This document shows positions 1 through 64,000 of a stretch of 64,000 bases of DNA, piece after piece. The translations under genes and the position numbers were made by a program. Every line of letters starts with the position of its first letter. The first letter of the stretch is position 1. The stretch spans positions 434,001 through 498,000 of the forward strand of contig NZ_CP039852.1 in the NCBI RefSeq assembly GCF_006228385.1. The letters run 5' to 3'. A model generated the notes under the pieces. The model was not told the DNA's origin and did no database searches. It saw only the letters and a program-made list of their open reading frames with translations. The DNA comes from Salinimonas iocasae. GTDB lineage: Bacteria > Pseudomonadota > Gammaproteobacteria > Enterobacterales > Alteromonadaceae.

Positions 1-230
1 TGGAAGGGCATTTTAACGTAGGTCGTTAATAACGCCAGCGGTACGCCCAGTACAACAGCGCCGATGATAGTGAGCGCCACCAACGCCATAGTATTTCCCA
101 GCACTCTTAGGTTGTGCGTATCAAACAGCGCAGAAGTATCCTGCGCTAGTGTGAAGAGCACGGATAATGGCAGGACCGCCAGAAATGCTATCAGAAACGC
201 AAACGGATAAGATTTTGGGATTGATCTCAC
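1..230 (-). CDS. Iron(III) ABC transporter permease, N-terminal part (cut by window edge)
   Basis: Only the first 76 codons are in the window. The frame opens with GTG at 230, overlapping the stop codon of the binding-protein gene at 227-229, which implies translational coupling. The visible residues form one hydrophobic segment at about residues 9-27 and a second at about 51-69, ending in a threonine-tyrosine-valine stretch, as in the first two membrane helices of FbpB/SfuB-type inner-membrane permeases. The identity rests mainly on the neighbouring Fe(3+)-binding protein. It would form the channel through which iron released by that protein enters the cytoplasm. The rest of the gene, and presumably the ATPase, lie outside the window. 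Confidence 0.8.
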   Translation of the reverse strand, partial: MRSIPKSYPFAFLIAFLAVLPLSVLFTLAQDTSALFDTHNLRVLGNTMALVALTIIGAVVLGVPLALLTTYVKMPF

Positions 231-1264
231 AAAACGCCTGCTTCTCTCATCAGGTTGAGAGTCGGACGAAGATCTGCCAGTTTACGCAGGTCTAAATCAG
301 GCGGGGTCAGTGTCGCTAGCTCGGGTAAGCCCTCAGGGGATTTCACTCCACTTACCAAAGGTATTTCATAAGCTTCAGAGGAAAGATAGGCCTGAACCTC
401 TGCCGATAGCAAGTAACGCATAAAGTTAAATGGCAGGTCGCCGTCGCTTAATGCCAGAATACCAGACGCGTTTACCAGACAGCCGGCGTCTGAGTTCGTA
501 TAGGCCAAATCGACGTTCGCATCAGGTTTGCCTGCTTTAAGGCGCAATGTGTAATAGTGGTTAGCAAAGCCAACATCAACTTCACCGCGCTCTACAGCCA
601 TTACCACACCCAGTTCGCCCGCATAGCTTTTAGCATGCTTGCTGACGCCCTTTAACCATGAAAGTGTGGCTTTTTCGCCTTCAAGAATGCGCATTGCAGT
701 TAAAAAGGACTGAAAAGAAGCATAGGCAGGTGCCCAACCGATGGACAAGTCGCTGTCAGCCAGAGCCATAATATCGTCCGGGACTTTATCTGCACTCAAC
801 CGTTCGGTGTTATAAGGCAATGTGCGGATGCGGCCGGTCACCGGCGACCAGCGCGGATAGCGAAAGCCAGGCTTAAGCTGCTCGTTAAAACCTTCCGGTA
901 AGGGGCGGGCCAGCCCCGCATCGGTAATCATCCCGATTGAGCCAGTATCAACCGCCCAAAACAAATCTGCACGACGGACACCAGCCTGCGCTTCAGCCAC
1001 AATAGTATTTGCCAGTGCGGCAGTTGCCCCTCGTCGAATCTGAAGATTTAGTTTTGGGTTGCGCTGACGAATAGCATCGAGAACTTTTTCGTATAACCCA
1101 CCTTCACCGCGGCCCAGATAAAGTGTCAAATCCCCTTCCAAAGCGGGCAGATCTTTTACTGAAACTGCACCCGACTGTGCGGCAAGACTCGAGCGGATGC
1201 TCATCGGCATTGCTGCCAGAGCACCTGCGGCGGCAAGTGATTGTAGAAACGTTCTACGCTGCAT
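227..1264 (-). CDS. Periplasmic Fe(3+)-binding protein of an ABC transporter (FbpA type), Tat signal
   Basis: 345 residues. The N-terminus QRRTFLQ followed by an alanine-rich hydrophobic stretch is a twin-arginine signal, so the protein is probably exported folded. The adjacent tyrosines Y237-Y238 in the context NHYYTLR match the iron-coordinating tyrosine pair of FbpA/FutA proteins, and the length fits that family. The role would be capture of ferric iron in the periplasm and delivery to the overlapping permease gene downstream. The gene starts 10 bases after the stop of the 271-residue gene at 1275-2090, and both lie behind a Fur box, so induction by iron starvation is expected. An iron-binding function is well supported by motif and context; the exact ligand form (free Fe3+ or a chelate) cannot be read from sequence. 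Confidence 0.85.
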   Translation of the reverse strand: MQRRTFLQSLAAAGALAAMPMSIRSSLAAQSGAVSVKDLPALEGDLTLYLGRGEGGLYEKVLDAIRQRNPKLNLQIRRGATAALANTIVAEAQAGVRRADLFWAVDTGSIGMITDAGLARPLPEGFNEQLKPGFRYPRWSPVTGRIRTLPYNTERLSADKVPDDIMALADSDLSIGWAPAYASFQSFLTAMRILEGEKATLSWLKGVSKHAKSYAGELGVVMAVERGEVDVGFANHYYTLRLKAGKPDANVDLAYTNSDAGCLVNASGILALSDGDLPFNFMRYLLSAEVQAYLSSEAYEIPLVSGVKSPEGLPELATLTPPDLDLRKLADLRPTLNLMREAGVL

Positions 1265-1274
1265 ATCCTAATCC

Positions 1275-2090
1275 TTAAAAGACGTCTTTTCGGTTTTGCT
1301 CAGCCTTCTTAAGTAGCGTTTGCGCCTTGCTAAGCTTTTGCTTCATCGCTTCTACGATACCGCGGACATCATCTACGCTTTTACCGCTTTCAATCGCTTG
1401 CGGTAGCGTAACGTTAAAATCTTTTTCCAACGCCTCGACCAGAGAGGCATCCTGCTCAATCAGAGCACCCTCAATACCTTCAAAGCGCTCCATGTAGGTA
1501 TCGTGAACCATAGTGGTGGCTACTTCTTTAAGTTGCTCGGCATATTTGGCAACTACTTTATCCAGACGCTTTTCAATATCGGCTACAATTTCCGGCGCGG
1601 TAGTAGGGGCTTTCTCAGTTGTTTTTACTTTTCCAATAACGCCTTTGTCCTGGTAATGGGCAGCAAGTTTAACTGCACCCAGTGCCTGCCAGAATGTTTT
1701 AGTTAGCGTTTGCTGGTACTGACGAACTTCTTTAGCGCTAGCGCCGTTCTCAATACCGGTTTTTATACCATAAATGTTCTGCCATATGGTTGCATAAAGA
1801 GGGATATATTGTGTTTCGATGGCAGAATGAAAGTTAACTTCTTCCCAGTAATCTATCAGTTCTTGCGTATCTACAGCTTCAGCACCGTTTTCTTCGTAGC
1901 GCGTTACAAAGCCATCATATTTATCTTCAAGCCAGGTAACTTCTTCATTATATTCATCCAGGTGCGCTTTAAGATGATTGACCTGGTCGGTAATTTCACC
2001 GTTTGCCTGGGCAGTAAATGATAGCGATGCTATTGATAAGCCAAGCGCAACCGCTGCGCACAATGATTTGTATGATGTGTAAGAACTCAT
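1275..2090 (-). CDS. Exported helical protein of unknown function, first gene of Fur-controlled iron operon
   Basis: 271 residues. An N-terminal signal peptide ends near TAQANG (residues 26-31), so the mature protein should be periplasmic. The rest is charged, rich in Glu, Lys and Gln, and predicted by eye to be almost entirely alpha-helical, with no cysteines after the signal and no membrane segment. It carries several tryptophan/tyrosine-containing helices in the first half and a coiled-coil-like C-terminal third. I do not recognise a family with confidence. It is the promoter-proximal gene of an operon with an Fe(3+)-binding protein and permease, and a Fur box lies 28-46 bases upstream of its start. 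The context suggests a role in periplasmic iron handling, but no metal-binding motif is obvious. The start at 2090 is the natural one for the signal peptide. Confidence 0.75.
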   Translation of the reverse strand: MSSYTSYKSLCAAVALGLSIASLSFTAQANGEITDQVNHLKAHLDEYNEEVTWLEDKYDGFVTRYEENGAEAVDTQELIDYWEEVNFHSAIETQYIPLYATIWQNIYGIKTGIENGASAKEVRQYQQTLTKTFWQALGAVKLAAHYQDKGVIGKVKTTEKAPTTAPEIVADIEKRLDKVVAKYAEQLKEVATTMVHDTYMERFEGIEGALIEQDASLVEALEKDFNVTLPQAIESGKSVDDVRGIVEAMKQKLSKAQTLLKKAEQNRKDVF

Positions 2091-2117
2091 AATGCATTCC
2101 GTATTTTATGGTTTGAA

Positions 2118-2136
2118 AATGATACTTATTATCATT
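2118..2136 (-). promoter_or_regulatory. Fur box upstream of the iron operon
   Basis: The 19-bp near-palindrome AATGATACTTATTATCATT closely matches the Fur consensus of inverted NAT(A/T)AT-type hexamers. It lies 28 bases before the start codon of the 271-residue gene, where Fur-Fe2+ would block transcription. The iron-transport genes downstream support the assignment. Confidence 0.88.
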
Positions 2137-2470
2137 TCTATAGTAAAGCCACGTTCGTGGTTCACAATGTGTCGTTTACCGTTTGTCGTACGAATTTATT
2201 GACGATTTATAACACCTTATCAGATACCTGACTTAACATAGCCTGAACATAAACCCGTTTTTAATGGTAATTCACTGCAAGCGATTGATTTTCGGTGACT
2301 GGGGAAAGCAGCCATTTGGGGAGTAGGTTACTTTGCAAAGAAAGTTGAAAATGGAATTTGCTGATTTGGTCTGCCGCCAGAAGTTCTGGCAAACCAGGGA
2401 AGTGATGATGTCTGATTGCATTAAAAGTGATCTTATTTGGATGAACTAGGACGAAAATTGCTTACAAGGG
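2137..2470. other. Intergenic region between the iron operon and rplK
   Basis: No gene is visible in this stretch. It separates two divergent units. A perfect 7-bp inverted repeat with a one-base centre, GCCAGAAGTTCTGGC, occupies 2376-2390 and could be an operator or cruciform. No remnant of secE or nusG, the genes usually found upstream of rplK, can be recognised. Confidence 0.5.
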
Positions 2471-2499
2471 TTGCGTAGGTTTTAATCACCTTATATAAT
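2471..2499 (+). promoter_or_regulatory. Strong sigma-70 promoter of the rplK operon
   Basis: The -35 box TTGCGT (2471-2476) and the perfect -10 box TATAAT (2494-2499) are separated by exactly 17 bp. The bases after the -10 box are GCGCGCCC, a GC-rich discriminator typical of growth-rate and ppGpp/DksA-controlled ribosomal promoters. Transcription should start near 2506. Confidence 0.85.
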
Positions 2500-2505
2500 G
2501 CGCGC

Positions 2506-2589
2506 CCTTTTAAACGTAATGGGGAGCCGAAAACGCAAGTATTCTCGATACTTGCCAGGCGTTAGACCCACCAACGAGAGCAAAGTAAA
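2506..2589 (+). promoter_or_regulatory. rplK-rplA mRNA leader, likely ribosomal protein L1 autoregulation site
   Basis: The 84-base leader folds into a hairpin with an 8-bp stem, GCAAGTAT (2535-2542) and ATACTTGC (2548-2555). It is flanked by GGGGAGCC and GTTAGACCC motifs that resemble the L1-binding site on 23S rRNA and on the E. coli L11 operon leader. L1, made from the second gene, is known to bind such leaders and block translation of both genes. The fold here is by eye. Confidence 0.6.
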
Positions 2590-3018
2590 ATGGCTAAGAA
2601 AGTAACCGGCTTAATTAAGCTACAGGTTGCAGCTGGCGCTGCTAACCCAAGCCCACCAGTTGGCCCTGCGTTAGGTCAACATGGTGTAAACATCATGGAA
2701 TTCTGTAAGGCTTTCAATGCGAAAACTGAAAGTCTTGAAAAAGGCGCTCCGGTACCAGTAGAAATTACGGTATACGAAGATCGTTCTTTTACATTCGAAA
2801 CTAAGACTCCACCAGCTTCGTTCCTGCTGAAAAAAGCAGCTGGAATCAAGAGTGGATCAGGCCGTCCTAACACTGAAAAAGTGGGTACAGTTACCCGTGC
2901 TCAGTTGGAAGAAATCGCCAACACTAAAGAGCCGGACCTGACTGCCGCTGACCTGGATGCAGCAGTACGTACTATCGCGGGTTCTGCTCGCTCAATGGGC
3001 TTGAAGGTAGAGGGTTAA
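2590..3018 (+). CDS. rplK: 50S ribosomal protein L11
   Basis: 142 residues, the usual L11 length. The N-terminal sequence begins [16 protein letters not shown], with the conserved proline-rich [19 protein letters not shown] segment that binds the GTPase-associated region of 23S rRNA. L11 helps couple elongation-factor GTP hydrolysis to the ribosome and is needed for RelA activation in the stringent response. It is the first gene of the rplKA unit, with a 5'-GAGAGC Shine-Dalgarno before the ATG. Only four bases separate it from rplA, so the two are cotranslated and probably co-repressed by L1. Nothing is unusual except that nusG is not the preceding gene. Confidence 0.98.
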
Positions 3019-3022
3019 TCGA

Positions 3023-3718
3023 ATGGCTAAATTAACAAAGCGCGCACGTATTATCCGCGACAAAGTTGATGCAACTAAAGAGTACGATATTGCTGAAGCA
3101 GTATCTCTGCTGAAAGAACTGGCAACTGCTAAGTTCCCTGAGAGTGTTGACGTAGCTGTTAACCTGGGTATCGATGCAAAGAAATCTGACCAGAACGTTC
3201 GTGGTGCAACAGTACTGCCAAACGGTACAGGTAAAGATGTTCGTGTAGCTGTATTTACTCAAGGCGCGAATGCTGACGCTGCGAAAGAAGCCGGTGCCGA
3301 TATCGTAGGTATGGATGATCTTGCTGAGCAGGTCAAGAAAGGCGAAATGAATTTTGACGTTGTAGTAGCTAGCCCTGACGCGATGCGCGTTGTTGGTCAG
3401 CTGGGTCAAATTCTGGGTCCACGTGGCCTGATGCCTAACCCTAAGACGGGTACAGTTACTCCAGACGTAGCTACAGCAGTTAAAAATGCTAAAGCTGGTC
3501 AGGTACGTTACCGCAATGATAAAAACGGTATCATTCACGCAAGCATCGGTAAGATCGCGTTTGAAGCTGACCAGATCAAAGAAAACTTAGAATCGCTACT
3601 GGAAGCACTGAAGAAAGCTAAGCCTTCTTCTGCAAAAGGTACTTACATCAAGAAAGTAAGCCTGAGCACTACAATGGGTGCCGGTGTCTCTGTAGACAAG
3701 GCTTCTGTAGGTCAGTAA
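3023..3718 (+). CDS. rplA: 50S ribosomal protein L1
   Basis: 231 residues, a normal length for L1. It begins [16 protein letters not shown] and contains the conserved [15 protein letters not shown] motif (around residues 130-145) and the lysine-rich C-terminal strand typical of the two-domain L1 fold. L1 binds the mobile L1 stalk of 23S rRNA and assists release of deacylated tRNA. It is also the autogenous repressor of the rplK-rplA messenger through the leader upstream of rplK. The gene follows rplK after four bases and is followed by the L10 leader. Confidence 0.98.
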
Positions 3719-4005
3719 GCGGTTTCGACAGGCTACGGTCTGTCTCTCTTAAGGTTTTGGGTTGGAGCTGTTTTACACAGCTCCCGTCCTAGACCGCAGG
3801 CGCGATGCAGTGAAAGAGGTAAGAGAACTTTCACATTCAATGCAAAGCTTAAACAACAAGCCTGCGCAGACGGTGGTTTGACTCAGACTCTCTGGGGATA
3901 AAAACACCGTAGAGCGGTATCAACGGGAAACCGGAGATATCAATCTGTGAACCCTGATGTGGTAAGCAATTTTGTGAACGCATCAGATACAAAGAGGTGA
4001 ACTCA
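3719..4005 (+). promoter_or_regulatory. L10 (rplJL) mRNA leader, autoregulatory RNA
   Basis: The 287-base interval has no ORF but strong RNA structure. It contains a 7-bp hairpin at 3764-3784 (GGAGCTG/CAGCTCC) without a U tract. The block from about 3860 to 3930 (CCTGCGCAGACGGTGG, ACTCTCTGGGGATAAAAAC, GCGGTATCAACGGGAAACC) looks like the conserved L10 leader, in which a kink-turn is bound by the L10(L12)4 complex to repress rplJL translation. No convincing separate promoter was found. Confidence 0.75.
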
Positions 4006-4524
4006 GTGGCACTAGGTTTAGCAGCAAAGAAAGAGATCGTAGCAGAGGTTTCCGAAGTTGCGTCTCAAGCTCTATCCGTTGCCGTCGCTGAATACCGTGG
4101 GATGGAAGTTGCTGAACTGACAGACCTGCGCGTTAAAGCTCGTGAACAAGGTGTATACCTTAAAGTTATTCGTAACACACTGGCTAAGCGCGCTCTGGAA
4201 GGCAGCAAGTTCGAAGATATGGATAGCGCCCTGACGGGACCGCTTATCTATGGTTTCTCCATTGAAGCACCAGGTGGTGCGGCGCGTCTTTTCAAAGACT
4301 TTGGAAAAACTAACGATAAGCTACAGGTAACTGCGCTTTCTATTGGTAATGGCCTGATGGGTCCAGAAAAACTGGATGCAGTGGCTTCACTACCTACCCG
4401 CGACGAAGCGCTTGCAAAACTTCTTGCAACCTTCAAAGCACCGGTTGGCAAATTCGTTCAGACAATCAACGAAGTACCTACCAAATTTGTGCGTGTATTG
4501 GCGGCGATCAAAGACGAAAAATAA
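4006..4524 (+). CDS. rplJ: 50S ribosomal protein L10
   Basis: 172 residues. I place the start at GTG 4006 ([15 protein letters not shown]), which matches the usual L10 N-terminus, and not at the in-frame GTG at 3997. The Shine-Dalgarno AGAGGTG (3993-3999) sits six bases before GTG 4006 and would be destroyed as a ribosome site by the earlier start. L10 anchors the L7/L12 dimers through its C-terminal helix and binds the base of the stalk next to L11. Together with L12 it represses its own messenger through the preceding leader. rplL follows after 56 bases. Confidence 0.96.
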
Positions 4525-4580
4525 TTTTCGTTTTTGGAATATTGATTTTTTTAACATTTTAAACCCAGGAGTTTAGAGAA

Positions 4581-4955
4581 ATGGCTCTATCCAAAGAAGA
4601 TATCTTGAACGCGATTGCTGAAATGCCAGTTATGGAACTGGTTGAGCTAATCGAAGCAGCTGAAGAAAAGTTCGGCGTTGAAGCGACTGCTGCTGTTGCA
4701 GCTGCTCCAGTAGCTGGCGGCGAAGCTGCTGCTGCTGAAGAGAAAACTGAATTTGACGTTGTAATGACTTCATTCGGTGGCAACAAAGTTGCAGTAATCA
4801 AAGCGGTTCGCGGCGCAACTGGTCTTGGCCTGAAAGAAGCGAAAGAAGTAGTTGAGTCTGCTCCTAAAGCTATCAAAGAAGGCGTAAGCAAAGACGAAGC
4901 AGAAGAACTGAAGAAGCAGCTTGAAGAAGCTGGCGCTGAAGTTGAACTTAAGTAA
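4581..4955 (+). CDS. rplL: 50S ribosomal protein L7/L12
   Basis: 124 residues. It shows the N-terminal dimerisation helices ([15 protein letters not shown]), an alanine-rich flexible hinge at about residues 34-53, and the conserved C-terminal factor-binding domain with [12 protein letters not shown] and [12 protein letters not shown]. Four copies form the mobile stalk that recruits EF-Tu, EF-G, IF2 and release factors. A good Shine-Dalgarno (CCAGGAG) stands 10-15 bases before the ATG. A strong hairpin with a U run follows 35 bases after the stop and probably reduces transcription into rpoB, giving the known excess of L7/L12 over RNA polymerase. Confidence 0.98.
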
Positions 4956-4990
4956 TCTGATTTAGTCAGATTACCTGCCTTAAACGGCTA

Positions 4991-5022
4991 GGCTGGTGGT
5001 TTTTTAGACCACCAGCCTTTTT
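4991..5022 (+). terminator. rplL-rpoB attenuator (partial terminator)
   Basis: A perfect 10-bp stem, GGCTGGTGGT (4991-5000) and ACCACCAGCC (5008-5017), is followed by five T residues. It lies between rplL and rpoB, where E. coli also has an attenuator that lets only part of the transcription reach rpoBC. The remaining 214 bases up to rpoB have no convincing promoter; an AACCAAT/ATTGGTT inverted repeat lies at 5101-5127. Confidence 0.88.
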
Positions 5023-5236
5023 GCGCTGTAGGGTGTACAGTTTTTAACCCTTAACTGTGACATGAAAAGCGTACTCCGGCTCACCATATAAAAAGCATAA
5101 AACCAATAAGTTAACTAATAATTGGTTAAATTTTGTTGTATGCTGGTGAAATCGCCCGGAAAAAGGGTTGTGGAAGTTTGTTGTCTGATCATCTCAGACA
5201 GCAGGTTGGGTCATAAATCAGCAGGCTGAGGAACCC

Positions 5237-8200
5237 ATGGTTTACTCTTATAGCGAAAAGAAACGTATCCGTAAGGATTTTGGCAAACGCCCACAGGTAC
5301 TGGAAATTCCGTATCTTCTTTCAATTCAGCTAGACTCTTTCAAAAAATTTATTGAGACTGATCCTGATGCGCAACATGGTCTTGAAGCAGCATTTCGTTC
5401 AGTATTTCCAATTAAAAGTTATTCAGGCAACTCCGAACTTCAGTTCGTAAGCTATCGCCTGGGTGAACCCGTTTTCGACGTACAGGAATGTCAGATTCGT
5501 GGCGTCACCTATTCTGCTCCATTAAGAGTAAAACTACGTCTCGTATTATTTGATAAAGAAGCCGCCCCAGGTACTGTAAAAGACATTAAAGAACAAGAAG
5601 TGTACATGGGTGAAATTCCGTTAATGACGGAAAATGGTACCTTCGTTATCAATGGTACAGAGCGTGTAATCGTATCGCAGCTGCATCGCTCTCCGGGTGT
5701 ATTCTACGACCACGATAAGGGTAAAACCCACTCTTCTGGTAAGGTATTGTATAACGCGCGCGTTATTCCATATCGTGGCTCGTGGCTTGATTTTGAGTTT
5801 GATCCAAAAGATAACCTGTTTGTACGTATTGACCGCCGCCGTAAGTTACCGGCAACGATCATTCTTCGTGCACTGGAAATGTCAACGGAAGAAATCCTCG
5901 AAACTTTCTTCGAAAAAGTACAGGTCCGCATCGAAAAAGATTCATTAATGATGGAAGTTGTGCCAGACCGTTTACGCGGTGAAACAGCACAATTTGATAT
6001 TCTTGATGGTGATGGCAATGTTCTGGTTGAAACAGGTCGTCGTATTTCAGCGCGTCATACGCGTGCACTGGACAAGGCGGGTGTAACCGAGCTTGCTGTA
6101 CCAGCTGAATACCTGATGGGCCGTGTTTACGCGAGCACCTACGTTGATGAAGATAGCGGTGAAGTCATCGTTTCTGCAAACGACGAAGTGACCCTTGAAA
6201 ATCTGGCGGCATTGAGTCAGGCAAACATCAAAGATTTCGAAATTCTGTATATCAATGAGCTGGATCACGGTTCATACATTTCAGACACTCTGCGCATCGA
6301 CAGCACGACAAATCGTCTGGAAGCGCTGGTAGAAATCTATCGTATGATGCGTCCTGGTGAACCACCAACAAAAGATGCTGCTGAAACACTATTTGATAAC
6401 CTGTTCTTCTCTGATGAACGGTATGATCTGTCTTCAGTAGGACGCATGAAGTTTAATCGTCGCCTTGGCCGCGATGAGCTTACTGGTTCAGGTACCCTTG
6501 AAAAAGACGATATAGTTTCAGTTATGAAGCGTCTGATTCTTATCCGTGATGGTAAAGATGAAGTTGATGATATCGACCACTTGGGTAACCGTCGTATTCG
6601 CTCTGTGGGCGAAATGGCTGAAAACCAGTTCCGCGTAGGTTTGGTTCGTGTTGAGCGTGCAGTTAAAGAGCGTCTGAGCTTAGGCGATCTTGATAACATC
6701 ATGCCGCAGGATCTAATTAATGCGAAGCCTATCTCTGCAGCAGTGAAAGAATTCTTTGGTTCATCACAGCTGTCTCAGTTTATGGACCAGAACAACCCGC
6801 TGTCAGAAGTTACGCATAAGCGTCGTATTTCTGCGCTTGGTCCGGGTGGTCTGACACGTGAACGTGCAGGCTTCGAAGTACGAGACGTTCATCCTACGCA
6901 CTACGGTCGTCTGTGTCCGATAGAAACGCCGGAAGGACCGAACATCGGTCTGATTAACTCACTGGCAAGTTTCGCACGTACTAATGATTTTGGTTTCCTT
7001 GAAACGCCATTCCGTCGAATTAAAGACGGTGTCGTTACTGATGAAATTGATTACCTGTCTGCTATTGAAGAAGGTCAGTATGTAATCGCTCAGGCGAATA
7101 TAGCACTGGACGAAAATGGCGCAGTTATTGATGACTTGATTCCATCGCGTCACCGCGGTGAAACAGTACTTATGCCACGTGCTGAAATCAGCTACATGGA
7201 CGTTTCGCCACAACAAATCGTTTCAGTAGCGGCAAGTATCATTCCGTTCCTTGAACACGATGATGCTAACCGGGCTCTGATGGGTGCTAACATGCAACGT
7301 CAGGCAGTACCAACATTACGTGCAGATAAGCCGTTGGTTGGTACCGGTATGGAGCGTACTATTGCCGTTGATTCGGGTGTAACTGTTGTTGCTAAACGTG
7401 GCGGTGTTGTTGATTACGTTGACGCCAGCCGCATTGTTATCAAGGTTGACGAAGACGAAATGCTTGCTGGTGAAGCGGGTATTGATATCTACAATCTGAC
7501 CAAGTACACGCGTTCTAACCAGAACACCTGTATTAACCAGAAGCCTACCTGTAACGTTGGTGACCCAATCGTATCAGGTGATGTTCTGGCGGACGGTCCG
7601 TCTACTGACTTAGGTGAACTAGCACTTGGTCAGAATATGCGTATCGCGTTTATGCCCTGGAATGGTTATAACTTTGAGGATTCAATCCTTATTTCAGAGC
7701 GTGTAGCGCAGGAAGACCGTTTTACCACAATTCATATCCAGGAACTTAGCTGTATCGCTCGTGATACCAAGTTAGGGCCAGAAGAAATTTCTTCTGACAT
7801 ACCTAATGTTGGTGAAGCGGCACTGGGCAAACTGGATGAGTCAGGTGTTGTATACATCGGTGCTGAAGTCAAAGGCGGTGATATTCTGGTAGGTAAAGTG
7901 ACACCTAAAGGTGAAACACAACTTACTCCAGAAGAGAAGCTGCTACGTGCAATCTTCGGTGAAAAAGCGTCAGATGTTAAAGATACGTCACTGCGCGTAC
8001 CAAACTCTGTTCACGGCACTGTTATCGACGTTCAGGTATTTACCCGTGACGGCGTTGAGAAAGACAAACGTGCGCTTGAGATTGAAGACATGCAACTGCG
8101 TCAGGTTAAGAAAGACCTGTCTGATGAATTCAATATCTTAGCTGACGGTACGTTTGCACGTGCTCGCAATATGCTGATCAAAGCGGGCGTTGAAGAAGGC

Positions 8201-9265
8201 AAACTGGATAGCACCCCTCGCGAGAAATGGTTCGAGCTGACGTTGAAAGACGAAGACGCGCAGAACGAACTTGATCAGATTGCTGACCAGTACGCAGAGA
8301 TCAAGCAAGACTTTGATAAGAAGTTCGAAGCTAAGCGTCGCAAGATTACCCAGGGTGATGACCTTGCTCCGGGCGTACTGAAAATCGTTAAGGTTTACCT
8401 GGCGGTTAAACGCCACATCCAGCCTGGTGATAAAATGGCTGGTCGTCACGGTAACAAAGGTGTTATTTCAACCATCGTTCCGGTTGAAGATATGCCATAC
8501 GATGAGTTCGGTAACCCAGTTGATATCGTACTGAACCCGCTGGGTGTACCTTCGCGGATGAACATTGGTCAGATTCTTGAAACGCATATGGGTATGGCTG
8601 CCCACGGTATCGGCGTGAAAATCGACCGTATGCTTAAAGAACAGGAAGAGCAGGCAAAACTACGCGACTTCCTTAAAGAAGTGTACACGCTGGGTGAAAA
8701 CCACCAGGAAGTTGATATTGATAACTTCACAGACCATGAAGTGAATCGTCTGGCCGAAAACCTGCGTAAAGGTCTGCCTATCGCAACACCGGTATTTGAC
8801 GGTGCACGCGAAGAAGAAATTAAGGCGTTATTGAAGCTTGCGGATATTCCGGAAAGCGGACAAATCACGCTGTACGATGGTCGTACAGGTCGCTCGTTCG
8901 AGCGTCCGGTTACGGTGGGTTACATGTATATGCTGAAACTTAACCACCTTGTTGATGACAAGATGCACGCGCGTTCTACGGGCTCTTACAGCCTGGTTAC
9001 GCAGCAGCCTCTGGGTGGTAAAGCACAGTTCGGTGGCCAGCGCTTCGGTGAGATGGAAGTGTGGGCACTTGAAGCATACGGTGCGGCATATACGCTGCAG
9101 GAAATGCTGACAGTTAAGTCGGACGATGTGAACGGCCGTACGAAAATGTACAAAAACATCGTTGATGGCGACCACAGAATGGAGCCAGGCATGCCTGAAT
9201 CCTTCAACGTATTGCTTAAAGAAATCCGCTCGCTGGGTATCAATATCGAGTTGGAAGAAAAGTAA
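5237..9265 (+). CDS. rpoB: DNA-directed RNA polymerase subunit beta
   Basis: 1342 residues, the same length as E. coli RpoB, starting [19 protein letters not shown]. The rifampicin pocket reads [17 protein letters not shown] followed by [13 protein letters not shown] (about residues 508-537) with no resistance-type substitution visible. The C-terminal part has the conserved [12 protein letters not shown] segment near the active centre and [18 protein letters not shown] at the end. It is the second-largest catalytic subunit of RNA polymerase and contacts sigma and the RNA-DNA hybrid. It is co-transcribed with rplKAJL and with rpoC, which follows after 80 bases. There is nothing anomalous. Confidence 0.99.
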
Positions 9266-9345
9266 GACGGCGTACGCCATAGTTTGATTTGATGGCCCGG
9301 CTGTAATGGCCGGGTTATAGAGACTGACTCCGCTGGGAGAGTATT

Positions 9346-12300
9346 GTGAAAGACTTATTAAAGTTTCTAAAGCAACAAAACAAGACAGAAGAATTCGATA
9401 ATATTCGAATTGGCCTGTCTTCACCTGAGATGATCCGTTCGTGGTCATTTGGTGAGGTTAAAAAGCCTGAAACCATCAATTACCGTACCTTTAAACCAGA
9501 GCGTGACGGCCTGTTCTGTGCACGTATCTTTGGTCCGGTAAAAGACTATGAATGTTTGTGCGGTAAGTACAAGCGTCTCAAGCATCGTGGTGTTATTTGT
9601 GAAAAATGTGGCGTTGAAGTTACATTAACTAAAGTACGCCGTGAGCGTATGGGTCACATTGAACTGGCCAGCCCGGTTGCACACATCTGGTTCCTTAAAT
9701 CACTGCCATCTCGTATCGGTTTGATGCTGGATATGACATTGCGTGATATTGAACGCGTATTGTATTTCGAATCTTACGTTGTCACTGAGCCAGGTCTTAC
9801 CACGCTTGAGCGTAGCCAGTTACTTAACGAAGAAGAATATCTGGACGCGCTTGAAGAAAACGGTGACGAGTTTGACGCGAAGATGGGTGCTGAAGCGGTA
9901 TTTGACCTGCTTAAGGTACTGGACGTCGACGCCGATGTTGCTGCAATGCGTGAAGAGTTACCTAGCATTAACTCTGAAACTAAGCGTAAGAAAATTACCA
10001 AGCGTCTGAAGCTGCTTGAATCATTCCAACAGTCTGGCAACAAGCCAGAGTGGATGATCATGACTGTGCTGCCAGTTCTGCCACCGGATCTTCGTCCTCT
10101 GGTACCACTGGACGGTGGTCGTTTTGCGACTTCTGACCTGAACGATCTGTATCGTCGTGTAATCAACCGTAATAACCGACTGAAGCGTCTGTTGGATCTG
10201 GCTGCGCCGGATATCATCGTACGTAACGAAAAGCGTATGCTTCAGGAAGCGGTAGATGCGCTACTTGATAACGGTCGTCGTGGTCGTGCTATTACCGGTT
10301 CTAACAAACGTCCTCTGAAATCGCTTGCCGATATGATTAAAGGTAAGCAAGGTCGTTTCCGTCAGAACTTGCTAGGTAAACGTGTTGATTATTCTGGTCG
10401 TTCTGTAATCACTGTTGGTCCGACACTGCGTCTGCACCAGTGTGGTCTGCCTAAGAAAATGGCTCTGGAACTGTTCAAGCCATTCATCTATGGCAAGTTA
10501 GAAGGCCGTGGTTTGGCGACAACTATCAAAGCCGCCAAGAAACTGGTAGAGCGTGAAGCGCCGGAAGTATGGGATGTTCTTGATGAAGTTATTCGTGAAC
10601 ACCCGGTACTGCTTAACCGTGCACCTACGCTGCACAGACTGGGTATCCAGGCATTTGAACCAACCCTAATCGAAGGTAAAGCAATTCAGTTGCACCCATT
10701 GGTGTGTGCGGCCTATAACGCTGACTTCGATGGTGACCAAATGGCTGTTCACGTACCGCTGACACTGGAAGCCCAGTTAGAAGCTCGTGCGCTGATGATG
10801 TCTACCAACAACATCTTATCTCCTGCGAATGGTGAGCCGATTATCGTTCCTTCACAGGACGTTGTATTGGGTCTTTATTACCTGACACGCGAAAAGGTGA
10901 ACGGTAAAGGTGAAGGCATGGTATTTACCAGCCCGAACGAAGCAGAAAAAGCATACCGTACTGACGCAGCTGAGCTGCATGCTCGCGTAAAAGTACGTAT
11001 TACTGAGTATGATGTTGCCGAAGATGGCACGAAAACAGAGCGTGTAACGCTGACCGACACCACGGTTGGCCGTGCAATTTTCTCTCTGATTTTGCCTAAA
11101 GGCTTACCATTTGACCTGATCAATCAGGCCATGGGTAAAAAGCAAATCTCGCGTTTGCTTAACGCTTGCTACCGTACACTGGGTTTGAAAGATACTGTTA
11201 TCGCAGCTGATCAAATCATGTACAGCGGCTTCCATTACGCAATGATCGCCGGTGCCTCTGTTGGTATTGATGACATGGTCATCCCGGCAGCGAAGAAAGA
11301 GATCATCGACGACGCTGAAGCAGAGGTTATCGAGATCCAGGAACAGTTCCAGAACGGTCTTGTCACTGCTGGTGAGCGTTATAATAAAGTTATTGATATC
11401 TGGTCAAATGCCAACGAAAAAGTTGCCAAGGCCATGATGGATAACCTTAAGTCTGACATCGTAGTTAACGCTGAAGGCGAAGAGGAAGAGCAACAGTCAT
11501 TTAACTCTGTTTATATGATGGCCGACTCGGGCGCTCGTGGTAGTGCCGCTCAGATTCGTCAGTTGGCGGGTATGCGTGGTCTGATGGCGAAACCAGACGG
11601 TTCAATCATCGAAACACCCATCACGGCTAACTTCCGTGAAGGTCTGAACGTATTGCAGTACTTCATCTCGACGCACGGTGCGCGTAAAGGTCTTGCCGAT
11701 ACCGCACTGAAAACAGCTAACTCAGGTTATCTGACACGTCGTCTGGTAGATGTGGCGCAAGATTTGGTTATTACCAATGATGACTGTGGCACATTCGAAG
11801 GCGTTAAGATGTCTCCGCTTATCGAAGGTGGTGATGTTGTAGAACCACTTCGTGAACGGGTACTGGGTCGTGTTGTAGCAGAAGATGTTTACAAGCCGGG
11901 TACAGACGAAGTGCTGGTTGAGCGTAATGTGCTTCTGGATGAAGCATTGGTAGATATGCTTGAACAGAATTCTGTGGACCAGATTCAGGTACGCTCTGTA
12001 ATCACCTGTGATAATGACTTTGGTGTATGTGCTAAGTGTTACGGTCGTGACCTTGCGCGTGGCCACATGGTTGCTAAAGGTGAGTCTGTCGGTGTAATTG
12101 CCGCACAGTCTATCGGTGAGCCAGGTACACAGCTTACGATGCGTACATTCCACATTGGTGGTGCGGCATCGCGGGCATCAGCAGAAAACAGCGTACAGGT
12201 TAAGACTGCCGGTACACTTAAACTGCAAAATGCTAAAACAGTTCGCAATACTGAAGAAAAGCTTGTTGTTGTATCACGTTCAACCGAGTTGACTGTTACT

Positions 12301-13527
12301 GACTCCCACGGCCGTGAGAAAGAGCGCTATAAAGTGCCTTACGGAGCGGTATTGTCTGTGGACGAAAGTGCAGAGGTTAATGCTGGCGATATCGTTGCTA
12401 GCTGGGACCCGCATAGTCACCCAATCATCGTTGAGCGTCCGTCGAAAGTCAGCTTCTCTGATATTGATGACTCAAACACGGAAATGCAGCAGGATGAGCT
12501 GACAGGTCTTACACGTATCGTGGTTAAAGATCTGGCGAAGGTAAATGCAAAAGAGCCTAAGCTGATTCTTGAAAGTGACGAGATTGGTCTGCAGGAAATT
12601 CGTCTGCCAAGCTTTACCACCATTGAAGCGTCTGAAGGTAAGGTTGCCCAGACAGGTGATGTACTGGCACGTATTCCTCAGGAAAGTTCGAAAACACGGG
12701 ATATCACTGGTGGTCTGCCACGAGTTGCTGACCTGTTCGAAGCTCGTAAGCCTAAAGAGCCTGCTATCCTTGCTGAACATTCTGGTATGGTTGGTTTTGG
12801 TAAAGAGACGAAAGGTAAACGTCGTCTGGTTATCACGCGTAAAGATTCCGGTGACCAATACGAAGAGATGATTCCGAAGTGGCGTCAACTTAACGTGTTT
12901 GAAGGTGAACAGGTAGAACGCGGTGAAGTTATCGCCGATGGTCCTGAGTCGCCGCATGATATCCTGCGTCTACGTGGTATCAGCGCTGTATCGAACTACA
13001 TCGTGAACGAAGTTCAGGAAGTTTACCGACTGCAGGGTGTAAAAATTAACGATAAGCACATTGAAGTCGTTATCCGACAAATGCTGCGTAAGTGTATTAT
13101 TACAGCTTCAGGCGACAGCCAGTTCCTTGAAGGTGAACAGGTTGAGGTAGCAAACGTTAAGATTGCTAACCGTGAACTTGAGCGTCAGGGCAAAATGCCG
13201 GCACTGTATGAAACACAGCTTCTGGGTATAACTAAAGCGTCACTGTCTACAGAGTCGTTCATTTCAGCGGCGTCGTTCCAGGAAACAACGCGCGTTCTGA
13301 CTGAAGCTGCGGTACAGGGTAAAGAAGACGATTTACGTGGTCTTAAAGAAAACGTAATTGTTGGTCGTCTGATCCCTGCAGGTACTGGTTTTGCTTATCA
13401 TGAGCGTCGTATGCAGAAGCGTCAGGAACAGCTGGAAGAAATGTCAGTATCTGCTGCTGAAGCAGAACAGGCGTTAACTGAAGCACTGAACGCAGAAACA
13501 AGCGGTGAATCATCTACTGATGAGTAA
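9346..13527 (+). CDS. rpoC: DNA-directed RNA polymerase subunit beta'
   Basis: 1393 residues, slightly shorter than the 1407 of E. coli. It starts with GTG 9346 ([18 protein letters not shown]), preceded by GGGAGAG. The N-terminal zinc-binding [20 protein letters not shown] element is present near residue 70. The absolutely conserved NADFDGDQ that holds the catalytic Mg2+ is near residue 460, and trigger-loop and jaw sequences follow. The shorter length comes from the C-terminal tail, which ends in an acidic serine-rich stretch. It forms the RNA polymerase active centre with RpoB. A hairpin terminator follows 7 bases after the stop codon. Confidence 0.99.
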
Positions 13528-13534
13528 CTAAAAG

Positions 13535-13553
13535 GGGAGCACAGCTCCCTTTT
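13535..13553 (+). terminator. Terminator after rpoC
   Basis: A compact hairpin, GGGAGC-ACA-GCTCCC (13535-13549), is flanked by AAAA and TTTT, so the stem can extend into A-U pairs. It lies right behind the rpoC stop. The triloop and short T run suggest moderate strength. Confidence 0.65.
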
Positions 13554-13608
13554 GCTATACACAAGCTGATAAAACTAGCTTTATTTATATGGCTAACCTT
13601 TGTACAGC

Positions 13609-13637
13609 TTGACAGTATACGCTTTGATCATTAGAAT
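13609..13637 (+). promoter_or_regulatory. Promoter of the rpsL-rpsG-fusA-tuf operon
   Basis: A perfect -35 box TTGACA (13609-13614), a 17-bp spacer and the -10 box TAGAAT (13632-13637) form a near-consensus sigma-70 promoter. The following TCCGCGACCCG discriminator is GC-rich, as expected for stringently controlled ribosomal operons. Transcription should begin near 13644. Confidence 0.88.
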
Positions 13638-13697
13638 TCCGCGACCCGATTTTTGGTTAGTCCATTTAGACAACTGGAATCAGGCGCGGAATTTTTT
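13635..13697 (+). terminator. Inverted repeat spanning the str promoter; possible read-through-specific terminator
   Basis: AATTCCGCG (13635-13643) is perfectly complementary to CGCGGAATT (13685-13693), which is followed by TTTT and an AT-rich run. The left arm lies in the -10 box and discriminator, so only transcripts entering from rpoC would contain both arms. RNAs started at this promoter begin at about 13644 and lack the left arm. The 41-base loop makes the fold uncertain. Confidence 0.45.
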
Positions 13698-13764
13698 ATT
13701 TCAAAGCTGACAATATTCTGACGAGCACAGGATGGAGTGGCGTGAAAAATAGCCGCAAAGAATG

Positions 13765-13788
13765 ACCCGGGAACGATCTCGGGTTTTT
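13765..13788 (+). terminator. Leader terminator/attenuator before rpsL
   Basis: An 8-bp stem, ACCCGGGA (13765-13772) and TCTCGGGT (13777-13784), has an ACGA loop and one G-U pair, and a T run follows to 13788. It stands 25 bases before the rpsL start, downstream of the operon promoter. It therefore looks like an attenuator of the str operon and not the end of a gene. Confidence 0.65.
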
Positions 13789-13813
13789 GTACTTTTTAAT
13801 CAGGAGCTAGTTA

Positions 13814-14188
13814 ATGGCAACAGTTAACCAGTTAGTGCGTAAGCCTCGCAAAAAGCCCGTTGAGAAAAGCAACGTAGCTGCATTGCAAGCTTGCCCACAA
13901 AGACGTGGTGTATGTACACGTGTATATACTACTACGCCTAAGAAACCAAACTCTGCACTGCGTAAAGTATGTCGTGTACGCTTAACTAACGGTTTTGAAG
14001 TTTCTTCATACATCGGTGGTGAAGGTCACAACCTACAGGAGCACAGTGTTGTTCTAATTCGTGGCGGTCGTGTAAAAGATCTGCCAGGTGTTCGTTACCA
14101 CACCGTTCGCGGTACGCTTGATTGCGCTGGTGTTAACGATCGTAGACAAGCCCGTTCTAAGTACGGCGCGAAGAAGCCTAAGTCATAA
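13814..14188 (+). CDS. rpsL: 30S ribosomal protein S12
   Basis: 124 residues, the standard length, starting [19 protein letters not shown]. The decoding-centre loops are present: [13 protein letters not shown] (with the lysine pair at about 42-43) and [18 protein letters not shown] (lysine near 88). Both are in the streptomycin-sensitive form. S12 sits at the A site and controls decoding accuracy. It is the first gene of the rpsL-rpsG-fusA-tuf unit, preceded by CAGGAG nine bases before the ATG, with its own strong promoter and a leader hairpin upstream. Confidence 0.98.
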
Positions 14189-14263
14189 CGGTTCTCCGTT
14201 AGTAAGGCCAAACTGTAGTAACCGAGTTTTGGGTATTCCCTGAATTCATACGGAGAAAAGAAG

Positions 14264-14734
14264 ATGCCAAGAAGAAGAGTCGTAGGTCAACGTAAAATCC
14301 TACCAGAACCAAAATATGGTTCACAGCTGCTTGCTAAGTTCATGAATGTCGTAATGCTCGACGGCAAAAAATCTGTCGCTGAAAGAATCGTTTACGGTGC
14401 GCTTGATATTGTTGCTGAGAAAACCGGCAAGGCACACCTTGATGTATTTGAAGATGCACTGGATAACATTCGCCCGACTGTAGAGGTTAAATCACGCCGT
14501 GTAGGTGGTTCAACTTATCAGGTTCCGGTAGAAGTTCGTCCTGTTCGTCGTAATGCACTGGGTATGCGTTGGATGGTAGAAGCGGCACGTAAACGTGGCG
14601 AGAAATCCATGGCACAGCGCCTGGCAGCAGAAATGCTGGATGCAGCAGACAACAAAGGTTCAGCGGTTAAGAAGCGTGAAGACGTACACCGTATGGCCGA
14701 AGCGAACAAAGCGTTCGCTCACTATCGTTGGTAA
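14264..14734 (+). CDS. rpsG: 30S ribosomal protein S7
   Basis: 156 residues, a normal length. It begins [20 protein letters not shown] and contains the 16S-binding helix segment [13 protein letters not shown] and the C-terminal [16 protein letters not shown]7 nucleates assembly of the 30S head and contacts E-site tRNA. In E. coli it also represses translation of the str operon by binding the rpsL-rpsG spacer; here that spacer is 75 bases long. A GGAGAA Shine-Dalgarno lies before the start, and fusA follows after 37 bases. Confidence 0.98.
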
Positions 14735-14771
14735 TTTCGCTAAACCTTTAGCGATTAACTGAGAGAGACGT

Positions 14772-16874
14772 ATGCCTCGTAAGACCCCAATTGAGCGTTA
14801 TCGTAATATTGGTATTGTGGCTCACGTAGATGCGGGTAAAACCACAACTACTGAGCGGGTACTGTTTTATACAGGCCTTTCACATAAAATTGGTGAAGTT
14901 CATGATGGCGCAGCCACCATGGACTGGATGGAGCAGGAGCAGGAGCGTGGTATTACCATAACCTCTGCGGCGACCACCTGTTTTTGGGCTGGTATGAACC
15001 AGCAGCACGAACAGCACCGAATCAACATTATTGACACTCCCGGACACGTTGACTTTACCATTGAGGTAGAGCGTTCGTTACGTGTGCTTGATGGTGCCGT
15101 AGTGGTATTTTGCGGGTCTTCAGGCGTAGAGCCTCAATCAGAAACAGTCTGGAGACAGGCTGATAAATATGAAGTGCCGCGCATGGTTTTCGTCAATAAG
15201 ATGGACCGTGCCGGCGCTGATTTTGAGCGTGTAATTGGTCAGATTCGCAAGCGTTTAGGCGCAAATTGTGTACCTATACAGCTCAATATCGGATCCGAAG
15301 ATGAATTTAAAGGCGTTATCGATCTGATAAAAATGAAATCAATTAACTGGAATCAGGAAGATAAAGGTATGACCTTTACTTACGAAGAAATTCCGGCGGA
15401 GTTGATGGAAAAAGCCGAGCAATACCGAAATGAAATGGTTGAAGCGGCGGCGGAAGCGTCTGAAGAACTGATGGACAAGTACCTTGAAGAAGGTGAGTTA
15501 TCAGAAGATGATATCCGTTTGGGTCTGCGTACCCGCACACTGAATAATGAGATTGTACTGGCAACCTGTGGTAGTGCCTTTAAAAATAAAGGTGTTCAGG
15601 CTGTATTGGATGCGGTTATAGAGTTTCTGCCATCACCGACAGAAGTAAAACCTATCACGGGTATTCTGGATGATAAGCACGAAACAGAAGAAAAGCGTCG
15701 TGCTGATGATGACGAGCCGTTCTCAGCACTGGCATTCAAAATTGCCACAGACCCGTTTGTTGGTACGTTAACGTTCTTCCGCTGTTACTCCGGTGTAGTT
15801 AAAACAGGTGATACTGTGTTTAACCCTGTGAAGAGCAAGCGAGAGCGTTTTGGTCGGATCGTGCAAATGCACTCAAAAGACCGTGAAGAGTTAAAAGAAG
15901 TTCGCGCTGGTGATATCGCTGCTGCGATTGGTTTGAAGGACGTTACTACCGGAGATACGTTGTGTGATCCAAATAATGTGATCACGCTTGAGCGTATGGA
16001 ATTCCCTGATCCGGTTATCTCCATCGCCGTTGAGCCAAAATCGCAGGCAGACCAGGAAAAAATGGGCATTGCGCTGGGTAAACTGGCGGCAGAAGATCCT
16101 TCATTCCAGGTCAAAACCGATGATGAGACCGGGCAGACAATAATCTCTGGTATGGGTGAACTTCACCTGGACATCATTGTCGATCGCATGAAGCGCGAAT
16201 TTAAAGTTGAATGTAACGTTGGTAAGCCGCAAGTTGCGTATCGTGAAACATTACGCAAGGCAGTGGAAGTTGAAGGTAAATTCGTTCGTCAGTCCGGCGG
16301 TCGCGGTCAGTTTGGCCACGTCTGGCTGAAAATCGAGCCTCAGGAAGAAGGTTCCGGCTATGAATTCGTCAATAAAATTGTTGGCGGAGTCGTGCCGAAG
16401 GAATACATTCCTGCGGTAGATAAGGGTATTCAGGAGCAGATGCAAAATGGTGTCGTAGCCGGTTATCCAGTGCTTGATGTAAAGGTCACACTGTTTGATG
16501 GTTCGTATCATGATGTTGACTCTTCTGAAATGGCGTTTAAGATCGCCGGCTCTATGGGTTTCAAAAAGGGCGCCGCAGAAGCAAATCCGGTGTTGCTTGA
16601 ACCCACAATGAAAGTTGAAGTCACAACTCCGGAAGACTGGATGGGTGATGTTGTAGGTGACCTGAATCGTCGCCGGGGCATGATCGAAGGAATGGACGAA
16701 GGTGTTGCGGGCGTAAAAATTGTACGCGCGAAAGTGCCGCTTTCTGAAATGTTTGGGTATGCCACCGATCTGCGTTCACAAACGCAAGGTCGTGCGTCAT
16801 ACTCCATGGAGTTCTTCAATTATTCTGAAGCGCCTAGCAATGTTGCACAAGCAATTATCGACGCTAGAAATTAA
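14772..16874 (+). CDS. fusA: Translation elongation factor G
   Basis: 700 residues. The GTPase motifs are intact: G1 AHVDAGKTT near residue 18, the switch-I segment [11 protein letters not shown]3 DTPGHVDF and G4 NKMD. Domains II-V follow, with the conserved [11 protein letters not shown] loop of domain IV. EF-G catalyses translocation of tRNA and mRNA on the ribosome and takes part in recycling. The length is typical of the main gammaproteobacterial EF-G and not of the shorter or divergent paralogues. It is the third gene of the str operon, followed after 60 bases by tuf. Confidence 0.98.
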
Positions 16875-16890
16875 ATCTAAATGAAGGTTC

Positions 16891-16915
16891 GGTCCGGTCT
16901 TACGGTCGGGCTTTT
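16891..16915 (+). terminator. Weak hairpin between fusA and tuf
   Basis: GGTCCG (16891-16896) can pair with CGGGCT (16907-16912) using G-U pairs, and a short run of T follows. It may act as a weak attenuator or processing site that sets tuf expression relative to fusA. The stem is imperfect. Confidence 0.35.
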
Positions 16916-16934
16916 AACTTAGGAAACGAGGAAA

Positions 16935-18119
16935 ATGGCAAAAGAAAAGTTTGAACGTACGAAACCCCATGTAAACGTGGGTACAATCGGCCACGTTGAC
17001 CACGGTAAAACCACTCTGACTGCAGCGATCACTACAGTTCTTGCAAAGACCTACGGTGGTTCAGCAAGCGCATTCGATATGATCGATAACGCGCCAGAAG
17101 AAAAAGCACGTGGTATCACCATCTCTACTTCACACGTTGAATATGACACGCCTACTCGCCACTACGCGCACGTAGACTGTCCTGGACACGCTGACTACGT
17201 TAAGAACATGATCACTGGTGCCGCACAGATGGACGGCGGTATTCTTGTAGTAGCTGCGACAGATGGTCCTATGCCACAAACTCGTGAGCACATCCTTCTG
17301 GGTCGTCAGGTAGGTATTCCTCACATCATCGTGTTCATGAACAAATGTGACATGGTAGATGACGAAGAGCTGCTTGAGCTGGTAGAAATGGAAGTTCGTG
17401 AACTTCTTAACGAATACGAATTCCCAGGTGATGACCTGCCGGTAATCAAAGGTTCTGCACTGAAAGCGCTGGAAGGCGACGAAGAGTGGGAAAAGAAAAT
17501 TATCGAGCTGGGCGAAGCACTGGATTCATACATTCCAGAGCCAGAGCGTGCAATCGATAAGCCGTTCATTCTTCCAATCGAAGACGTATTCTCAATCTCA
17601 GGCCGTGGTACAGTAGTAACAGGTCGTGTAGAGCAAGGTATCATCAAAGTTGGTGAAGAAATCGAAATCGTAGGTATGAAAGATACTACGAAGACGACTT
17701 GTACCGGTGTAGAGATGTTCCGTAAGCTTCTGGACGAAGGCCGTGCCGGTGAGAACGTTGGTGTTCTTCTGCGTGGTACTAAGCGTGACGAAGTTGAGCG
17801 TGGTCAGGTTCTGGCGAAGCCAGGGTCAATCACTCCTCACACGAAGTTCGAAGCAGAAGTATACGTACTGAGCAAAGACGAAGGTGGCCGTCACACGCCA
17901 TTCTTCAAAGGCTACCGTCCACAGTTCTACTTCCGTACAACTGACGTAACGGGTGCTGTAGAGCTTCCAGAAGGCGTTGAAATGGTTATGCCTGGTGACA
18001 ACCTGAAGTTCGTAGTAGAACTGATTGCACCAATCGCGATGGACGAAGGTCTGCGCTTCGCAATCCGTGAAGGTGGTCGTACAGTAGGTGCTGGTGTTGT
18101 AGCGAAGATTTTTGAATAA
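16935..18119 (+). CDS. tuf: Translation elongation factor Tu
   Basis: 394 residues, the usual length. It starts [19 protein letters not shown] and shows [10 protein letters not shown] (G1), [12 protein letters not shown] (switch I), [12 protein letters not shown] (G3), NKCD (G4) and the domain II/III sequences through to VVAKIFE. EF-Tu-GTP delivers aminoacyl-tRNA to the ribosome. It closes the str operon and has an excellent terminator 24 bases after the stop. A decayed second copy of its last codons and terminator lies about 240 bases downstream, and the S10 ribosomal operon that often follows tuf is not present. Confidence 0.98.
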
Positions 18120-18143
18120 TCTTAGCTGACATCTGGTCACTTG

Positions 18144-18171
18144 AAAAAAGGTCGCGTAAGCGGCCTTTTTT
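18144..18171 (+). terminator. Terminator of the str operon (after tuf)
   Basis: A 12-bp stem, AAAAAAGGTCGC (18144-18155) and GCGGCCTTTTTT (18160-18171), has a GTAA loop and one T-G pair. This is a classical rho-independent terminator located directly behind tuf. Confidence 0.93.
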
Positions 18172-18339
18172 GTTTTACCCGACCACCTGAACAGATTTCC
18201 GTGACAAATTTGTCTGGAACAACTTATTGGCACAGTACATGGGACTCACCCGAAACGCGAGCTGCTACACAAACCTAGTTAACAACTGGCAAGGGATGGC
18301 TTTAAGGGCGCAGGGTAGGAAGCCCGTAGTCATGTTATT
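18172..18339. other. Unassigned sequence between tuf and its decayed copy
   Basis: No ORF or convincing RNA gene is visible. Toward the right end, GGCTT (18299-18303) and the AAGCC of TAGGAAGCCCGTAG form a short potential stem. This sort of GGAAGCCC ending recalls the 3' ends of IS200/IS605-type elements, but no transposase or TnpB sequence is present, so this is only a weak resemblance. Confidence 0.3.
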
Positions 18340-18482
18340 GTACAGTAGGTGCTGGTGTTGACAGAAAATTGCTCCTGCATTTTCTGCACTTTCGACATCC
18401 ATGTCGGTCGTATCGAAGATTTTTGAATAATCTTAGCTGACATCTGGTCACTCGAAAAAAGGTCGCGCCCGCGGACTTTTTT
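18340..18482 (+). pseudogene. Decayed duplicate of the tuf 3' end and its terminator
   Basis: The 21 bases 18340-18360 repeat 18079-18099 of tuf exactly. Bases 18414-18466 repeat 18103-18155 (last tuf codons, stop, spacer and left terminator arm) with a single T-to-C difference. Between them, 53 bases replace the original three. The duplicated terminator (18455-18482) has one mismatch in its stem. It is clearly copied from tuf or from a second tuf gene and no longer codes for anything. Confidence 0.9.
18361..18413. repeat. 53-bp double-palindrome insert in the tuf remnant
   Basis: It contains two adjacent inverted repeats: CAGAAAAT (18362-18369) with ATTTTCTG (18379-18386) around a 9-base loop, and CGACAT (18393-18398) with ATGTCG (18401-18406) around two bases. 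Paired small hairpins are typical of REP/BIME-like intergenic repeats. No other copy was found in this window. Confidence 0.6.
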
Positions 18483-18656
18483 CTTTTTACTGACCCGTCC
18501 TAAATAGCATTGTGATTTTTTGTAAACAGCCTAACACTCACAGATTTAAATATTCGATAACCGCCTCAATAAAGCTAGATGTTGAGCATGACCTAACATG
18601 TAAATTCAGATATTAAGACCAGTACTGCTAACCAGACTATGCTAGTAGCATTCAAC

Positions 18657-18702
18657 CACCGTAGAGATATTTGTACTTAAATATCTCTACGGTGCTTTTA
18701 TT
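18657..18702 (+). terminator. Perfect 16-bp hairpin with T-rich tail upstream of the bacteriocin-like gene
   Basis: CACCGTAGAGATATTT (18657-18672) pairs without mismatch with AAATATCTCTACGGTG (18679-18694) across a six-base loop, followed by CTTTTATT. It has the form of a rho-independent terminator but has no gene in front of it. It lies 42 bases before the start of the 76-codon gene and may be a leader attenuator or an insulator. Confidence 0.8.
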
Positions 18703-18735
18703 TGTTCGGTTATTTATTCTAGAGAAAACGCTAAA

Positions 18736-18966
18736 ATGGACATACTAAATATTTCAGAGGTTCATGAAGTTACTGGCCGTTCTATATCAATTGGAGAAGC
18801 AGTTGCTATGGGCGGCTTTGTAGGTGAGGCGGGGGTCGCTGGAGCTGGTAGCATTTTGGTAGGGTGTGGCTATGCGGGCCATTCTTTTGGTACCGCTATT
18901 GATTTGGTTGATCTAGGTCGTCGTTTGGTCGGATGGCTCTATGATGTGGCTCATAAAAAACATTAA
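18736..18966 (+). CDS. Small glycine-rich bacteriocin-like peptide
   Basis: 76 residues, of unrecognised family. The N-terminus MDILNISEVHEVTGR resembles the leader of double-glycine-type peptides (hydrophobic residues and Glu spaced as in M-x-x-L-x-x-x-E-x-x-x-V-x-G), but the usual GG is GR here; a GG pair occurs at residues 26-27. A glycine/alanine-rich stretch with repeated GxxxG spacing follows (residues 27-51), then an amphipathic tail ending in KKH. This layout is that of unmodified pore-forming class II bacteriocins. A possible two-helix partner starts nine bases after the stop. A bacteriocin role is inference, since no transporter or peptidase gene is nearby. The Shine-Dalgarno is weak (TAGAGAA). 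Confidence 0.6.
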   Translation: MDILNISEVHEVTGRSISIGEAVAMGGFVGEAGVAGAGSILVGCGYAGHSFGTAIDLVDLGRRLVGWLYDVAHKKH

Positions 18967-18975
18967 GCACACTTG

Positions 18976-19170
18976 ATGACTGCAAAGAAAACGCTTTTTA
19001 TGTGCAGCCTTGGAAGGTTAGTGATACTGGGTCTGAGTGCAACCGGCGGATTGATGATTTATCCAGCGGTAACAGCTGATTACGCTATAGAAGCTCATTT
19101 TGTCTGGGGTTTGCTGCCGATAGCTAGTGTGGTGGGGATATTGGTTGCTCGCGATATGAGCCCGAAATAG
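18976..19170 (+). CDS. Small two-helix membrane protein, possible immunity partner
   Basis: 64 residues from ATG 18976; an in-frame TTG directly before it (18973) is the less likely start. There are two hydrophobic segments, at about residues 14-31 and 42-58, separated by a short acidic/aromatic loop, with basic residues at the N-terminus and a charged tail ending RDMSPK. It begins nine bases after the stop of the glycine-rich peptide gene and lacks a good Shine-Dalgarno, so translation is probably coupled. Small bitopic or two-helix proteins coded directly behind a bacteriocin are often immunity proteins, which is the reason for the suggestion. The family is not recognised. Confidence 0.55.
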   Translation: MTAKKTLFMCSLGRLVILGLSATGGLMIYPAVTADYAIEAHFVWGLLPIASVVGILVARDMSPK

Positions 19171-19437
19171 GGGCTATCTCGTTTTTAAGGACAGTTTATT
19201 AAGGACGTAAATTTGTTATACTGATTAGCAAGTTTACGTCGTACTTTTCGAGTTATGGGGCCAATCAACATAGTCAGATATATCTGCTATGGCTTCATCT
19301 CTGGCACCGCACTGTGTTAGTTAATGCGTTCCCGTCCCACCACGTCCCCAAAAATCATTACTAAAGGAGACACTGCCTCTAGTTACTTTATCTACTGCTG
19401 CAGTTTGTCACGCTTTCAGCGACTCAGGAGGTTAGAA
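19171..19437. other. Intergenic region with a candidate promoter and overlapping inverted repeat
   Basis: A TATACT hexamer lies at 19216-19221 with only a weak TTTATT -35 candidate. It is enclosed by the inverted repeat GACGTAAA (19204-19211) and TTTACGTC (19232-19239), so an operator around a promoter is possible. The region ends with the strong Shine-Dalgarno AGGAGG of the next small gene. Confidence 0.35.
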
Positions 19438-19542
19438 ATGATAGTGATAACAGATGAAATTTTACTGCAATTTGCATCAGACTGCTGCGCAAGTAACATA
19501 CGCTTCCCGTATGAACTCTTAAGAATACTTTCTTCGTCATAG
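19438..19542 (+). CDS. 34-residue small protein with a perfect Shine-Dalgarno
   Basis: The frame starts at ATG 19438 and ends with TAG at 19540-19542. A full AGGAGG (19426-19431) stands exactly six bases before the ATG, the best ribosome site in this region and a strong reason to believe in translation. The peptide starts MIVITDEILLQFAS, has a Cys-Cys pair at residues 16-17, and ends in three serines. It has no clear membrane helix and no recognised family. A longer frame beginning at 19324 is in the same phase but has no ribosome site. The 248 bases to the next gene show nothing certain. Confidence 0.45.
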   Translation: MIVITDEILLQFASDCCASNIRFPYELLRILSSS

Positions 19543-19790
19543 AAACTTCTTTCAGGCCTGACATGCCTCTTTATGGATGTTTCCGTAAAATCTGGGTAGA
19601 ACCTTATCAGCTTAAACGTACGACAGGCTTCTTTTATTAGCGATAGCGATACTTAACGCCGGTACTCAGGCCAATGTCTTCTCTTATCCTATTAGACGGC
19701 TGACAATGCTAACCGTATCCAAGGCCGGGAATTTATTTGGATGGCTGTCTATAGTATACAGATGGTTTAACATTCCTGAGCCAGCCATCG

Positions 19791-21113
19791 ATGCGCTTTC
19801 AACCTCCAGATGCATGCAAAACACTAAACTTAATGCTGTGCTTAATGGTATTTGGTTCTTTTACACCATTATGTGCAGAGCAACTGCCAGATGCTAAGGC
19901 ATCCAATCCGGAAAAATTACAGTGGATGCAGGGCTTTCCTCCTGAACCTGAGCGTTTAATCACACAGCCGCAGAGTAATTTCTTCAGCTTTCCAAAACTC
20001 CGGTGGAGCGTTTGTCATATACGTGAACTCATGCCTACGAAACAGGTGAGTCGGGGGATTGTTGGGCCCGGATTATGGCAATCGCGTTTAGCTCCTGACA
20101 TCGATAAGATTACCTTCAACGCCGGTGATAGCAAAGAGCAGCTAACATGGCGGCAATCTTTAGCGCGTAACTATACCGACGGTATCCTAGTACTTCACAA
20201 AGGCGTGATTGTTTACGAGCAATATTTTGGCTGTATGCGTCGTGACGGAAAGCATGCCGCAATGTCTATGACAAAATCACTTATTGGCTTACTTGCCGAA
20301 ATATTGATTGCAGAGGGTACTCTAGATGATAGGCAACTGGTTAAATCTATCATCCCGGAACTTGCAGATAGTGGGTTTGGCGATGCCACTATTCGTCAGG
20401 TGATGGATATGACAACCGCCGTGGACTTTAATGAAGACTACAGTGACCCGGGGGCTGATATATGGCAATACTCTGTGGCCACAGATCCCTTCGCCTCACC
20501 TTCTGACGGACAACCGGTTGGTTATTTTGCTTATTTGAAAGGAGTCAAAAAACAGGGAATACATGGCAAAGCGTTTGGCTATCGTACGGTCAATACAGAC
20601 GTTCTTGGATGGGTCATAGCCAGAAAAACAGGAAAAGATGTGGCCAGTCTACTGAGCGATAAAATTTGGCAGCACATTGATGCGGAGCAGGATGCGTACA
20701 TGACTGTTGATAGGCTAGGTACACCATTTGCGGGTGGTGGCTTAAGTGCCGGGCTAAGAGACCTGGGGCGGTTGGGGCAGTTGCTTCTTGATGATGGCAA
20801 ATATAAGAATAAACAAATTATTCCGGCAGCTACCATAGCCAGTATAGAGCAAGGAGGTGATAAAGCGGCATTTGCGAAAGCAGGATATCTGACGTTAGCG
20901 GGCGGTAGCTATCGTAGCATGTGGTGGTTATTGCATAACAAAAATAACGCGTATGCGGCCAGAGGAGTTCACGGGCAGACACTCTATATCGACCCTGTGG
21001 CTCAAATGGTTATCGTACGCTTTGCTTCTTTTCCGCACGCTAAAAACCATTACATTGATCCCACTTCGCTACCCGCGTATGAGGCGTTAGCAGATTATCT
21101 TTTAAAAAAATAA
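19791..21113 (+). CDS. Exported serine hydrolase of the beta-lactamase/6-aminohexanoate-dimer hydrolase family
   Basis: 440 residues. A hydrophobic signal segment covers residues 12-28. The nucleophile motif SMTK (S159, K162) is the class C beta-lactamase/penicillin-binding-protein SxxK box, followed by the family's tyrosine region (GYRTVNTDVLGW). The late HGQTLYIDP segment is characteristic of NylB/EstB-like hydrolases and not of true beta-lactamases, which have KTG. The substrate is unknown; carboxyl esters, amides and short peptides are hydrolysed by relatives. The start at 19791 is chosen because the signal peptide follows it; the Shine-Dalgarno is poor. It stands alone, with the DUF2339 gene 90 bases downstream. 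Confidence 0.8.
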   Translation: MRFQPPDACKTLNLMLCLMVFGSFTPLCAEQLPDAKASNPEKLQWMQGFPPEPERLITQPQSNFFSFPKLRWSVCHIRELMPTKQVSRGIVGPGLWQSRLAPDIDKITFNAGDSKEQLTWRQSLARNYTDGILVLHKGVIVYEQYFGCMRRDGKHAAMSMTKSLIGLLAEILIAEGTLDDRQLVKSIIPELADSGFGDATIRQVMDMTTAVDFNEDYSDPGADIWQYSVATDPFASPSDGQPVGYFAYLKGVKKQGIHGKAFGYRTVNTDVLGWVIARKTGKDVASLLSDKIWQHIDAEQDAYMTVDRLGTPFAGGGLSAGLRDLGRLGQLLLDDGKYKNKQIIPAATIASIEQGGDKAAFAKAGYLTLAGGSYRSMWWLLHNKNNAYAARGVHGQTLYIDPVAQMVIVRFASFPHAKNHYIDPTSLPAYEALADYLLKK

Positions 21114-21203
21114 CCGCCCGCCTATGCTCGCAGGTATACCATGCTAGAGCTGTCGGTCTATTGGTGATAATCTGATTTGTATATGTATCAGGGAATAGAA
21201 TTC

Positions 21204-23717
21204 ATGGAAGGTTTTCTGATTGTCGCAGGGCTTGTTGTCTTTGCTTTGCTATTTAATCTGGTTAGTCGGGTAAGAAAGCTTGAAGCACGCCTATATCACC
21301 TTGAGAATGTTTCGCCTGAGAGTGCTGCCAATCAGGATGCGCTCCCATCATCGCAGTATGAGCGACAACTTGATGTCGCCAGGGCGCCAGCTCCCGCGCG
21401 ACGGGCGGCGCGTAAGCGAACGACATCAGTAATATATGATTCATTAATTCGTCAGTTGCAACATAATGGATTGCTATGGCTGGGTGGCGTGACGTTGGCG
21501 CTGGGCGGTGTCTTTCTTGCACTCTACGCAATAGAAGCGGGCATTCTGTCACCGGCAATACGGCTGTTCTTAGGTGGTATGTTCGGTATAAGTTTAGTGG
21601 CAGTTGCAGAATATCTGACCCGGTACCGGCTTAAATTTAATATTCACACACCTTACATTCCCGCGGCTATCGCCTGTGGCGGTATCATCTGCTGTTATTC
21701 CATTATAATGGTGGCGTTTAATGCGTTCTCCCTGATCAGCGCCTCCGCAGCATTTCTTTTATTGGCGATACTGTCACTCTTAGCGACGTGGCTGACTCTG
21801 CGCTACGGACTGCTGCTTGCAGTGGTGGGGATAATCGGCGCATACCTGGTGCCAATGCTTATACCCTCGCAAAACAGCTCACTGTTGCACCTGGTTGGTT
21901 ATCTTAGTGTCGTGACTGCATCAGCAACCTATATCAGTCAGCGAGTTACACTGCCAGCACTGGCGTTAAGCTCACTGGGAATACATATAGCGTTATCATT
22001 TGGCGCACTGCTCTCGGCAGAAAGCGTTCATGTAACCGCTGCACTATTAAACGCAGGCGTATTACTTTATCTGTATGGCCTTGTGCCTGTGTCAGGGTGG
22101 TCGATGCGTGCGCGCAAAAGCCCTGTGAAGTGGTATCCGTCCAAACAGGGATTGGCAGCTGCTGTTTTATCCTCTTCTTTTATCGCTACTGCTATGTGGT
22201 TAAGCAATAGCGCCGCAGAAATATTCACTTTAGGTGCAATGACCACCGTGCTTTTATTGCTGATTACCATCAGGGCCCGCCAGTTTATGCTTTTATCGCC
22301 GGCTGCACTTTTGATGACGGGCATAGCAATAGTTGTTGTATCTCTAACTACGTTCAGTGAGCTCACGCTATTCTCACCTTTGACGCTGTTCACCCAAAGT
22401 TCAGCGCTGGTACTGAGCATCTTTGGCGTAGTAATGAGCAGACACCACAGGGACAATGGCGCTTTTCATATGCTATACACCCTTAGCGCACCGATGCTCA
22501 CGCTGTTGCTAGTGACGGTAACAGATGCGCAGGCGGATACGGGTGAAGTGATTGGTGGTCGGACAGTAGTACTCAGTGTATATGGTCTTACTGCTGCCGT
22601 TACACTGCTGCGGTGCTCGCATTCATTGACTCAAATGTACGTTACGCTGGCGCTGCACACTAGTCTACTGGCCATAGCCATAATGCAGCTGTCTGGCAGT
22701 TTGCTCTCAGTTTTTCTTGCCTGGCAAATGGGCTTATTGATCTTCCAGTCAGCCAGACAAGGAATGTCAGTGCCTGTATGGATATATAAACTTGTCGCAC
22801 TTGTGCTTATTACCAGACTCACTGTGCTGCTTTGGGGCTGGTCATTATTTTCATCAGATGCCACATCAAACTATTCTCCCTTAACCACCTATGCCCTTGT
22901 GCTGATGCCATTGATATTTAGTTACTGGTACGCGTCAGAACTGGTTGTTAGACGTTGGTTTGCCGGTGTCATACTGCATATAGTGGCGCTGATGACCACG
23001 AGCCTTTCTGTATGGTGGCTGACGGGGGAAACCCATGTAAGCACCATCAACTATAAAACAGCAGCGCTTTTGGCATGTAACTGGAGCCTCCTGGCTGTAG
23101 TTTACCGGTGGCGAAGCAGTCTTTCAGCTGCGCCCAGGGTGCTGAGCGCCTTTTCAGCATTATTGGTAACCGGTGTGCTGATGTTCCATGTAGAGTTGTC
23201 AGTGGGTGAAAATCCATTTTTCGAGCATCAATTGTTCAGTACTGAGTATGTAGCAATCTGGCTGACGATTCTGTGGGGGCTACCGGGGCTGGCGCTCTGC
23301 ACTCTGGGTTATCTTTGGCGGCATGTCCCATTGTTTAAATCAGTGCAGCTGGTGACCGGCGGCGTATCTGTCATTCTTTGGATAAACGCACTTATTCGCT
23401 CGGCTTTTCAACATGACTCTCTTTACCTGCATCGCGGGTTTTCACAGTCAGAGCTATATACTTACTCTGTAGTTTGGTTATTACTTGCTACGGCAATACT
23501 GTTTACGGCGCAACGGCTGAAATTACCGGGGCTTAAAAAGACAGGTTTTGGCATGCTGCTGCTCGTCGTCTGCAAAGTCTTCTTAATCGATATGAGTCAC
23601 CTCACCGGCTTATGGCGGGCTGTTTCATTCCTGGGGCTGGGTGGTTCCCTGGTTCTTTTAGGCTGGTTGTTTCAGCGTTTTAGTCAGCCGGCTGAGTCGA
23701 AGGAGGTCGTTGTTTAG
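21204..23717 (+). CDS. Large DUF2339 polytopic membrane protein
   Basis: 837 residues from ATG 21204, which has a GGGAATAG ribosome site; an earlier in-frame TTG at 21177 is less likely. A first helix (about 3-22) is followed by a basic, disordered linker (to about residue 75). Then come more than twenty hydrophobic segments, beginning with LWLGGVTLALGGVFLALYAIEAG, the signature start of DUF2339. The end again carries the conserved ...GLWRAVSFLGLGG motif. The biochemical function of the family is not established. It may be cotranscribed with the serine hydrolase upstream; the interval behind it is 240 bases long. Confidence 0.85.
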   Translation: MEGFLIVAGLVVFALLFNLVSRVRKLEARLYHLENVSPESAANQDALPSSQYERQLDVARAPAPARRAARKRTTSVIYDSLIRQLQHNGLLWLGGVTLALGGVFLALYAIEAGILSPAIRLFLGGMFGISLVAVAEYLTRYRLKFNIHTPYIPAAIACGGIICCYSIIMVAFNAFSLISASAAFLLLAILSLLATWLTLRYGLLLAVVGIIGAYLVPMLIPSQNSSLLHLVGYLSVVTASATYISQRVTLPALALSSLGIHIALSFGALLSAESVHVTAALLNAGVLLYLYGLVPVSGWSMRARKSPVKWYPSKQGLAAAVLSSSFIATAMWLSNSAAEIFTLGAMTTVLLLLITIRARQFMLLSPAALLMTGIAIVVVSLTTFSELTLFSPLTLFTQSSALVLSIFGVVMSRHHRDNGAFHMLYTLSAPMLTLLLVTVTDAQADTGEVIGGRTVVLSVYGLTAAVTLLRCSHSLTQMYVTLALHTSLLAIAIMQLSGSLLSVFLAWQMGLLIFQSARQGMSVPVWIYKLVALVLITRLTVLLWGWSLFSSDATSNYSPLTTYALVLMPLIFSYWYASELVVRRWFAGVILHIVALMTTSLSVWWLTGETHVSTINYKTAALLACNWSLLAVVYRWRSSLSAAPRVLSAFSALLVTGVLMFHVELSVGENPFFEHQLFSTEYVAIWLTILWGLPGLALCTLGYLWRHVPLFKSVQLVTGGVSVILWINALIRSAFQHDSLYLHRGFSQSELYTYSVVWLLLATAILFTAQRLKLPGLKKTGFGMLLLVVCKVFLIDMSHLTGLWRAVSFLGLGGSLVLLGWLFQRFSQPAESKEVVV

Positions 23718-23957
23718 TGCTGGTCTGATTTGCGTATTGCAGATTTATTGTTCAGATAGTAAAAAGGTTAACAAAAGAACCTTAGACTTTAGTCGTAAAG
23801 GTGGCGAAGTTTTACCTGACTGCAACGTATAATCTAACGTTGTAGCAGCTTGCTTGCCTGCACACCGTTTTACCTTTTATCGCCTGCGGGTCGATTGATA
23901 ATAACGATATATAAACAATGACAACATAACGCATCTCTGCGCTACCAGGACTACACT

Positions 23958-25634
23958 ATGCAATCAATTACCATAGTCTTACTGGGTATTGTCGGCATGA
24001 TTATCGGGTGGTTTTTCTACTCGAAATTCATAGCGACCAAAATATTCAGGCTCGACGACAATAACGTCACACCCGCCCATGAACTAAACGACGGTAAGGA
24101 CTTTGTTCCTACCAACAAAGTTGTGCTTTGGGGGCATCACTTTACATCTGTAGCGGGCGCAGCACCCATCGTAGGACCTGCTATTGCCGTCTACTGGGGG
24201 TGGGTTCCTGCTGTACTTTGGGTGGTATTCGGCACCATCCTTTTTGCCGGTGTCCATGATATGGGTGCTTTGTGGGCAAGTGCCCGCCATAAAGGTAAAT
24301 CGATGGGGGCGCTGTCAGAATCGGTTATCGGTAAGCGTACCCGCTCATTGTTTATGATCGTTATCTTCCTGGTCCTGTTAATGGTAAATGCTGTATTTGG
24401 CGTGGTTATCGCAAACTCGTTTGTGGATCAGCCCAATGCGGTATTCCCGGCATGGACGGCCATCGCGGTAGCGCTGATTATCGGTCAGTTACTGAAGCGA
24501 AACTTCAGCCTGATACCAATGTGTGTTGTCGGTATTATTGTGCTTTATGCTTCAGTGTACGCCGGCAGTTACATTCCTATAGAGTTGCCTGAAACCATGT
24601 TCGGACTGGCAGATACAGCTAACTGGATTATCATTCTGTTTATCTATGCAGCTATCGCATCTTTGCTGCCTGTATGGATGCTGCTTCAACCCCGCGACTT
24701 TATTAATGGTATGCAGCTGATTGTCGGCCTGCTTTTGCTATACGGCGCCGTATTCTTTGCTATGCCTGATATTACCGCGCCTGCGTTTAATTCGCAGACA
24801 GCTGAAAGTACACCCAGCATTATTCCCTTACTGTTCGTTACTATCGCGTGCGGCGCTGTGTCTGGTTTCCACGGTATAGTGGCATCGGGCACAAGTTCAA
24901 AGCAGCTAAATAAAGAAACTGATGCCCGCTTTGTCGGTTATCTTGGCGCGGTAGGTGAGGGCAGCCTGGCACTTATTACTATCGTCGCCGTTTCAGGTGT
25001 TGCTCTGGCAGCTTCGCCCGAGGAGTGGCACGAAGTATACAGTCACCTTGGTGCAGGCAGTGTATCAGCGTTTATTAATGGTGGTGCAAACCTTATCGCC
25101 TCAGGGTGGGGATTGCCGGTGGACTTCTCATCAACAATTCTTGCCACGATGGTCGTTCTTTTCGCCGGTACCACGATGGACTCAGGTGTAAGATTACAGC
25201 GCTACATCATTCAGGAATGGGGCGAAATATACAGCCTTAATGCACTTAAGAACGGTGCTGTTGCAACACTTCTGGCCGTAGGAACTTGCTTATTGCTGGC
25301 CTTCGGTGCGGGTGGCTCCTCAGGTAGTGGCGGTATGATTATCTGGCCGCTGTTTGGTTCAACCAATCAGATTCTGGCAAGTCTCACGCTGCTGGTGATC
25401 TCCGTAATGCTAATCAAGTTGGGCCGGCCTGCCAGATACACTTTGATTCCCATGTTTTTCGTGCTGGTAATGGCGTTCTTTGCCGGCATAATTAAACTTA
25501 AGGAATACTATCTGGCTGAAAATTACCTTCTGGTCTTTTTAGATGCTGTGGTATTGATCGTCAGTGTTCTGGTAATGCTGGAAGCTTGGTCAGTTATTTC
25601 ACGCTTTAAAAAGGGTGAAGCAACAACTGGCTAA
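23958..25634 (+). CDS. cstA: CstA-family carbon starvation / peptide or pyruvate transporter
   Basis: 558 residues with about 16 hydrophobic segments. The N-terminal half contains family signatures: PTNKVVLWGHHFTSVAGAAP, GPAIAVYWGWVPAVLW and FAGVHDMGALWASARHKGKSMG. The later GFHGIVASGTSSKQLNKETDA segment is also typical. CstA proteins move peptides or pyruvate across the inner membrane, mostly during carbon limitation. At 558 residues it is of the shorter CstA type and lacks the full extension of the approximately 700-residue E. coli CstA/BtsT, so the substrate is uncertain. The gene is monocistronic with its own terminator. The 240-base upstream region has a TATAAT at 23828-23833 but no clear -35 box. 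Confidence 0.85.
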   Translation: MQSITIVLLGIVGMIIGWFFYSKFIATKIFRLDDNNVTPAHELNDGKDFVPTNKVVLWGHHFTSVAGAAPIVGPAIAVYWGWVPAVLWVVFGTILFAGVHDMGALWASARHKGKSMGALSESVIGKRTRSLFMIVIFLVLLMVNAVFGVVIANSFVDQPNAVFPAWTAIAVALIIGQLLKRNFSLIPMCVVGIIVLYASVYAGSYIPIELPETMFGLADTANWIIILFIYAAIASLLPVWMLLQPRDFINGMQLIVGLLLLYGAVFFAMPDITAPAFNSQTAESTPSIIPLLFVTIACGAVSGFHGIVASGTSSKQLNKETDARFVGYLGAVGEGSLALITIVAVSGVALAASPEEWHEVYSHLGAGSVSAFINGGANLIASGWGLPVDFSSTILATMVVLFAGTTMDSGVRLQRYIIQEWGEIYSLNALKNGAVATLLAVGTCLLLAFGAGGSSGSGGMIIWPLFGSTNQILASLTLLVISVMLIKLGRPARYTLIPMFFVLVMAFFAGIIKLKEYYLAENYLLVFLDAVVLIVSVLVMLEAWSVISRFKKGEATTG

Positions 25635-25710
25635 TGTTTAGTTGTGCTGTTCGCGCATTTCGGGCGTATCTACCGCAATGCGTGACAAAGCCCGATGCCA
25701 CTCTAAACAA

Positions 25711-25737
25711 AAAACACCGTCGTAAGGCGGTGTTTTT
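25711..25737 (+). terminator. Terminator after cstA
   Basis: ACACCG (25714-25719) pairs with CGGTGT (25728-25733) within an A-rich to T-rich context (AAAACACCG...CGGTGTTTTTG). It is a typical intrinsic terminator. Confidence 0.85.
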
Positions 25738-25828
25738 GTCTGTGGGAACAATCAGTCTGCTTTGCTTGTAACTTTCGCTGACTTGCCCATAATGGGCGTT
25801 GATGTAACTTAAATTTCGGAATCCACGG

Positions 25829-26908
25829 ATGTTTCTACTTATTGTCTATGTGTTTATTGCACTAGGCTTTTCGTTCCTTTGCAGTATTGCTGAAGCCGTC
25901 ATTCTCAGTGTGTCTTCAGCGTATATTTCAGTGCTGGAGAAAGAAGAACGCCCCAGTGGTAGTTTACTGCGCAGTCTGACAGAGAATATTAACAAGCCGC
26001 TATCGGCCATTTTAAGCTTAAATACTATCGCCCATACTATGGGAGCTGCCGGTGCAGGCGCTCAGGCGGCGGTGGTTTTTGGCGAAGCGTACCTTGGCGT
26101 AATATCGGCCGTATTAACACTGCTGATACTTATCTTTTCTGAAATTATTCCTAAAACGGTGGGCGCAACTTACTGGCGTGCGCTGGCACCAGCCACCGCC
26201 TTTTTCCTGAAATACCTTACGATTGCAATGTATCCGTTTGTGGTGATGTCTGAAAAACTGACTAAAGGTTTTAAAGAGGACAGCCCGCTGCGGGGGCTTA
26301 GTCGTAACGAGCTACAGGCGATGGCAGAGTTATCAGGGCAGGAGGGGCAGCTGGCTCAGCAAGAGGCAGCATTGATGCAAAGCCTGCTAAGCATGCACGA
26401 GCTAAAAGTAAAAGATGCTATGACGCATCGTACAGCCATGTTCTCAGTTAGCGAGGAGCTTACCGTAGAAGCGTTTTTCAATCAGCATGCAAAAATAGAA
26501 TACTCCAGAATCCCGATTTTTGAAGAAGATGATTCTGAGAATATCGCCGGATTTGTGATGCGTTCAGACCTGCTGGTCGCACAGGCTAAAGGCGAGGTTG
26601 ATAAGCCACTGAAAAACTATGCGATATCGATGGTGACGGTGCTCAACACGATGCCGCTGCCCAGTATTTTCGATCAGTTTCTGCAAAAGCGGGTTCATAT
26701 ACTGCTGGTGGTTGATGAATACGGTGGCCTTGAAGGCATAGTCACATTGGAAGACTTACTCGAAAACCTGCTGGGAATCGATATTGTGGATGAGAAAGAC
26801 ACAACAGTCAGCATGCGCCGTTTTGCCAATATGATGGCTAAACGCCGTCAGCGTATGATGATGAAGCATGCCAGCAGCGACGATGATGAGGATATCAAGC
26901 CATCCTGA
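25829..26908 (+). CDS. CNNM/DUF21 membrane protein with CBS pair (CorB/HlyC-like)
   Basis: 359 residues. The N-terminal DUF21 (CNNM) domain (about 1-170) has the SIAEAVILS motif in the first helix, the NTIAHTMGAAGAG segment and the IFSEIIPKTVGA signature. A linker with SRNELQAMAEL follows, then two CBS motifs at about residues 190-315, and a basic tail. Proteins of this group (CorB, YtfL, mammalian CNNM) transport or sense Mg2+ and bind adenine nucleotides in the CBS pair. The usual C-terminal CorC_HlyC domain is absent, as in short family members. The last 14 bases overlap the end of the convergent histidine kinase gene. Confidence 0.85.
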   Translation: MFLLIVYVFIALGFSFLCSIAEAVILSVSSAYISVLEKEERPSGSLLRSLTENINKPLSAILSLNTIAHTMGAAGAGAQAAVVFGEAYLGVISAVLTLLILIFSEIIPKTVGATYWRALAPATAFFLKYLTIAMYPFVVMSEKLTKGFKEDSPLRGLSRNELQAMAELSGQEGQLAQQEAALMQSLLSMHELKVKDAMTHRTAMFSVSEELTVEAFFNQHAKIEYSRIPIFEEDDSENIAGFVMRSDLLVAQAKGEVDKPLKNYAISMVTVLNTMPLPSIFDQFLQKRVHILLVVDEYGGLEGIVTLEDLLENLLGIDIVDEKDTTVSMRRFANMMAKRRQRMMMKHASSDDDEDIKPS

Positions 26909-29069
26909 CCGGGATGGATACGGTGACGGTAACACCGTCTTTATCAGGGCTATCTGCAATATCTATACTGCCTTTATGGTACTGACAGATTATTGAGGCA
27001 ATATAGAGGCCCAGACCAAGGTGCGGTGTCGCGTCATCAGTGGTTGTGGCAGCCTGCCGAACTGAAACCATAGAATGCAGTAACTGATTTTTCATGTCAG
27101 GCGGCAGTACAGGGCCCTGATTAGTTACCGTCAGCACCAGTTGTTTTGCCTGTTTATGGGCATTGACTTCAATAGTGCTGTCGGGGGCACTAAACTCAAC
27201 AGCATTCGTGATAACTTTATCCAGCATCTGAGCAAACAGCTCAGGCGACCCGTTTGCAACCATTTCGGACTGCGGAAGCGTTAGTGAAAGCCTGCGTTCG
27301 GGGTAGGTATGCCGGTAACTTTCCACACATCCTTTAATTACTTCAATTATCGGATAGTCTTCTTTGGAATCCTGAGCGATGGCATGCTCCAGCCGGGTTG
27401 CTTCACTCATACTATTCAGTATATTGCTCAGCCGCGCCAACCCTGACTGCGCCCTTGCAGTAAATACTTGCTGCTGATCTTTATCCGATGCGTGCTCGAG
27501 CATATCCAGCGAAGATCGCACTACCGCAACCGGTGTGCGCAGCTCGTGAGATAATCGTGAGGCCATATTCTCAAGATAAGAATTATATTGCTGGAGGCGA
27601 CCCAGTACATCGGCAAACGCATGATGAAGATCGCCTATTTCATCGAAGCGTCGCGCCGCGGGAAGTTGCCCGACGATTTTACCGTTGTCATCAATCACCG
27701 ACTCAGTATCATCGCGCAGCTTTCTAACCCTGCCGGATAGGCGATTAGCAAATAAAGCCAGGGCCGTGATACCTAAAAGCATTACTGCCAGTATGACGTT
27801 AAACAGCTCTTCGAGTGCCTGATTTCGCAGCGTTCGTATCCCGTTAGTAGTTTGCTCTACCACCACGGCGCCCATGACCTGCTTATTGATAAAAATAGGG
27901 TAGGCGGCCGATAATATTACCGCTTTGTTGTCAGGGGTAAGACGCCAGAGAGTTTCAGATTCGCCAGCTAACGCACCATTGATATCCTGGCCAGCAAGCG
28001 CATACGCATTTTCAAGCTCGTCGACGAAGTCTGCAGGCGGGCGGGTGAGTATGCGGTAATAAAGTGGCACCAGCCACTGCTGTTCAACGTATCGCCACCA
28101 TGAATCGTCTTTAGTGGTGCCTGGCACATTAAGTCCGCTGGACGACTGAATATTACCCGCGCGGGCTAAAACCCGCTTATGCTTATCAACGACCCACACC
28201 CGCGAATCGGCATACTCCAGTCCAGCCAGAATGCGTTCGATTTCGGGAGAGGGCGTGACAACCGTCCCCAGAGCGCTCACTTCGTTTGGGTTGGCAGTGC
28301 CTATGGCGTACTTTTTAGTGCGCAATTTCGGGTCATCCACATCTACCAGTGCAAAGGCCAGAGATCCGGATGTCATCGACAAGGGAAAGCGCAGTTCAAT
28401 GCTATAGCCGTTCTCTGTTTGTTGCCAGTTGCCCTGAATTCGAAGTGCGGAACTTTGCGCCCGGTAACTCTCGGCATCGTCCGGCAGATGGTAAGCATTG
28501 ACCCAACCTGATTTGTAGGGGGCAATAATATATCGCTGTAGTTCCCCGCTCTCATTGGTTAATCCGATAAGTAAGTGATCACTCCGGTCAACTGAGAGGC
28601 TGTTTTCTCCGCGCCAGATAACCGCATCATCGGTAACATCAAACTGGGCGTAAAGGTAATTTCCATGTCTGGCCACCATATGAGAGAACGCCATAGACAC
28701 GGGTACAAACGGTGGCGCCTGACCAAAGCGGGTGACAATTTGTGATTCACCATATTGGCGGGCGAGATGCGCCACACTTTGCCAGTCGCCCAGCGCACCA
28801 TCCAGGCGGACAGGGCCGGCAATCGGCGGTGCGTAAAGGTCGGTACCCGGCCTGACGTTTTTCAGATAGGCAGACTGACTGTCAAAAAGCGCTGGTCGCT
28901 CATGCAGTGCGGTAGCCACAGCCCGTGCCGTCCCCAGCAGCGTTTGCTCCTGTCCGGCACGAAGATACTGTTCCAGCTCCCACACATATTTATATCCCAG
29001 CCAGGGGATAGCTAACAGCAGCAGCGAAACAATCAGTAACTGTAATCGAATGGAGAAGCGAATACGCAC
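26895..29069 (-). CDS. pdsS: Sensor histidine kinase of the proteobacterial dedicated sortase (Pds) type
   Basis: 724 residues from GTG 29069. There is one N-terminal helix (about 8-26), then a large periplasmic domain of nearly 400 residues, then a second helix (about 423-441). A HAMP linker, a HisKA dimerisation domain with H508 in the box SHELRTPVAV, and a HATPase domain with an N box (KVITNAVEF) and HLGLGLY follow. The long sensor region and the partner genes fit the kinase of the marine 'dedicated sortase system'. It lies nine bases downstream of the response-regulator gene, in one operon. The family name is from memory of that system and should be checked. No sortase is found next to it. 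Confidence 0.72.
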   Translation of the reverse strand: MRIRFSIRLQLLIVSLLLLAIPWLGYKYVWELEQYLRAGQEQTLLGTARAVATALHERPALFDSQSAYLKNVRPGTDLYAPPIAGPVRLDGALGDWQSVAHLARQYGESQIVTRFGQAPPFVPVSMAFSHMVARHGNYLYAQFDVTDDAVIWRGENSLSVDRSDHLLIGLTNESGELQRYIIAPYKSGWVNAYHLPDDAESYRAQSSALRIQGNWQQTENGYSIELRFPLSMTSGSLAFALVDVDDPKLRTKKYAIGTANPNEVSALGTVVTPSPEIERILAGLEYADSRVWVVDKHKRVLARAGNIQSSSGLNVPGTTKDDSWWRYVEQQWLVPLYYRILTRPPADFVDELENAYALAGQDINGALAGESETLWRLTPDNKAVILSAAYPIFINKQVMGAVVVEQTTNGIRTLRNQALEELFNVILAVMLLGITALALFANRLSGRVRKLRDDTESVIDDNGKIVGQLPAARRFDEIGDLHHAFADVLGRLQQYNSYLENMASRLSHELRTPVAVVRSSLDMLEHASDKDQQQVFTARAQSGLARLSNILNSMSEATRLEHAIAQDSKEDYPIIEVIKGCVESYRHTYPERRLSLTLPQSEMVANGSPELFAQMLDKVITNAVEFSAPDSTIEVNAHKQAKQLVLTVTNQGPVLPPDMKNQLLHSMVSVRQAATTTDDATPHLGLGLYIASIICQYHKGSIDIADSPDKDGVTVTVSIPVRMA

Positions 29070-29078
29070 AGCCCTTCA

Positions 29079-29768
29079 CTATTCCTGCCACCGATATCCC
29101 ATACCGTAGACCGTATCGATATGGTCAAAGGTATCGTCTATCTGCATGAATTTTTTTCTGATGCGTTTTATGTGTGAAGTAATCGTTGTGTCGTCCACGA
29201 CCATTCGGGACTCGTCCATCAGCTGTTGACGGCTTTTTACATGGCCGGGGTGTCGAATCAAAGCGTGCAGCATCCAGAATTCTGTCACCGTCAGGGCTAC
29301 TGGTTGCTGCTTCCACGTGACTGTCATTCGACTGGCATCTACAAGCAAGTGACCCAGGCGATACTGATCAGACTGAACCTTGGGTGTGGACAGTAAATCA
29401 GTACGGCGAAATAGCGCTGCTATCCGCGCCAGTAAATGCGCCATACTGATATCTTTGGTCAGGTAATCATCCGCGCCCATACGCAACCCACTGATTGTAT
29501 CGACATCATTATCCCGGGCGGTAAAAAAGATGATGGGTAGTGAGCCTGAAAGCTGCCGAAGCTGTTGGCACAGCATGAAACCACCTTCTGTTTCATCATT
29601 GAGGCCAATGTCGATAATTGCCAAATCGGGCAGCTTCTCGTTAAATGCCTGCGATGCGCAAGGGCGATCCCGGTACGCATTGACCTGGTAACCCTGGGCT
29701 TCCAAAGCTAATTTATAATTATCGCGGATAACTGCATCGTCTTCTACCAAAGCAATAGTGCGTGGCAT
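29079..29768 (-). CDS. pdsR: OmpR-family response regulator of the Pds type
   Basis: 229 residues from ATG 29768; an in-frame TTG 12 bases upstream is not favoured because GGAAAG gives ATG 29768 a ribosome site. The receiver domain has the acidic pair ED10-D11, the phosphoacceptor D53 (AIIDIGLND), the T of FFTARD and K of YLTKD. A winged-helix DNA-binding domain follows (about 130-229) with the TVTEFWML and TSHIKRIRKK recognition region. It should be phosphorylated by the adjacent kinase and control the divergent OmpA-type gene, between which two CAATTGTG palindromes lie. The family assignment is by similarity of arrangement to the dedicated sortase system. Confidence 0.75.
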   Translation of the reverse strand: MPRTIALVEDDAVIRDNYKLALEAQGYQVNAYRDRPCASQAFNEKLPDLAIIDIGLNDETEGGFMLCQQLRQLSGSLPIIFFTARDNDVDTISGLRMGADDYLTKDISMAHLLARIAALFRRTDLLSTPKVQSDQYRLGHLLVDASRMTVTWKQQPVALTVTEFWMLHALIRHPGHVKSRQQLMDESRMVVDDTTITSHIKRIRKKFMQIDDTFDHIDTVYGMGYRWQE

Positions 29769-29865
29769 AACACTTTCCAATTCAATAAATTCTTACAAAC
29801 CGGAGGCTACTATACACAACAAATTCAGGTGCATTGCAACTACGGCAAAAAAACCATATGACGGC

Positions 29866-29917
29866 CACAATTGTGACACATTTGCACTAATTATCGACGC
29901 TAGCCCAAACAATTGTG
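29866..29917. promoter_or_regulatory. Pair of CAATTGTG palindromes between pdsR and pdsO
   Basis: CACAATTGTG at 29866-29875 and CAATTGTG at 29910-29917 are two copies of the same 8-base palindrome, 43 bp apart centre to centre, close to four helical turns. They sit in the divergent 266-bp promoter interval and are a plausible binding site for a dimeric regulator. No direct evidence ties them to PdsR. Confidence 0.5.
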
Positions 29918-30034
29918 CTTCGGGTGACGCTTTTCATCATACTTTTTCACTGGTTAGCCATTTTTGATTCCGAAGTTTGCCTGAGTGCGTTGGTTTACTT
30001 GTGTCTGTCGAACACACCTAAGAAGGAAAAGACA

Positions 30035-30748
30035 ATGAGAACACGTATCGCACATTCGGTTTTATTGATTTTAGCACTAAGCGGCACCGCCCACGCCTCA
30101 ACAGAAAACCACACTCAGGAAACACTTAAAGCGCGACAGGATAAAGCTGTTGGTATCGGGCTGGGTACTGGCGTGCTTGTCGGGGCTATCATTGGCGGGC
30201 CAATTGGGGCAGCGGCTGCAGGCATGTTCGGAGCGGTAATGGGAGATAACATTGTTAAGACCGACGCGCTTGAAGACACGCAGCAAACATTGGCCAAAAC
30301 CCAGTTGGACTTAACGTTCTCCGAGCAGGCTTTACTCAGTGCAGACGCCAGTATCGAGAAAATGCAAAATAAACAGCGAGTCTGGCAGAATATCCAAAGT
30401 GCAATCCAGTTCAAGACAGGCTCTGATGAATTGGAAGTCGCTTACAAGGCGCAACTGAACCGAATTGCAAAGGTCCTCGAGGAGCACCCTGACTTATTTC
30501 TGGAGTTGACCGGTTATGCAGATCGCCGCGGCGATGAGACGTTCAACCTGGCGTTGTCTAATCAGCGGGCAAATAGCGTTAAGGCCTATTTGATAGAAAA
30601 GGGGGTTGACAGTAAGCAGTTACTTACCTCGGCGATGGGCGAGATGGACCGTGACAATGATACACTGAGCCGCGAGATGTTGTTCTTCGACAGAAAGGTC
30701 GTAATGACCCTGCGCGGTGAGCAGGACGCCCTGACTGCAGCGCAATAA
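30035..30748 (+). CDS. pdsO: OmpA-family protein resembling sortase-associated PdsO
   Basis: 237 residues from ATG 30035, with AGAAGGA upstream. The signal peptide ends near AHAST (residues 18-22). A glycine-rich segment, GIGLGTGVLVGAIIGGPIG (about 42-60), resembles a glycine-zipper, followed by a coiled-coil-like region and a C-terminal OmpA peptidoglycan-binding domain (about 125-230) with TGYADRRGDETFNLALSNQRA. This order fits PdsO, the OmpA-like member of the dedicated sortase system, and it is divergent from the matching kinase/regulator pair. It would sit in the cell envelope bound to peptidoglycan. The sortase and its single target protein normally encoded nearby are missing here. Confidence 0.72.
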   Translation: MRTRIAHSVLLILALSGTAHASTENHTQETLKARQDKAVGIGLGTGVLVGAIIGGPIGAAAAGMFGAVMGDNIVKTDALEDTQQTLAKTQLDLTFSEQALLSADASIEKMQNKQRVWQNIQSAIQFKTGSDELEVAYKAQLNRIAKVLEEHPDLFLELTGYADRRGDETFNLALSNQRANSVKAYLIEKGVDSKQLLTSAMGEMDRDNDTLSREMLFFDRKVVMTLRGEQDALTAAQ

Positions 30749-30761
30749 CTTTTGCGATATG

Positions 30762-30790
30762 CCCGGTGCTTAACGATAGCGCCGGGTTTT
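30762..30790 (+). terminator. Terminator after the OmpA-like gene
   Basis: CCCGG (30762-30766) pairs with CCGGG (30782-30786), with additional inner GC/GC pairing, and is followed by TTTT. It lies 14 bases after the stop codon. Confidence 0.75.
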
Positions 30791-30994
30791 ACCCCGTCAC
30801 CATAACCCCCACTCTCCGTATTGCTCTACCGCGAAAAGCTGCAATTTATCCGTTTGTGATAAATTTTGTCTTGAAAATACGCTTTTCAAACACATCTGTT
30901 TACGATTCTGTATATTAGTGTCACGCAAAAACCTGTTCTTGCAGGCAGATGTTAGACATCGAGCCGAAGTAACACCCTTTCAACAGGCTGTAAT

Positions 30995-31930
30995 ATGAAT
31001 GCATTAGATATATCCGGTTTGAAAAAGACCTATAAAGGCGGCGTAAAAGCGCTCAAAGGTCTGGACCTGACCGTTCGCGACGGTGACTTTTTCGCGTTAC
31101 TGGGCCCCAACGGGGCCGGGAAGTCGACAACCATAGGAATTATCAGTTCCCTGGTCAATCCCAGTGACGGCCAGGTCAGCGTATTCGGGTACGACCTGCA
31201 CACCCAAAAAGAGGCAGCAAAAGCCTGTATCGGGCTGGTGCCTCAGGAGTTTAACTTTAATCAGTTTGAAACGGTTCTGCAGATAGTACTTAATCAGGCC
31301 GGCTATTACGGTGTACCGCGCAGTACAGCCAAAGAACGTGCACAGAAATACCTGACGCAGCTGGACTTGTGGGAGAAACGTAACGCACGCGCTCGCGAAC
31401 TGTCAGGTGGTATGAAGCGACGCCTGATGATTGCCCGTGCACTGATGCACGAGCCTAAGCTATTGATTCTGGATGAGCCAACCGCGGGTGTGGATATTGA
31501 AATCCGCCGCTCCATGTGGACATTTTTAAAACAAATCAATGAGCAGGGAATCACCATCATTCTGACCACTCACTATCTGGAAGAGGCTGAGAGTCTGTGC
31601 CGCAATATTGCGATTATTGATAAAGGGGTCATCGTTGAAAACACCACGATGCGTGCACTTTTATCTACGTTGAGTACAGAAACGTTCATTCTGGATCTGG
31701 CCGAGTCTGACCAGCAGCCTTCACTGAAAGGCTTTGCATTCCGGGTAGTGGATGACCACACACTTGAAGTAGATGTTGAGAAGCAAGAGGGTCTTAATCC
31801 GGTATTCTCACAATTATCAGAGCAAGGGTTTCAGGTGCTCAGTATGAGAAACAAAGCCAACCGACTGGAAGAGCTTTTCGTCAGGCTGGTGGAATCGGGC
31901 AGACAGCAGCAGGGGGAAGCACGTGCATAA
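30995..31930 (+). CDS. yadG: ABC-2 exporter ATP-binding protein (YadG-like)
   Basis: 311 residues. Walker A GPNGAGKST (about 37-45), Q-loop VPQEFNFN, the signature LSGGMKRRLMIARAL, Walker B LLILDEPTAGVD and the H-loop TTHYLEEAE are all present. A C-terminal extension of about 90 residues follows, as in YadG. It powers the ABC-2 permease encoded immediately downstream, whose GTG start overlaps its last codons by eight bases. The substrate of YadGH is not known; drugs or envelope polysaccharides are possible. A third gene, a TrmB-like methyltransferase, continues the operon. Confidence 0.9.
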   Translation: MNALDISGLKKTYKGGVKALKGLDLTVRDGDFFALLGPNGAGKSTTIGIISSLVNPSDGQVSVFGYDLHTQKEAAKACIGLVPQEFNFNQFETVLQIVLNQAGYYGVPRSTAKERAQKYLTQLDLWEKRNARARELSGGMKRRLMIARALMHEPKLLILDEPTAGVDIEIRRSMWTFLKQINEQGITIILTTHYLEEAESLCRNIAIIDKGVIVENTTMRALLSTLSTETFILDLAESDQQPSLKGFAFRVVDDHTLEVDVEKQEGLNPVFSQLSEQGFQVLSMRNKANRLEELFVRLVESGRQQQGEARA

Positions 31931-32696
31931 ACAAAATAACTGGGTAGCGCTTAATACAATCTGGATAAAAGAATGTACCCGCTTTCTGCGCATCTGGGTA
32001 CAGACCCTGGTGCCCCCGGCAATTACCATGAGTCTGTACTTTGTCATCTTTGGTAACCTGATTGGCGACCGGATTGGGCGTATGGATGGGTTTACCTACA
32101 TGGAATTTATCGTTCCGGGTTTGATCATGATGTCGGTGATTACCAATTCCTATTCTAATGTGAGCTCGTCGTTTTTCAGCGCCAAATTTCAACGTAATGT
32201 TGAGGAGCTGCTTGTGGCACCGGTGCCTACGTCCGTCATTATTGCCGGCTACGTGGGAGGCGGTGTCGCCCGCTCAATGCTGATAGGTATTATTGTAACG
32301 CTGGTGTCACTGTTTTTTGTCGACGTGCAAATTCACAATCCGTTGGTTATTGTGACGGTTGTCTTACTTACTTCTGTATTGTTTTCAACAGCAGGCTTAA
32401 TCAATGCGGTCTTTGCCAAGAGCTTCGACGATATCAGCGTGGTGCCGACATTTGTACTGACACCGCTGACCTATCTGGGCGGCGTGTTTTACTCACTATC
32501 GCTGTTACCTGAATTCTGGCAGATTGTTAGTAAAGCCAATCCGGTGGTTTATATGGTCAACGGGTTTCGGTATGGCTTTTTAGGGGTGTCAGATGTCGGA
32601 ATAACCACCTCGCTGTCACTGTTAGTGGGCTTTAATATTTTACTTTTCGGCGTAGCGTATTATCTGCTTAAAACCGGCAAGGGTATTCGAAGCTGA
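31923..32696 (+). CDS. yadH: ABC-2 type permease (YadH-like)
   Basis: 257 residues from GTG 31923, overlapping the ATPase gene by eight bases. There are six hydrophobic segments, with the family features IWVQTLVPPAITMSLYFVIFG near the N-terminus, GIIVTLVSLFF in the middle and the ABC-2 signature PLTYLGGVFYSLSLLPEFWQ near residues 180-200. It forms the membrane channel of the exporter with the YadG-like ATPase. Its stop codon TGA overlaps the ATG of the next gene (TGATG), so the three genes form one translationally coupled unit. Confidence 0.9.
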   Translation: MHKQNNWVALNTIWIKECTRFLRIWVQTLVPPAITMSLYFVIFGNLIGDRIGRMDGFTYMEFIVPGLIMMSVITNSYSNVSSSFFSAKFQRNVEELLVAPVPTSVIIAGYVGGGVARSMLIGIIVTLVSLFFVDVQIHNPLVIVTVVLLTSVLFSTAGLINAVFAKSFDDISVVPTFVLTPLTYLGGVFYSLSLLPEFWQIVSKANPVVYMVNGFRYGFLGVSDVGITTSLSLLVGFNILLFGVAYYLLKTGKGIRS

Positions 32697-33373
32697 TGAC
32701 CAAAATTACCGGAAACTCACGCAGCGTTGATTCCGCGCAGACCGGACCACATGAAAAGCTGGACGAGCTGGTTAAACGTTATCAGCATAGTCAAAGCAAG
32801 CGCCCTGTCAGCGCGCATACGCAGCAGGCGTTTGATGAGGTGATGACGTGGCTGGATGGCTGGCAGGGGCCACTCATCCTCGACTCCTGCTGTGGCGTGG
32901 GTGAAAGCACAGCAAGACTGGCTCTGGCCAATCCAGAGGCAAAAGTGATTGGGCTGGATAAATCAGAGGCGCGGGTAGCCAAGCATATGCATTATCAGCA
33001 GCAAGCCGCTAACTATCGCGTACAGCGTGCTGATGTTATCGACTTCTGGCGTTTGCTGAATCAACAGAGCATAAGGGTTACCCACCATTGCCTGTTTTAT
33101 CCAAATCCTTACCCCAAAAGCTCCCAGGTACAAAAACGATGGCATGGCAGTGCCGCTTTTGCTGACTTAATGGCGCTGACAGGAAATGTGGAAGTCAGAA
33201 GTAACTGGCTGATTTATTTGCTTGAATTTGCCCAGGCTGCTGCGCACTATGGCGTTAAAGGAGATTTGCAACAAGTGCCTGAAGGCGAAGACTTTACGCC
33301 CTTTGAGCGTAAGTACCGAGCCAGTGGCCAGATTTGCTGGCAGCTTAGCTGCCAGTCTGAAGAAGCAAGCTAA
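32696..33373 (+). CDS. TrmB-like SAM-dependent methyltransferase
   Basis: 225 residues. The SAM-binding motif LDSCCGVGESTARLA (about 62-76) is followed by the acidic motif II (VIGLDKSEARV). The YPNPYPKSSQVQKRWHG segment aligns with the PDPWPKKRHHKRR region of tRNA (guanine-N7)-methyltransferase TrmB, but with several basic residues replaced. It is therefore a TrmB homologue and may not be the genuine tRNA m7G46 enzyme. The gene overlaps the preceding permease by one base and its end overlaps the convergent EAL gene by four bases. A tRNA substrate is possible but not shown by the sequence. Confidence 0.7.
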   Translation: MTKITGNSRSVDSAQTGPHEKLDELVKRYQHSQSKRPVSAHTQQAFDEVMTWLDGWQGPLILDSCCGVGESTARLALANPEAKVIGLDKSEARVAKHMHYQQQAANYRVQRADVIDFWRLLNQQSIRVTHHCLFYPNPYPKSSQVQKRWHGSAAFADLMALTGNVEVRSNWLIYLLEFAQAAAHYGVKGDLQQVPEGEDFTPFERKYRASGQICWQLSCQSEEAS

Positions 33374-34089
33374 ATATTATCCAGAGACGGTTTTGGTGTA
33401 CTGAACACAAAGCCCTGAGCATAGTGAATGGGTAGACGCTCGACAATTTCCAGTGTGGTTGTATCTTCTACATGCTCTGCAATTACACTGACTTTGTGGG
33501 CAGCAGCCTGCTCGCAGACATAATCGACATATTCCTGCACCGCCGGGTTAGTATCGTATTGCCTGATAAGTCCGCCGTCCAGTTTGATGCCACGCAGCGG
33601 CATGGCAAGCAAGCTCTTGATGTTTCCCGGCACTCGCCCGACGTTATCTACAAATACGCCTACGCCCAGCTCCTGAACCCGCCCGACGACCTCGGCAAGG
33701 AGGGGAATGTTCTGCATCGCGGTCTTTGCACTAACCTCTATACTGACTTTAGTGGCAGCTGCAGGGTCACTTAAGTGCGTTTTAAGCAGGTTAAGCAGAG
33801 ATGGGTTTTTCAAATCTGATAAGTCGACGTTGATATTCCAGCATACATGCTTATCGGCAAAATAGCGGGCGCTTTGATGAAACATGGTTTCAGTAAGCTG
33901 CTGAACATGATTGTGCCGCTCAATTAAGTACAGGAACTCATTGGGCAGGTACACTTTTTCACTGGGAGTAACTAACCGGGCAAGGCATTCATAACGCCAG
34001 ACTCTGTCGTGCTGCAAATCGACAATCGGTTGAAAATAAGGGACAATATCTTCGAGCCGAAAAGGATCTGTAATTTCGCGTATCGGCAT
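33370..34089 (-). CDS. Degenerate EAL-domain protein
   Basis: 239 residues, a single EAL domain without GGDEF, PAS or membrane segments, so it should be cytoplasmic. Several catalytic signatures of cyclic-di-GMP phosphodiesterases are altered: the EAL motif reads ECL, the DDFG metal site reads DNVG, and AEGVE reads AEHVE. NINVDLSDL, IKLDG and QGF are kept. Loss of the second aspartate of the DD pair usually abolishes hydrolysis, so I infer a c-di-GMP sensor or a protein-interaction role and not an active enzyme. It stands alone, convergent with the TrmB-like gene and divergent from panP. Confidence 0.8.
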   Translation of the reverse strand: MPIREITDPFRLEDIVPYFQPIVDLQHDRVWRYECLARLVTPSEKVYLPNEFLYLIERHNHVQQLTETMFHQSARYFADKHVCWNINVDLSDLKNPSLLNLLKTHLSDPAAATKVSIEVSAKTAMQNIPLLAEVVGRVQELGVGVFVDNVGRVPGNIKSLLAMPLRGIKLDGGLIRQYDTNPAVQEYVDYVCEQAAAHKVSVIAEHVEDTTTLEIVERLPIHYAQGFVFSTPKPSLDNI

Positions 34090-34395
34090 GACCGTTTTCC
34101 TTTCTTATCATCTACTCACTATAGCAAAGCCAACAATAAAACCAATTCTCAATGTGGGTAACAAGAAAATACGGTTATGTAATAAAGATAACTTATTGTA
34201 CGAATAAAGAGAATAAAAGGCTGAACACTTCGCGACGGCTTGGCGTGAATGCTAATATGGGGTAAAGTTCGGCTCCTTTGAAAGTCATAATTAAACTTTC
34301 AGCATTAAGAACAAATAGCGTAAGGCGGTTAGCCAGTTGCACCGACAATGCAGCTGACCGTCAGGTCCGGTTTCGGATAAACAGAGGTGTGTTGA
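34090..34395. other. Intergenic region between the EAL gene and panP
   Basis: A divergent interval of 306 bp, AT-rich near 34150-34215. No ORF with a ribosome site was seen. It must contain promoters for both genes, but no pair of boxes was clear enough to name. An AGAGG ribosome site for panP lies at its right end. Confidence 0.4.
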
Positions 34396-36039
34396 GTGGT
34401 GGGTGAAGCACAGGTTAGTCTTAAGCACTTGTTTCGGGTCTTTACCAAACCTGAACACAAAGACTCAAAATTAGCACAGATTGAGCAGCACTTGTCCGAT
34501 AACATCATGGACTTTCTGTCTCAGCATGTGGTGACAAAGAAAACCTCGCTGGAAGAAATCGAGCAGGACTTTTCTCTGCCTGCTGTACCTGAGTCGCCTG
34601 AATTTGTTTCGTCTCATGCAGAATCGTTGCTTGAGAAGCTGGTGGCACACTCGGTAAATACATACTCGCCTACTTTCATTGGTCATATGACCTCTGCACT
34701 ACCTTATTTTCATCTTCCGCTTTCTAAACTTCTGGTCGGCCTGAACCAGAATCTGGTTAAAATTGAGACATCAAAAGCCTTTACGCCCCTGGAGCGTCAG
34801 GTGCTTGGTATGATGCACAACCTGATTTATGACCGTGATGAGCCGTTTTACGAAGAATATCTGCACAGCGCTCGTCATGCATTAGGCGCATTTTGTTCAG
34901 GCGGTACTATTGCTAACATCACAGCACTGTGGGTCGCACGTAACAAGCTATTGGGGCCACAGCCAGGCTTTTCCGGTGTCGCCCGGGCGGGATTAGCTGC
35001 TGCATACCGACATTATGATATCGGTAACCTTGGCGTTATCTGCTCCAAACGCGGCCACTATTCACTGTCAAAGGCGGTTGATGCATTAGGTCTTGGCAGA
35101 GAACAGCTGCTAAGCCTGCCGTGTCCTGCACAAACGCTAAACCCTGAAGATGCTTTGCGTGAAGGCCGGCGTTATCAGGAAGCCGGTAATAAAGTGTTGG
35201 CGATTGTAGGTATTGGAGGTACCACTGAAACCGGTCATGTTGATCCTCTCGATGAGCTTGCGGATGTGGCCAAAGAATTAGGCTGCTGGTTCCATGTGGA
35301 CGCTGCCTGGGGCGGTGCGACCTTATTTTCATCGAATAACCGGTCTAAGTTAAACGGTATCGCCAAAGCGGACTCGGTGACCATTGACGCGCATAAGCAA
35401 ATGTATGTCCCTATGGGCGCAGGGATGGCTATTTTCAAAGATCCTGAAGATGCCAATGCTGTTCGCCACCATGCACAATACATCTTGCGGGAAGGGTCAA
35501 AAGATTTGGGTGCTACCACGCTGGAAGGCTCGAGAAATGGCATGGCGATGATGGTTTACTCAACGCTTCATATACTGGGGCGCCGTGGCTATGAGCTCAT
35601 TATTGATCAGAATATTGAAAAGGCGCAGTCCTTCGCATCGATGATTGATGCACATGAAGACTTCGCGCTGACAACGACTCCCACTTTGTCACTACTCACT
35701 TACCGGGTTTGTCCGCCGCAGGTGCAAAAAGCACTCAGCGTTGCCGGTGATGCGGATAAAGTGCGCCTGAATCAAAAAGTCGATCGCCTGGTGGTGGGTG
35801 TACAAAAAGCACAGCGTGAAGCCGGGAAGTCGTTTGTGTCGCGGACACGTTTGGAGTGCCCTAACACAAATTCGCAGGCTATTACCGTATTCAGGGTAGT
35901 GCTTGCAAACCCGCTGACCACAAAAACTGATTTACAGAATATTCTGGCAGAACAGGTCGAACTTGCGAAAGGTATGAGGATCTGGAAAGAGCTTATTAAG
36001 CTGGCTGACCAGGTTTCCCACACGTCAGCCAGTGTGTAA
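34396..36039 (+). CDS. panP: Pyridoxal-dependent aspartate 1-decarboxylase PanP
   Basis: 547 residues, the length of Vibrio PanP, from GTG 34396. It is a group II PLP decarboxylase: CSGGTIANITALWVAR contributes to cofactor binding, VDAAWGG provides the aspartate that contacts the pyridine nitrogen, and the Schiff-base lysine lies in TIDAHKQMYVPMGAG. PanP makes beta-alanine from aspartate and replaces the pyruvoyl enzyme PanD in Vibrio and relatives. The placement here, facing panC and panB with only seven bases between the ends, supports this role over a glutamate decarboxylase. The start is preceded by AGAGG. Confidence 0.88.
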   Translation: MVGEAQVSLKHLFRVFTKPEHKDSKLAQIEQHLSDNIMDFLSQHVVTKKTSLEEIEQDFSLPAVPESPEFVSSHAESLLEKLVAHSVNTYSPTFIGHMTSALPYFHLPLSKLLVGLNQNLVKIETSKAFTPLERQVLGMMHNLIYDRDEPFYEEYLHSARHALGAFCSGGTIANITALWVARNKLLGPQPGFSGVARAGLAAAYRHYDIGNLGVICSKRGHYSLSKAVDALGLGREQLLSLPCPAQTLNPEDALREGRRYQEAGNKVLAIVGIGGTTETGHVDPLDELADVAKELGCWFHVDAAWGGATLFSSNNRSKLNGIAKADSVTIDAHKQMYVPMGAGMAIFKDPEDANAVRHHAQYILREGSKDLGATTLEGSRNGMAMMVYSTLHILGRRGYELIIDQNIEKAQSFASMIDAHEDFALTTTPTLSLLTYRVCPPQVQKALSVAGDADKVRLNQKVDRLVVGVQKAQREAGKSFVSRTRLECPNTNSQAITVFRVVLANPLTTKTDLQNILAEQVELAKGMRIWKELIKLADQVSHTSASV

Positions 36040-36046
36040 TCGCTAG

Positions 36047-36895
36047 TTAGCGAAGAACTTCCAGGTTATCAATCAGGCGCGTGGTGCCAAGATAAGCAGC
36101 TGCCAGGATAACCAGGTGGTTATCATCGCTGGCTGCGGCCTGTAGCGTCTCACCGTTTCGTATCTCAACATAATCAGGTTTAAACCCGCACTGAGAAAGC
36201 TTTTCAACGGCAGACTTGGATAACTGCATCAGATTCTTGTCACCCTGACGAATGCTTTCTGCAACGTCCTGCATCGTCTTATACAGCAATGGCGCCAACT
36301 TGCGCTGCTCGTCATTCAGGTAGCCGTTTCGCGAACTTAATGCTAGGCCGTCGGTCGCTCGTTGTGTCGGCACACCCTGAATATCGATATCCATCGACAG
36401 GTCTTGTGCCATAAGCCGAATAACCTGCAACTGCTGATAATCTTTCTCGCCAAAAAATGCAGAATCTGGCTGTACCATATTAAATAGTTTGCATACCACC
36501 GTTGCGACACCGCGAAAGTGCCCCGGGCGGCTGGCACCGCAAATAATCGAAGAGATACCCGGTACTTCGACAAAAGTTTGCTGCTCAAGACCGCGAGGAT
36601 ACATCTCTTCGACGGTAGGCAAAAACAGCAGGTCAGCACCCTGTGCAGAAAGCTTCTTTTTATCTTCCTCAAGCGTACGCGGGTAAGTCGCCAGGTCTTC
36701 ATTCTGGCCGAACTGCAGAGGGTTTACAAAAATTGAGGCAATGACTACATCACAGGTTTCTACCGTTTTTTTTACCAGTTCAAGATGGCCTTCGTGCAGA
36801 TTGCCCATGGTTGGTACAAAACCAACTCGCTTACCCTGATCCCGCCATTGGCGACGAAGCGTCCGCAATGCTTTTATAGATTCAACCGTTTGCAT
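36047..36895 (-). CDS. panC: Pantothenate synthetase
   Basis: 282 residues, the standard length. It contains the nucleotidyltransferase motif [15 protein letters not shown] (about 28-42), the FVNPLQFG motif, [15 protein letters not shown] (pantoate and ATP binding) and the KMSKS-like loop [10 protein letters not shown]. It condenses pantoate and beta-alanine with ATP, the last step of pantothenate synthesis. It follows panB by three bases and is the last gene of the dksA-gluQ-pcnB-folK-panB-panC series. The convergent panP supplies its beta-alanine, so the two transcripts end against each other. Confidence 0.97.
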
Positions 36896-36898
36896 GAT

Positions 36899-37693
36899 TT
36901 ACTCGAAACTGTGGTCGTCAGAAGGAAACGCACCGCTATGCACTTCATCAATGTAGCTATTGACTGCTTTGCGCAAATCACCGGTTTCCGCCAGATAATT
37001 TTTAGAAAATTTAGGCATGTAATTGGCACTGACCCCCAGCATATCGTGCATTACCAGTATTTGCCCGTCAGTGTGCTTACCAGCGCCAATGCCGATGACC
37101 GGTATGGATAATTTGTCAGTAATGGTTTTAGCCAGTGATGTGGGCACGCATTCTAACACCAGTAGTTGAATGCCTGCTTTTTCAAGTGCCAGCGCGTCAT
37201 CAATAATTTGCTGTGCCTGCTCACTTTGGCGCCCCTGTACCTTGAAGCCACCAAACACATGAACAGACTGAGGCGTAAGGCCGATGTGCCCGCACACCGG
37301 AACGCTACGCTGAACAAGGCCACGAATCGTATCACAAAGCCATGCACCCCCTTCAAGCTTGACCATACTGGCGCCTGCTGCCATAAGTGAAGCAGCGTTA
37401 TCGTAGGCTCTTTCCGGGGTGGCGTAAGACATAAAGGGCATGTCTGCCAGTACAAACGCTCGTTGTACTCCGCGCCTGACTGCCTGTGTATGATAGGCGA
37501 TGTCATCGACAGTAACATTAAGTGTGTCATCCTGCCCAAGCAACACCATTCCCAATGAATCACCGATAAGAAGCGCATCAATCTGTTCATCATCAAACAG
37601 CTTGGCAAAGCTCGCATCATAAGCGGTAAGTGCAGTAATTTTCTCACCGGCGTGCTTCTTTTTGAGCAGTCCGGAGACAGTAACTTTTTTCAT
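36899..37693 (-). CDS. panB: 3-methyl-2-oxobutanoate hydroxymethyltransferase
   Basis: 264 residues, the typical length. It shows the [12 protein letters not shown] start of the barrel, [14 protein letters not shown] (Mg2+-binding aspartate), DMPFMSY, KLEGG and the GHIGLTPQ segment, then IGIGAG near the end. PanB adds a hydroxymethyl group from 5,10-methylene-THF to alpha-ketoisovalerate, giving ketopantoate. It lies directly upstream of panC and 47 bases downstream of folK, an enzyme of the folate pathway on which PanB depends, the same order as in E. coli. Confidence 0.97.
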
Positions 37694-37740
37694 AAAGAGA
37701 ACTGACAGTTGCGAAAGTAGAAAGGCGAACTATACGGATT

Positions 37741-38244
37741 TTATTGCTGAATGGAAGTCCTGAGGCGGCGTAGTCCATCCAGATTACATCTGGAGACCCA
37801 GGCTGCCAAAGGCTGGCCGTCTGGCATAACCATACCGGGGGCAATTTCAAAAAGGGGAACAAGAACAAACTCTCTGTCGCCCATGCCGTAATGCGGAATA
37901 GTCAGCTCTTCACTTTGTAATTCCTGATTGCCGAATATCAGAATATCCAAATCCAGAGTACGGGGCCCCCAGCGTTCACCCTGACGAACACGCCCGTGCT
38001 GATTCTCTATGTCCTGTAAGGCGTGCAATAAAGTCAAAGGTGCCAGCGATGTTTCTACAAGAACGACAGCGTTGACAAAATCTGGCTGATCCTGGGGCCC
38101 CATGGGGCTGCTTGCGTAAAACGAGGAGGGCTTTAATACCCGCGTCTCATCGAGTTCATTGATAGCCTCGATGGCCGAATTAAGCAGCGCATCAGAGTCA
38201 CCCTGGTTACTGCCAAGGCCTATGTAGCAATGCTCTTTATGCAT
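37741..38244 (-). CDS. folK: 6-hydroxymethyl-7,8-dihydropterin pyrophosphokinase
   Basis: 167 residues from ATG 38244 (MHKEHCYIGLGSNQGDS). A longer frame upstream is only the shadow of pcnB. The conserved GLGSNQGD start, the SSFYASSPMGPQDQPDFVNAV region and the HPPK signature RWGPRTLDLDILIFG (about residues 85-99) are present. FolK transfers pyrophosphate from ATP to the pterin in folate synthesis. Its start overlaps the end of pcnB by eight bases, so the two are translationally coupled, as in E. coli. Confidence 0.95.
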   Translation of the reverse strand: MHKEHCYIGLGSNQGDSDALLNSAIEAINELDETRVLKPSSFYASSPMGPQDQPDFVNAVVLVETSLAPLTLLHALQDIENQHGRVRQGERWGPRTLDLDILIFGNQELQSEELTIPHYGMGDREFVLVPLFEIAPGMVMPDGQPLAAWVSRCNLDGLRRLRTSIQQ

Positions 38245-39601
38245 CGTTGCTGCCTTTTGCTTTAGGCGCTCTACGACGGCGAGGTTTGCCTTTGCCACCT
38301 TCTTTTTTACGTAACGCCGACAGCATACGTTTTTGCTGTCCGTTGTCAGCGGACTGAAACTCCGTCCACCAGTCGGCCAGTTCAAGTAAATCCCCGCCTT
38401 CAACCTGACCACGTACTAGCAGAAAATCATAGCCAGCCCGGAATTTCGGATGGGACAGCATCTGAAAAGCGCGACGGCCGAAGCGGCGGGGCAGACGCTG
38501 CTGCAGAATCCAGATATCACGAATAACCGTTGAAAACCGCTTGGGTATCATAATGCGTTGTGTCTGGCGGTGAATCACATCACCTGCAGCAATATTAAAC
38601 GCATCATGGTTGTTTAGTCCGGCCTCGGTCTGCACTTTCTGGGCATGTTCTTCAAGTGGGTACCATAACAGCGCGGCGTAAAGGAAAGCCGGCGTTACCC
38701 GTTGATTGTTATTGATGCGATCGTCAGTGTTTGCCAGCACCCGCAAAATAAACTCAAGTTCTTTGCTGCTGTCATCTTTAATTAATGGTGTTAACTGAGG
38801 AAATAAGGCATCTAGGAGGCCATACTCTCTTAATTTCAAAAAGGTGTCTTTACCCTGACCAGACAAAAACAATTTCAGTGTTTCTTCAAACAGGCGGGCA
38901 GGGGGAATGTTATTTAACAAGCCCGACAGAGATTTAATCGGTGCGGCTGTCTGCGCCTCAATTACCATATTGAGCTTTACGGCAAACCGCACTGCTCTGA
39001 GCATCCGTACCGGGTCTTCGCGAAAGCGGACTTCCGGGTCACCGATCAAAGCGACTTCACCTTTTTGTATTGCCTCGCGACCATTGGCAAAGTCGGTTAC
39101 TGTGAAATCAGCCACATTGTAATACATCGCATTAAATGTGAAATCCCGACGCTCAGCATCTTCCTCGATGCTGCCAAATACATTGTCTCTGAGCAGTTGC
39201 CCGTGCTCACTGGCTTTACCCAGCTTCTGATTGTCGGTGTCACTGTGATGACCGCGGAAGGTTGCCACTTCAATAATGTCGCGGCCAAAAACGATATGAG
39301 CGAGGCGGAAACGGCGGCCTATCAGCCGGCAGTTCTTGAATAACCCTTTGATTTGCTCAGGGGTTGCATTGGTTACCACATCAAAGTCTTTGGGAATAAT
39401 ACCCAGCATTAAATCGCGGACGCAACCACCAACCAGATAGGATTCAAACCCTGCATTGTTTAAACGGTACAATACTTTTAAGGCATTATCGGAGATATCT
39501 TCCCGCGAAATACCATGTTCCCCACGAGGGATGACATACCCTTTCACGGATGACTCAGTATCGTCTGACTTTTTAAATACCCGTTTTACGGAATCAAACA
39601 C
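38237..39601 (-). CDS. pcnB: Poly(A) polymerase I
   Basis: 454 residues from GTG 39601. After a variable N-terminus, the class II nucleotidyltransferase core reads LVGGCVRDLMLGIIPKDFDVVT (catalytic DFD). RRFRLAHIVFG and the RDFTFNAMYYN and EDPVRMLRAVRFAVKL segments follow, which separate the enzyme family from phosphatases. The C-terminus is strongly basic (KGKPRRRRAPKAKG), the RNA-binding tail of PcnB. The enzyme adds poly(A) to RNA 3' ends and promotes decay. The N-terminal IPRGEHGISREDIS matches E. coli PcnB closely and distinguishes it from the CCA-adding enzyme. Confidence 0.95.
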   Translation of the reverse strand: MFDSVKRVFKKSDDTESSVKGYVIPRGEHGISREDISDNALKVLYRLNNAGFESYLVGGCVRDLMLGIIPKDFDVVTNATPEQIKGLFKNCRLIGRRFRLAHIVFGRDIIEVATFRGHHSDTDNQKLGKASEHGQLLRDNVFGSIEEDAERRDFTFNAMYYNVADFTVTDFANGREAIQKGEVALIGDPEVRFREDPVRMLRAVRFAVKLNMVIEAQTAAPIKSLSGLLNNIPPARLFEETLKLFLSGQGKDTFLKLREYGLLDALFPQLTPLIKDDSSKELEFILRVLANTDDRINNNQRVTPAFLYAALLWYPLEEHAQKVQTEAGLNNHDAFNIAAGDVIHRQTQRIMIPKRFSTVIRDIWILQQRLPRRFGRRAFQMLSHPKFRAGYDFLLVRGQVEGGDLLELADWWTEFQSADNGQQKRMLSALRKKEGGKGKPRRRRAPKAKGSNDA

Positions 39602-39631
39602 ACGCGTAATAATAATGAACTCTCCGAACTG

Positions 39632-40564
39632 CTAACTCTGGCTATAATAAGTGGATTCGCTTTTATCGACAATCACTTCACGGGTTTTAGGAAGTAAATC
39701 GCAATCCCAGTGGTCTATTGCCCAGCGTATTATTTTATCACAATTATGAGAGAGCAGGGCAGGTGGCACCGGCATATTCAAAAATTTTAAAGCCTGTATC
39801 AGGTTTTCACTTGCACGACTGCTATCCAGTCCGGTGGCCTTGTTTTGTTTACTAAGCTTGTAACCCGGCTCGGTAGCAGCGATCGGAATATGCGCATAAC
39901 AGGGGGCAGGCTTTTCAAGTAAGGCGTAGAGACTTAAGTGTGCAGCAGTTGTTTCAAGTAAATCACTGCCTCGGACAACATGGGTAACATGTTGGAAAAT
40001 ATCATCTGCCACTACTGCCAGATTGTAGGCAAACAGCCCGTCTTTGCGCTGAAGGATGAAATCTTCAGTGGCATGGCCGGCTGGTATAGTTTGACGACCT
40101 AATACTCTGTCATTGAATTCGGTTACCGGATTGTCCATTTTCAGTCGAACAGACGCCGCGGGTCGCTCAGCGTCGTCTAAGCGATAATTGGCGCTACGAC
40201 AGGTTCCCGGGTAAACACCCCCGTTATCACGAATCATTTTTCGGGTGCAGGTACACAAATAAGCCCGATGCGTAGCGAACAAATCGTTAATGATTACCTG
40301 ATAAGCCTCAGCCCGGGCAGACTGATAAATGACCTCACCATCCCATTTGAGGCCATGTGCGTGCAAAGAATCGAGGATCCACTTGTCGGCATCAGGTACG
40401 CTTCGTGGGATATCAACATCTTCAATACGAACACGCCACACACCATTATTGGATCGGGCATCAAGAAAACTTGCCAGCGCGGCCAGCAGCGAGCCAAAGT
40501 GCATTGGACCAGAAGGGGAGGGGGCGAATCGGCCTGTATAAACCGAAGAGGGTAACGCAGTCAT
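39632..40564 (-). CDS. gluQ: Glutamyl-Q tRNA(Asp) synthetase
   Basis: 310 residues, the short form of a glutamyl-tRNA synthetase without the anticodon-binding domain. It shows the HIGH-like motif (PSPSGPMHFGSL), the RIEDVD segment, a zinc site of the CTCTRK...YPGTCR type (about residues 100-122) and a KMSKS-like KLSKQNKA. GluQRS attaches glutamate to queuosine in tRNA(Asp). Its position between dksA and pcnB is the conserved gammaproteobacterial order. The start ATG 40564 follows the dksA stop by about 90 bases. Confidence 0.95.
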   Translation of the reverse strand: MTALPSSVYTGRFAPSPSGPMHFGSLLAALASFLDARSNNGVWRVRIEDVDIPRSVPDADKWILDSLHAHGLKWDGEVIYQSARAEAYQVIINDLFATHRAYLCTCTRKMIRDNGGVYPGTCRSANYRLDDAERPAASVRLKMDNPVTEFNDRVLGRQTIPAGHATEDFILQRKDGLFAYNLAVVADDIFQHVTHVVRGSDLLETTAAHLSLYALLEKPAPCYAHIPIAATEPGYKLSKQNKATGLDSSRASENLIQALKFLNMPVPPALLSHNCDKIIRWAIDHWDCDLLPKTREVIVDKSESTYYSQS

Positions 40565-40657
40565 AAATTACTGATATGCACTTTATAAAATGCAACGCAC
40601 GAACACGGAACAGTCACAGCTGCTGTTCCATGACGTGCAGAAAAAACAGTCGGCAGA

Positions 40658-41107
40658 TTATCCCTGCATCTGTTTTTCTTTGATTTCTGCCATTGTTTTA
40701 CAGTCAACACACAGATCAGCAGTAGGACGCGCTTCCAGGCGGCGAATACCAATCTCGATGCCACACTGATCGCAGAAACCGAAATCGTCTTCTTCGATAC
40801 GCATCAGCGTTTTTTCAATCTTTTTGATCAGCTTACGTTCACGGTCACGTGTGCGTAATTCAAGGCTGAACTCTTCTTCCTGCGCTGCCCGGTCTACCGG
40901 GTCAGGAAAATTAGCCGCTTCATCTTTCATGTGCGTAACAGTTCTGTCAACTTCCTGGCGAAGCTGGTCACGCCATGCTTTCAACAGCAAACGAAAATGT
41001 TCCGTTTGCGGCTCATTCATGTATTCTTCATCAGGCTTAGGCTGGTACGGCTGCAGCCCGGCTAATGCTAAAAGTCCTAACGATTTCTGTTCTTTTCCTG
41101 TTGGCAT
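40658..41107 (-). CDS. dksA: RNA polymerase-binding transcription factor DksA
   Basis: 149 residues from ATG 41107 ([11 protein letters not shown]), chosen over ATG 41116 because GGAGA lies nine bases upstream of the former and directly abuts the latter. The coiled coil contains the conserved [12 protein letters not shown] tip with the DxxDxA aspartates. The zinc site has CDQCG and CVDCK. DksA enters the RNA polymerase secondary channel and, with ppGpp, represses ribosomal promoters such as the GC-discriminator promoters found at the left of this window. It heads the gluQ-pcnB-folK-panBC series. Confidence 0.97.
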
Positions 41108-41158
41108 GTGCCACATCTCCTACACTACGACATCCAAAATGTCCCGGATAACCGATTA

Positions 41159-41187
41159 TCTATAGCAAAATAAGCGATAAGGGGCAA
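41159..41187 (-). promoter_or_regulatory. Candidate dksA promoter
   Basis: On the minus strand, TTGCCC (41182-41187) and TATAGA (41159-41164) are separated by 17 bp, about 52 bases before the dksA start. Both boxes match the sigma-70 consensus at four positions. It is a reasonable but unproven candidate. Confidence 0.4.
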
Positions 41188-41325
41188 TGTATGATGCCAA
41201 AGTAAGCTTTGCCTTGGTGTATCGGCACAGAACGCTACACCACGAAATTGATGTCCTGACAGACATACGAAAGCTAAAATTAAGGCGCAAATATGGCGTC
41301 GTGACAGAAAAAATCAACCTATTTT

Positions 41326-42027
41326 TCAAACTATCACAGGGAGTGATTGATTTATCTCCACTTTTTGTTGATTTATCAGGCACCCGAACGCCACAATCTT
41401 TACACCTTTTCGGTGCGCTTCATTTACGGCTTCTGCGTACTGTGGATCAATGTGGGATGCAATACTGACACTTTTTATGCCGGTGTGTTGTACACAGAAA
41501 GCCAGTGTAGTGGGAATGCCCCGTTCAGCCAGTGTGGCCAGCTCCAGACAGTGACGCTTGCCCCGCGTCGTCACTGCATCAGGAAAGTAACCGGCTCCGT
41601 CTTCATTTAATGTGACAGACTTCACTTCCATGTACTCTGTTTTACCAGAACGCTGAAATGCGAAGTCGAAACGGGACGATGCGCCGGGCGGCGTTACCTC
41701 TCTTTTTACCTCTTCAACCTGATTAAATGCATCCAGGGACTTGTTATTTAGTGCTTCCGCTACCAGCTTATTGGCATTGTGCGTATTTATGCCGATGAAG
41801 TTTTGATTGAAATCCTGTGCCAGCTCCCACGTATACGGTAGCTTGCGCTTCGGATTATCCGACTGGCTTAGCCAGACGGTGAAGCCCGGCTCAGCACACC
41901 CGGTCATTGCGCCGGTATTCGGACAATGAGCGGTAATAGTTTCGCCATCGGGTAAGGTAACATCGGCCAGAAACCGTTTATAACGACGTATAAGCGTTCC
42001 GCGAAGTAAAGACGTAGTGAACTGCAT
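41326..42027 (-). CDS. sfsA: Sugar fermentation stimulation protein SfsA
   Basis: 233 residues, the normal length. Family features are RRYKRFLADVTLPDG near the start, CPNTGAMTGCAEPG (about 35-48), IGINTHNANKLVAEAL and the nuclease-like core FDFAFQR...YMEVKSVTL with the late PDAVTTRGKRHLE-like segment. SfsA was found as a nucleic-acid-binding protein that stimulates maltose genes in E. coli; its fold is that of a nuclease and its true activity is unsettled. The gene lies 218 bases downstream of the dksA start region, with pepB divergent 53 bases away. Confidence 0.93.
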   Translation of the reverse strand: MQFTTSLLRGTLIRRYKRFLADVTLPDGETITAHCPNTGAMTGCAEPGFTVWLSQSDNPKRKLPYTWELAQDFNQNFIGINTHNANKLVAEALNNKSLDAFNQVEEVKREVTPPGASSRFDFAFQRSGKTEYMEVKSVTLNEDGAGYFPDAVTTRGKRHCLELATLAERGIPTTLAFCVQHTGIKSVSIASHIDPQYAEAVNEAHRKGVKIVAFGCLINQQKVEINQSLPVIV

Positions 42028-42080
42028 AAGGTTGTTGTTTAGACATTTTCTCTAGTGTAACAAGCGATAAAGGAATTGTG

Positions 42081-43364
42081 ATGACAGATTTTCAGGTATC
42101 TCTTTCTACAGATGCGGCGGCTCAGCAATGGGGCGACAAAGCGCCGCTAAGCATGCATGAAAACGGTGCAGTAATTCACATCGGTGATGCCAGCGATGTC
42201 AGTGCCACGATCGGCCAGGCGGCCAGAACAATTGATACCCTTAACATCAAGCGTGTAGCGCTTACCGGTAACTGGGATTTTGAGCAGCAGTGGGCGTTTG
42301 CAATGAGTTACACCCGCGCCCGCGACGCTGGTCAGATTACCTGGGCAGATAATGATGACAAATCCAGACTGGAGCAACATTATCAGGCGATGCGCTTTAC
42401 CCGTAAGCTGGTAAACGATACGCCGGAGGATTTATCACCCGAGAATCTGGCAACCCGCGCTGCAGATTGGATCAAGGATTTAGGTGGCGACAAAGTCTCT
42501 GTCGATATGATTGTGGGTGAAGATCTGCAAAAAGCTGGCTGGACAGGTATTTACAATGTCGGACGCGGCAGTGAACGTCCACCGGTTATGCTCGAGGTAG
42601 ATTACAATCCCACAGGAAATCCTGATGCGCAGGTAGATGCTGTGCTGGTAGGTAAAGGTATCACTTTTGACAGTGGTGGTTATTCTATCAAATCCAGTGA
42701 GGGGATGCTGGATATGAAATGCGATATGGGTGGTGCTGCCACCGTAACCGGCGCATTAGGCCTTGGTATTATGCAGGGTCTGCAAAAGCGTGTGAAACTA
42801 CTGCTTTGCTGTGCAGAAAACCTGATAAGCGGGCATGCATACAAACTGGGTGACGTGCTGACCTACAAAAATGGTGAGACGGTAGAAATTGTTAATACGG
42901 ATGCTGAAGGACGTCTTGTCCTGGCTGACGGCCTGATTCGCGCAGAAGAAACCGGCGCACCGCTAATCATTGATGCGGCCACACTTACTGGTGCGGCAAT
43001 GGTTGCGATGGGTAAAGATTATCACGCTGTATTCAGTATGGATGACGATGCTCGCGACAAAATGCTGGCCAGCGCTAAAGCTGAAAACGAGCGTTTCTGG
43101 CCACTACCTCTTGAGCCGTTCCACAAGTCACGCTGCCCGTCCTCTTTTGCCAGTACAGCAAACAGTACATCACAAAAAGGTGGCGGCGCCGGCGGTGCAT
43201 CTAATGCAGCCGGGTTTCTTTCCCGTTTTGTAAATCCGCAGGGCAAAGGATGGGTGCATCTGGACCTGGCGGCAGCTTATCATGGTAGTGCTTCAGCACA
43301 GATGCCAGTGGGCGCTACGGCGAAGGGAATCAGAAGTATCGCACGCATGCTGGCCGATTTTTAA
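42081..43364 (+). CDS. pepB: Peptidase B, M17 leucyl aminopeptidase family
   Basis: 427 residues from ATG 42081, the exact length of E. coli PepB; AGGA lies six bases before it, while the in-frame GTG at 42078 is too close. The metal and active-site segments of M17 are complete: VLVGKGITFDSGGYSIKSS, MKCDMGGAATV, and the signature NTDAEGRLVLADGL. PepB removes N-terminal residues from peptides using two divalent metal ions and forms hexamers in the cytoplasm. The N-terminal domain is shorter than in PepA, which supports PepB. A strong terminator follows. Confidence 0.93.
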   Translation: MTDFQVSLSTDAAAQQWGDKAPLSMHENGAVIHIGDASDVSATIGQAARTIDTLNIKRVALTGNWDFEQQWAFAMSYTRARDAGQITWADNDDKSRLEQHYQAMRFTRKLVNDTPEDLSPENLATRAADWIKDLGGDKVSVDMIVGEDLQKAGWTGIYNVGRGSERPPVMLEVDYNPTGNPDAQVDAVLVGKGITFDSGGYSIKSSEGMLDMKCDMGGAATVTGALGLGIMQGLQKRVKLLLCCAENLISGHAYKLGDVLTYKNGETVEIVNTDAEGRLVLADGLIRAEETGAPLIIDAATLTGAAMVAMGKDYHAVFSMDDDARDKMLASAKAENERFWPLPLEPFHKSRCPSSFASTANSTSQKGGGAGGASNAAGFLSRFVNPQGKGWVHLDLAAAYHGSASAQMPVGATAKGIRSIARMLADF

Positions 43365-43405
43365 GCAGGCAAAGCCCTTAAATCAGGGTTCTGTACATAA
43401 TAAAG

Positions 43406-43430
43406 AAAAAGGCGCATCAGCGCCTTTTTT
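43406..43430 (+). terminator. Terminator after pepB
   Basis: A 10-bp stem, AAAAAGGCGC (43406-43415) and GCGCCTTTTT (43420-43429), has an ATCA loop and a further T. It is nearly symmetric and could also end the convergent small HTH gene. Confidence 0.92.
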
Positions 43431-43496
43431 GTATCTGTAGCTGTGTGATCTCGTTTTTGTTATTGATACAGCAGTGCGTAATCAATCAGATAATCT

Positions 43497-43679
43497 CTAC
43501 AATCCGCCGAGGCGTTCAGCCAAAGATTTGTAACTTTCTACCTGGCTTCTCTCAAACAGCGGCCGGCCCTGCTCGTCCTTATCTTTAGCTGTGAGTAAGC
43601 TTTCGCGCTCCAACCGTTCCACACGACTTTCCTGCACCCCTAAAAACGCTGCGACCTCTTCTACATTCATTAACGACAT
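43497..43679 (-). CDS. Small helix-turn-helix protein (excisionase/MerR-like fold)
   Basis: 60 residues from ATG 43679; an upstream in-frame extension to 43730 lacks a ribosome site, while GGGTATT precedes this ATG. The sequence MNVEEVAAFLGVQESRVERLERESLL has the helix-turn-helix of excisionase/MerR-type DNA-binding domains, followed by a wing-like GRPLFERSQVESY. There is no effector domain, so it resembles a stand-alone DNA-binding adaptor. No integrase or phage gene is near, which argues against an active excisionase. The target is unknown. Confidence 0.7.
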   Translation of the reverse strand: MSLMNVEEVAAFLGVQESRVERLERESLLTAKDKDEQGRPLFERSQVESYKSLAERLGGL

Positions 43680-43820
43680 TGGTAATACCCTTTTATTAGA
43701 GATAGTAAAAGTTAAGCGTAAATGAGACAATTTGCTAGATTAATTAGCCGTTTTTTAAGAAATTGCCCGGAAAACCTGACAATGGTTACATTCTGGCTTT
43801 TGTAGAGGAGAGTACATTAC

Positions 43821-44423
43821 ATGGATACCTGGTCTGCCGCGGTCATGCTGTTCCTAATCATGGATCCTCTGGGCAATTTGCCGGTGTTCATGTCTGTGCT
43901 AAAAACCATTGAGCCCAAGCGCAGACGGTTCATCCTCGTGCGCGAGCTGTTACTGGCATTATTCATTCTGTTTGTCTTTTTATTCAGCGGCCAGGCTGTG
44001 CTCGACTTTTTAAATGTTCAGCAGGAAACGGTCAGTATCGCTGGTGGCATTATTCTTTTTCTTATTGCGCTGAAGATGATATTTCCTCAGTCGGGAAATC
44101 CGCTTGGGCTGGCCGTGGGCGAAGAGCCTTTTCTGGTTCCGCTGGCAATTCCCATGATAGCCGGGCCTTCTACGCTGGCTGCGCTAATTTTACTTTCAAA
44201 TCAAAACCCTGACCGCATGGTGGACTGGTCGCTGGCGCTCGGTGCTGCCTGGTCCATCAGTGCAATCATTCTTTTGTTTTCTGGTCTCTTCCATCGTGTG
44301 TTAGGAGAGCGCGGCTTGACAGCAATGGAAAGATTAATGGGCATGATTTTGGTAATGATCGCGATTCAGATGTTCTTAGATGGAATCGGTCAGTACTTTA
44401 CACATACATCAGGAATGCTTTAA
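43821..44423 (+). CDS. MarC/YhgN family inner-membrane protein
   Basis: 200 residues with six hydrophobic segments. The MarC signature is clear: LFLIMDPLGNLPVF near residue 10, GGIILFLIALKMIFP in the third helix and VPLAIPMIAGPSTLAALILL around residue 115. The closest recollected relative is E. coli YhgN. The function is unknown; the early proposal of a role of MarC in antibiotic resistance was not confirmed. A GGAG ribosome site precedes the ATG. The next gene starts at the base following its stop codon. Confidence 0.9.
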   Translation: MDTWSAAVMLFLIMDPLGNLPVFMSVLKTIEPKRRRFILVRELLLALFILFVFLFSGQAVLDFLNVQQETVSIAGGIILFLIALKMIFPQSGNPLGLAVGEEPFLVPLAIPMIAGPSTLAALILLSNQNPDRMVDWSLALGAAWSISAIILLFSGLFHRVLGERGLTAMERLMGMILVMIAIQMFLDGIGQYFTHTSGML

Positions 44424-45002
44424 ATGGCTCAGACAAAGCTGAATACATTTGGACGGGTACGTACCCTGGAAGGCTGGAAAGCCATTGCGTTTAGTGCCGC
44501 TTTACTTGAACGCATGCTGCCTAATTATCAATTATTTTGTGAAACTACCGGTTACGACGACGAAGGTGCCTGTCGTCATTGTCTGGACCTGATATGGGAA
44601 TCGCTGCGCAGTCCGAAAAGCCGTATCAATTTCGGTTTGCAACTGGACAAGGTGGAAGAAGCTACGCCAGACACCCAGCAATATGACTTTTACGGCGTGT
44701 ATCCGGCGATTGATGCTGCCGTCGCGCTGGCTGCCACTGTTAATCTGATTATCGGGCAGGATGAACAGGGCGCTGTGGTAGTGAGTAAGCTATCGCAAGG
44801 ATCCGTTGAAGCGTATCTGCTATTAACGGGCGAGGCTACCGATGAAACAGTCAAACGTCATCCTTTGATGACGTTTGAAATTGACGTTCAGCAAGAGCTT
44901 TTGGATATACTCAGCGATTGTCGGCAAAACGCGGACACAGCAAAGAAACTACGTGAACTTGCGCTTGAGGCTGGTATTTCGAATATCGGGCTGGAGCTTT
45001 AG
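44424..45002 (+). CDS. yjaG: YjaG family protein (DUF416)
   Basis: 192 residues. It matches the DUF416 family, with WKAIAFSAALLERMLPNYQLFCE at residues 13-35, an acidic middle and a conserved helical C-terminal part ending RELALEAGISNIGLEL. The protein is soluble and helical; no biochemical function is established. The gene starts directly after marC and its end overlaps the convergent rsmD by four bases. Confidence 0.87.
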   Translation: MAQTKLNTFGRVRTLEGWKAIAFSAALLERMLPNYQLFCETTGYDDEGACRHCLDLIWESLRSPKSRINFGLQLDKVEEATPDTQQYDFYGVYPAIDAAVALAATVNLIIGQDEQGAVVVSKLSQGSVEAYLLLTGEATDETVKRHPLMTFEIDVQQELLDILSDCRQNADTAKKLRELALEAGISNIGLEL

Positions 45003-45592
45003 GTCGGTAGCACTTCAATCAGCAGATACTGCAACCCGGAAGACTGCTTATGCTTTGTAACCTGCCAGTGACCGGGTAGCTCAGGCAGAGGCGCGTCAGG
45101 CTCCTGCTCAAGGTAGATAACACTACCTGCACAGACCAGATTATTTTGCTGAATAAGTGCCAGTGTTGGTTTAACCAAATCAAACTTAAACGGCGGGTCG
45201 ACAAAAACAATATCAAATGGCCCGGACTGCTCGCCCAATAGTGCCAGCGCATCACCCTGAAGCACCTTTCCATTAGCATTAAGGGTTGCGAGGTTACTCT
45301 CTAACTGACGCGCCGCTTCTTTGTCTTTTTCAAAAAACAAACAACATGCTGCATAGCGGGATAAGGCTTCAATCCCCAGCCCTCCGCTACCTGCGAATAC
45401 ATCCAGGCAACGGGCATCAGTTGTTTGATGCATTAACCAGTTAAACAGCGTTTCTTTGTTTCTGTCGGTTGTAGGACGTAGGCCCAGGGCGTCAGAAACA
45501 GGCAATTTACGCCCGCGCCACTGCCCGCCAATGACCCGAACCTGCCCGGTTGACGGCCTGCCTGAATGAGATTTTTTACGCACTCGCTTCAT
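44999..45592 (-). CDS. rsmD: 16S rRNA (guanine-966-N2)-methyltransferase
   Basis: 197 residues from ATG 45592 (MKRVRKKSHSG), which gives the usual length and N-terminus; in-frame ATG 45613 is an alternative, and neither has a good ribosome site. The core shows VIGGQWRGRKLP, LRPTTDRNKETLFNWL, the SAM motif LDVFAGSGGLGIEAL and the catalytic DIVFVDPPF (NPPY-type). RsmD methylates G966 of 16S rRNA during 30S assembly. It is divergent from ftsY across 87 bases, the arrangement conserved in gammaproteobacteria. A longer in-frame extension to 45919 is a shadow of the ftsY repeats. Confidence 0.95.
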   Translation of the reverse strand: MKRVRKKSHSGRPSTGQVRVIGGQWRGRKLPVSDALGLRPTTDRNKETLFNWLMHQTTDARCLDVFAGSGGLGIEALSRYAACCLFFEKDKEAARQLESNLATLNANGKVLQGDALALLGEQSGPFDIVFVDPPFKFDLVKPTLALIQQNNLVCAGSVIYLEQEPDAPLPELPGHWQVTKHKQSSGLQYLLIEVLPT

Positions 45593-45679
45593 ACGTACTG
45601 AGGATGCTATCATACCGGTTATTACTGGCTGGCAAGTGTAGCCGAATTTATATCGAATTAATAAGGGTTTGTCCGCGCA

Positions 45680-47281
<1,602 letters not shown>

Positions 47282-47314
47282 CCCTGATTTATGCCTGTAG
47301 GGTGAGGACAATAC

Positions 47315-48004
47315 ATGATTAAATTTGAACAGGTTAGTAAAACCTACCCGGGTGGGCAGCGTGCTTTAAGCAAAGTAAACTTTCACATCGCACCCGGCGA
47401 AATGTCATTTCTGACCGGCCACTCCGGGGCAGGCAAAAGTACCCTGTTAAAATTAATCAGTATTATGGAGCGCCCGACGGTAGGCAGAGTGCTTATCAAC
47501 GGGCATGATTTGAATGTCATAAAGCGCCGGCAGATAGCGTATATTCGGCGCGATATCGGCATGATATTCCAAAGCCATCAGCTGCTGATGGATAAGTCAG
47601 TATTTGATAATGTGGCGTTGCCATTGATTATCGAAGGCTATACGCATAAAGAGACAACCCGGCGTGTCCATGCGGCTCTGGATATGGTTGGCTTGCGCAA
47701 TAAAGCTAAAGACCTGCCGATTATGCTCTCTGGTGGTGAACAACAACGTGTAGGTATAGCCCGCGCGGTCGTCAATAAACCCCCGTTACTACTAGCCGAT
47801 GAGCCTACCGGTAACCTGGATCCGAAGCTGTCGATGGAAATCGTCAGGTTGTTTGAGGATTTCAATCAGGCTGGCGTATCCGTGCTTATCGCAACCCACG
47901 ACCTGGGCCTCATAGCCAGAATGCGCTACCGAACGCTGACCCTTAAAGACGGTCGCATGATCACTGACGGGCTGAACGATGAGCCAGAGGAGCTTTACTC
48001 ATGA
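47315..48004 (+). CDS. ftsE: Cell division ATP-binding protein FtsE
   Basis: 229 residues. Walker [10 protein letters not shown] (about 36-44), the [10 protein letters not shown]-loop, the signature [15 protein letters not shown] and the Walker [12 protein letters not shown] are intact; TGNLD is typical of the FtsE/LolD group. With FtsX it forms a complex at the divisome that activates periplasmic septal peptidoglycan amidases through EnvC-like proteins. It lies 33 bases after ftsY and overlaps ftsX by four bases (ATGA), the canonical order in gammaproteobacteria. Confidence 0.97.
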
Positions 48005-48981
48005 GCCTGTTATTTAAGGGCCGGCCTCAGGGCGCCAGTGATTCGCGGGTTGGCATAGTGCAGACCATATTGATGGTATGTGTGGCGCACGTTCGCCAGG
48101 GCCTCTCCTCATTAGGCGAGCTCTGGCGCCAGCCAGCTGCATCAATAATGACAGTTGCCGTTTTGGGGCTGAGCATTACACTTCCCAGTACCCTCTACAT
48201 ACTGGTAAAAAATACCGAGAAAATCAGTGCAGGCTGGGAACAGGCCTCTGAAATTTCGCTCTTCCTAAAACAAGGCACTAATGCCGCCAGTTCACAGCAA
48301 CTGCTGACCCGCCTGAAAACCTGGCCTGAAATAGAAAGTGTTACCTATATTCCGGCCGATGATGCGCTTAAAGAGTTCCAGCAGTTGTCCGGCCTTGGTG
48401 ATGCGATGGCCTACCTGGAAGCGAATCCGTTGCCAGATGTAGTACTGGTTACCCCGGCTGAAAAATTTGTAACCCCCGCTGCTGCACAGCGACTGCTGGA
48501 GAAGCTTAAGAAGCAAAGGGAAGTGGATGTGGGTAAACTGGATATAGAGTGGCTGGAGCGGCTCTACGGTTTATTGGATATAGCCAGAGAACTGGTAACG
48601 CTGATTGGTGGACTACTGTTTATTTCGGTGGTACTGATCATCGGCAATACCATCCGCCTGAACATACTTAATAAAAAGGATGAAATTCTGGTGATGAAGC
48701 TGGTGGGCGCCACCGACGCATTTATTCATCGTCCATTTCTATACACAGGTTTTTGGTACGGCTTATTGGGCGGTCTTATCGCCTGGATGGCTGTAATTAT
48801 CATTCTTTGGTGGATGGACAGCAGTATTCAGGCTTTCGCCTCGCTGTATCAAAAAGAGTTCAATATTACCGGGCTGACCGGTACCGCTTTGTTTACAATG
48901 CTTGGCCTCTCGGTTGCGCTGGGATTAGTGGGTTCACTGATTTCAGTGCAGCGGCACGTAAGAGAAATAGAGCCTAAGTAA
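48001..48981 (+). CDS. ftsX: Cell division protein FtsX
   Basis: 326 residues. A cytoplasmic N-tail is followed by a first membrane helix (about 48-70), a periplasmic domain (about 75-195) with the EISLFLKQGT segment, and three further helices, with the conserved EILVMKLVGATDAFIHRPFLYTG between helices two and three. This matches the four-helix FtsX topology. Coupled to FtsE, it transmits ATP hydrolysis to the septal hydrolase activators in the periplasm. The gene ends 22 bases before the end of the convergent EAL-HDOD gene. Confidence 0.96.
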   Translation: MSLLFKGRPQGASDSRVGIVQTILMVCVAHVRQGLSSLGELWRQPAASIMTVAVLGLSITLPSTLYILVKNTEKISAGWEQASEISLFLKQGTNAASSQQLLTRLKTWPEIESVTYIPADDALKEFQQLSGLGDAMAYLEANPLPDVVLVTPAEKFVTPAAAQRLLEKLKKQREVDVGKLDIEWLERLYGLLDIARELVTLIGGLLFISVVLIIGNTIRLNILNKKDEILVMKLVGATDAFIHRPFLYTGFWYGLLGGLIAWMAVIIILWWMDSSIQAFASLYQKEFNITGLTGTALFTMLGLSVALGLVGSLISVQRHVREIEPK

Positions 48982-49003
48982 ACTGTCGTTTCCGCGCCCC
49001 TGA

Positions 49004-50242
49004 TTAATTAAGCAGGGGGCGAGGATAATGAGAGGATATGGTTGCTCTTACGCTATTTCCCCAGACAATGGCCTGGTTATACAGGCTGTGAAGTAGTTTC
49101 TGGTCGGTATCCAGCGCCTTCGATTGCTTTATAACGTTCATCCATAATGCACTTTCAAATGCTCTCACCAACGATAAATAATGATTGAACTCACTGGACT
49201 TGCCCAGTAGCGCATCATTGACAGTATCGGTCAGCGGTAATTGTTTGACGATATCCAGCATATCCTGGTCCAGCAACGCATCCAGCAGAGAAAACAATCC
49301 AACCAAAAAGCCGATAGGCGGATTGGTCTGACGTTTACGGTGCTGAGTGAGCAGGTCAAAGAACTTCGCTCTGACCAACGACATGTGGATCAGCTCCAGA
49401 GGCTTGTCGCTGCCAAGATGTGTTAATGAAAGTAACGCAATAAACTTTTTAATCTCGACTTCGCCCATGTAAGTCAGGGCATGTTTCAGCGATGTGATTT
49501 TGTAGCGCTTATTCACCGTGGGGTTGTTGATAAACTTAAGCAGTAAATAGCTCAGGGCTGCATCCCGCTCGATGATGCCATTAATGCGGCTCAAATCGAA
49601 TTTCTCGCTGCTACTTTCGCCCATTAATTCGACCAGACTCATTTTCGACGCTGGGATCTCACGAGCGATTCTGGCAGTTGGGGAGGCAAAGAAATATCCC
49701 TGGAAAAAGTCAAAGCCAAGATCCCGACAGTCATTGAAGACGTCGTAATCATTAACGTTATTGGCTATAAGCTGAACATTTGCATCGGTGAACTGACTAA
49801 TTCGCTTGTGTGCCTGTTCTAGTCTTATCTTGCTGATATCGACTTTAACAATATCTACCAGCGGCAACGCCTCATGATTACCACTTAGCATCATCGGGTC
49901 ATCCAGCGCCAGTTTAAAACCCAGTTGCTTAATATGCTCGCACGCTTCGCGCAGCCCTGATTCTTTGTACGGGTTTTCTCCCAGTTCAACCACCACCTGC
50001 TCGGGGTTCAGGTTGGTCGGGAAACGCGAGACCAGTGTTTCTGCACTAAAGCTGATAAACGATTTTTTCTCAGCACTGAGGTCATCCAGTCCCAGAGGGT
50101 TGAACTGTTCAATTAATCCTTTTGCTTTTTCTGATGGCGGCTCAGGAAAGGTGCCGCCTTTGCCATCGCGAAAGAGCAGTTCATAGGCAAACACATCCTT
50201 GTCCCGATCCAGAATGGGCTGTCGAGCTATAAACGCAAACAT
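49004..50242 (-). CDS. EAL-HDOD signalling protein with degenerate EAL site (tandem copy 1)
   Basis: 412 residues from ATG 50242 (MFAFIARQPILDRD), which has GGGGA six bases upstream and matches the start of its paralogue; a TTG at 50254 is in frame but unlikely. The EAL part (1 to about 200) keeps ALDDP, VKVD and FFQGY, but EAL reads ELL, the asparagine of the NFS-type motif is serine, and the AEKVE motif reads ANNVN. The phosphodiesterase is therefore most likely inactive. The HDOD domain (about 205-400) shows the ITSLKHALTYMGEVEIKKF core. The architecture is that of YuxH/CdgJ-type regulators of motility or biofilm. It lies directly downstream of the similar gene at 50355-51572. Confidence 0.87.
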   Translation of the reverse strand: MFAFIARQPILDRDKDVFAYELLFRDGKGGTFPEPPSEKAKGLIEQFNPLGLDDLSAEKKSFISFSAETLVSRFPTNLNPEQVVVELGENPYKESGLREACEHIKQLGFKLALDDPMMLSGNHEALPLVDIVKVDISKIRLEQAHKRISQFTDANVQLIANNVNDYDVFNDCRDLGFDFFQGYFFASPTARIAREIPASKMSLVELMGESSSEKFDLSRINGIIERDAALSYLLLKFINNPTVNKRYKITSLKHALTYMGEVEIKKFIALLSLTHLGSDKPLELIHMSLVRAKFFDLLTQHRKRQTNPPIGFLVGLFSLLDALLDQDMLDIVKQLPLTDTVNDALLGKSSEFNHYLSLVRAFESALWMNVIKQSKALDTDQKLLHSLYNQAIVWGNSVRATISSHYPRPLLN

Positions 50243-50354
50243 TTTTTTCCCCAACGATGAGACCGCATTGCACGCATCTCATTAATCAACATGGTATTTT
50301 TTATTCAACGCTTTACTGTACCTCACAGCCTTCGCTGAATCCAGTACAAGCGCA

Positions 50355-51572
50355 CTAGCTTATTACCGGTGTATGGATTTGGTTTACCCAGTCAAGCGCC
50401 TCACTATAATAACGGTGTAAGTCCGACTGGTTAAGCTTATAGCGAGTAGCAAACTGCTTAACGCCAGCCCACTGCGCTTGCTCGAAGTAGGCAATGAGTT
50501 GCACACAATGGCGCAGCCAGCCCGGCTTTTTGCACAGTGCCTGCTGAACATCCTCGTCTAACGGGATCTTCTCAACCAGTTCTTCCATTGGCTGACTAAT
50601 AAGCGCATCTAAGAGCGAAAGCAACCCAACCAGAAAACCGGCATTCACATCAGCATTGCCGGTACTGGCGCATAGTCGTTCACAAAACTTAGCCCTCACC
50701 AGTGACATGGTAAGCAGCTCATTCGGCTCGTCTTTACACATGTTTGATAGTGCCAAAAGCGCTATAAACTTTCTAAGTTCCTGCTCCCCCATGTAAGTCA
50801 GAGCGTGATGCAGAGAGGAGATTTTATTACGCTTATTTACCAGCGGATTATTGATATAGCGTAACAGCTGAAAGGTCAGGGCAGGGTCCCGCTCGATAAT
50901 CGTTTTTATTTTTCTCATACTGAGCGAGCGGGAAGCCGACTCGTTCATCAGTTCCATCATTGTCAGCTGCCCGGCAGTAAATTGTTTGTGGCGGACAAGC
51001 TCCGGCTTTGCCAGGTAGTATCCCTGAAAGTAGTCGAATCCTAACATATGGTATTTTTCGAATTCGGCACGGGTTTCTACTTTTTCGGCCAGTAACTTTA
51101 TTCCGCGATCCTTAAGATCAGGCACCATTGCTGCAATTTTTTCATAGGACGTTTCACGAATATCAAACTTTATAATGCTGACAAAAGAAAGAAATGGTGC
51201 CCATTTTTCGTCAAGATCGTAATCGTCCAGCGCGATTTGATATCCCAGTTTTTTTAATTGGCGACATGCGTCAATCAGCTCTATATTGATGTCTACCGTT
51301 TCAAGGATTTCTATAACGGTGTGAGCAGGGTCGAGCGAACGGGGAAAGTGGTTTATCAACGTGTCCTGATGAAAGTTGATAAACGCAAGGTGTTTGCCGA
51401 TAACTGCTTCAAGTCCAAGGCTTAAATGGGTAGAAGAGATGACCCTGGATGTGGCTTCATCCGGAGATACATCGGGGAAACCGTTTGACTTACCATCACG
51501 GAATAGCAGCTCGTAGGCGTACAGCTCATGATGCGTGTTGAAAATTGGCTGACGTGCTACATAAGCAAACAT
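50355..51572 (-). CDS. EAL-HDOD signalling protein (tandem copy 2)
   Basis: 405 residues, the same layout as its neighbour. The start MFAYVARQPIFNTHHE has GGAG at a good distance. The EAL part has ELL instead of EAL but keeps NFH, ILE, ALDDY, IKFD, LAEKVE and YFQGYYLAKP, so its metal and substrate residues are more complete than those of the first copy. The HDOD domain carries KISSLHHALTYMGEQELRKF. Such proteins bind or degrade cyclic-di-GMP and interact through the HDOD domain. The two copies arose by duplication and have diverged, separated by 112 bases. Confidence 0.88.
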   Translation of the reverse strand: MFAYVARQPIFNTHHELYAYELLFRDGKSNGFPDVSPDEATSRVISSTHLSLGLEAVIGKHLAFINFHQDTLINHFPRSLDPAHTVIEILETVDINIELIDACRQLKKLGYQIALDDYDLDEKWAPFLSFVSIIKFDIRETSYEKIAAMVPDLKDRGIKLLAEKVETRAEFEKYHMLGFDYFQGYYLAKPELVRHKQFTAGQLTMMELMNESASRSLSMRKIKTIIERDPALTFQLLRYINNPLVNKRNKISSLHHALTYMGEQELRKFIALLALSNMCKDEPNELLTMSLVRAKFCERLCASTGNADVNAGFLVGLLSLLDALISQPMEELVEKIPLDEDVQQALCKKPGWLRHCVQLIAYFEQAQWAGVKQFATRYKLNQSDLHRYYSEALDWVNQIHTPVIS

Positions 51573-51945
51573 CTTAAAGCTCCTTGTTGAGTCAGCATGC
51601 TTTTTATTTATGGCGACAGTAACAGAACAGTCACGTTGTAATGGTACAGTCTTTGCTGTTTATTTTTATATCATAAGGTAGAACCCGAAGCGGGTGTATA
51701 CCTTTTTGACAGAGTTTTGTATCAAAATCTTCAGTCACTGATATTTTTGGTCAGATTTTGAAAACTGTCCCACGTCAAAATAGCGTTGGGTACCCCATGC
51801 AGTGAAGGAACTTTTCTTTCTTTTTTCTGTCTTGAATATTGTCGTTTAGACACTATACATATACATTGCGTTTAAAACAGGTGCGGGATTCGCAATTCAA
51901 CGCTTATTTTGGTACAATAGAGTGCTTAAATAACTGAGGTGATTA
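51573..51945. other. Divergent upstream region of rpoH, with candidate rpoH promoter
   Basis: This gene-free 373-bp interval is divergent between the EAL-HDOD genes and rpoH. On the plus strand TTGAAT (51832-51837) and TATACA (51854-51859), 16 bp apart, form a candidate sigma-70 promoter. A TACAAT hexamer lies at 51912-51917 without a clear -35 box. rpoH usually has several promoters, so both may be used. GAGGTG lies before the rpoH start. Confidence 0.5.
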
Positions 51946-52800
51946 ATGAGCAAGACAATGCAATCGATGGCCCTTTCGGTTCCTCAAAACGGTAGCATCG
52001 AAGGCTACATTCAGGCGGTCAGTTCAATCAATATGCTGACAGCGGATGAGGAACGTTCTCTGGCGTTGAAACTTCGTGAAGAGGGTGACCTTGAATCTGC
52101 CCGCAAGCTGGTTATGTCGCACCTGCGTTTCGTTGTGCATATTGCTAAATCTTATTCCGGCTACGGGTTGCCTCAGGCTGATTTGATTCAGGAAGGTAAT
52201 ATCGGCCTGATGAAAGCTGTTAAACGCTTTGACCCATCAGTAGGCGTGCGCCTGGTCTCATTTGCCGTTCACTGGATCAAGGCTGAGATACACGAATTCG
52301 TATTGAAGAACTGGCGTATCGTTAAAGTCGCTACGACGAAGGCGCAACGTAAATTGTTCTTTAATTTGCGTAAAGCTAAAAAACGTCTGGGTTGGTTCAC
52401 CAACGCTGAAGTACAAACTGTTGCCAGCGAGCTGGGTGTGAGTACCAAAGAAGTGCTTCAGATGGAAGCGCGTATGAGTAGTCAGGATCAGGCATTCGAT
52501 TTGAGTGCGGATGATGACGAAAATGGCAGTTTCGCACCGGTTCAGTTTTTAGAAGACAAAAGTACCGACGTTGAAACCGACGTTATCAACCAGGATTGGG
52601 ATATGAACGCAAGCAAGCGTTTATATAGCGCAATCAAAACGTTGGATGGCCGAAGCCAGGATATTATTGAAACCCGCTGGCTGGCTGATAACAAGATTAC
52701 GTTGCAGGATTTAGCTGACAAATATCAGGTCTCTGCGGAGCGAGTTCGTCAGATTGAAAAAAATGCGATGAAAAAACTACAGGCGGCGATGGTAGCCTGA
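51946..52800 (+). CDS. rpoH: RNA polymerase sigma-32 (heat shock) factor
   Basis: 284 residues, the same length as E. coli RpoH. Region 2 contains [40 protein letters not shown] and region 2.4 [18 protein letters not shown]. The RpoH-specific box [10 protein letters not shown] follows region 2, and region 4 has the helix-turn-helix [20 protein letters not shown]. It directs polymerase to heat-shock promoters and is itself controlled by DnaK and FtsH. It lies near ftsYEX as in E. coli, here separated by the two EAL-HDOD genes. A strong terminator follows. Confidence 0.98.
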
Positions 52801-52820
52801 TAAGTTTGAGTTATGAATAT

Positions 52821-52848
52821 AAAAAAAGCGCCTTTCGGCGCTTTTTTT
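52821..52848. terminator. Bidirectional terminator between rpoH and purT
   Basis: AAAAAAAGCGCC (52821-52832) pairs with GGCGCTTTTTTT (52837-52848) across a TTTC loop, a perfect 12-bp stem with A and T runs on both sides. It can serve both convergent genes. Confidence 0.95.
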
Positions 52849-52858
52849 GTGCCTTGAA

Positions 52859-54043
52859 TTAATTCAGCATAACAGTAAGTGAATTCACGATATGAAGTGC
52901 TCTGGCCTTCGCGTCATCGATGCTCATTGCTTTTGCTAATGCCACGCCCATCCTGCGTTTACCTGCAACAGCCGGCTTACCAAATAGTCTCAGGTCGCTA
53001 TGGGGTTGGGTCAGTGCAGTTGCCAGATTGGTGTAGCTAATATTTTGACTGTTGCCTTCAACTACCAGCGCGGCCGATGCTGCTGGCCCGTCGCATGTAA
53101 TCATGGGTATGGGCAGCCCTAAAAATGCTCTGGCGTGTAGTGCAAACTCTGACAAATTTTGCGAGATTAATGTCACCAGGCCAGTATCATGGGGCCTGGG
53201 TGACACTTCGCTGAATATGACATCGTTACCTTTTATAAACAGTTCAACACCAAACAGGCCATTGCCGCCGAGAGCTTCTGTAATAGTAGCGGCTATCAAA
53301 TGCGCCTTTTCAAGTGCTTCAGCGGACATCTTTTGTGGCTGCCAGGAAACCTGATAATCACCATCCTTTTGGACATGGCCTATCGGCATACAAAATTGTG
53401 ATTCGCCCTGGGATCGGACGGTAAGCAAGGTGATTTCATAATCAAAGTCTATTGCGCCCTCAACAATCACTTTGCCGTTACCGGCTCGGCCGCCTTCCTG
53501 GGCGTACTGCCAGGCAGCCTCAAGCTGGCTTTCCTGTGTGATATATGACTGGCCTTTGCCAGATGAACTCATTATGGGCTTTACAAAGCACGGATAGCCG
53601 ACACTTTTAACAGCATGTCTGAAGTTTTCCCAGTCTTCGGCAAACTCATAAGGAGAGGTAGGCATTCCGAGAGTCTCAGCAGCCAGTCTGCGGATACCCT
53701 CACGGTTCATAGTGAGGTGAGCGGCTTTTGCGCTGGGCACCACATTAAAACCATCTTCTTCCAATTCAAGCAGCGTCGCAGTAGCTATGGCTTCAACCTC
53801 AGGAACAATAAAGTCAGGCTGGTGCTGTTCAACGGCTTGCCTGAGTGCCTGAGCATCCAGCATTGAGAATATTTCACATTGCTGCGCAACCTGCATTGCC
53901 GGCGCATCTGCATAACTGTCACAGGCGATTACCTGGCATCCCAGCCGGATACACTCAATAGCGACTTCTTTGCCTAACTCACCGCTGCCCAGCAACATGA
54001 CTTTGGTGGCCGATGCGGTGAAAGGCGTTCCTATATCTGTCAT
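52859..54043 (-). CDS. purT: Formate-dependent phosphoribosylglycinamide formyltransferase
   Basis: 394 residues, the typical PurT length. It has the N-terminal preATP-grasp segment [22 protein letters not shown], the ATP-grasp domain with [14 protein letters not shown] (phosphate loop) and the [19 protein letters not shown] metal-binding region. PurT converts GAR to formyl-GAR using formate and ATP, an alternative to PurN. Its ATG overlaps the stop of the preceding GNAT-hotdog gene (ATGA), indicating co-translation. It is the downstream gene of that pair. Confidence 0.96.
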
Positions 54044-54954
54044 TTATTCTCCCGGACGGGTGGCGGTATTACCCAGTAAATACCTTTAAATTCAGCGACA
54101 GGGTTGTCGCCATCAAGAATATCTATATGAAGGGTAAAGCGCGCCTTCTTATTCTTTTCCAGGTTAGTATATTTGCCGGCTAATGACTCAACATTACATA
54201 TACCTCTGGGCTTCATTGTCACGGGCTTGTGGTAATGAATATCACCGTCACCCAATACTATATCGCCTTCAAGCTGTCTTTCTTTCAGTTGCAGATACAA
54301 CATTCCCCAGCCTGTGAGCGTCGCCAATGAGAAAATGCTGCCCGCGAACATTGTGCCATGCACGTTAATGTTCTTATTGAGCGAGGCGCGGGTCTCAAGG
54401 GTATTGCCGCTGTACATATGAAGTTTTATCCCCATATGTTCAGTAATAGGTATGGTCTCTGCCCACGTTTTCTGTAGCTCTTTACACCATTTCGGATGAA
54501 GAATTAATGAACTGGGATCTGATAGCTTTTTCACCATTTGCTGGCGTTTCAGCATACCCAGCTCGTTGGGCGCTTCCCGTTCGATAACAAATCCGCAGGA
54601 GGAGAAAAAGTCGATAGAGGTTTCACGGCTGTTTGTAACTGCGCGCACGGCGCCCATTTCTCTGGCAACATTTTCCAGTGCGCCAAGCATCATCTGGCCC
54701 AAACCGCGGCGATGATAATCCGAGTGAACCGCAATATGCCGGATTTGCGCTTCCTCTGCTGTATTTAAATGCACGCGTCCACAGGCGACGATTTCGCCCT
54801 GACCGTTCACCAGCATCCGGTGCTCAGCAACCTGCTCATACTCGTCTTTTTCGGAGCCGGGAGGAAAATTCCACGGCTGACGAAGATACGTCCAGCGAAA
54901 AGTAAAGTACCTTTCAAGCTGCTCTTCGGTTTCTGGTGTCACAACTCTGAACAC
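54040..54954 (-). CDS. GNAT N-acetyltransferase fused to a hotdog thioesterase-like domain
   Basis: 304 residues from GTG 54954. The first half (about 1-140) is a GNAT domain with the acetyl-CoA motif [20 protein letters not shown] and a C-terminal SCGFVIE. The second half (about 155-304) is a YiiD C-terminal hotdog domain with [24 protein letters not shown], where the His is expected to bind or activate a thioester. The fusion of the two domains is known in Vibrio and relatives. Substrates are not known; a CoA-thioester-related role is likely. The gene overlaps purT by four bases. Confidence 0.88.
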
Positions 54955-55078
54955 ATATACCCCGACATTTGTTGAAGTGCGTCAGCCATTTAACCTTATG
55001 GTTGACCTGGTAACAAGCTTTTATGAAGAATGGGCTTCGTAGCGCCTGACATGAACCATGAATTAAGCGAGCGGGGGC

Positions 55079-55516
55079 TCAGAAAGTAAACTGAAATGTT
55101 ACCGGCCCGTCATTGACTAAAGCCACCTGCATGTCAGCGCCGAATTGCCCTGTCTCAACGTCCAGGCCTGCGTCAGTCAAAGCAGTAACCGCATCATTGT
55201 AAATCGCTTCACCATGTTCCGGTGAGGCGCCACGAGAAAAACCCGGCCGGTTGCCTTTTTGGGTGTCGGCCACCAGGGTAAATTGTGAAACCAGCAGTAT
55301 TTTTCCCTGAACCTGCTGAATGTTGAGGTTCATCTTTCCTTCTTCATCACTGAACAGACGGAAATTGGAAAGCTTTCTGACCAGCTTTTGAATTTGAGTA
55401 TGGTCATCGGTTTTTTCAACGCCGAGTAAAACCAGCATGCCATGGTCAATATCGCCAACCGTTTTCGAATCAACGGTTACGCTGGCCTGACTTACCCTTT
55501 GTATCAGTGCAATCAT
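55079..55516 (-). CDS. dtd: D-aminoacyl-tRNA deacylase
   Basis: 145 residues from ATG 55516 (MIALIQRVSQASVTVD), the standard start and length; GGGAG lies four bases before it. Conserved segments are GMLVLLGVEKTD, KLRNFR-like LSNFRLF, LLVSQFTLVADTQKGNRPGF (the SQxT motif) and VALVNDGPVTFQF near the end (GP motif). DTD hydrolyses D-aminoacyl-tRNA and mischarged glycyl-tRNA(Ala). The start overlaps the stop of pip by four bases (ATGA), so both are expressed together. Confidence 0.96.
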   Translation of the reverse strand: MIALIQRVSQASVTVDSKTVGDIDHGMLVLLGVEKTDDHTQIQKLVRKLSNFRLFSDEEGKMNLNIQQVQGKILLVSQFTLVADTQKGNRPGFSRGASPEHGEAIYNDAVTALTDAGLDVETGQFGADMQVALVNDGPVTFQFTF

Positions 55517-56487
55517 AAGGCTCCCTGTAATGCTCGGGACATATCCCGGGTAGCGCTGCATAGTTTAAGAGCAATACCACCTTCGCTGGTACTGTGGCCA
55601 GCGCCGGATACGATATGCAAATCACTTTGCGACCAGGCTTTATGTAACTGCCAGGCAGCTTCCGTTTTGCAGATAACATCATATCGGCCATGCACGATAG
55701 CACCGGGGATGTGAGCAATTTTATGAATATTATTGAGGATGTAGTTTTCTTCAATGAAGCACCGGTTAAGTAAGTAATGGCACTCCAGTTTGGCCAGACA
55801 GGTTACCAGCGACAGGGGATAATGTGTAGTAATGTCGCCAGTACCGGGAGGAAGATAAAGCCTTGATAAACGCTCTTCCCAAACATACCAGCGCTTTAAT
55901 GCAGCAAGCCGCACCGCTTCGTTTTTATCATCGAATTGTTGTTGGTAGTTTTGGCAGATGGTCTCTACTGTAAGCGGTTCATCAATGCCTTCAACAAAGA
56001 CCTCATAGTGTTCGGGATAAAGCTGTGCACCACCGCCGCAGGGCTCCAGATACCATTTGCGATCTTCTTCGCGCCCCAGAAATACGCCGCGAACAATGAC
56101 CCCGAGTGTACTTTGCGGATTCTTTATGGCCGCAAGCAGTGCCAGGGTGGCACCCCATGAGCCTCCAAACAGTACCCAGCGTTCAATGTTAAGTTTCTGA
56201 CGTAACGTCTCTATATCGCGAAGGGTATTTTGCGTGGTATTGCCTTCGAGGCTTCCAAACGGGCGTGAGCGACCGCATCCGCGCTGTTCAAAGGCGATAA
56301 TGTGATAGCGGTTCGCATCGAAAAAGCGTCGGTAATTTGGGGATAACCCCGCCCCCGGACCACCGTGCAGATAAAGCACAGGAATGCCATCCGGATTCCC
56401 ACTCTGTTCGTAGTAAAGCTCACAGTCATCGGCAGTCTTTACGTAACCACTGGCGTAACTTCCGATGTCGGGATAAAGTCGTTTCAT
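55513..56487 (-). CDS. pip: Proline iminopeptidase (S33 family)
   Basis: 324 residues. It is an alpha/beta hydrolase with the oxyanion LHGGPGAGLSPN, the nucleophile elbow GGSWGATLALL (serine at about residue 110), the acid in VHGRYDVIC and the final histidine in SGAGHS. The AFEQRGCGRSRP segment is characteristic of prolyl aminopeptidases. It cleaves N-terminal proline from peptides in the cytoplasm. It precedes dtd with a four-base overlap. Confidence 0.93.
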   Translation of the reverse strand: MKRLYPDIGSYASGYVKTADDCELYYEQSGNPDGIPVLYLHGGPGAGLSPNYRRFFDANRYHIIAFEQRGCGRSRPFGSLEGNTTQNTLRDIETLRQKLNIERWVLFGGSWGATLALLAAIKNPQSTLGVIVRGVFLGREEDRKWYLEPCGGGAQLYPEHYEVFVEGIDEPLTVETICQNYQQQFDDKNEAVRLAALKRWYVWEERLSRLYLPPGTGDITTHYPLSLVTCLAKLECHYLLNRCFIEENYILNNIHKIAHIPGAIVHGRYDVICKTEAAWQLHKAWSQSDLHIVSGAGHSTSEGGIALKLCSATRDMSRALQGAL

Positions 56488-56633
56488 TTTGTTACAGCGT
56501 ATTGTTCTACTGTCAAATTTGGTTTAGTTTTCAGTTAACCATACGTATTAGGTAGTGAAAAGCTAACATCATGCGATTTCTCTACTATACGCATCTTTAA
56601 TTTTTGTATGCAAACTATTTCATGAGGGGCGTT

Positions 56634-56876
56634 ATGTCAGGACAAGGTTCGGGCGGGAATGTAATTGCGGCATTGTGCAATTTTTTTATACCGGGACTAG
56701 GCCATTTATTGCAAGGCCGAGTATTAAAAGCACTCATGTTTTTTCTGGTAACCGGCGCATGCTACGCACTGGCTGCCACGGTAATTTTTATCTTCCTTTG
56801 GCCGGTCGGCGCAATCTTCCATCTATGGGCTATCATTGACGCGGCTGTCTATAAGGGACCAAATGCGAGGTTATAA
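56634..56876 (+). CDS. Small membrane protein of unknown function
   Basis: 80 residues from ATG 56634, which has GAGGGG five bases upstream; in-frame starts further upstream lack a ribosome site. Two hydrophobic segments (about 8-20 and 32-62) enclose the motif PGLGHLLQGRVLKA, which resembles the TM2-type or DUF-like small proteins with a PGxGxxxxG turn. The family is not confidently named. The stop codon TAA overlaps the ATG of the next gene by one base, so it is coupled to the lipoprotein gene and may act with it. Confidence 0.65.
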   Translation: MSGQGSGGNVIAALCNFFIPGLGHLLQGRVLKALMFFLVTGACYALAATVIFIFLWPVGAIFHLWAIIDAAVYKGPNARL

Positions 56877-57520
56877 TGCTTAAGAATTTACTCGTTGCCA
56901 GCTCACTGGCACTTACGGTTAGTCTGGCAGGGTGTCAGTCTGCGTATTATTCAGCCTGGGAGCAGGTCGGTGTCGAAAAACGGGATATAATGGTAGACCG
57001 CGTTGAAGATGCCAAAGAGTCGCAGGAGGATGCGCAGGAACAATTCAGCTCAGCGCTGGAAGAGTTCAGTGCGTTGGTGAATTTCGACGGTGGCGATTTA
57101 GAAGATGTCTACAACTCGTTAAACGATGAGTATGAAGACAGCAAATCAGCGGCTGAAGATGTCAGCAACCGTATCAATAAAGTGCAGAGCGTAGCAGAAG
57201 CACTGTTTGATGAGTGGGAAGAAGAGCTGGACGAGTACGAAAATACCACTCTGCGTCGTGAAAGCGAAAGTAAGCTACGCCAGACCCGCCAGCGTTACGA
57301 AGATATGCTACGAGCCATGCGCAACGCTGAAGGTAAGATGGATCCGGTACTGCAGCGTTTGCAGGACAACGTGCTGTATCTGAAACACAACCTCAATGCT
57401 AATGCGATTGGCGCATTACAGGGAGAGTTGACTACTATCCGTGGTGATGTGGATACACTTATCGCAGAAATGAACAAAGCCATCTCTGAATCAGATGCCT
57501 TTATTGCCTCTATGCGCTAA
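56876..57520 (+). CDS. DUF2959 lipoprotein
   Basis: 214 residues. The signal ends with the lipobox LAGC (Cys at about residue 20), so the mature protein is a lipid-anchored envelope protein. The rest is acidic and almost entirely heptad-like helix, with SYYSAWEQ-type AYYSAWEQVGVEKRDIMVDRV near the start, characteristic of DUF2959. No enzymatic motif is visible; a coiled-coil scaffolding role is plausible. It is cotranscribed with the small membrane protein gene upstream. Confidence 0.85.
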   Translation: MLKNLLVASSLALTVSLAGCQSAYYSAWEQVGVEKRDIMVDRVEDAKESQEDAQEQFSSALEEFSALVNFDGGDLEDVYNSLNDEYEDSKSAAEDVSNRINKVQSVAEALFDEWEEELDEYENTTLRRESESKLRQTRQRYEDMLRAMRNAEGKMDPVLQRLQDNVLYLKHNLNANAIGALQGELTTIRGDVDTLIAEMNKAISESDAFIASMR

Positions 57521-57540
57521 GCATGTACCGCTCCCTGCCA

Positions 57541-58425
57541 TTACTCGGTGGGGAGCTCTCTGGGCTCTTTCGTGGCCCGGGTTTTCTCGAACGTATCATT
57601 AAGACTACAGGTGAATTCTGCACCCAGCAGGATGACTATCCACGACAAATACACCCACAATAGCAATACAGGTAGCGTTGCCAGCGCACCATATATAACC
57701 TGATATGCTGCAAAGTCTGTTACATAAAACGCAAAGCCTTTCTTTGTAACCTCAAAACACAATGTCGCAACCAGTGCACCAGGAACCGCGTAGCGCGCTT
57801 TTACCTGCCGGTTGGGTACAAGCATGTACAGAATAATGAAAGTAAGCAGTGTGGCCAGACTCGGGACCATCTCGAGTAAGAATGTACCCAGCCCCGGCGT
57901 GTAGGTTTCTGCAAACGCAGCGATACCGGCTAAATATGAACTGACCACCACGCTGGTTCCGATAAGCATCGGGCCTAAGGTGATCACCATCCAGTAAATC
58001 GCAAAGGTATAAACCATGGGCCGCTCACTGGGCGTTTTCCAGATTCGGTTGAGGGTTTTATCAACATTTGAGATCAGCAGCAGAGCGACAACTAACAGCG
58101 AGATGATACCAATGGCGCCCATCTGCGAAGCGTTGCTTACAAAATCTGTCATGTGCTGGTGAACGACATCGCTGGCAGTTGGCACAAAATTCGTGAAAAC
58201 AAATTGCTCTATTTTACTGCGCACCGATTTGAACGCGGGGAAGGCGCTCATCACGGTGAAAGTAACCATCACAAAAGGTACCAGCGACAACAATGTGACA
58301 TATGCCAGATGTCCGGCTGATATGGTAATGCTGTCACGTTTGCAGCGGGCTATAAAAACCAGCACAAAGCGTTTTAGGTGTGGATAGCCTGATTCCCATA
58401 CGGCCGATAAGTTTTGCAGACGCAA
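57541..58425 (-). CDS. yihY: YihY/BrkB family inner-membrane protein
   Basis: 294 residues from the rare start TTG 58425; AGGAG lies six bases before it, which decides this start. Family motifs are AGHLAYVTLLSLVPF, MGAIGIISLLVVALLLISNVDKTLNRIW, IYWMVITLGPMLIG and YGALATLPVLLLWVYLSWIVILLGAEFT. There are six membrane helices. Despite older names such as 'ribonuclease BN' or 'virulence factor BrkB', the function is not settled; a transport role is likely. It faces the DUF2959 gene from the right, 20 bases away, and shares no operon with metF. Confidence 0.92.
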   Translation of the reverse strand: MRLQNLSAVWESGYPHLKRFVLVFIARCKRDSITISAGHLAYVTLLSLVPFVMVTFTVMSAFPAFKSVRSKIEQFVFTNFVPTASDVVHQHMTDFVSNASQMGAIGIISLLVVALLLISNVDKTLNRIWKTPSERPMVYTFAIYWMVITLGPMLIGTSVVVSSYLAGIAAFAETYTPGLGTFLLEMVPSLATLLTFIILYMLVPNRQVKARYAVPGALVATLCFEVTKKGFAFYVTDFAAYQVIYGALATLPVLLLWVYLSWIVILLGAEFTCSLNDTFEKTRATKEPRELPTE

Positions 58426-58510
58426 AAGTCACTCCTGACCCAAAGATGAAAGTACCAGTTTAACGCGGTATGCCAGAGCCTTACAGTAAAAGTTGCAGCA
58501 AAACTAACCG

Positions 58511-59453
<943 letters not shown>

Positions 59454-59539
59454 GCGGTTTACACTGCTCAATTGACCTTTTCTGCACATTGTTTAGAATT
59501 TCTGCTCATAATAAATAACAGCTAACCTGAGAGCGACTA

Positions 59540-59860
59540 ATGGCAGAATGGAATGGTAAGTATATACACCCCTACGCAGAACACGGCAAAAAGAGTGAAC
59601 AGGTAAAAAAAGTCACAGTATCTATTCCTATTAATGTACTTAAAGAGCTGACAGATGAGCGCACGCGTCGGCAGATAAATAATTTACGCCATGCCACGAA
59701 TTCAGAATTATTGTGCGAAGCGTTTTTACATGCATTTACCGGTCAGCCGCTTCCTGATGATGATGACCTGAGAAAAGATAACCCGAATCGCGTACCCGCT
59801 GAAGCACGCAGAATTATGGAAGAGATGGGGATCGACCCTTCATACGAAAACGAGGCATAA
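59540..59860 (+). CDS. metJ: Methionine regulon repressor MetJ
   Basis: 106 residues, close to the 105 of E. coli. The ribbon-helix-helix core [49 protein letters not shown] matches MetJ almost throughout; the beta strand KKVTVSIP inserts into the Met box. MetJ with S-adenosylmethionine represses met genes. The gene is followed by a short hairpin and faces maeB. It is autoregulated through the array upstream, about 87 bases away. Confidence 0.97.
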
Positions 59861-59861
59861 A

Positions 59862-59884
59862 AAAGGCCGCGTTTTGCGACCTTT
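59862..59884 (+). terminator. Terminator after metJ
   Basis: AAAGGCCGC (59862-59870) pairs with GCGACCTTT (59876-59884) around a GTTTT loop with one C-A mismatch. It lies directly behind the metJ stop. The T run is short. Confidence 0.6.
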
Positions 59885-59896
59885 ATGTGATGCACA

Positions 59897-61138
59897 TTAT
59901 TTATAATGTGAGGGGAGTGAATCCAGCCGGGCAACGCCGGATGATATAGCCGCTTTCGCCACCGCCGTTGCGATTCGGGAGCATAGCCGGGGATCCATGG
60001 GTTTTGGAATGATGTAGTCCCGGCCGAAGGTCAGCGATTTTGAATTACTGGCCTTCAGGACTTCCTCCGGTACCTCTTCCTTGGAAATTTGGCGAATAGC
60101 CTCAACAGCAGCAACTTTCATTTCATCATTGATAGCGCTGGCTCTGACATCAAGTGCGCCGCGGAATATGAACGGAAAGCAAAGCACGTTATTAACCTGA
60201 TTCGGATAGTCTGAGCGTCCCGTTGCCATTATCAGGTCAGAACGTACATCGTGAGCCAGGTCCGGTTTTATCTCCGGGTCAGGGTTGGAGCAGGCAAATA
60301 CCACTGGGTCATCTGCCATAAGAGCAAGAGCTTCTGGTGGCAGCAAATCGGGACCAGATACGCCCACAAAAATATCGGCGCCATCCATGACGTCCTCAAG
60401 GGTGCGTTTATCGGTATTATTGGCAAATAACTTTTTATGCTCGGTCAGGTCATCCCTGCGGGTATGGATAACGCCTTTTCTGTCCAGCATATAGATTTTT
60501 TCGCGCTGGGCTCCACAGGTAATAAGCAGTTCCATGCAGGCGACTGCTGCTGCCCCGGCCCCCATACAAACGATAGTGGCGTCTTCAATATTTTTTTGCT
60601 GAATCTCAAGCGCATTTAACATGCCCGCAGCGGTCACAATTGCGGTGCCATGTTGGTCATCGTGGAAAACAGGTATTTTGCAACGCTTAATCAGTTCCTG
60701 TTCTATTTCAAAACACTCAGGCGCCTTGATATCTTCTAAATTGATACCGCCAAAAGAATCCGCGATATTGGCCACAGTGTTTATAAACTCTTCTGTGGTA
60801 CGATGCTTCACTTCAATATCAATGGCATCAAGCCCGGCAAAACGCTTAAACAATAGCGCTTTACCCTCCATCACCGGTTTTGAGGCAAGAGGCCCCAGAT
60901 TGCCTAAACCCAGTATCGCTGTGCCATTACTGATGACGGCAACGGTATTACCTTTACCGGTATACAAATATGCATCATCAGGATTGTTCGCAATTTCACG
61001 CACGGGCTCTGCCACCCCGGGGCTATAGGCAAGAGATAAATCATCTACCGTTTCAGCAGGCTTGGAAAGTTCAACACGAATCTTTCCCGGAGTTGGCTTA
61101 GCGTGATAATCGAGCGCACGTTGTCTGAAATCTGACAT
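59897..61138 (-). CDS. Malic enzyme (NADP-type MaeB-like) without the phosphotransacetylase domain
   Basis: 413 residues. It begins like MaeB (DYHAKPTPGKIRV), with the malate-binding LAYSPGVAEP segment, VISNGTAILGLGNLG, the FHDDQHGTAIVTAAGMLNAL metal-binding region and VCMGAGAAAVACMELL dinucleotide fold. E. coli MaeB is about 760 residues because of a C-terminal PTA-like domain used for acetyl-CoA control; this protein ends where that domain would start, so it is the short, unregulated form. It decarboxylates malate to pyruvate. The cofactor preference (NADP or NAD) is not read here. Confidence 0.9.
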   Translation of the reverse strand: MSDFRQRALDYHAKPTPGKIRVELSKPAETVDDLSLAYSPGVAEPVREIANNPDDAYLYTGKGNTVAVISNGTAILGLGNLGPLASKPVMEGKALLFKRFAGLDAIDIEVKHRTTEEFINTVANIADSFGGINLEDIKAPECFEIEQELIKRCKIPVFHDDQHGTAIVTAAGMLNALEIQQKNIEDATIVCMGAGAAAVACMELLITCGAQREKIYMLDRKGVIHTRRDDLTEHKKLFANNTDKRTLEDVMDGADIFVGVSGPDLLPPEALALMADDPVVFACSNPDPEIKPDLAHDVRSDLIMATGRSDYPNQVNNVLCFPFIFRGALDVRASAINDEMKVAAVEAIRQISKEEVPEEVLKASNSKSLTFGRDYIIPKPMDPRLCSRIATAVAKAAISSGVARLDSLPSHYK

Positions 61139-61454
61139 TATAAGTGATGTCCTCTATGTGTAGGGTTAAGATACCGGTACAGAAAATGTCGCCGTCCGGT
61201 TTTTATATCTTTTCAGGTCTGCGCCTGATTTTGGCGTCACTGTAGCACAGCAGCTATGTCTTACATATCTGATGACGTAACATATACAGCTCTACTGTAG
61301 GGGATTTATTAATCAGCGACTACCTGTCATCGCAAATAATCTTTATTCATGGTGTTTATGCGCTTTCGATGCTGCATAAATATATTAACTGGTGGGAGTT
61401 GAGTGTAAAAGCTGCGGCAGGATTGGATGAGCGGGAGACACAAAATTCAGACAT
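61139..61454. other. Intergenic region upstream of the malic enzyme gene
   Basis: A 316-bp stretch between the malic enzyme start and the rpmE terminator. No ORF with a ribosome site and no clear promoter were recognised. It should contain the promoter of the malic enzyme gene. Confidence 0.4.
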
Positions 61455-61481
61455 AAAAAAAGCGCCAGAAGGCGCTTTTTT
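61455..61481 (-). terminator. Terminator after rpmE
   Basis: AAAAAAAGCGCC (61455-61466) and GGCGCTTTTTT (61471-61481) form an 11-bp stem with an AGAA loop, with A and T runs on both sides. It lies 21 bases downstream of rpmE on the minus strand. Confidence 0.92.
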
Positions 61482-61501
61482 CCAAGACAATAACGACTGT
61501 C

Positions 61502-61714
61502 TTATTTTCTGCCCAGGGCACCGAAACGCTTCTTGAAGCGATCAACACGGCCGCCGGTATCAACGTTACGCTGCTTACCAGTGTAGAAAGGGTGGCAGTT
61601 TGAACAAACATCAAGGTTCAAATCTTTGCCTACAGTAGAGCGTACTTTGATTTCATTACCACAAGAACACGTTGCAGTAATTTCAGAGTATTCTGGATGG
61701 ATATCGTTTTTCAT
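61502..61714 (-). CDS. rpmE: 50S ribosomal protein L31, zinc-binding form
   Basis: 70 residues. The zinc ligands C16 and C18 (TCSCG), with C37 and C40 ([12 protein letters not shown]), identify the C+ form, which is replaced by the Cys-free paralogue under zinc limitation in many bacteria. L31 bridges the 50S central protuberance and the 30S head. The start MKNDIHPEY is the conserved one. It is divergent from priA, separated by 206 bases, the order found in E. coli (priA-rpmE). Confidence 0.97.
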
Positions 61715-61920
61715 GGGTTACCTCAAAAAAAAGGCCGTATCGCAATCCAGCCCGAAGCTGAACACCATACGCTACTTAAATATTTACAAAGTCAAAACGA
61801 CCTTGCCGTAAAGAGGCGCGCATATTAATGTAAGTGGCGTCGCTTATCAAGTATGTGATGCAAAAATACACAGGCGCTGCGCTGACGCAGATTACACTGA
61901 AAAATACAAATAAGTTCTTC

Positions 61921-64000
61921 ATGCCATTAATTGATGTCGCTGTTCCTGTCCCGCTAAGGCAGACTTTTACCTATTCTTTCGAACAAAGCCTGATGCCGGG
62001 GGTAAGGGTTACCGTACCTTTTGGCAATCGAACGATGACTGGTGTGGTTACAGGTAACACCGCGCACACCGATAACCCGGATAAGGTAAAGCCCATAACC
62101 GGGGTCCTTGATACCTCCCCGGTGCTTGATGAGTGTCAGCTTACGCTTTGCCGTTGGCTATGGCAGTACTATCATCACGCACCGGGCGAAGTGATTCATA
62201 CAGCGTTACCGGTATTGCTGCGTAAGGGCGCCAGCGCAGAGCCTGAACCAGAGCTCTGGTACCGACTCTCGCCGACGGCCAGTGAAGCGGATAGTGCTGA
62301 TCTGTCACGCGCGCCTAAACAACGTGATTGTTTTGGGGCACTGCAAAAGGCCCCACTTTCTGCCGATGTTCTTAAACAAACGTTTTCCGCTACGGTTATT
62401 AAAGCGTTGCTAGAGCGAAACCTGATTGAGGCGTTCAGCAGAGAGCCTGATTCTGCCGATAGGCTTTGGACTGATAAGCTTACAATTGGCAGCAAACCGG
62501 TGCCGGATCAGGAGCAGGCAGTCGCTATCTCAGCGATTGTGCAAAAAAAGCAGACCTTTGCGCCATTTCTGCTGGAAGGCGTTACGGGCAGTGGAAAAAC
62601 CGAAGTTTACCTACAGGCAATTGAGTCAGTATTAAAAGCAGGCCGACAGGTGTTAATACTGGTGCCTGAGATTGGTTTGACGCCTCAGACGGTTTCACGT
62701 TTCACCACGCGCTTTGGTATTGAGGTTGGCGTATTGCATTCGCAAATTACTGACAAGGCGCGTTTGCGGGTCTGGCAACAAGCCAGGGACGGGGCGCTTG
62801 GTATCATTATTGGAACGCGGTCGGCGATTTTTACGCCGCTTAAATATCCAGGCATGCTCATTGTTGATGAAGAGCATGATGAGTCTTTTAAGCAGCAGGA
62901 CGGACTAAGATATCACGCCAGAGATCTAGCTGTTATGCGCGCTAATCAGGAGAACATCCCCCTGGTGCTGGGCTCCGCCACACCTTCGCTGGAGTCACTT
63001 AACAACGCCATTAATAAGCGTTATCAGCATTTGCAGCTAACCAGGCGTGCCGCAGGGGCGCAGGTCACTGTTCAGCATGTGCTGGATGTTACTGACCAGC
63101 CGATGCGATTTGGACTCGCCGAAGGAACGCTCTCGCTAATGCGTCAACATCTGGACCAGGGCAATCAGGTTCTGGTGTTTGTTAACCGCAGAGGCTATGC
63201 CCCGGCTCTGTTGTGCCACCATTGCGGCCATACCGAATCATGTCAGCGATGCGAGCGCCCTTATACCGTGCACAAAGCGCACCGCCGCCTCCATTGTCAT
63301 CACTGTGGCGCAACCCGGCCCCTTCCGGCCAGCTGCACACAATGTGGAAAGACTGAGATGGTGACAGAAGGAATTGGCACAGAGCAACTGGAGCAGGGGC
63401 TTAGTCAGTTATTTCCCGACGCCCCACAGGTGAGAATTGACAGTGACTCAGTCCGCGGGAAAGATAAACTTCAGGGCATGCTGGATGCAATAAACCAGCA
63501 GCAGTACCAACTGCTTATCGGAACCCAGATACTTTCCAAGGGGCACCATTTTCCCCATGTCACGCTGGTGGTAGTGCTTGATTGCGACGGTGCATTATTC
63601 AGCGGTGATTATCGCGCGCCTGAGAAACTTGCTCAGCTGGTAACACAATTAGCCGGAAGGGCAGGGCGCGCCAGTAAGCCGGGACAGATGTGGCTGCAAA
63701 CCCATAATCCTCAGCATCCGCTGTTACAGGATTTAATCAATAACGGGTACGGGCACTTTGCCCGGCATGCATTGCTGGAGCGAAAGATGGCCGTGCAGCC
63801 CCCGTTTGGCGTGCAAATATTAGTGCGCGCAGAAGCACAGGATGGCCAGCTGGCTTTTCAGTTTCTGGCGGATGCCGCATCTTGTTTCGAGCATGTGCAG
63901 TTGATTGGGCCAATGCCGGGGTTAATTGAAAAGCGGCAGGGCAGATTCAGATTTATGCTGGTACTTCAGTCAGATAAGCGCAAGCATCTGCATGAGCAGC
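61921..64000 (+). CDS. priA: Primosomal replication protein N' helicase, cut by the window end
   Basis: The first 693 codons, of about 730 expected, are visible. The N-terminal DNA 3'-binding domain (MPLIDVAVPVPLRQTFTYSF) is followed by a helicase core with Walker A GVTGSGKTEV (about residues 220-229), DEEHDESF (near 315) and SATPS. A zinc cluster (about 430-475) has paired CxxC elements CHHCG, CQRC, CHHCG and CTQCG. PriA reloads the replisome at stalled forks. The ATG at 61921 has no strong ribosome site but gives the family's usual N-terminus. No frameshift was seen up to the window edge. Confidence 0.96.
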   Translation, partial: MPLIDVAVPVPLRQTFTYSFEQSLMPGVRVTVPFGNRTMTGVVTGNTAHTDNPDKVKPITGVLDTSPVLDECQLTLCRWLWQYYHHAPGEVIHTALPVLLRKGASAEPEPELWYRLSPTASEADSADLSRAPKQRDCFGALQKAPLSADVLKQTFSATVIKALLERNLIEAFSREPDSADRLWTDKLTIGSKPVPDQEQAVAISAIVQKKQTFAPFLLEGVTGSGKTEVYLQAIESVLKAGRQVLILVPEIGLTPQTVSRFTTRFGIEVGVLHSQITDKARLRVWQQARDGALGIIIGTRSAIFTPLKYPGMLIVDEEHDESFKQQDGLRYHARDLAVMRANQENIPLVLGSATPSLESLNNAINKRYQHLQLTRRAAGAQVTVQHVLDVTDQPMRFGLAEGTLSLMRQHLDQGNQVLVFVNRRGYAPALLCHHCGHTESCQRCERPYTVHKAHRRLHCHHCGATRPLPASCTQCGKTEMVTEGIGTEQLEQGLSQLFPDAPQVRIDSDSVRGKDKLQGMLDAINQQQYQLLIGTQILSKGHHFPHVTLVVVLDCDGALFSGDYRAPEKLAQLVTQLAGRAGRASKPGQMWLQTHNPQHPLLQDLINNGYGHFARHALLERKMAVQPPFGVQILVRAEAQDGQLAFQFLADAASCFEHVQLIGPMPGLIEKRQGRFRFMLVLQSDKRKHLHEQ

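Follow-up and report, generated by a model that had tools for sequence, protein, structure and literature searches.

A putative class II microcin-like gene pair in Salinimonas with an apparently degenerate precursor and signs of horizontal exchange

Within the 64,000-nucleotide stretch of the Salinimonas iocasae genome analysed here (the window), we identified two adjacent small genes that probably form a class II microcin-like cassette of Salinimonas that has undergone horizontal exchange, with the window copy of the precursor in decay. The first gene (18736..18966, + strand) encodes a Gly/Ala-rich, leader-bearing precursor of 76 residues, whose leader (residues 1-15) ends in GR and not GG. 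The second (18976..19170, + strand) starts nine bases after it and encodes a 64-residue membrane protein with two hydrophobic segments, the immunity candidate. Both reading frames are as described in a first-pass annotation, which had proposed a bacteriocin/immunity pair; this proposal holds in part, as it is supported by the GG leader of the relatives and by conserved adjacency, but the window copy itself looks degenerate and carries GR. For the relatives of this putative microcin pair, we infer that the leader of ~15 residues ending in GG would be recognised and cut in trans by a chromosomal C39 ABC exporter (with HlyD and TolC), that the Gly/Ala-rich peptide so freed would target the inner membrane of competing cells, and that the small membrane protein would shield the producer. 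In the window strain, GG would have changed to GR, the core would have shortened and the ribosome site would have weakened, with the immunity frame remaining open.

To identify relatives, 146 related genomes (own genome included) were searched with the window precursor at a reporting limit of E <= 1. Matches were returned in 46/146 genomes and reached E <= 0.01 in seven, and the remaining 39 weak genomes (E > 0.01) were counted as noise. Besides the window genome, the seven comprise S. profundi (G021; 8e-14), S. chungwhensis (G030; 1e-12), Alteromonas halophila (G042; 2e-7), and G044, G051 and G015 (0.002-0.006). The six relatives share 75, 66, 46, 46, 33 and 33% identity with the window precursor in the alignment, and all seven sequences have the leader pattern in common, together with a C-terminal YD. 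The membrane protein matched 41/146 genomes at E <= 1, strongly only in its own genome, S. profundi (1e-31; 84% identity) and S. chungwhensis (2e-23; 63%), and in both of these species the homologue adjoins the precursor. A weak match in G106 (E 0.002) has an internal stop. These homologues led us to reject the idea that the two genes are chance reading frames. Conserved adjacency, which the first-pass annotation had named as a check, was found: a small membrane ORF lies 3′ of the precursor on the same strand in 7/7 loci (gap 9-66 bases), clearly homologous in S. profundi and S. chungwhensis. At the four remaining loci, the small ORF downstream is 12-22% identical to the window membrane protein over the alignment, and these ORFs may be unrelated to it.

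A profile built from the precursor alignment matched 9/59 genomes of the genus, and its seven strong matches were its own seven rows. Weak places in G054, G057 and a second one in S. chungwhensis (E 0.001-0.004) were excluded from the members. G054 has, at L083:5151-5622 (- strand), two overlapping Gly-rich peptides with GG leaders that have the appearance of a two-peptide bacteriocin. A scan of genome contigs with the window precursor gave no match, and with the precursors of four relatives it gave at least three loci, all already known (S. profundi, A. halophila and S. chungwhensis). When the S. profundi precursor and membrane protein were used as queries against a plasmid collection, no relative was found at E <= 0.01.

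The leader end distinguishes the window copy from its family. GG is present in 6/6 relatives in the column where the window has GR (residues 14-15); therefore, GR reads as a loss in the window lineage. This argues against the earlier suggestion of atypical processing at TGR or at GG 26-27, and by eye no leader pattern precedes the latter. In addition, the core of the window copy lacks 13 residues that the four closest relatives have; since the precursor is 74 residues long in two relatives, shortness alone does not disqualify it. The predicted Shine-Dalgarno duplex is also the weakest of the seven (-2.9 kcal/mol, compared with -5.1 to -6.0 in the six relatives). Given the GR site, the shorter core and the weaker ribosome site, the window precursor looks degenerate and is probably no longer cut and exported normally. 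We considered whether the pair might instead be a working variant, in which the exporter would tolerate GR or cleavage would fall elsewhere, and selection would have driven the peptide to diversify. Bacteriocin cores are often variable, both window frames are open, and dN/dS between the window and S. profundi is below 1 (precursor 0.44, membrane gene 0.39), all of which would suit such a variant. However, available excerpts of two review-type sources (PMC9746304, PMC10233263) place cleavage at a GG or GA motif, and this, together with the GG of every relative, the poor Shine-Dalgarno sequence and the unsuitable context of GG 26-27, makes a working variant improbable.

Substitution patterns are consistent with relaxed constraint on the pair in the window lineage. 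Replacement:silent changes were assigned to branches by parsimony with the window, S. profundi and S. chungwhensis. On the window branch the counts were 16:7 for the precursor and 9:4 for the membrane gene, compared with 22:92 for the C39 exporter (p 5e-6 and p 4e-4, respectively) and 23:65 for HlyD (p 2e-4 and p 3e-3), whereas neither of the other two branches gave a significant difference in these comparisons (p 0.21-1). The window branch was also longer than that of S. profundi for the precursor (23 vs 4) and the membrane gene (13 vs 3), and was not longer for the exporter and HlyD. Across eight other genes, dN/dS between the window and S. profundi was 0.01-0.13; between S. profundi and S. 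chungwhensis, it was 0.14 for the precursor and 0.30 for the membrane gene. Positions conserved in two outside relatives accounted for 8/15 changes on the window branch and 1/8 on the others (p 0.086), and the precursor ratio did not differ between the window and S. profundi branches (16:7 vs 2:2, p 0.58). The open frames agree with either outcome: when 23 random substitutions were simulated, 55% of the copies likewise stayed open. With so few changes counted, and with large transporter genes being generally more constrained, relaxed constraint on the pair is likely, and loss of function of the window copy is what we infer from it. A somewhat unlikely alternative is orphan immunity, in which the toxin gene is being lost and the membrane protein is kept against the microcin of relatives such as S. 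profundi. The membrane protein is intact and 84% identical to that of S. profundi, the damage falls on the window precursor, and intact pairs exist in relatives, as orphan immunity would predict. Yet the membrane gene is as relaxed as the precursor on the window branch (p 1.0), and nothing therefore suggests that the membrane gene alone was guarded.

We then compared the divergence of the cassette with that of other genes. In the comparison of the window with S. profundi, the precursor has a dS of 0.29 and the membrane gene one of 0.20, compared with 1.15-2.95 for the eight other genes (C39 ABC, HlyD, the serine hydrolase next door, DUF2339, CstA, a graspetide-like precursor, ATP-grasp and HslU). 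Therefore, the common ancestor of the cassette is much younger than that of its surroundings. In agreement, identity to S. profundi per 100 bases is 77-90% across 18501-19300, in coding and non-coding sequence alike, and beyond 19300 it is 61, 48, 48 and 66%, with 64-80% in the hydrolase gene. Horizontal exchange would explain this low divergence, and on these sequence comparisons the cassette was probably exchanged. With its low divergence amid sequence that split much earlier, the cassette would offer a clean example of a toxin gene decaying after an exchange, which further Salinimonas genomes could test.

The sequence in front of the cassette may bear on how such an exchange occurred. The window carries tuf (elongation factor Tu, 394 aa; 16935..18119, + strand) after fusA, and a second copy, 99.5% identical, lies at G000:C1:585638-586822. 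What had been taken for a decayed tuf copy proved, by blastn and a DNA search of the genus, to be only a partial tuf 3′ end with its terminator (18340..18481, + strand), split by an inserted intergenic repeat (~18361-18407). The same tuf-tail/repeat composite ends S. profundi contig 9, beside a gene that, in the window genome, comes after the second tuf copy, and three composites occur in G014, two of which flank an 820-aa ORF (L113/L111/L112 are the S. profundi and G014 composites). The S. profundi contig that holds the pair starts inside the tuf tail, so the contig does not cover its junction with tuf. These arrangements suggest that tuf tails serve as recombination homology. A broader reading is that, in Salinimonas and its kin, the tuf 3′ end is a recombination landing site for toxin/immunity and other cassettes, which would carry a partial tuf tail and the intergenic repeat and be swapped between tuf loci and species; the worn microcin pair would then be an example, seen partway through the loss of its toxin gene. 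We regard this reading as unlikely at present. Separately, the second contig of the window genome carries a Tn3-family transposase stretch (L090:6535-8000) that is 99.7% identical to stretches on Escherichia, Pseudomonas and Shewanella plasmids.

No exporter gene is adjacent to the window pair. The earlier description of it as an orphan is thus accurate for the neighbourhood but not for the chromosome, where a C39 exporter and HlyD are encoded elsewhere. The window genome has one peptidase-C39 match (120.8 bits), a 721-aa ABC transporter with HlyD adjacent (G000:C1:502489-504654), which lies ~49 kb away from the pair, 4.5 kb beyond the end of the window. By eye, the exporter has the Cys, His and Asp that we take to be those of its peptidase motif. 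TolC is also encoded (TIGR01844, 374.7 bits, over the cut-off), with four weaker matches below the cut-off. The exporter is part of a graspetide-like cluster (G000:C1:501006-505907, L043:3006-7907) of an ATP-grasp protein (TIGR04187 at 138 bits, below the cut-off of 350), a 62-aa precursor, the C39 exporter and HlyD. The leader-like part of this 62-aa peptide ends in VNGG, and its core is nearly identical in S. profundi. There, the graspetide-like block adjoins hslU, the exporter is 91% identical to that of the window strain, and the pair and exporter are ~50 kb apart, as in the window strain. In A. halophila, an ATP-grasp-like ORF at the exporter falls just below the Pfam cut-off. Among the stretches read by eye from a length/motif-filtered list, none was seen beside the exporter of S. 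chungwhensis, G051, G015 or the contig C1 copy of G044; the ORF of similar size beside the exporter in G051 and G015 is a 3-keto-disaccharide hydrolase. In G015, a decayed peptidase-C39 fragment with stops (L049:7800-8096) directly follows the precursor and membrane ORF, which suggests that an exporter once stood next to that pair.

C39 peptidases occur in 58/59 genomes of the genus, so the presence of the exporter is not specific evidence for a microcin cargo. Class II microcin exporters are described as promiscuous, with secretion via non-native exporters reported, in available excerpts of PMC10233263. Export of a microcin-like precursor of the window type in trans by the chromosomal C39 exporter is therefore plausible. 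As no exporter adjoins the pair, this precursor family could escape surveys that require one nearby.

The pair was also compared with established family models. In Pfam and NCBIfam, neither window protein scored over a cut-off, and a His1_capsid match (16 bits vs cut-off 27) was set aside. Bacteriocin_IIc (PF10439), which had been named as the profile to check, gave no window match and at best 18.4 bits in a relative (gathering score 27.1). The MccV profile (PF17508) matched 4/7 members weakly (9.4-18.8 bits, cut-off 27), with the window at 9.4 bits and the best relative at 18.8. The bacteriocin signal model TIGR01847, which reports on the leader only, was passed by 2/6 relatives, G051 and G015 (16.4 bits vs NCBI cut-off 15.7), and did not match the window copy. 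Similarly, the lactobin A/cerein 7B model TIGR03949 was below its cut-off in the six relatives and unmatched by the window copy. That no proven-microcin profile reaches its cut-off in the family, and that the TIGR01847 matches cover the leader alone, would suit a secreted GG-leader peptide with another role, e.g. signalling, and a second gene unrelated to immunity. We consider this very doubtful, since the size, the Gly-rich hydrophobic core and the two-segment membrane partner fit class II microcins, and the partner varies between subgroups, as matched immunity proteins would.

Class II microcin leaders are given as 15-18 aa ending in GG or GA in excerpts of PMC10233263. The window precursor departs from this with its GR; an adjacent small membrane immunity candidate, a C39 ABC transporter with a membrane fusion protein, though unlinked, and a TolC outer membrane factor are all encoded in its genome. 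By eye, the aligned precursors lack the C-terminal Ser/Gly-rich motif of class IIb (siderophore) microcins, their YD being followed by Lys/His/Asn-type residues. The cassette most resembles the MccV type (class IIa, unmodified) in its short precursor, the GG leader of the relatives, the adjacent small membrane immunity candidate and the presence of C39 ABC, HlyD and TolC genes; it differs in lying outside Enterobacterales, in the distance to its exporter and in the window copy having no GG. The leader pattern of the family is also like that of PF10439, TIGR03949 and TIGR01847. A further likeness, by description only, is to the McbC type of Moraxella catarrhalis (PMC2761928), a GG-type bacteriocin of a Gram-negative species. 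It too comes with an immunity factor and with secretion genes, the latter plasmid-borne and close by, in contrast to those of Salinimonas. Based on the GG leader of the relatives, the small membrane ORF after every precursor and the exporter parts in trans, we assign the window pair on sequence grounds to a new precursor family resembling class II microcins, in which the window copy, for want of GG, is filed as a degenerate relative and not as a certified member. We found no description of this family in the searched literature on class II microcins or bacteriocins in Alteromonas and Salinimonas, and it adds a microcin-like precursor family of marine Alteromonadaceae without a neighbouring exporter.

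Finally, the pair is bracketed by two hairpins. The front hairpin (18657..18694, + strand), a perfect 16-bp stem with a T-rich tail as originally annotated, lies 41 bases before the precursor ATG, and its 16 pairs are followed by CTTTTATTT. Its fold (-24.9 kcal/mol, z -7.6) was equalled in stability by 0/200 shuffles. Relative to S. profundi, where the hairpin was located by alignment, 12/16 pairs are unchanged, two are changed on both sides and two are broken; this copy has diverged beyond a 3-mismatch pattern search, which found no further copy in seven genomes (<=3 mismatches). In S. chungwhensis no equivalent local hairpin was seen, and the 170 bases upstream adopt another, long fold (-32.3 kcal/mol). 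Possible roles of the front hairpin are attenuation, insulation from tuf read-through and 5′ stabilisation. In Rfam, nothing in 18100-19800 exceeded a gathering score; the tuf terminator gave two weak sRNA matches (E 0.33). A promoter scan of 18120-19800 returned one site, on the minus strand (shuffles average 3.2). A terminator-like hairpin follows the pair (19204..19240, + strand; 15 pairs, z -4.9, 0/200 shuffles as stable), of which 10/15 pairs are unchanged in S. profundi, three are changed on one side, one on both and one is broken. With two sequences compared, the conservation of these hairpins lends modest support to RNA structure. A strong hairpin also follows the S. chungwhensis pair (z -5.7), and 18120-19800 holds five terminator-like sites, compared with 1.5 in shuffles.
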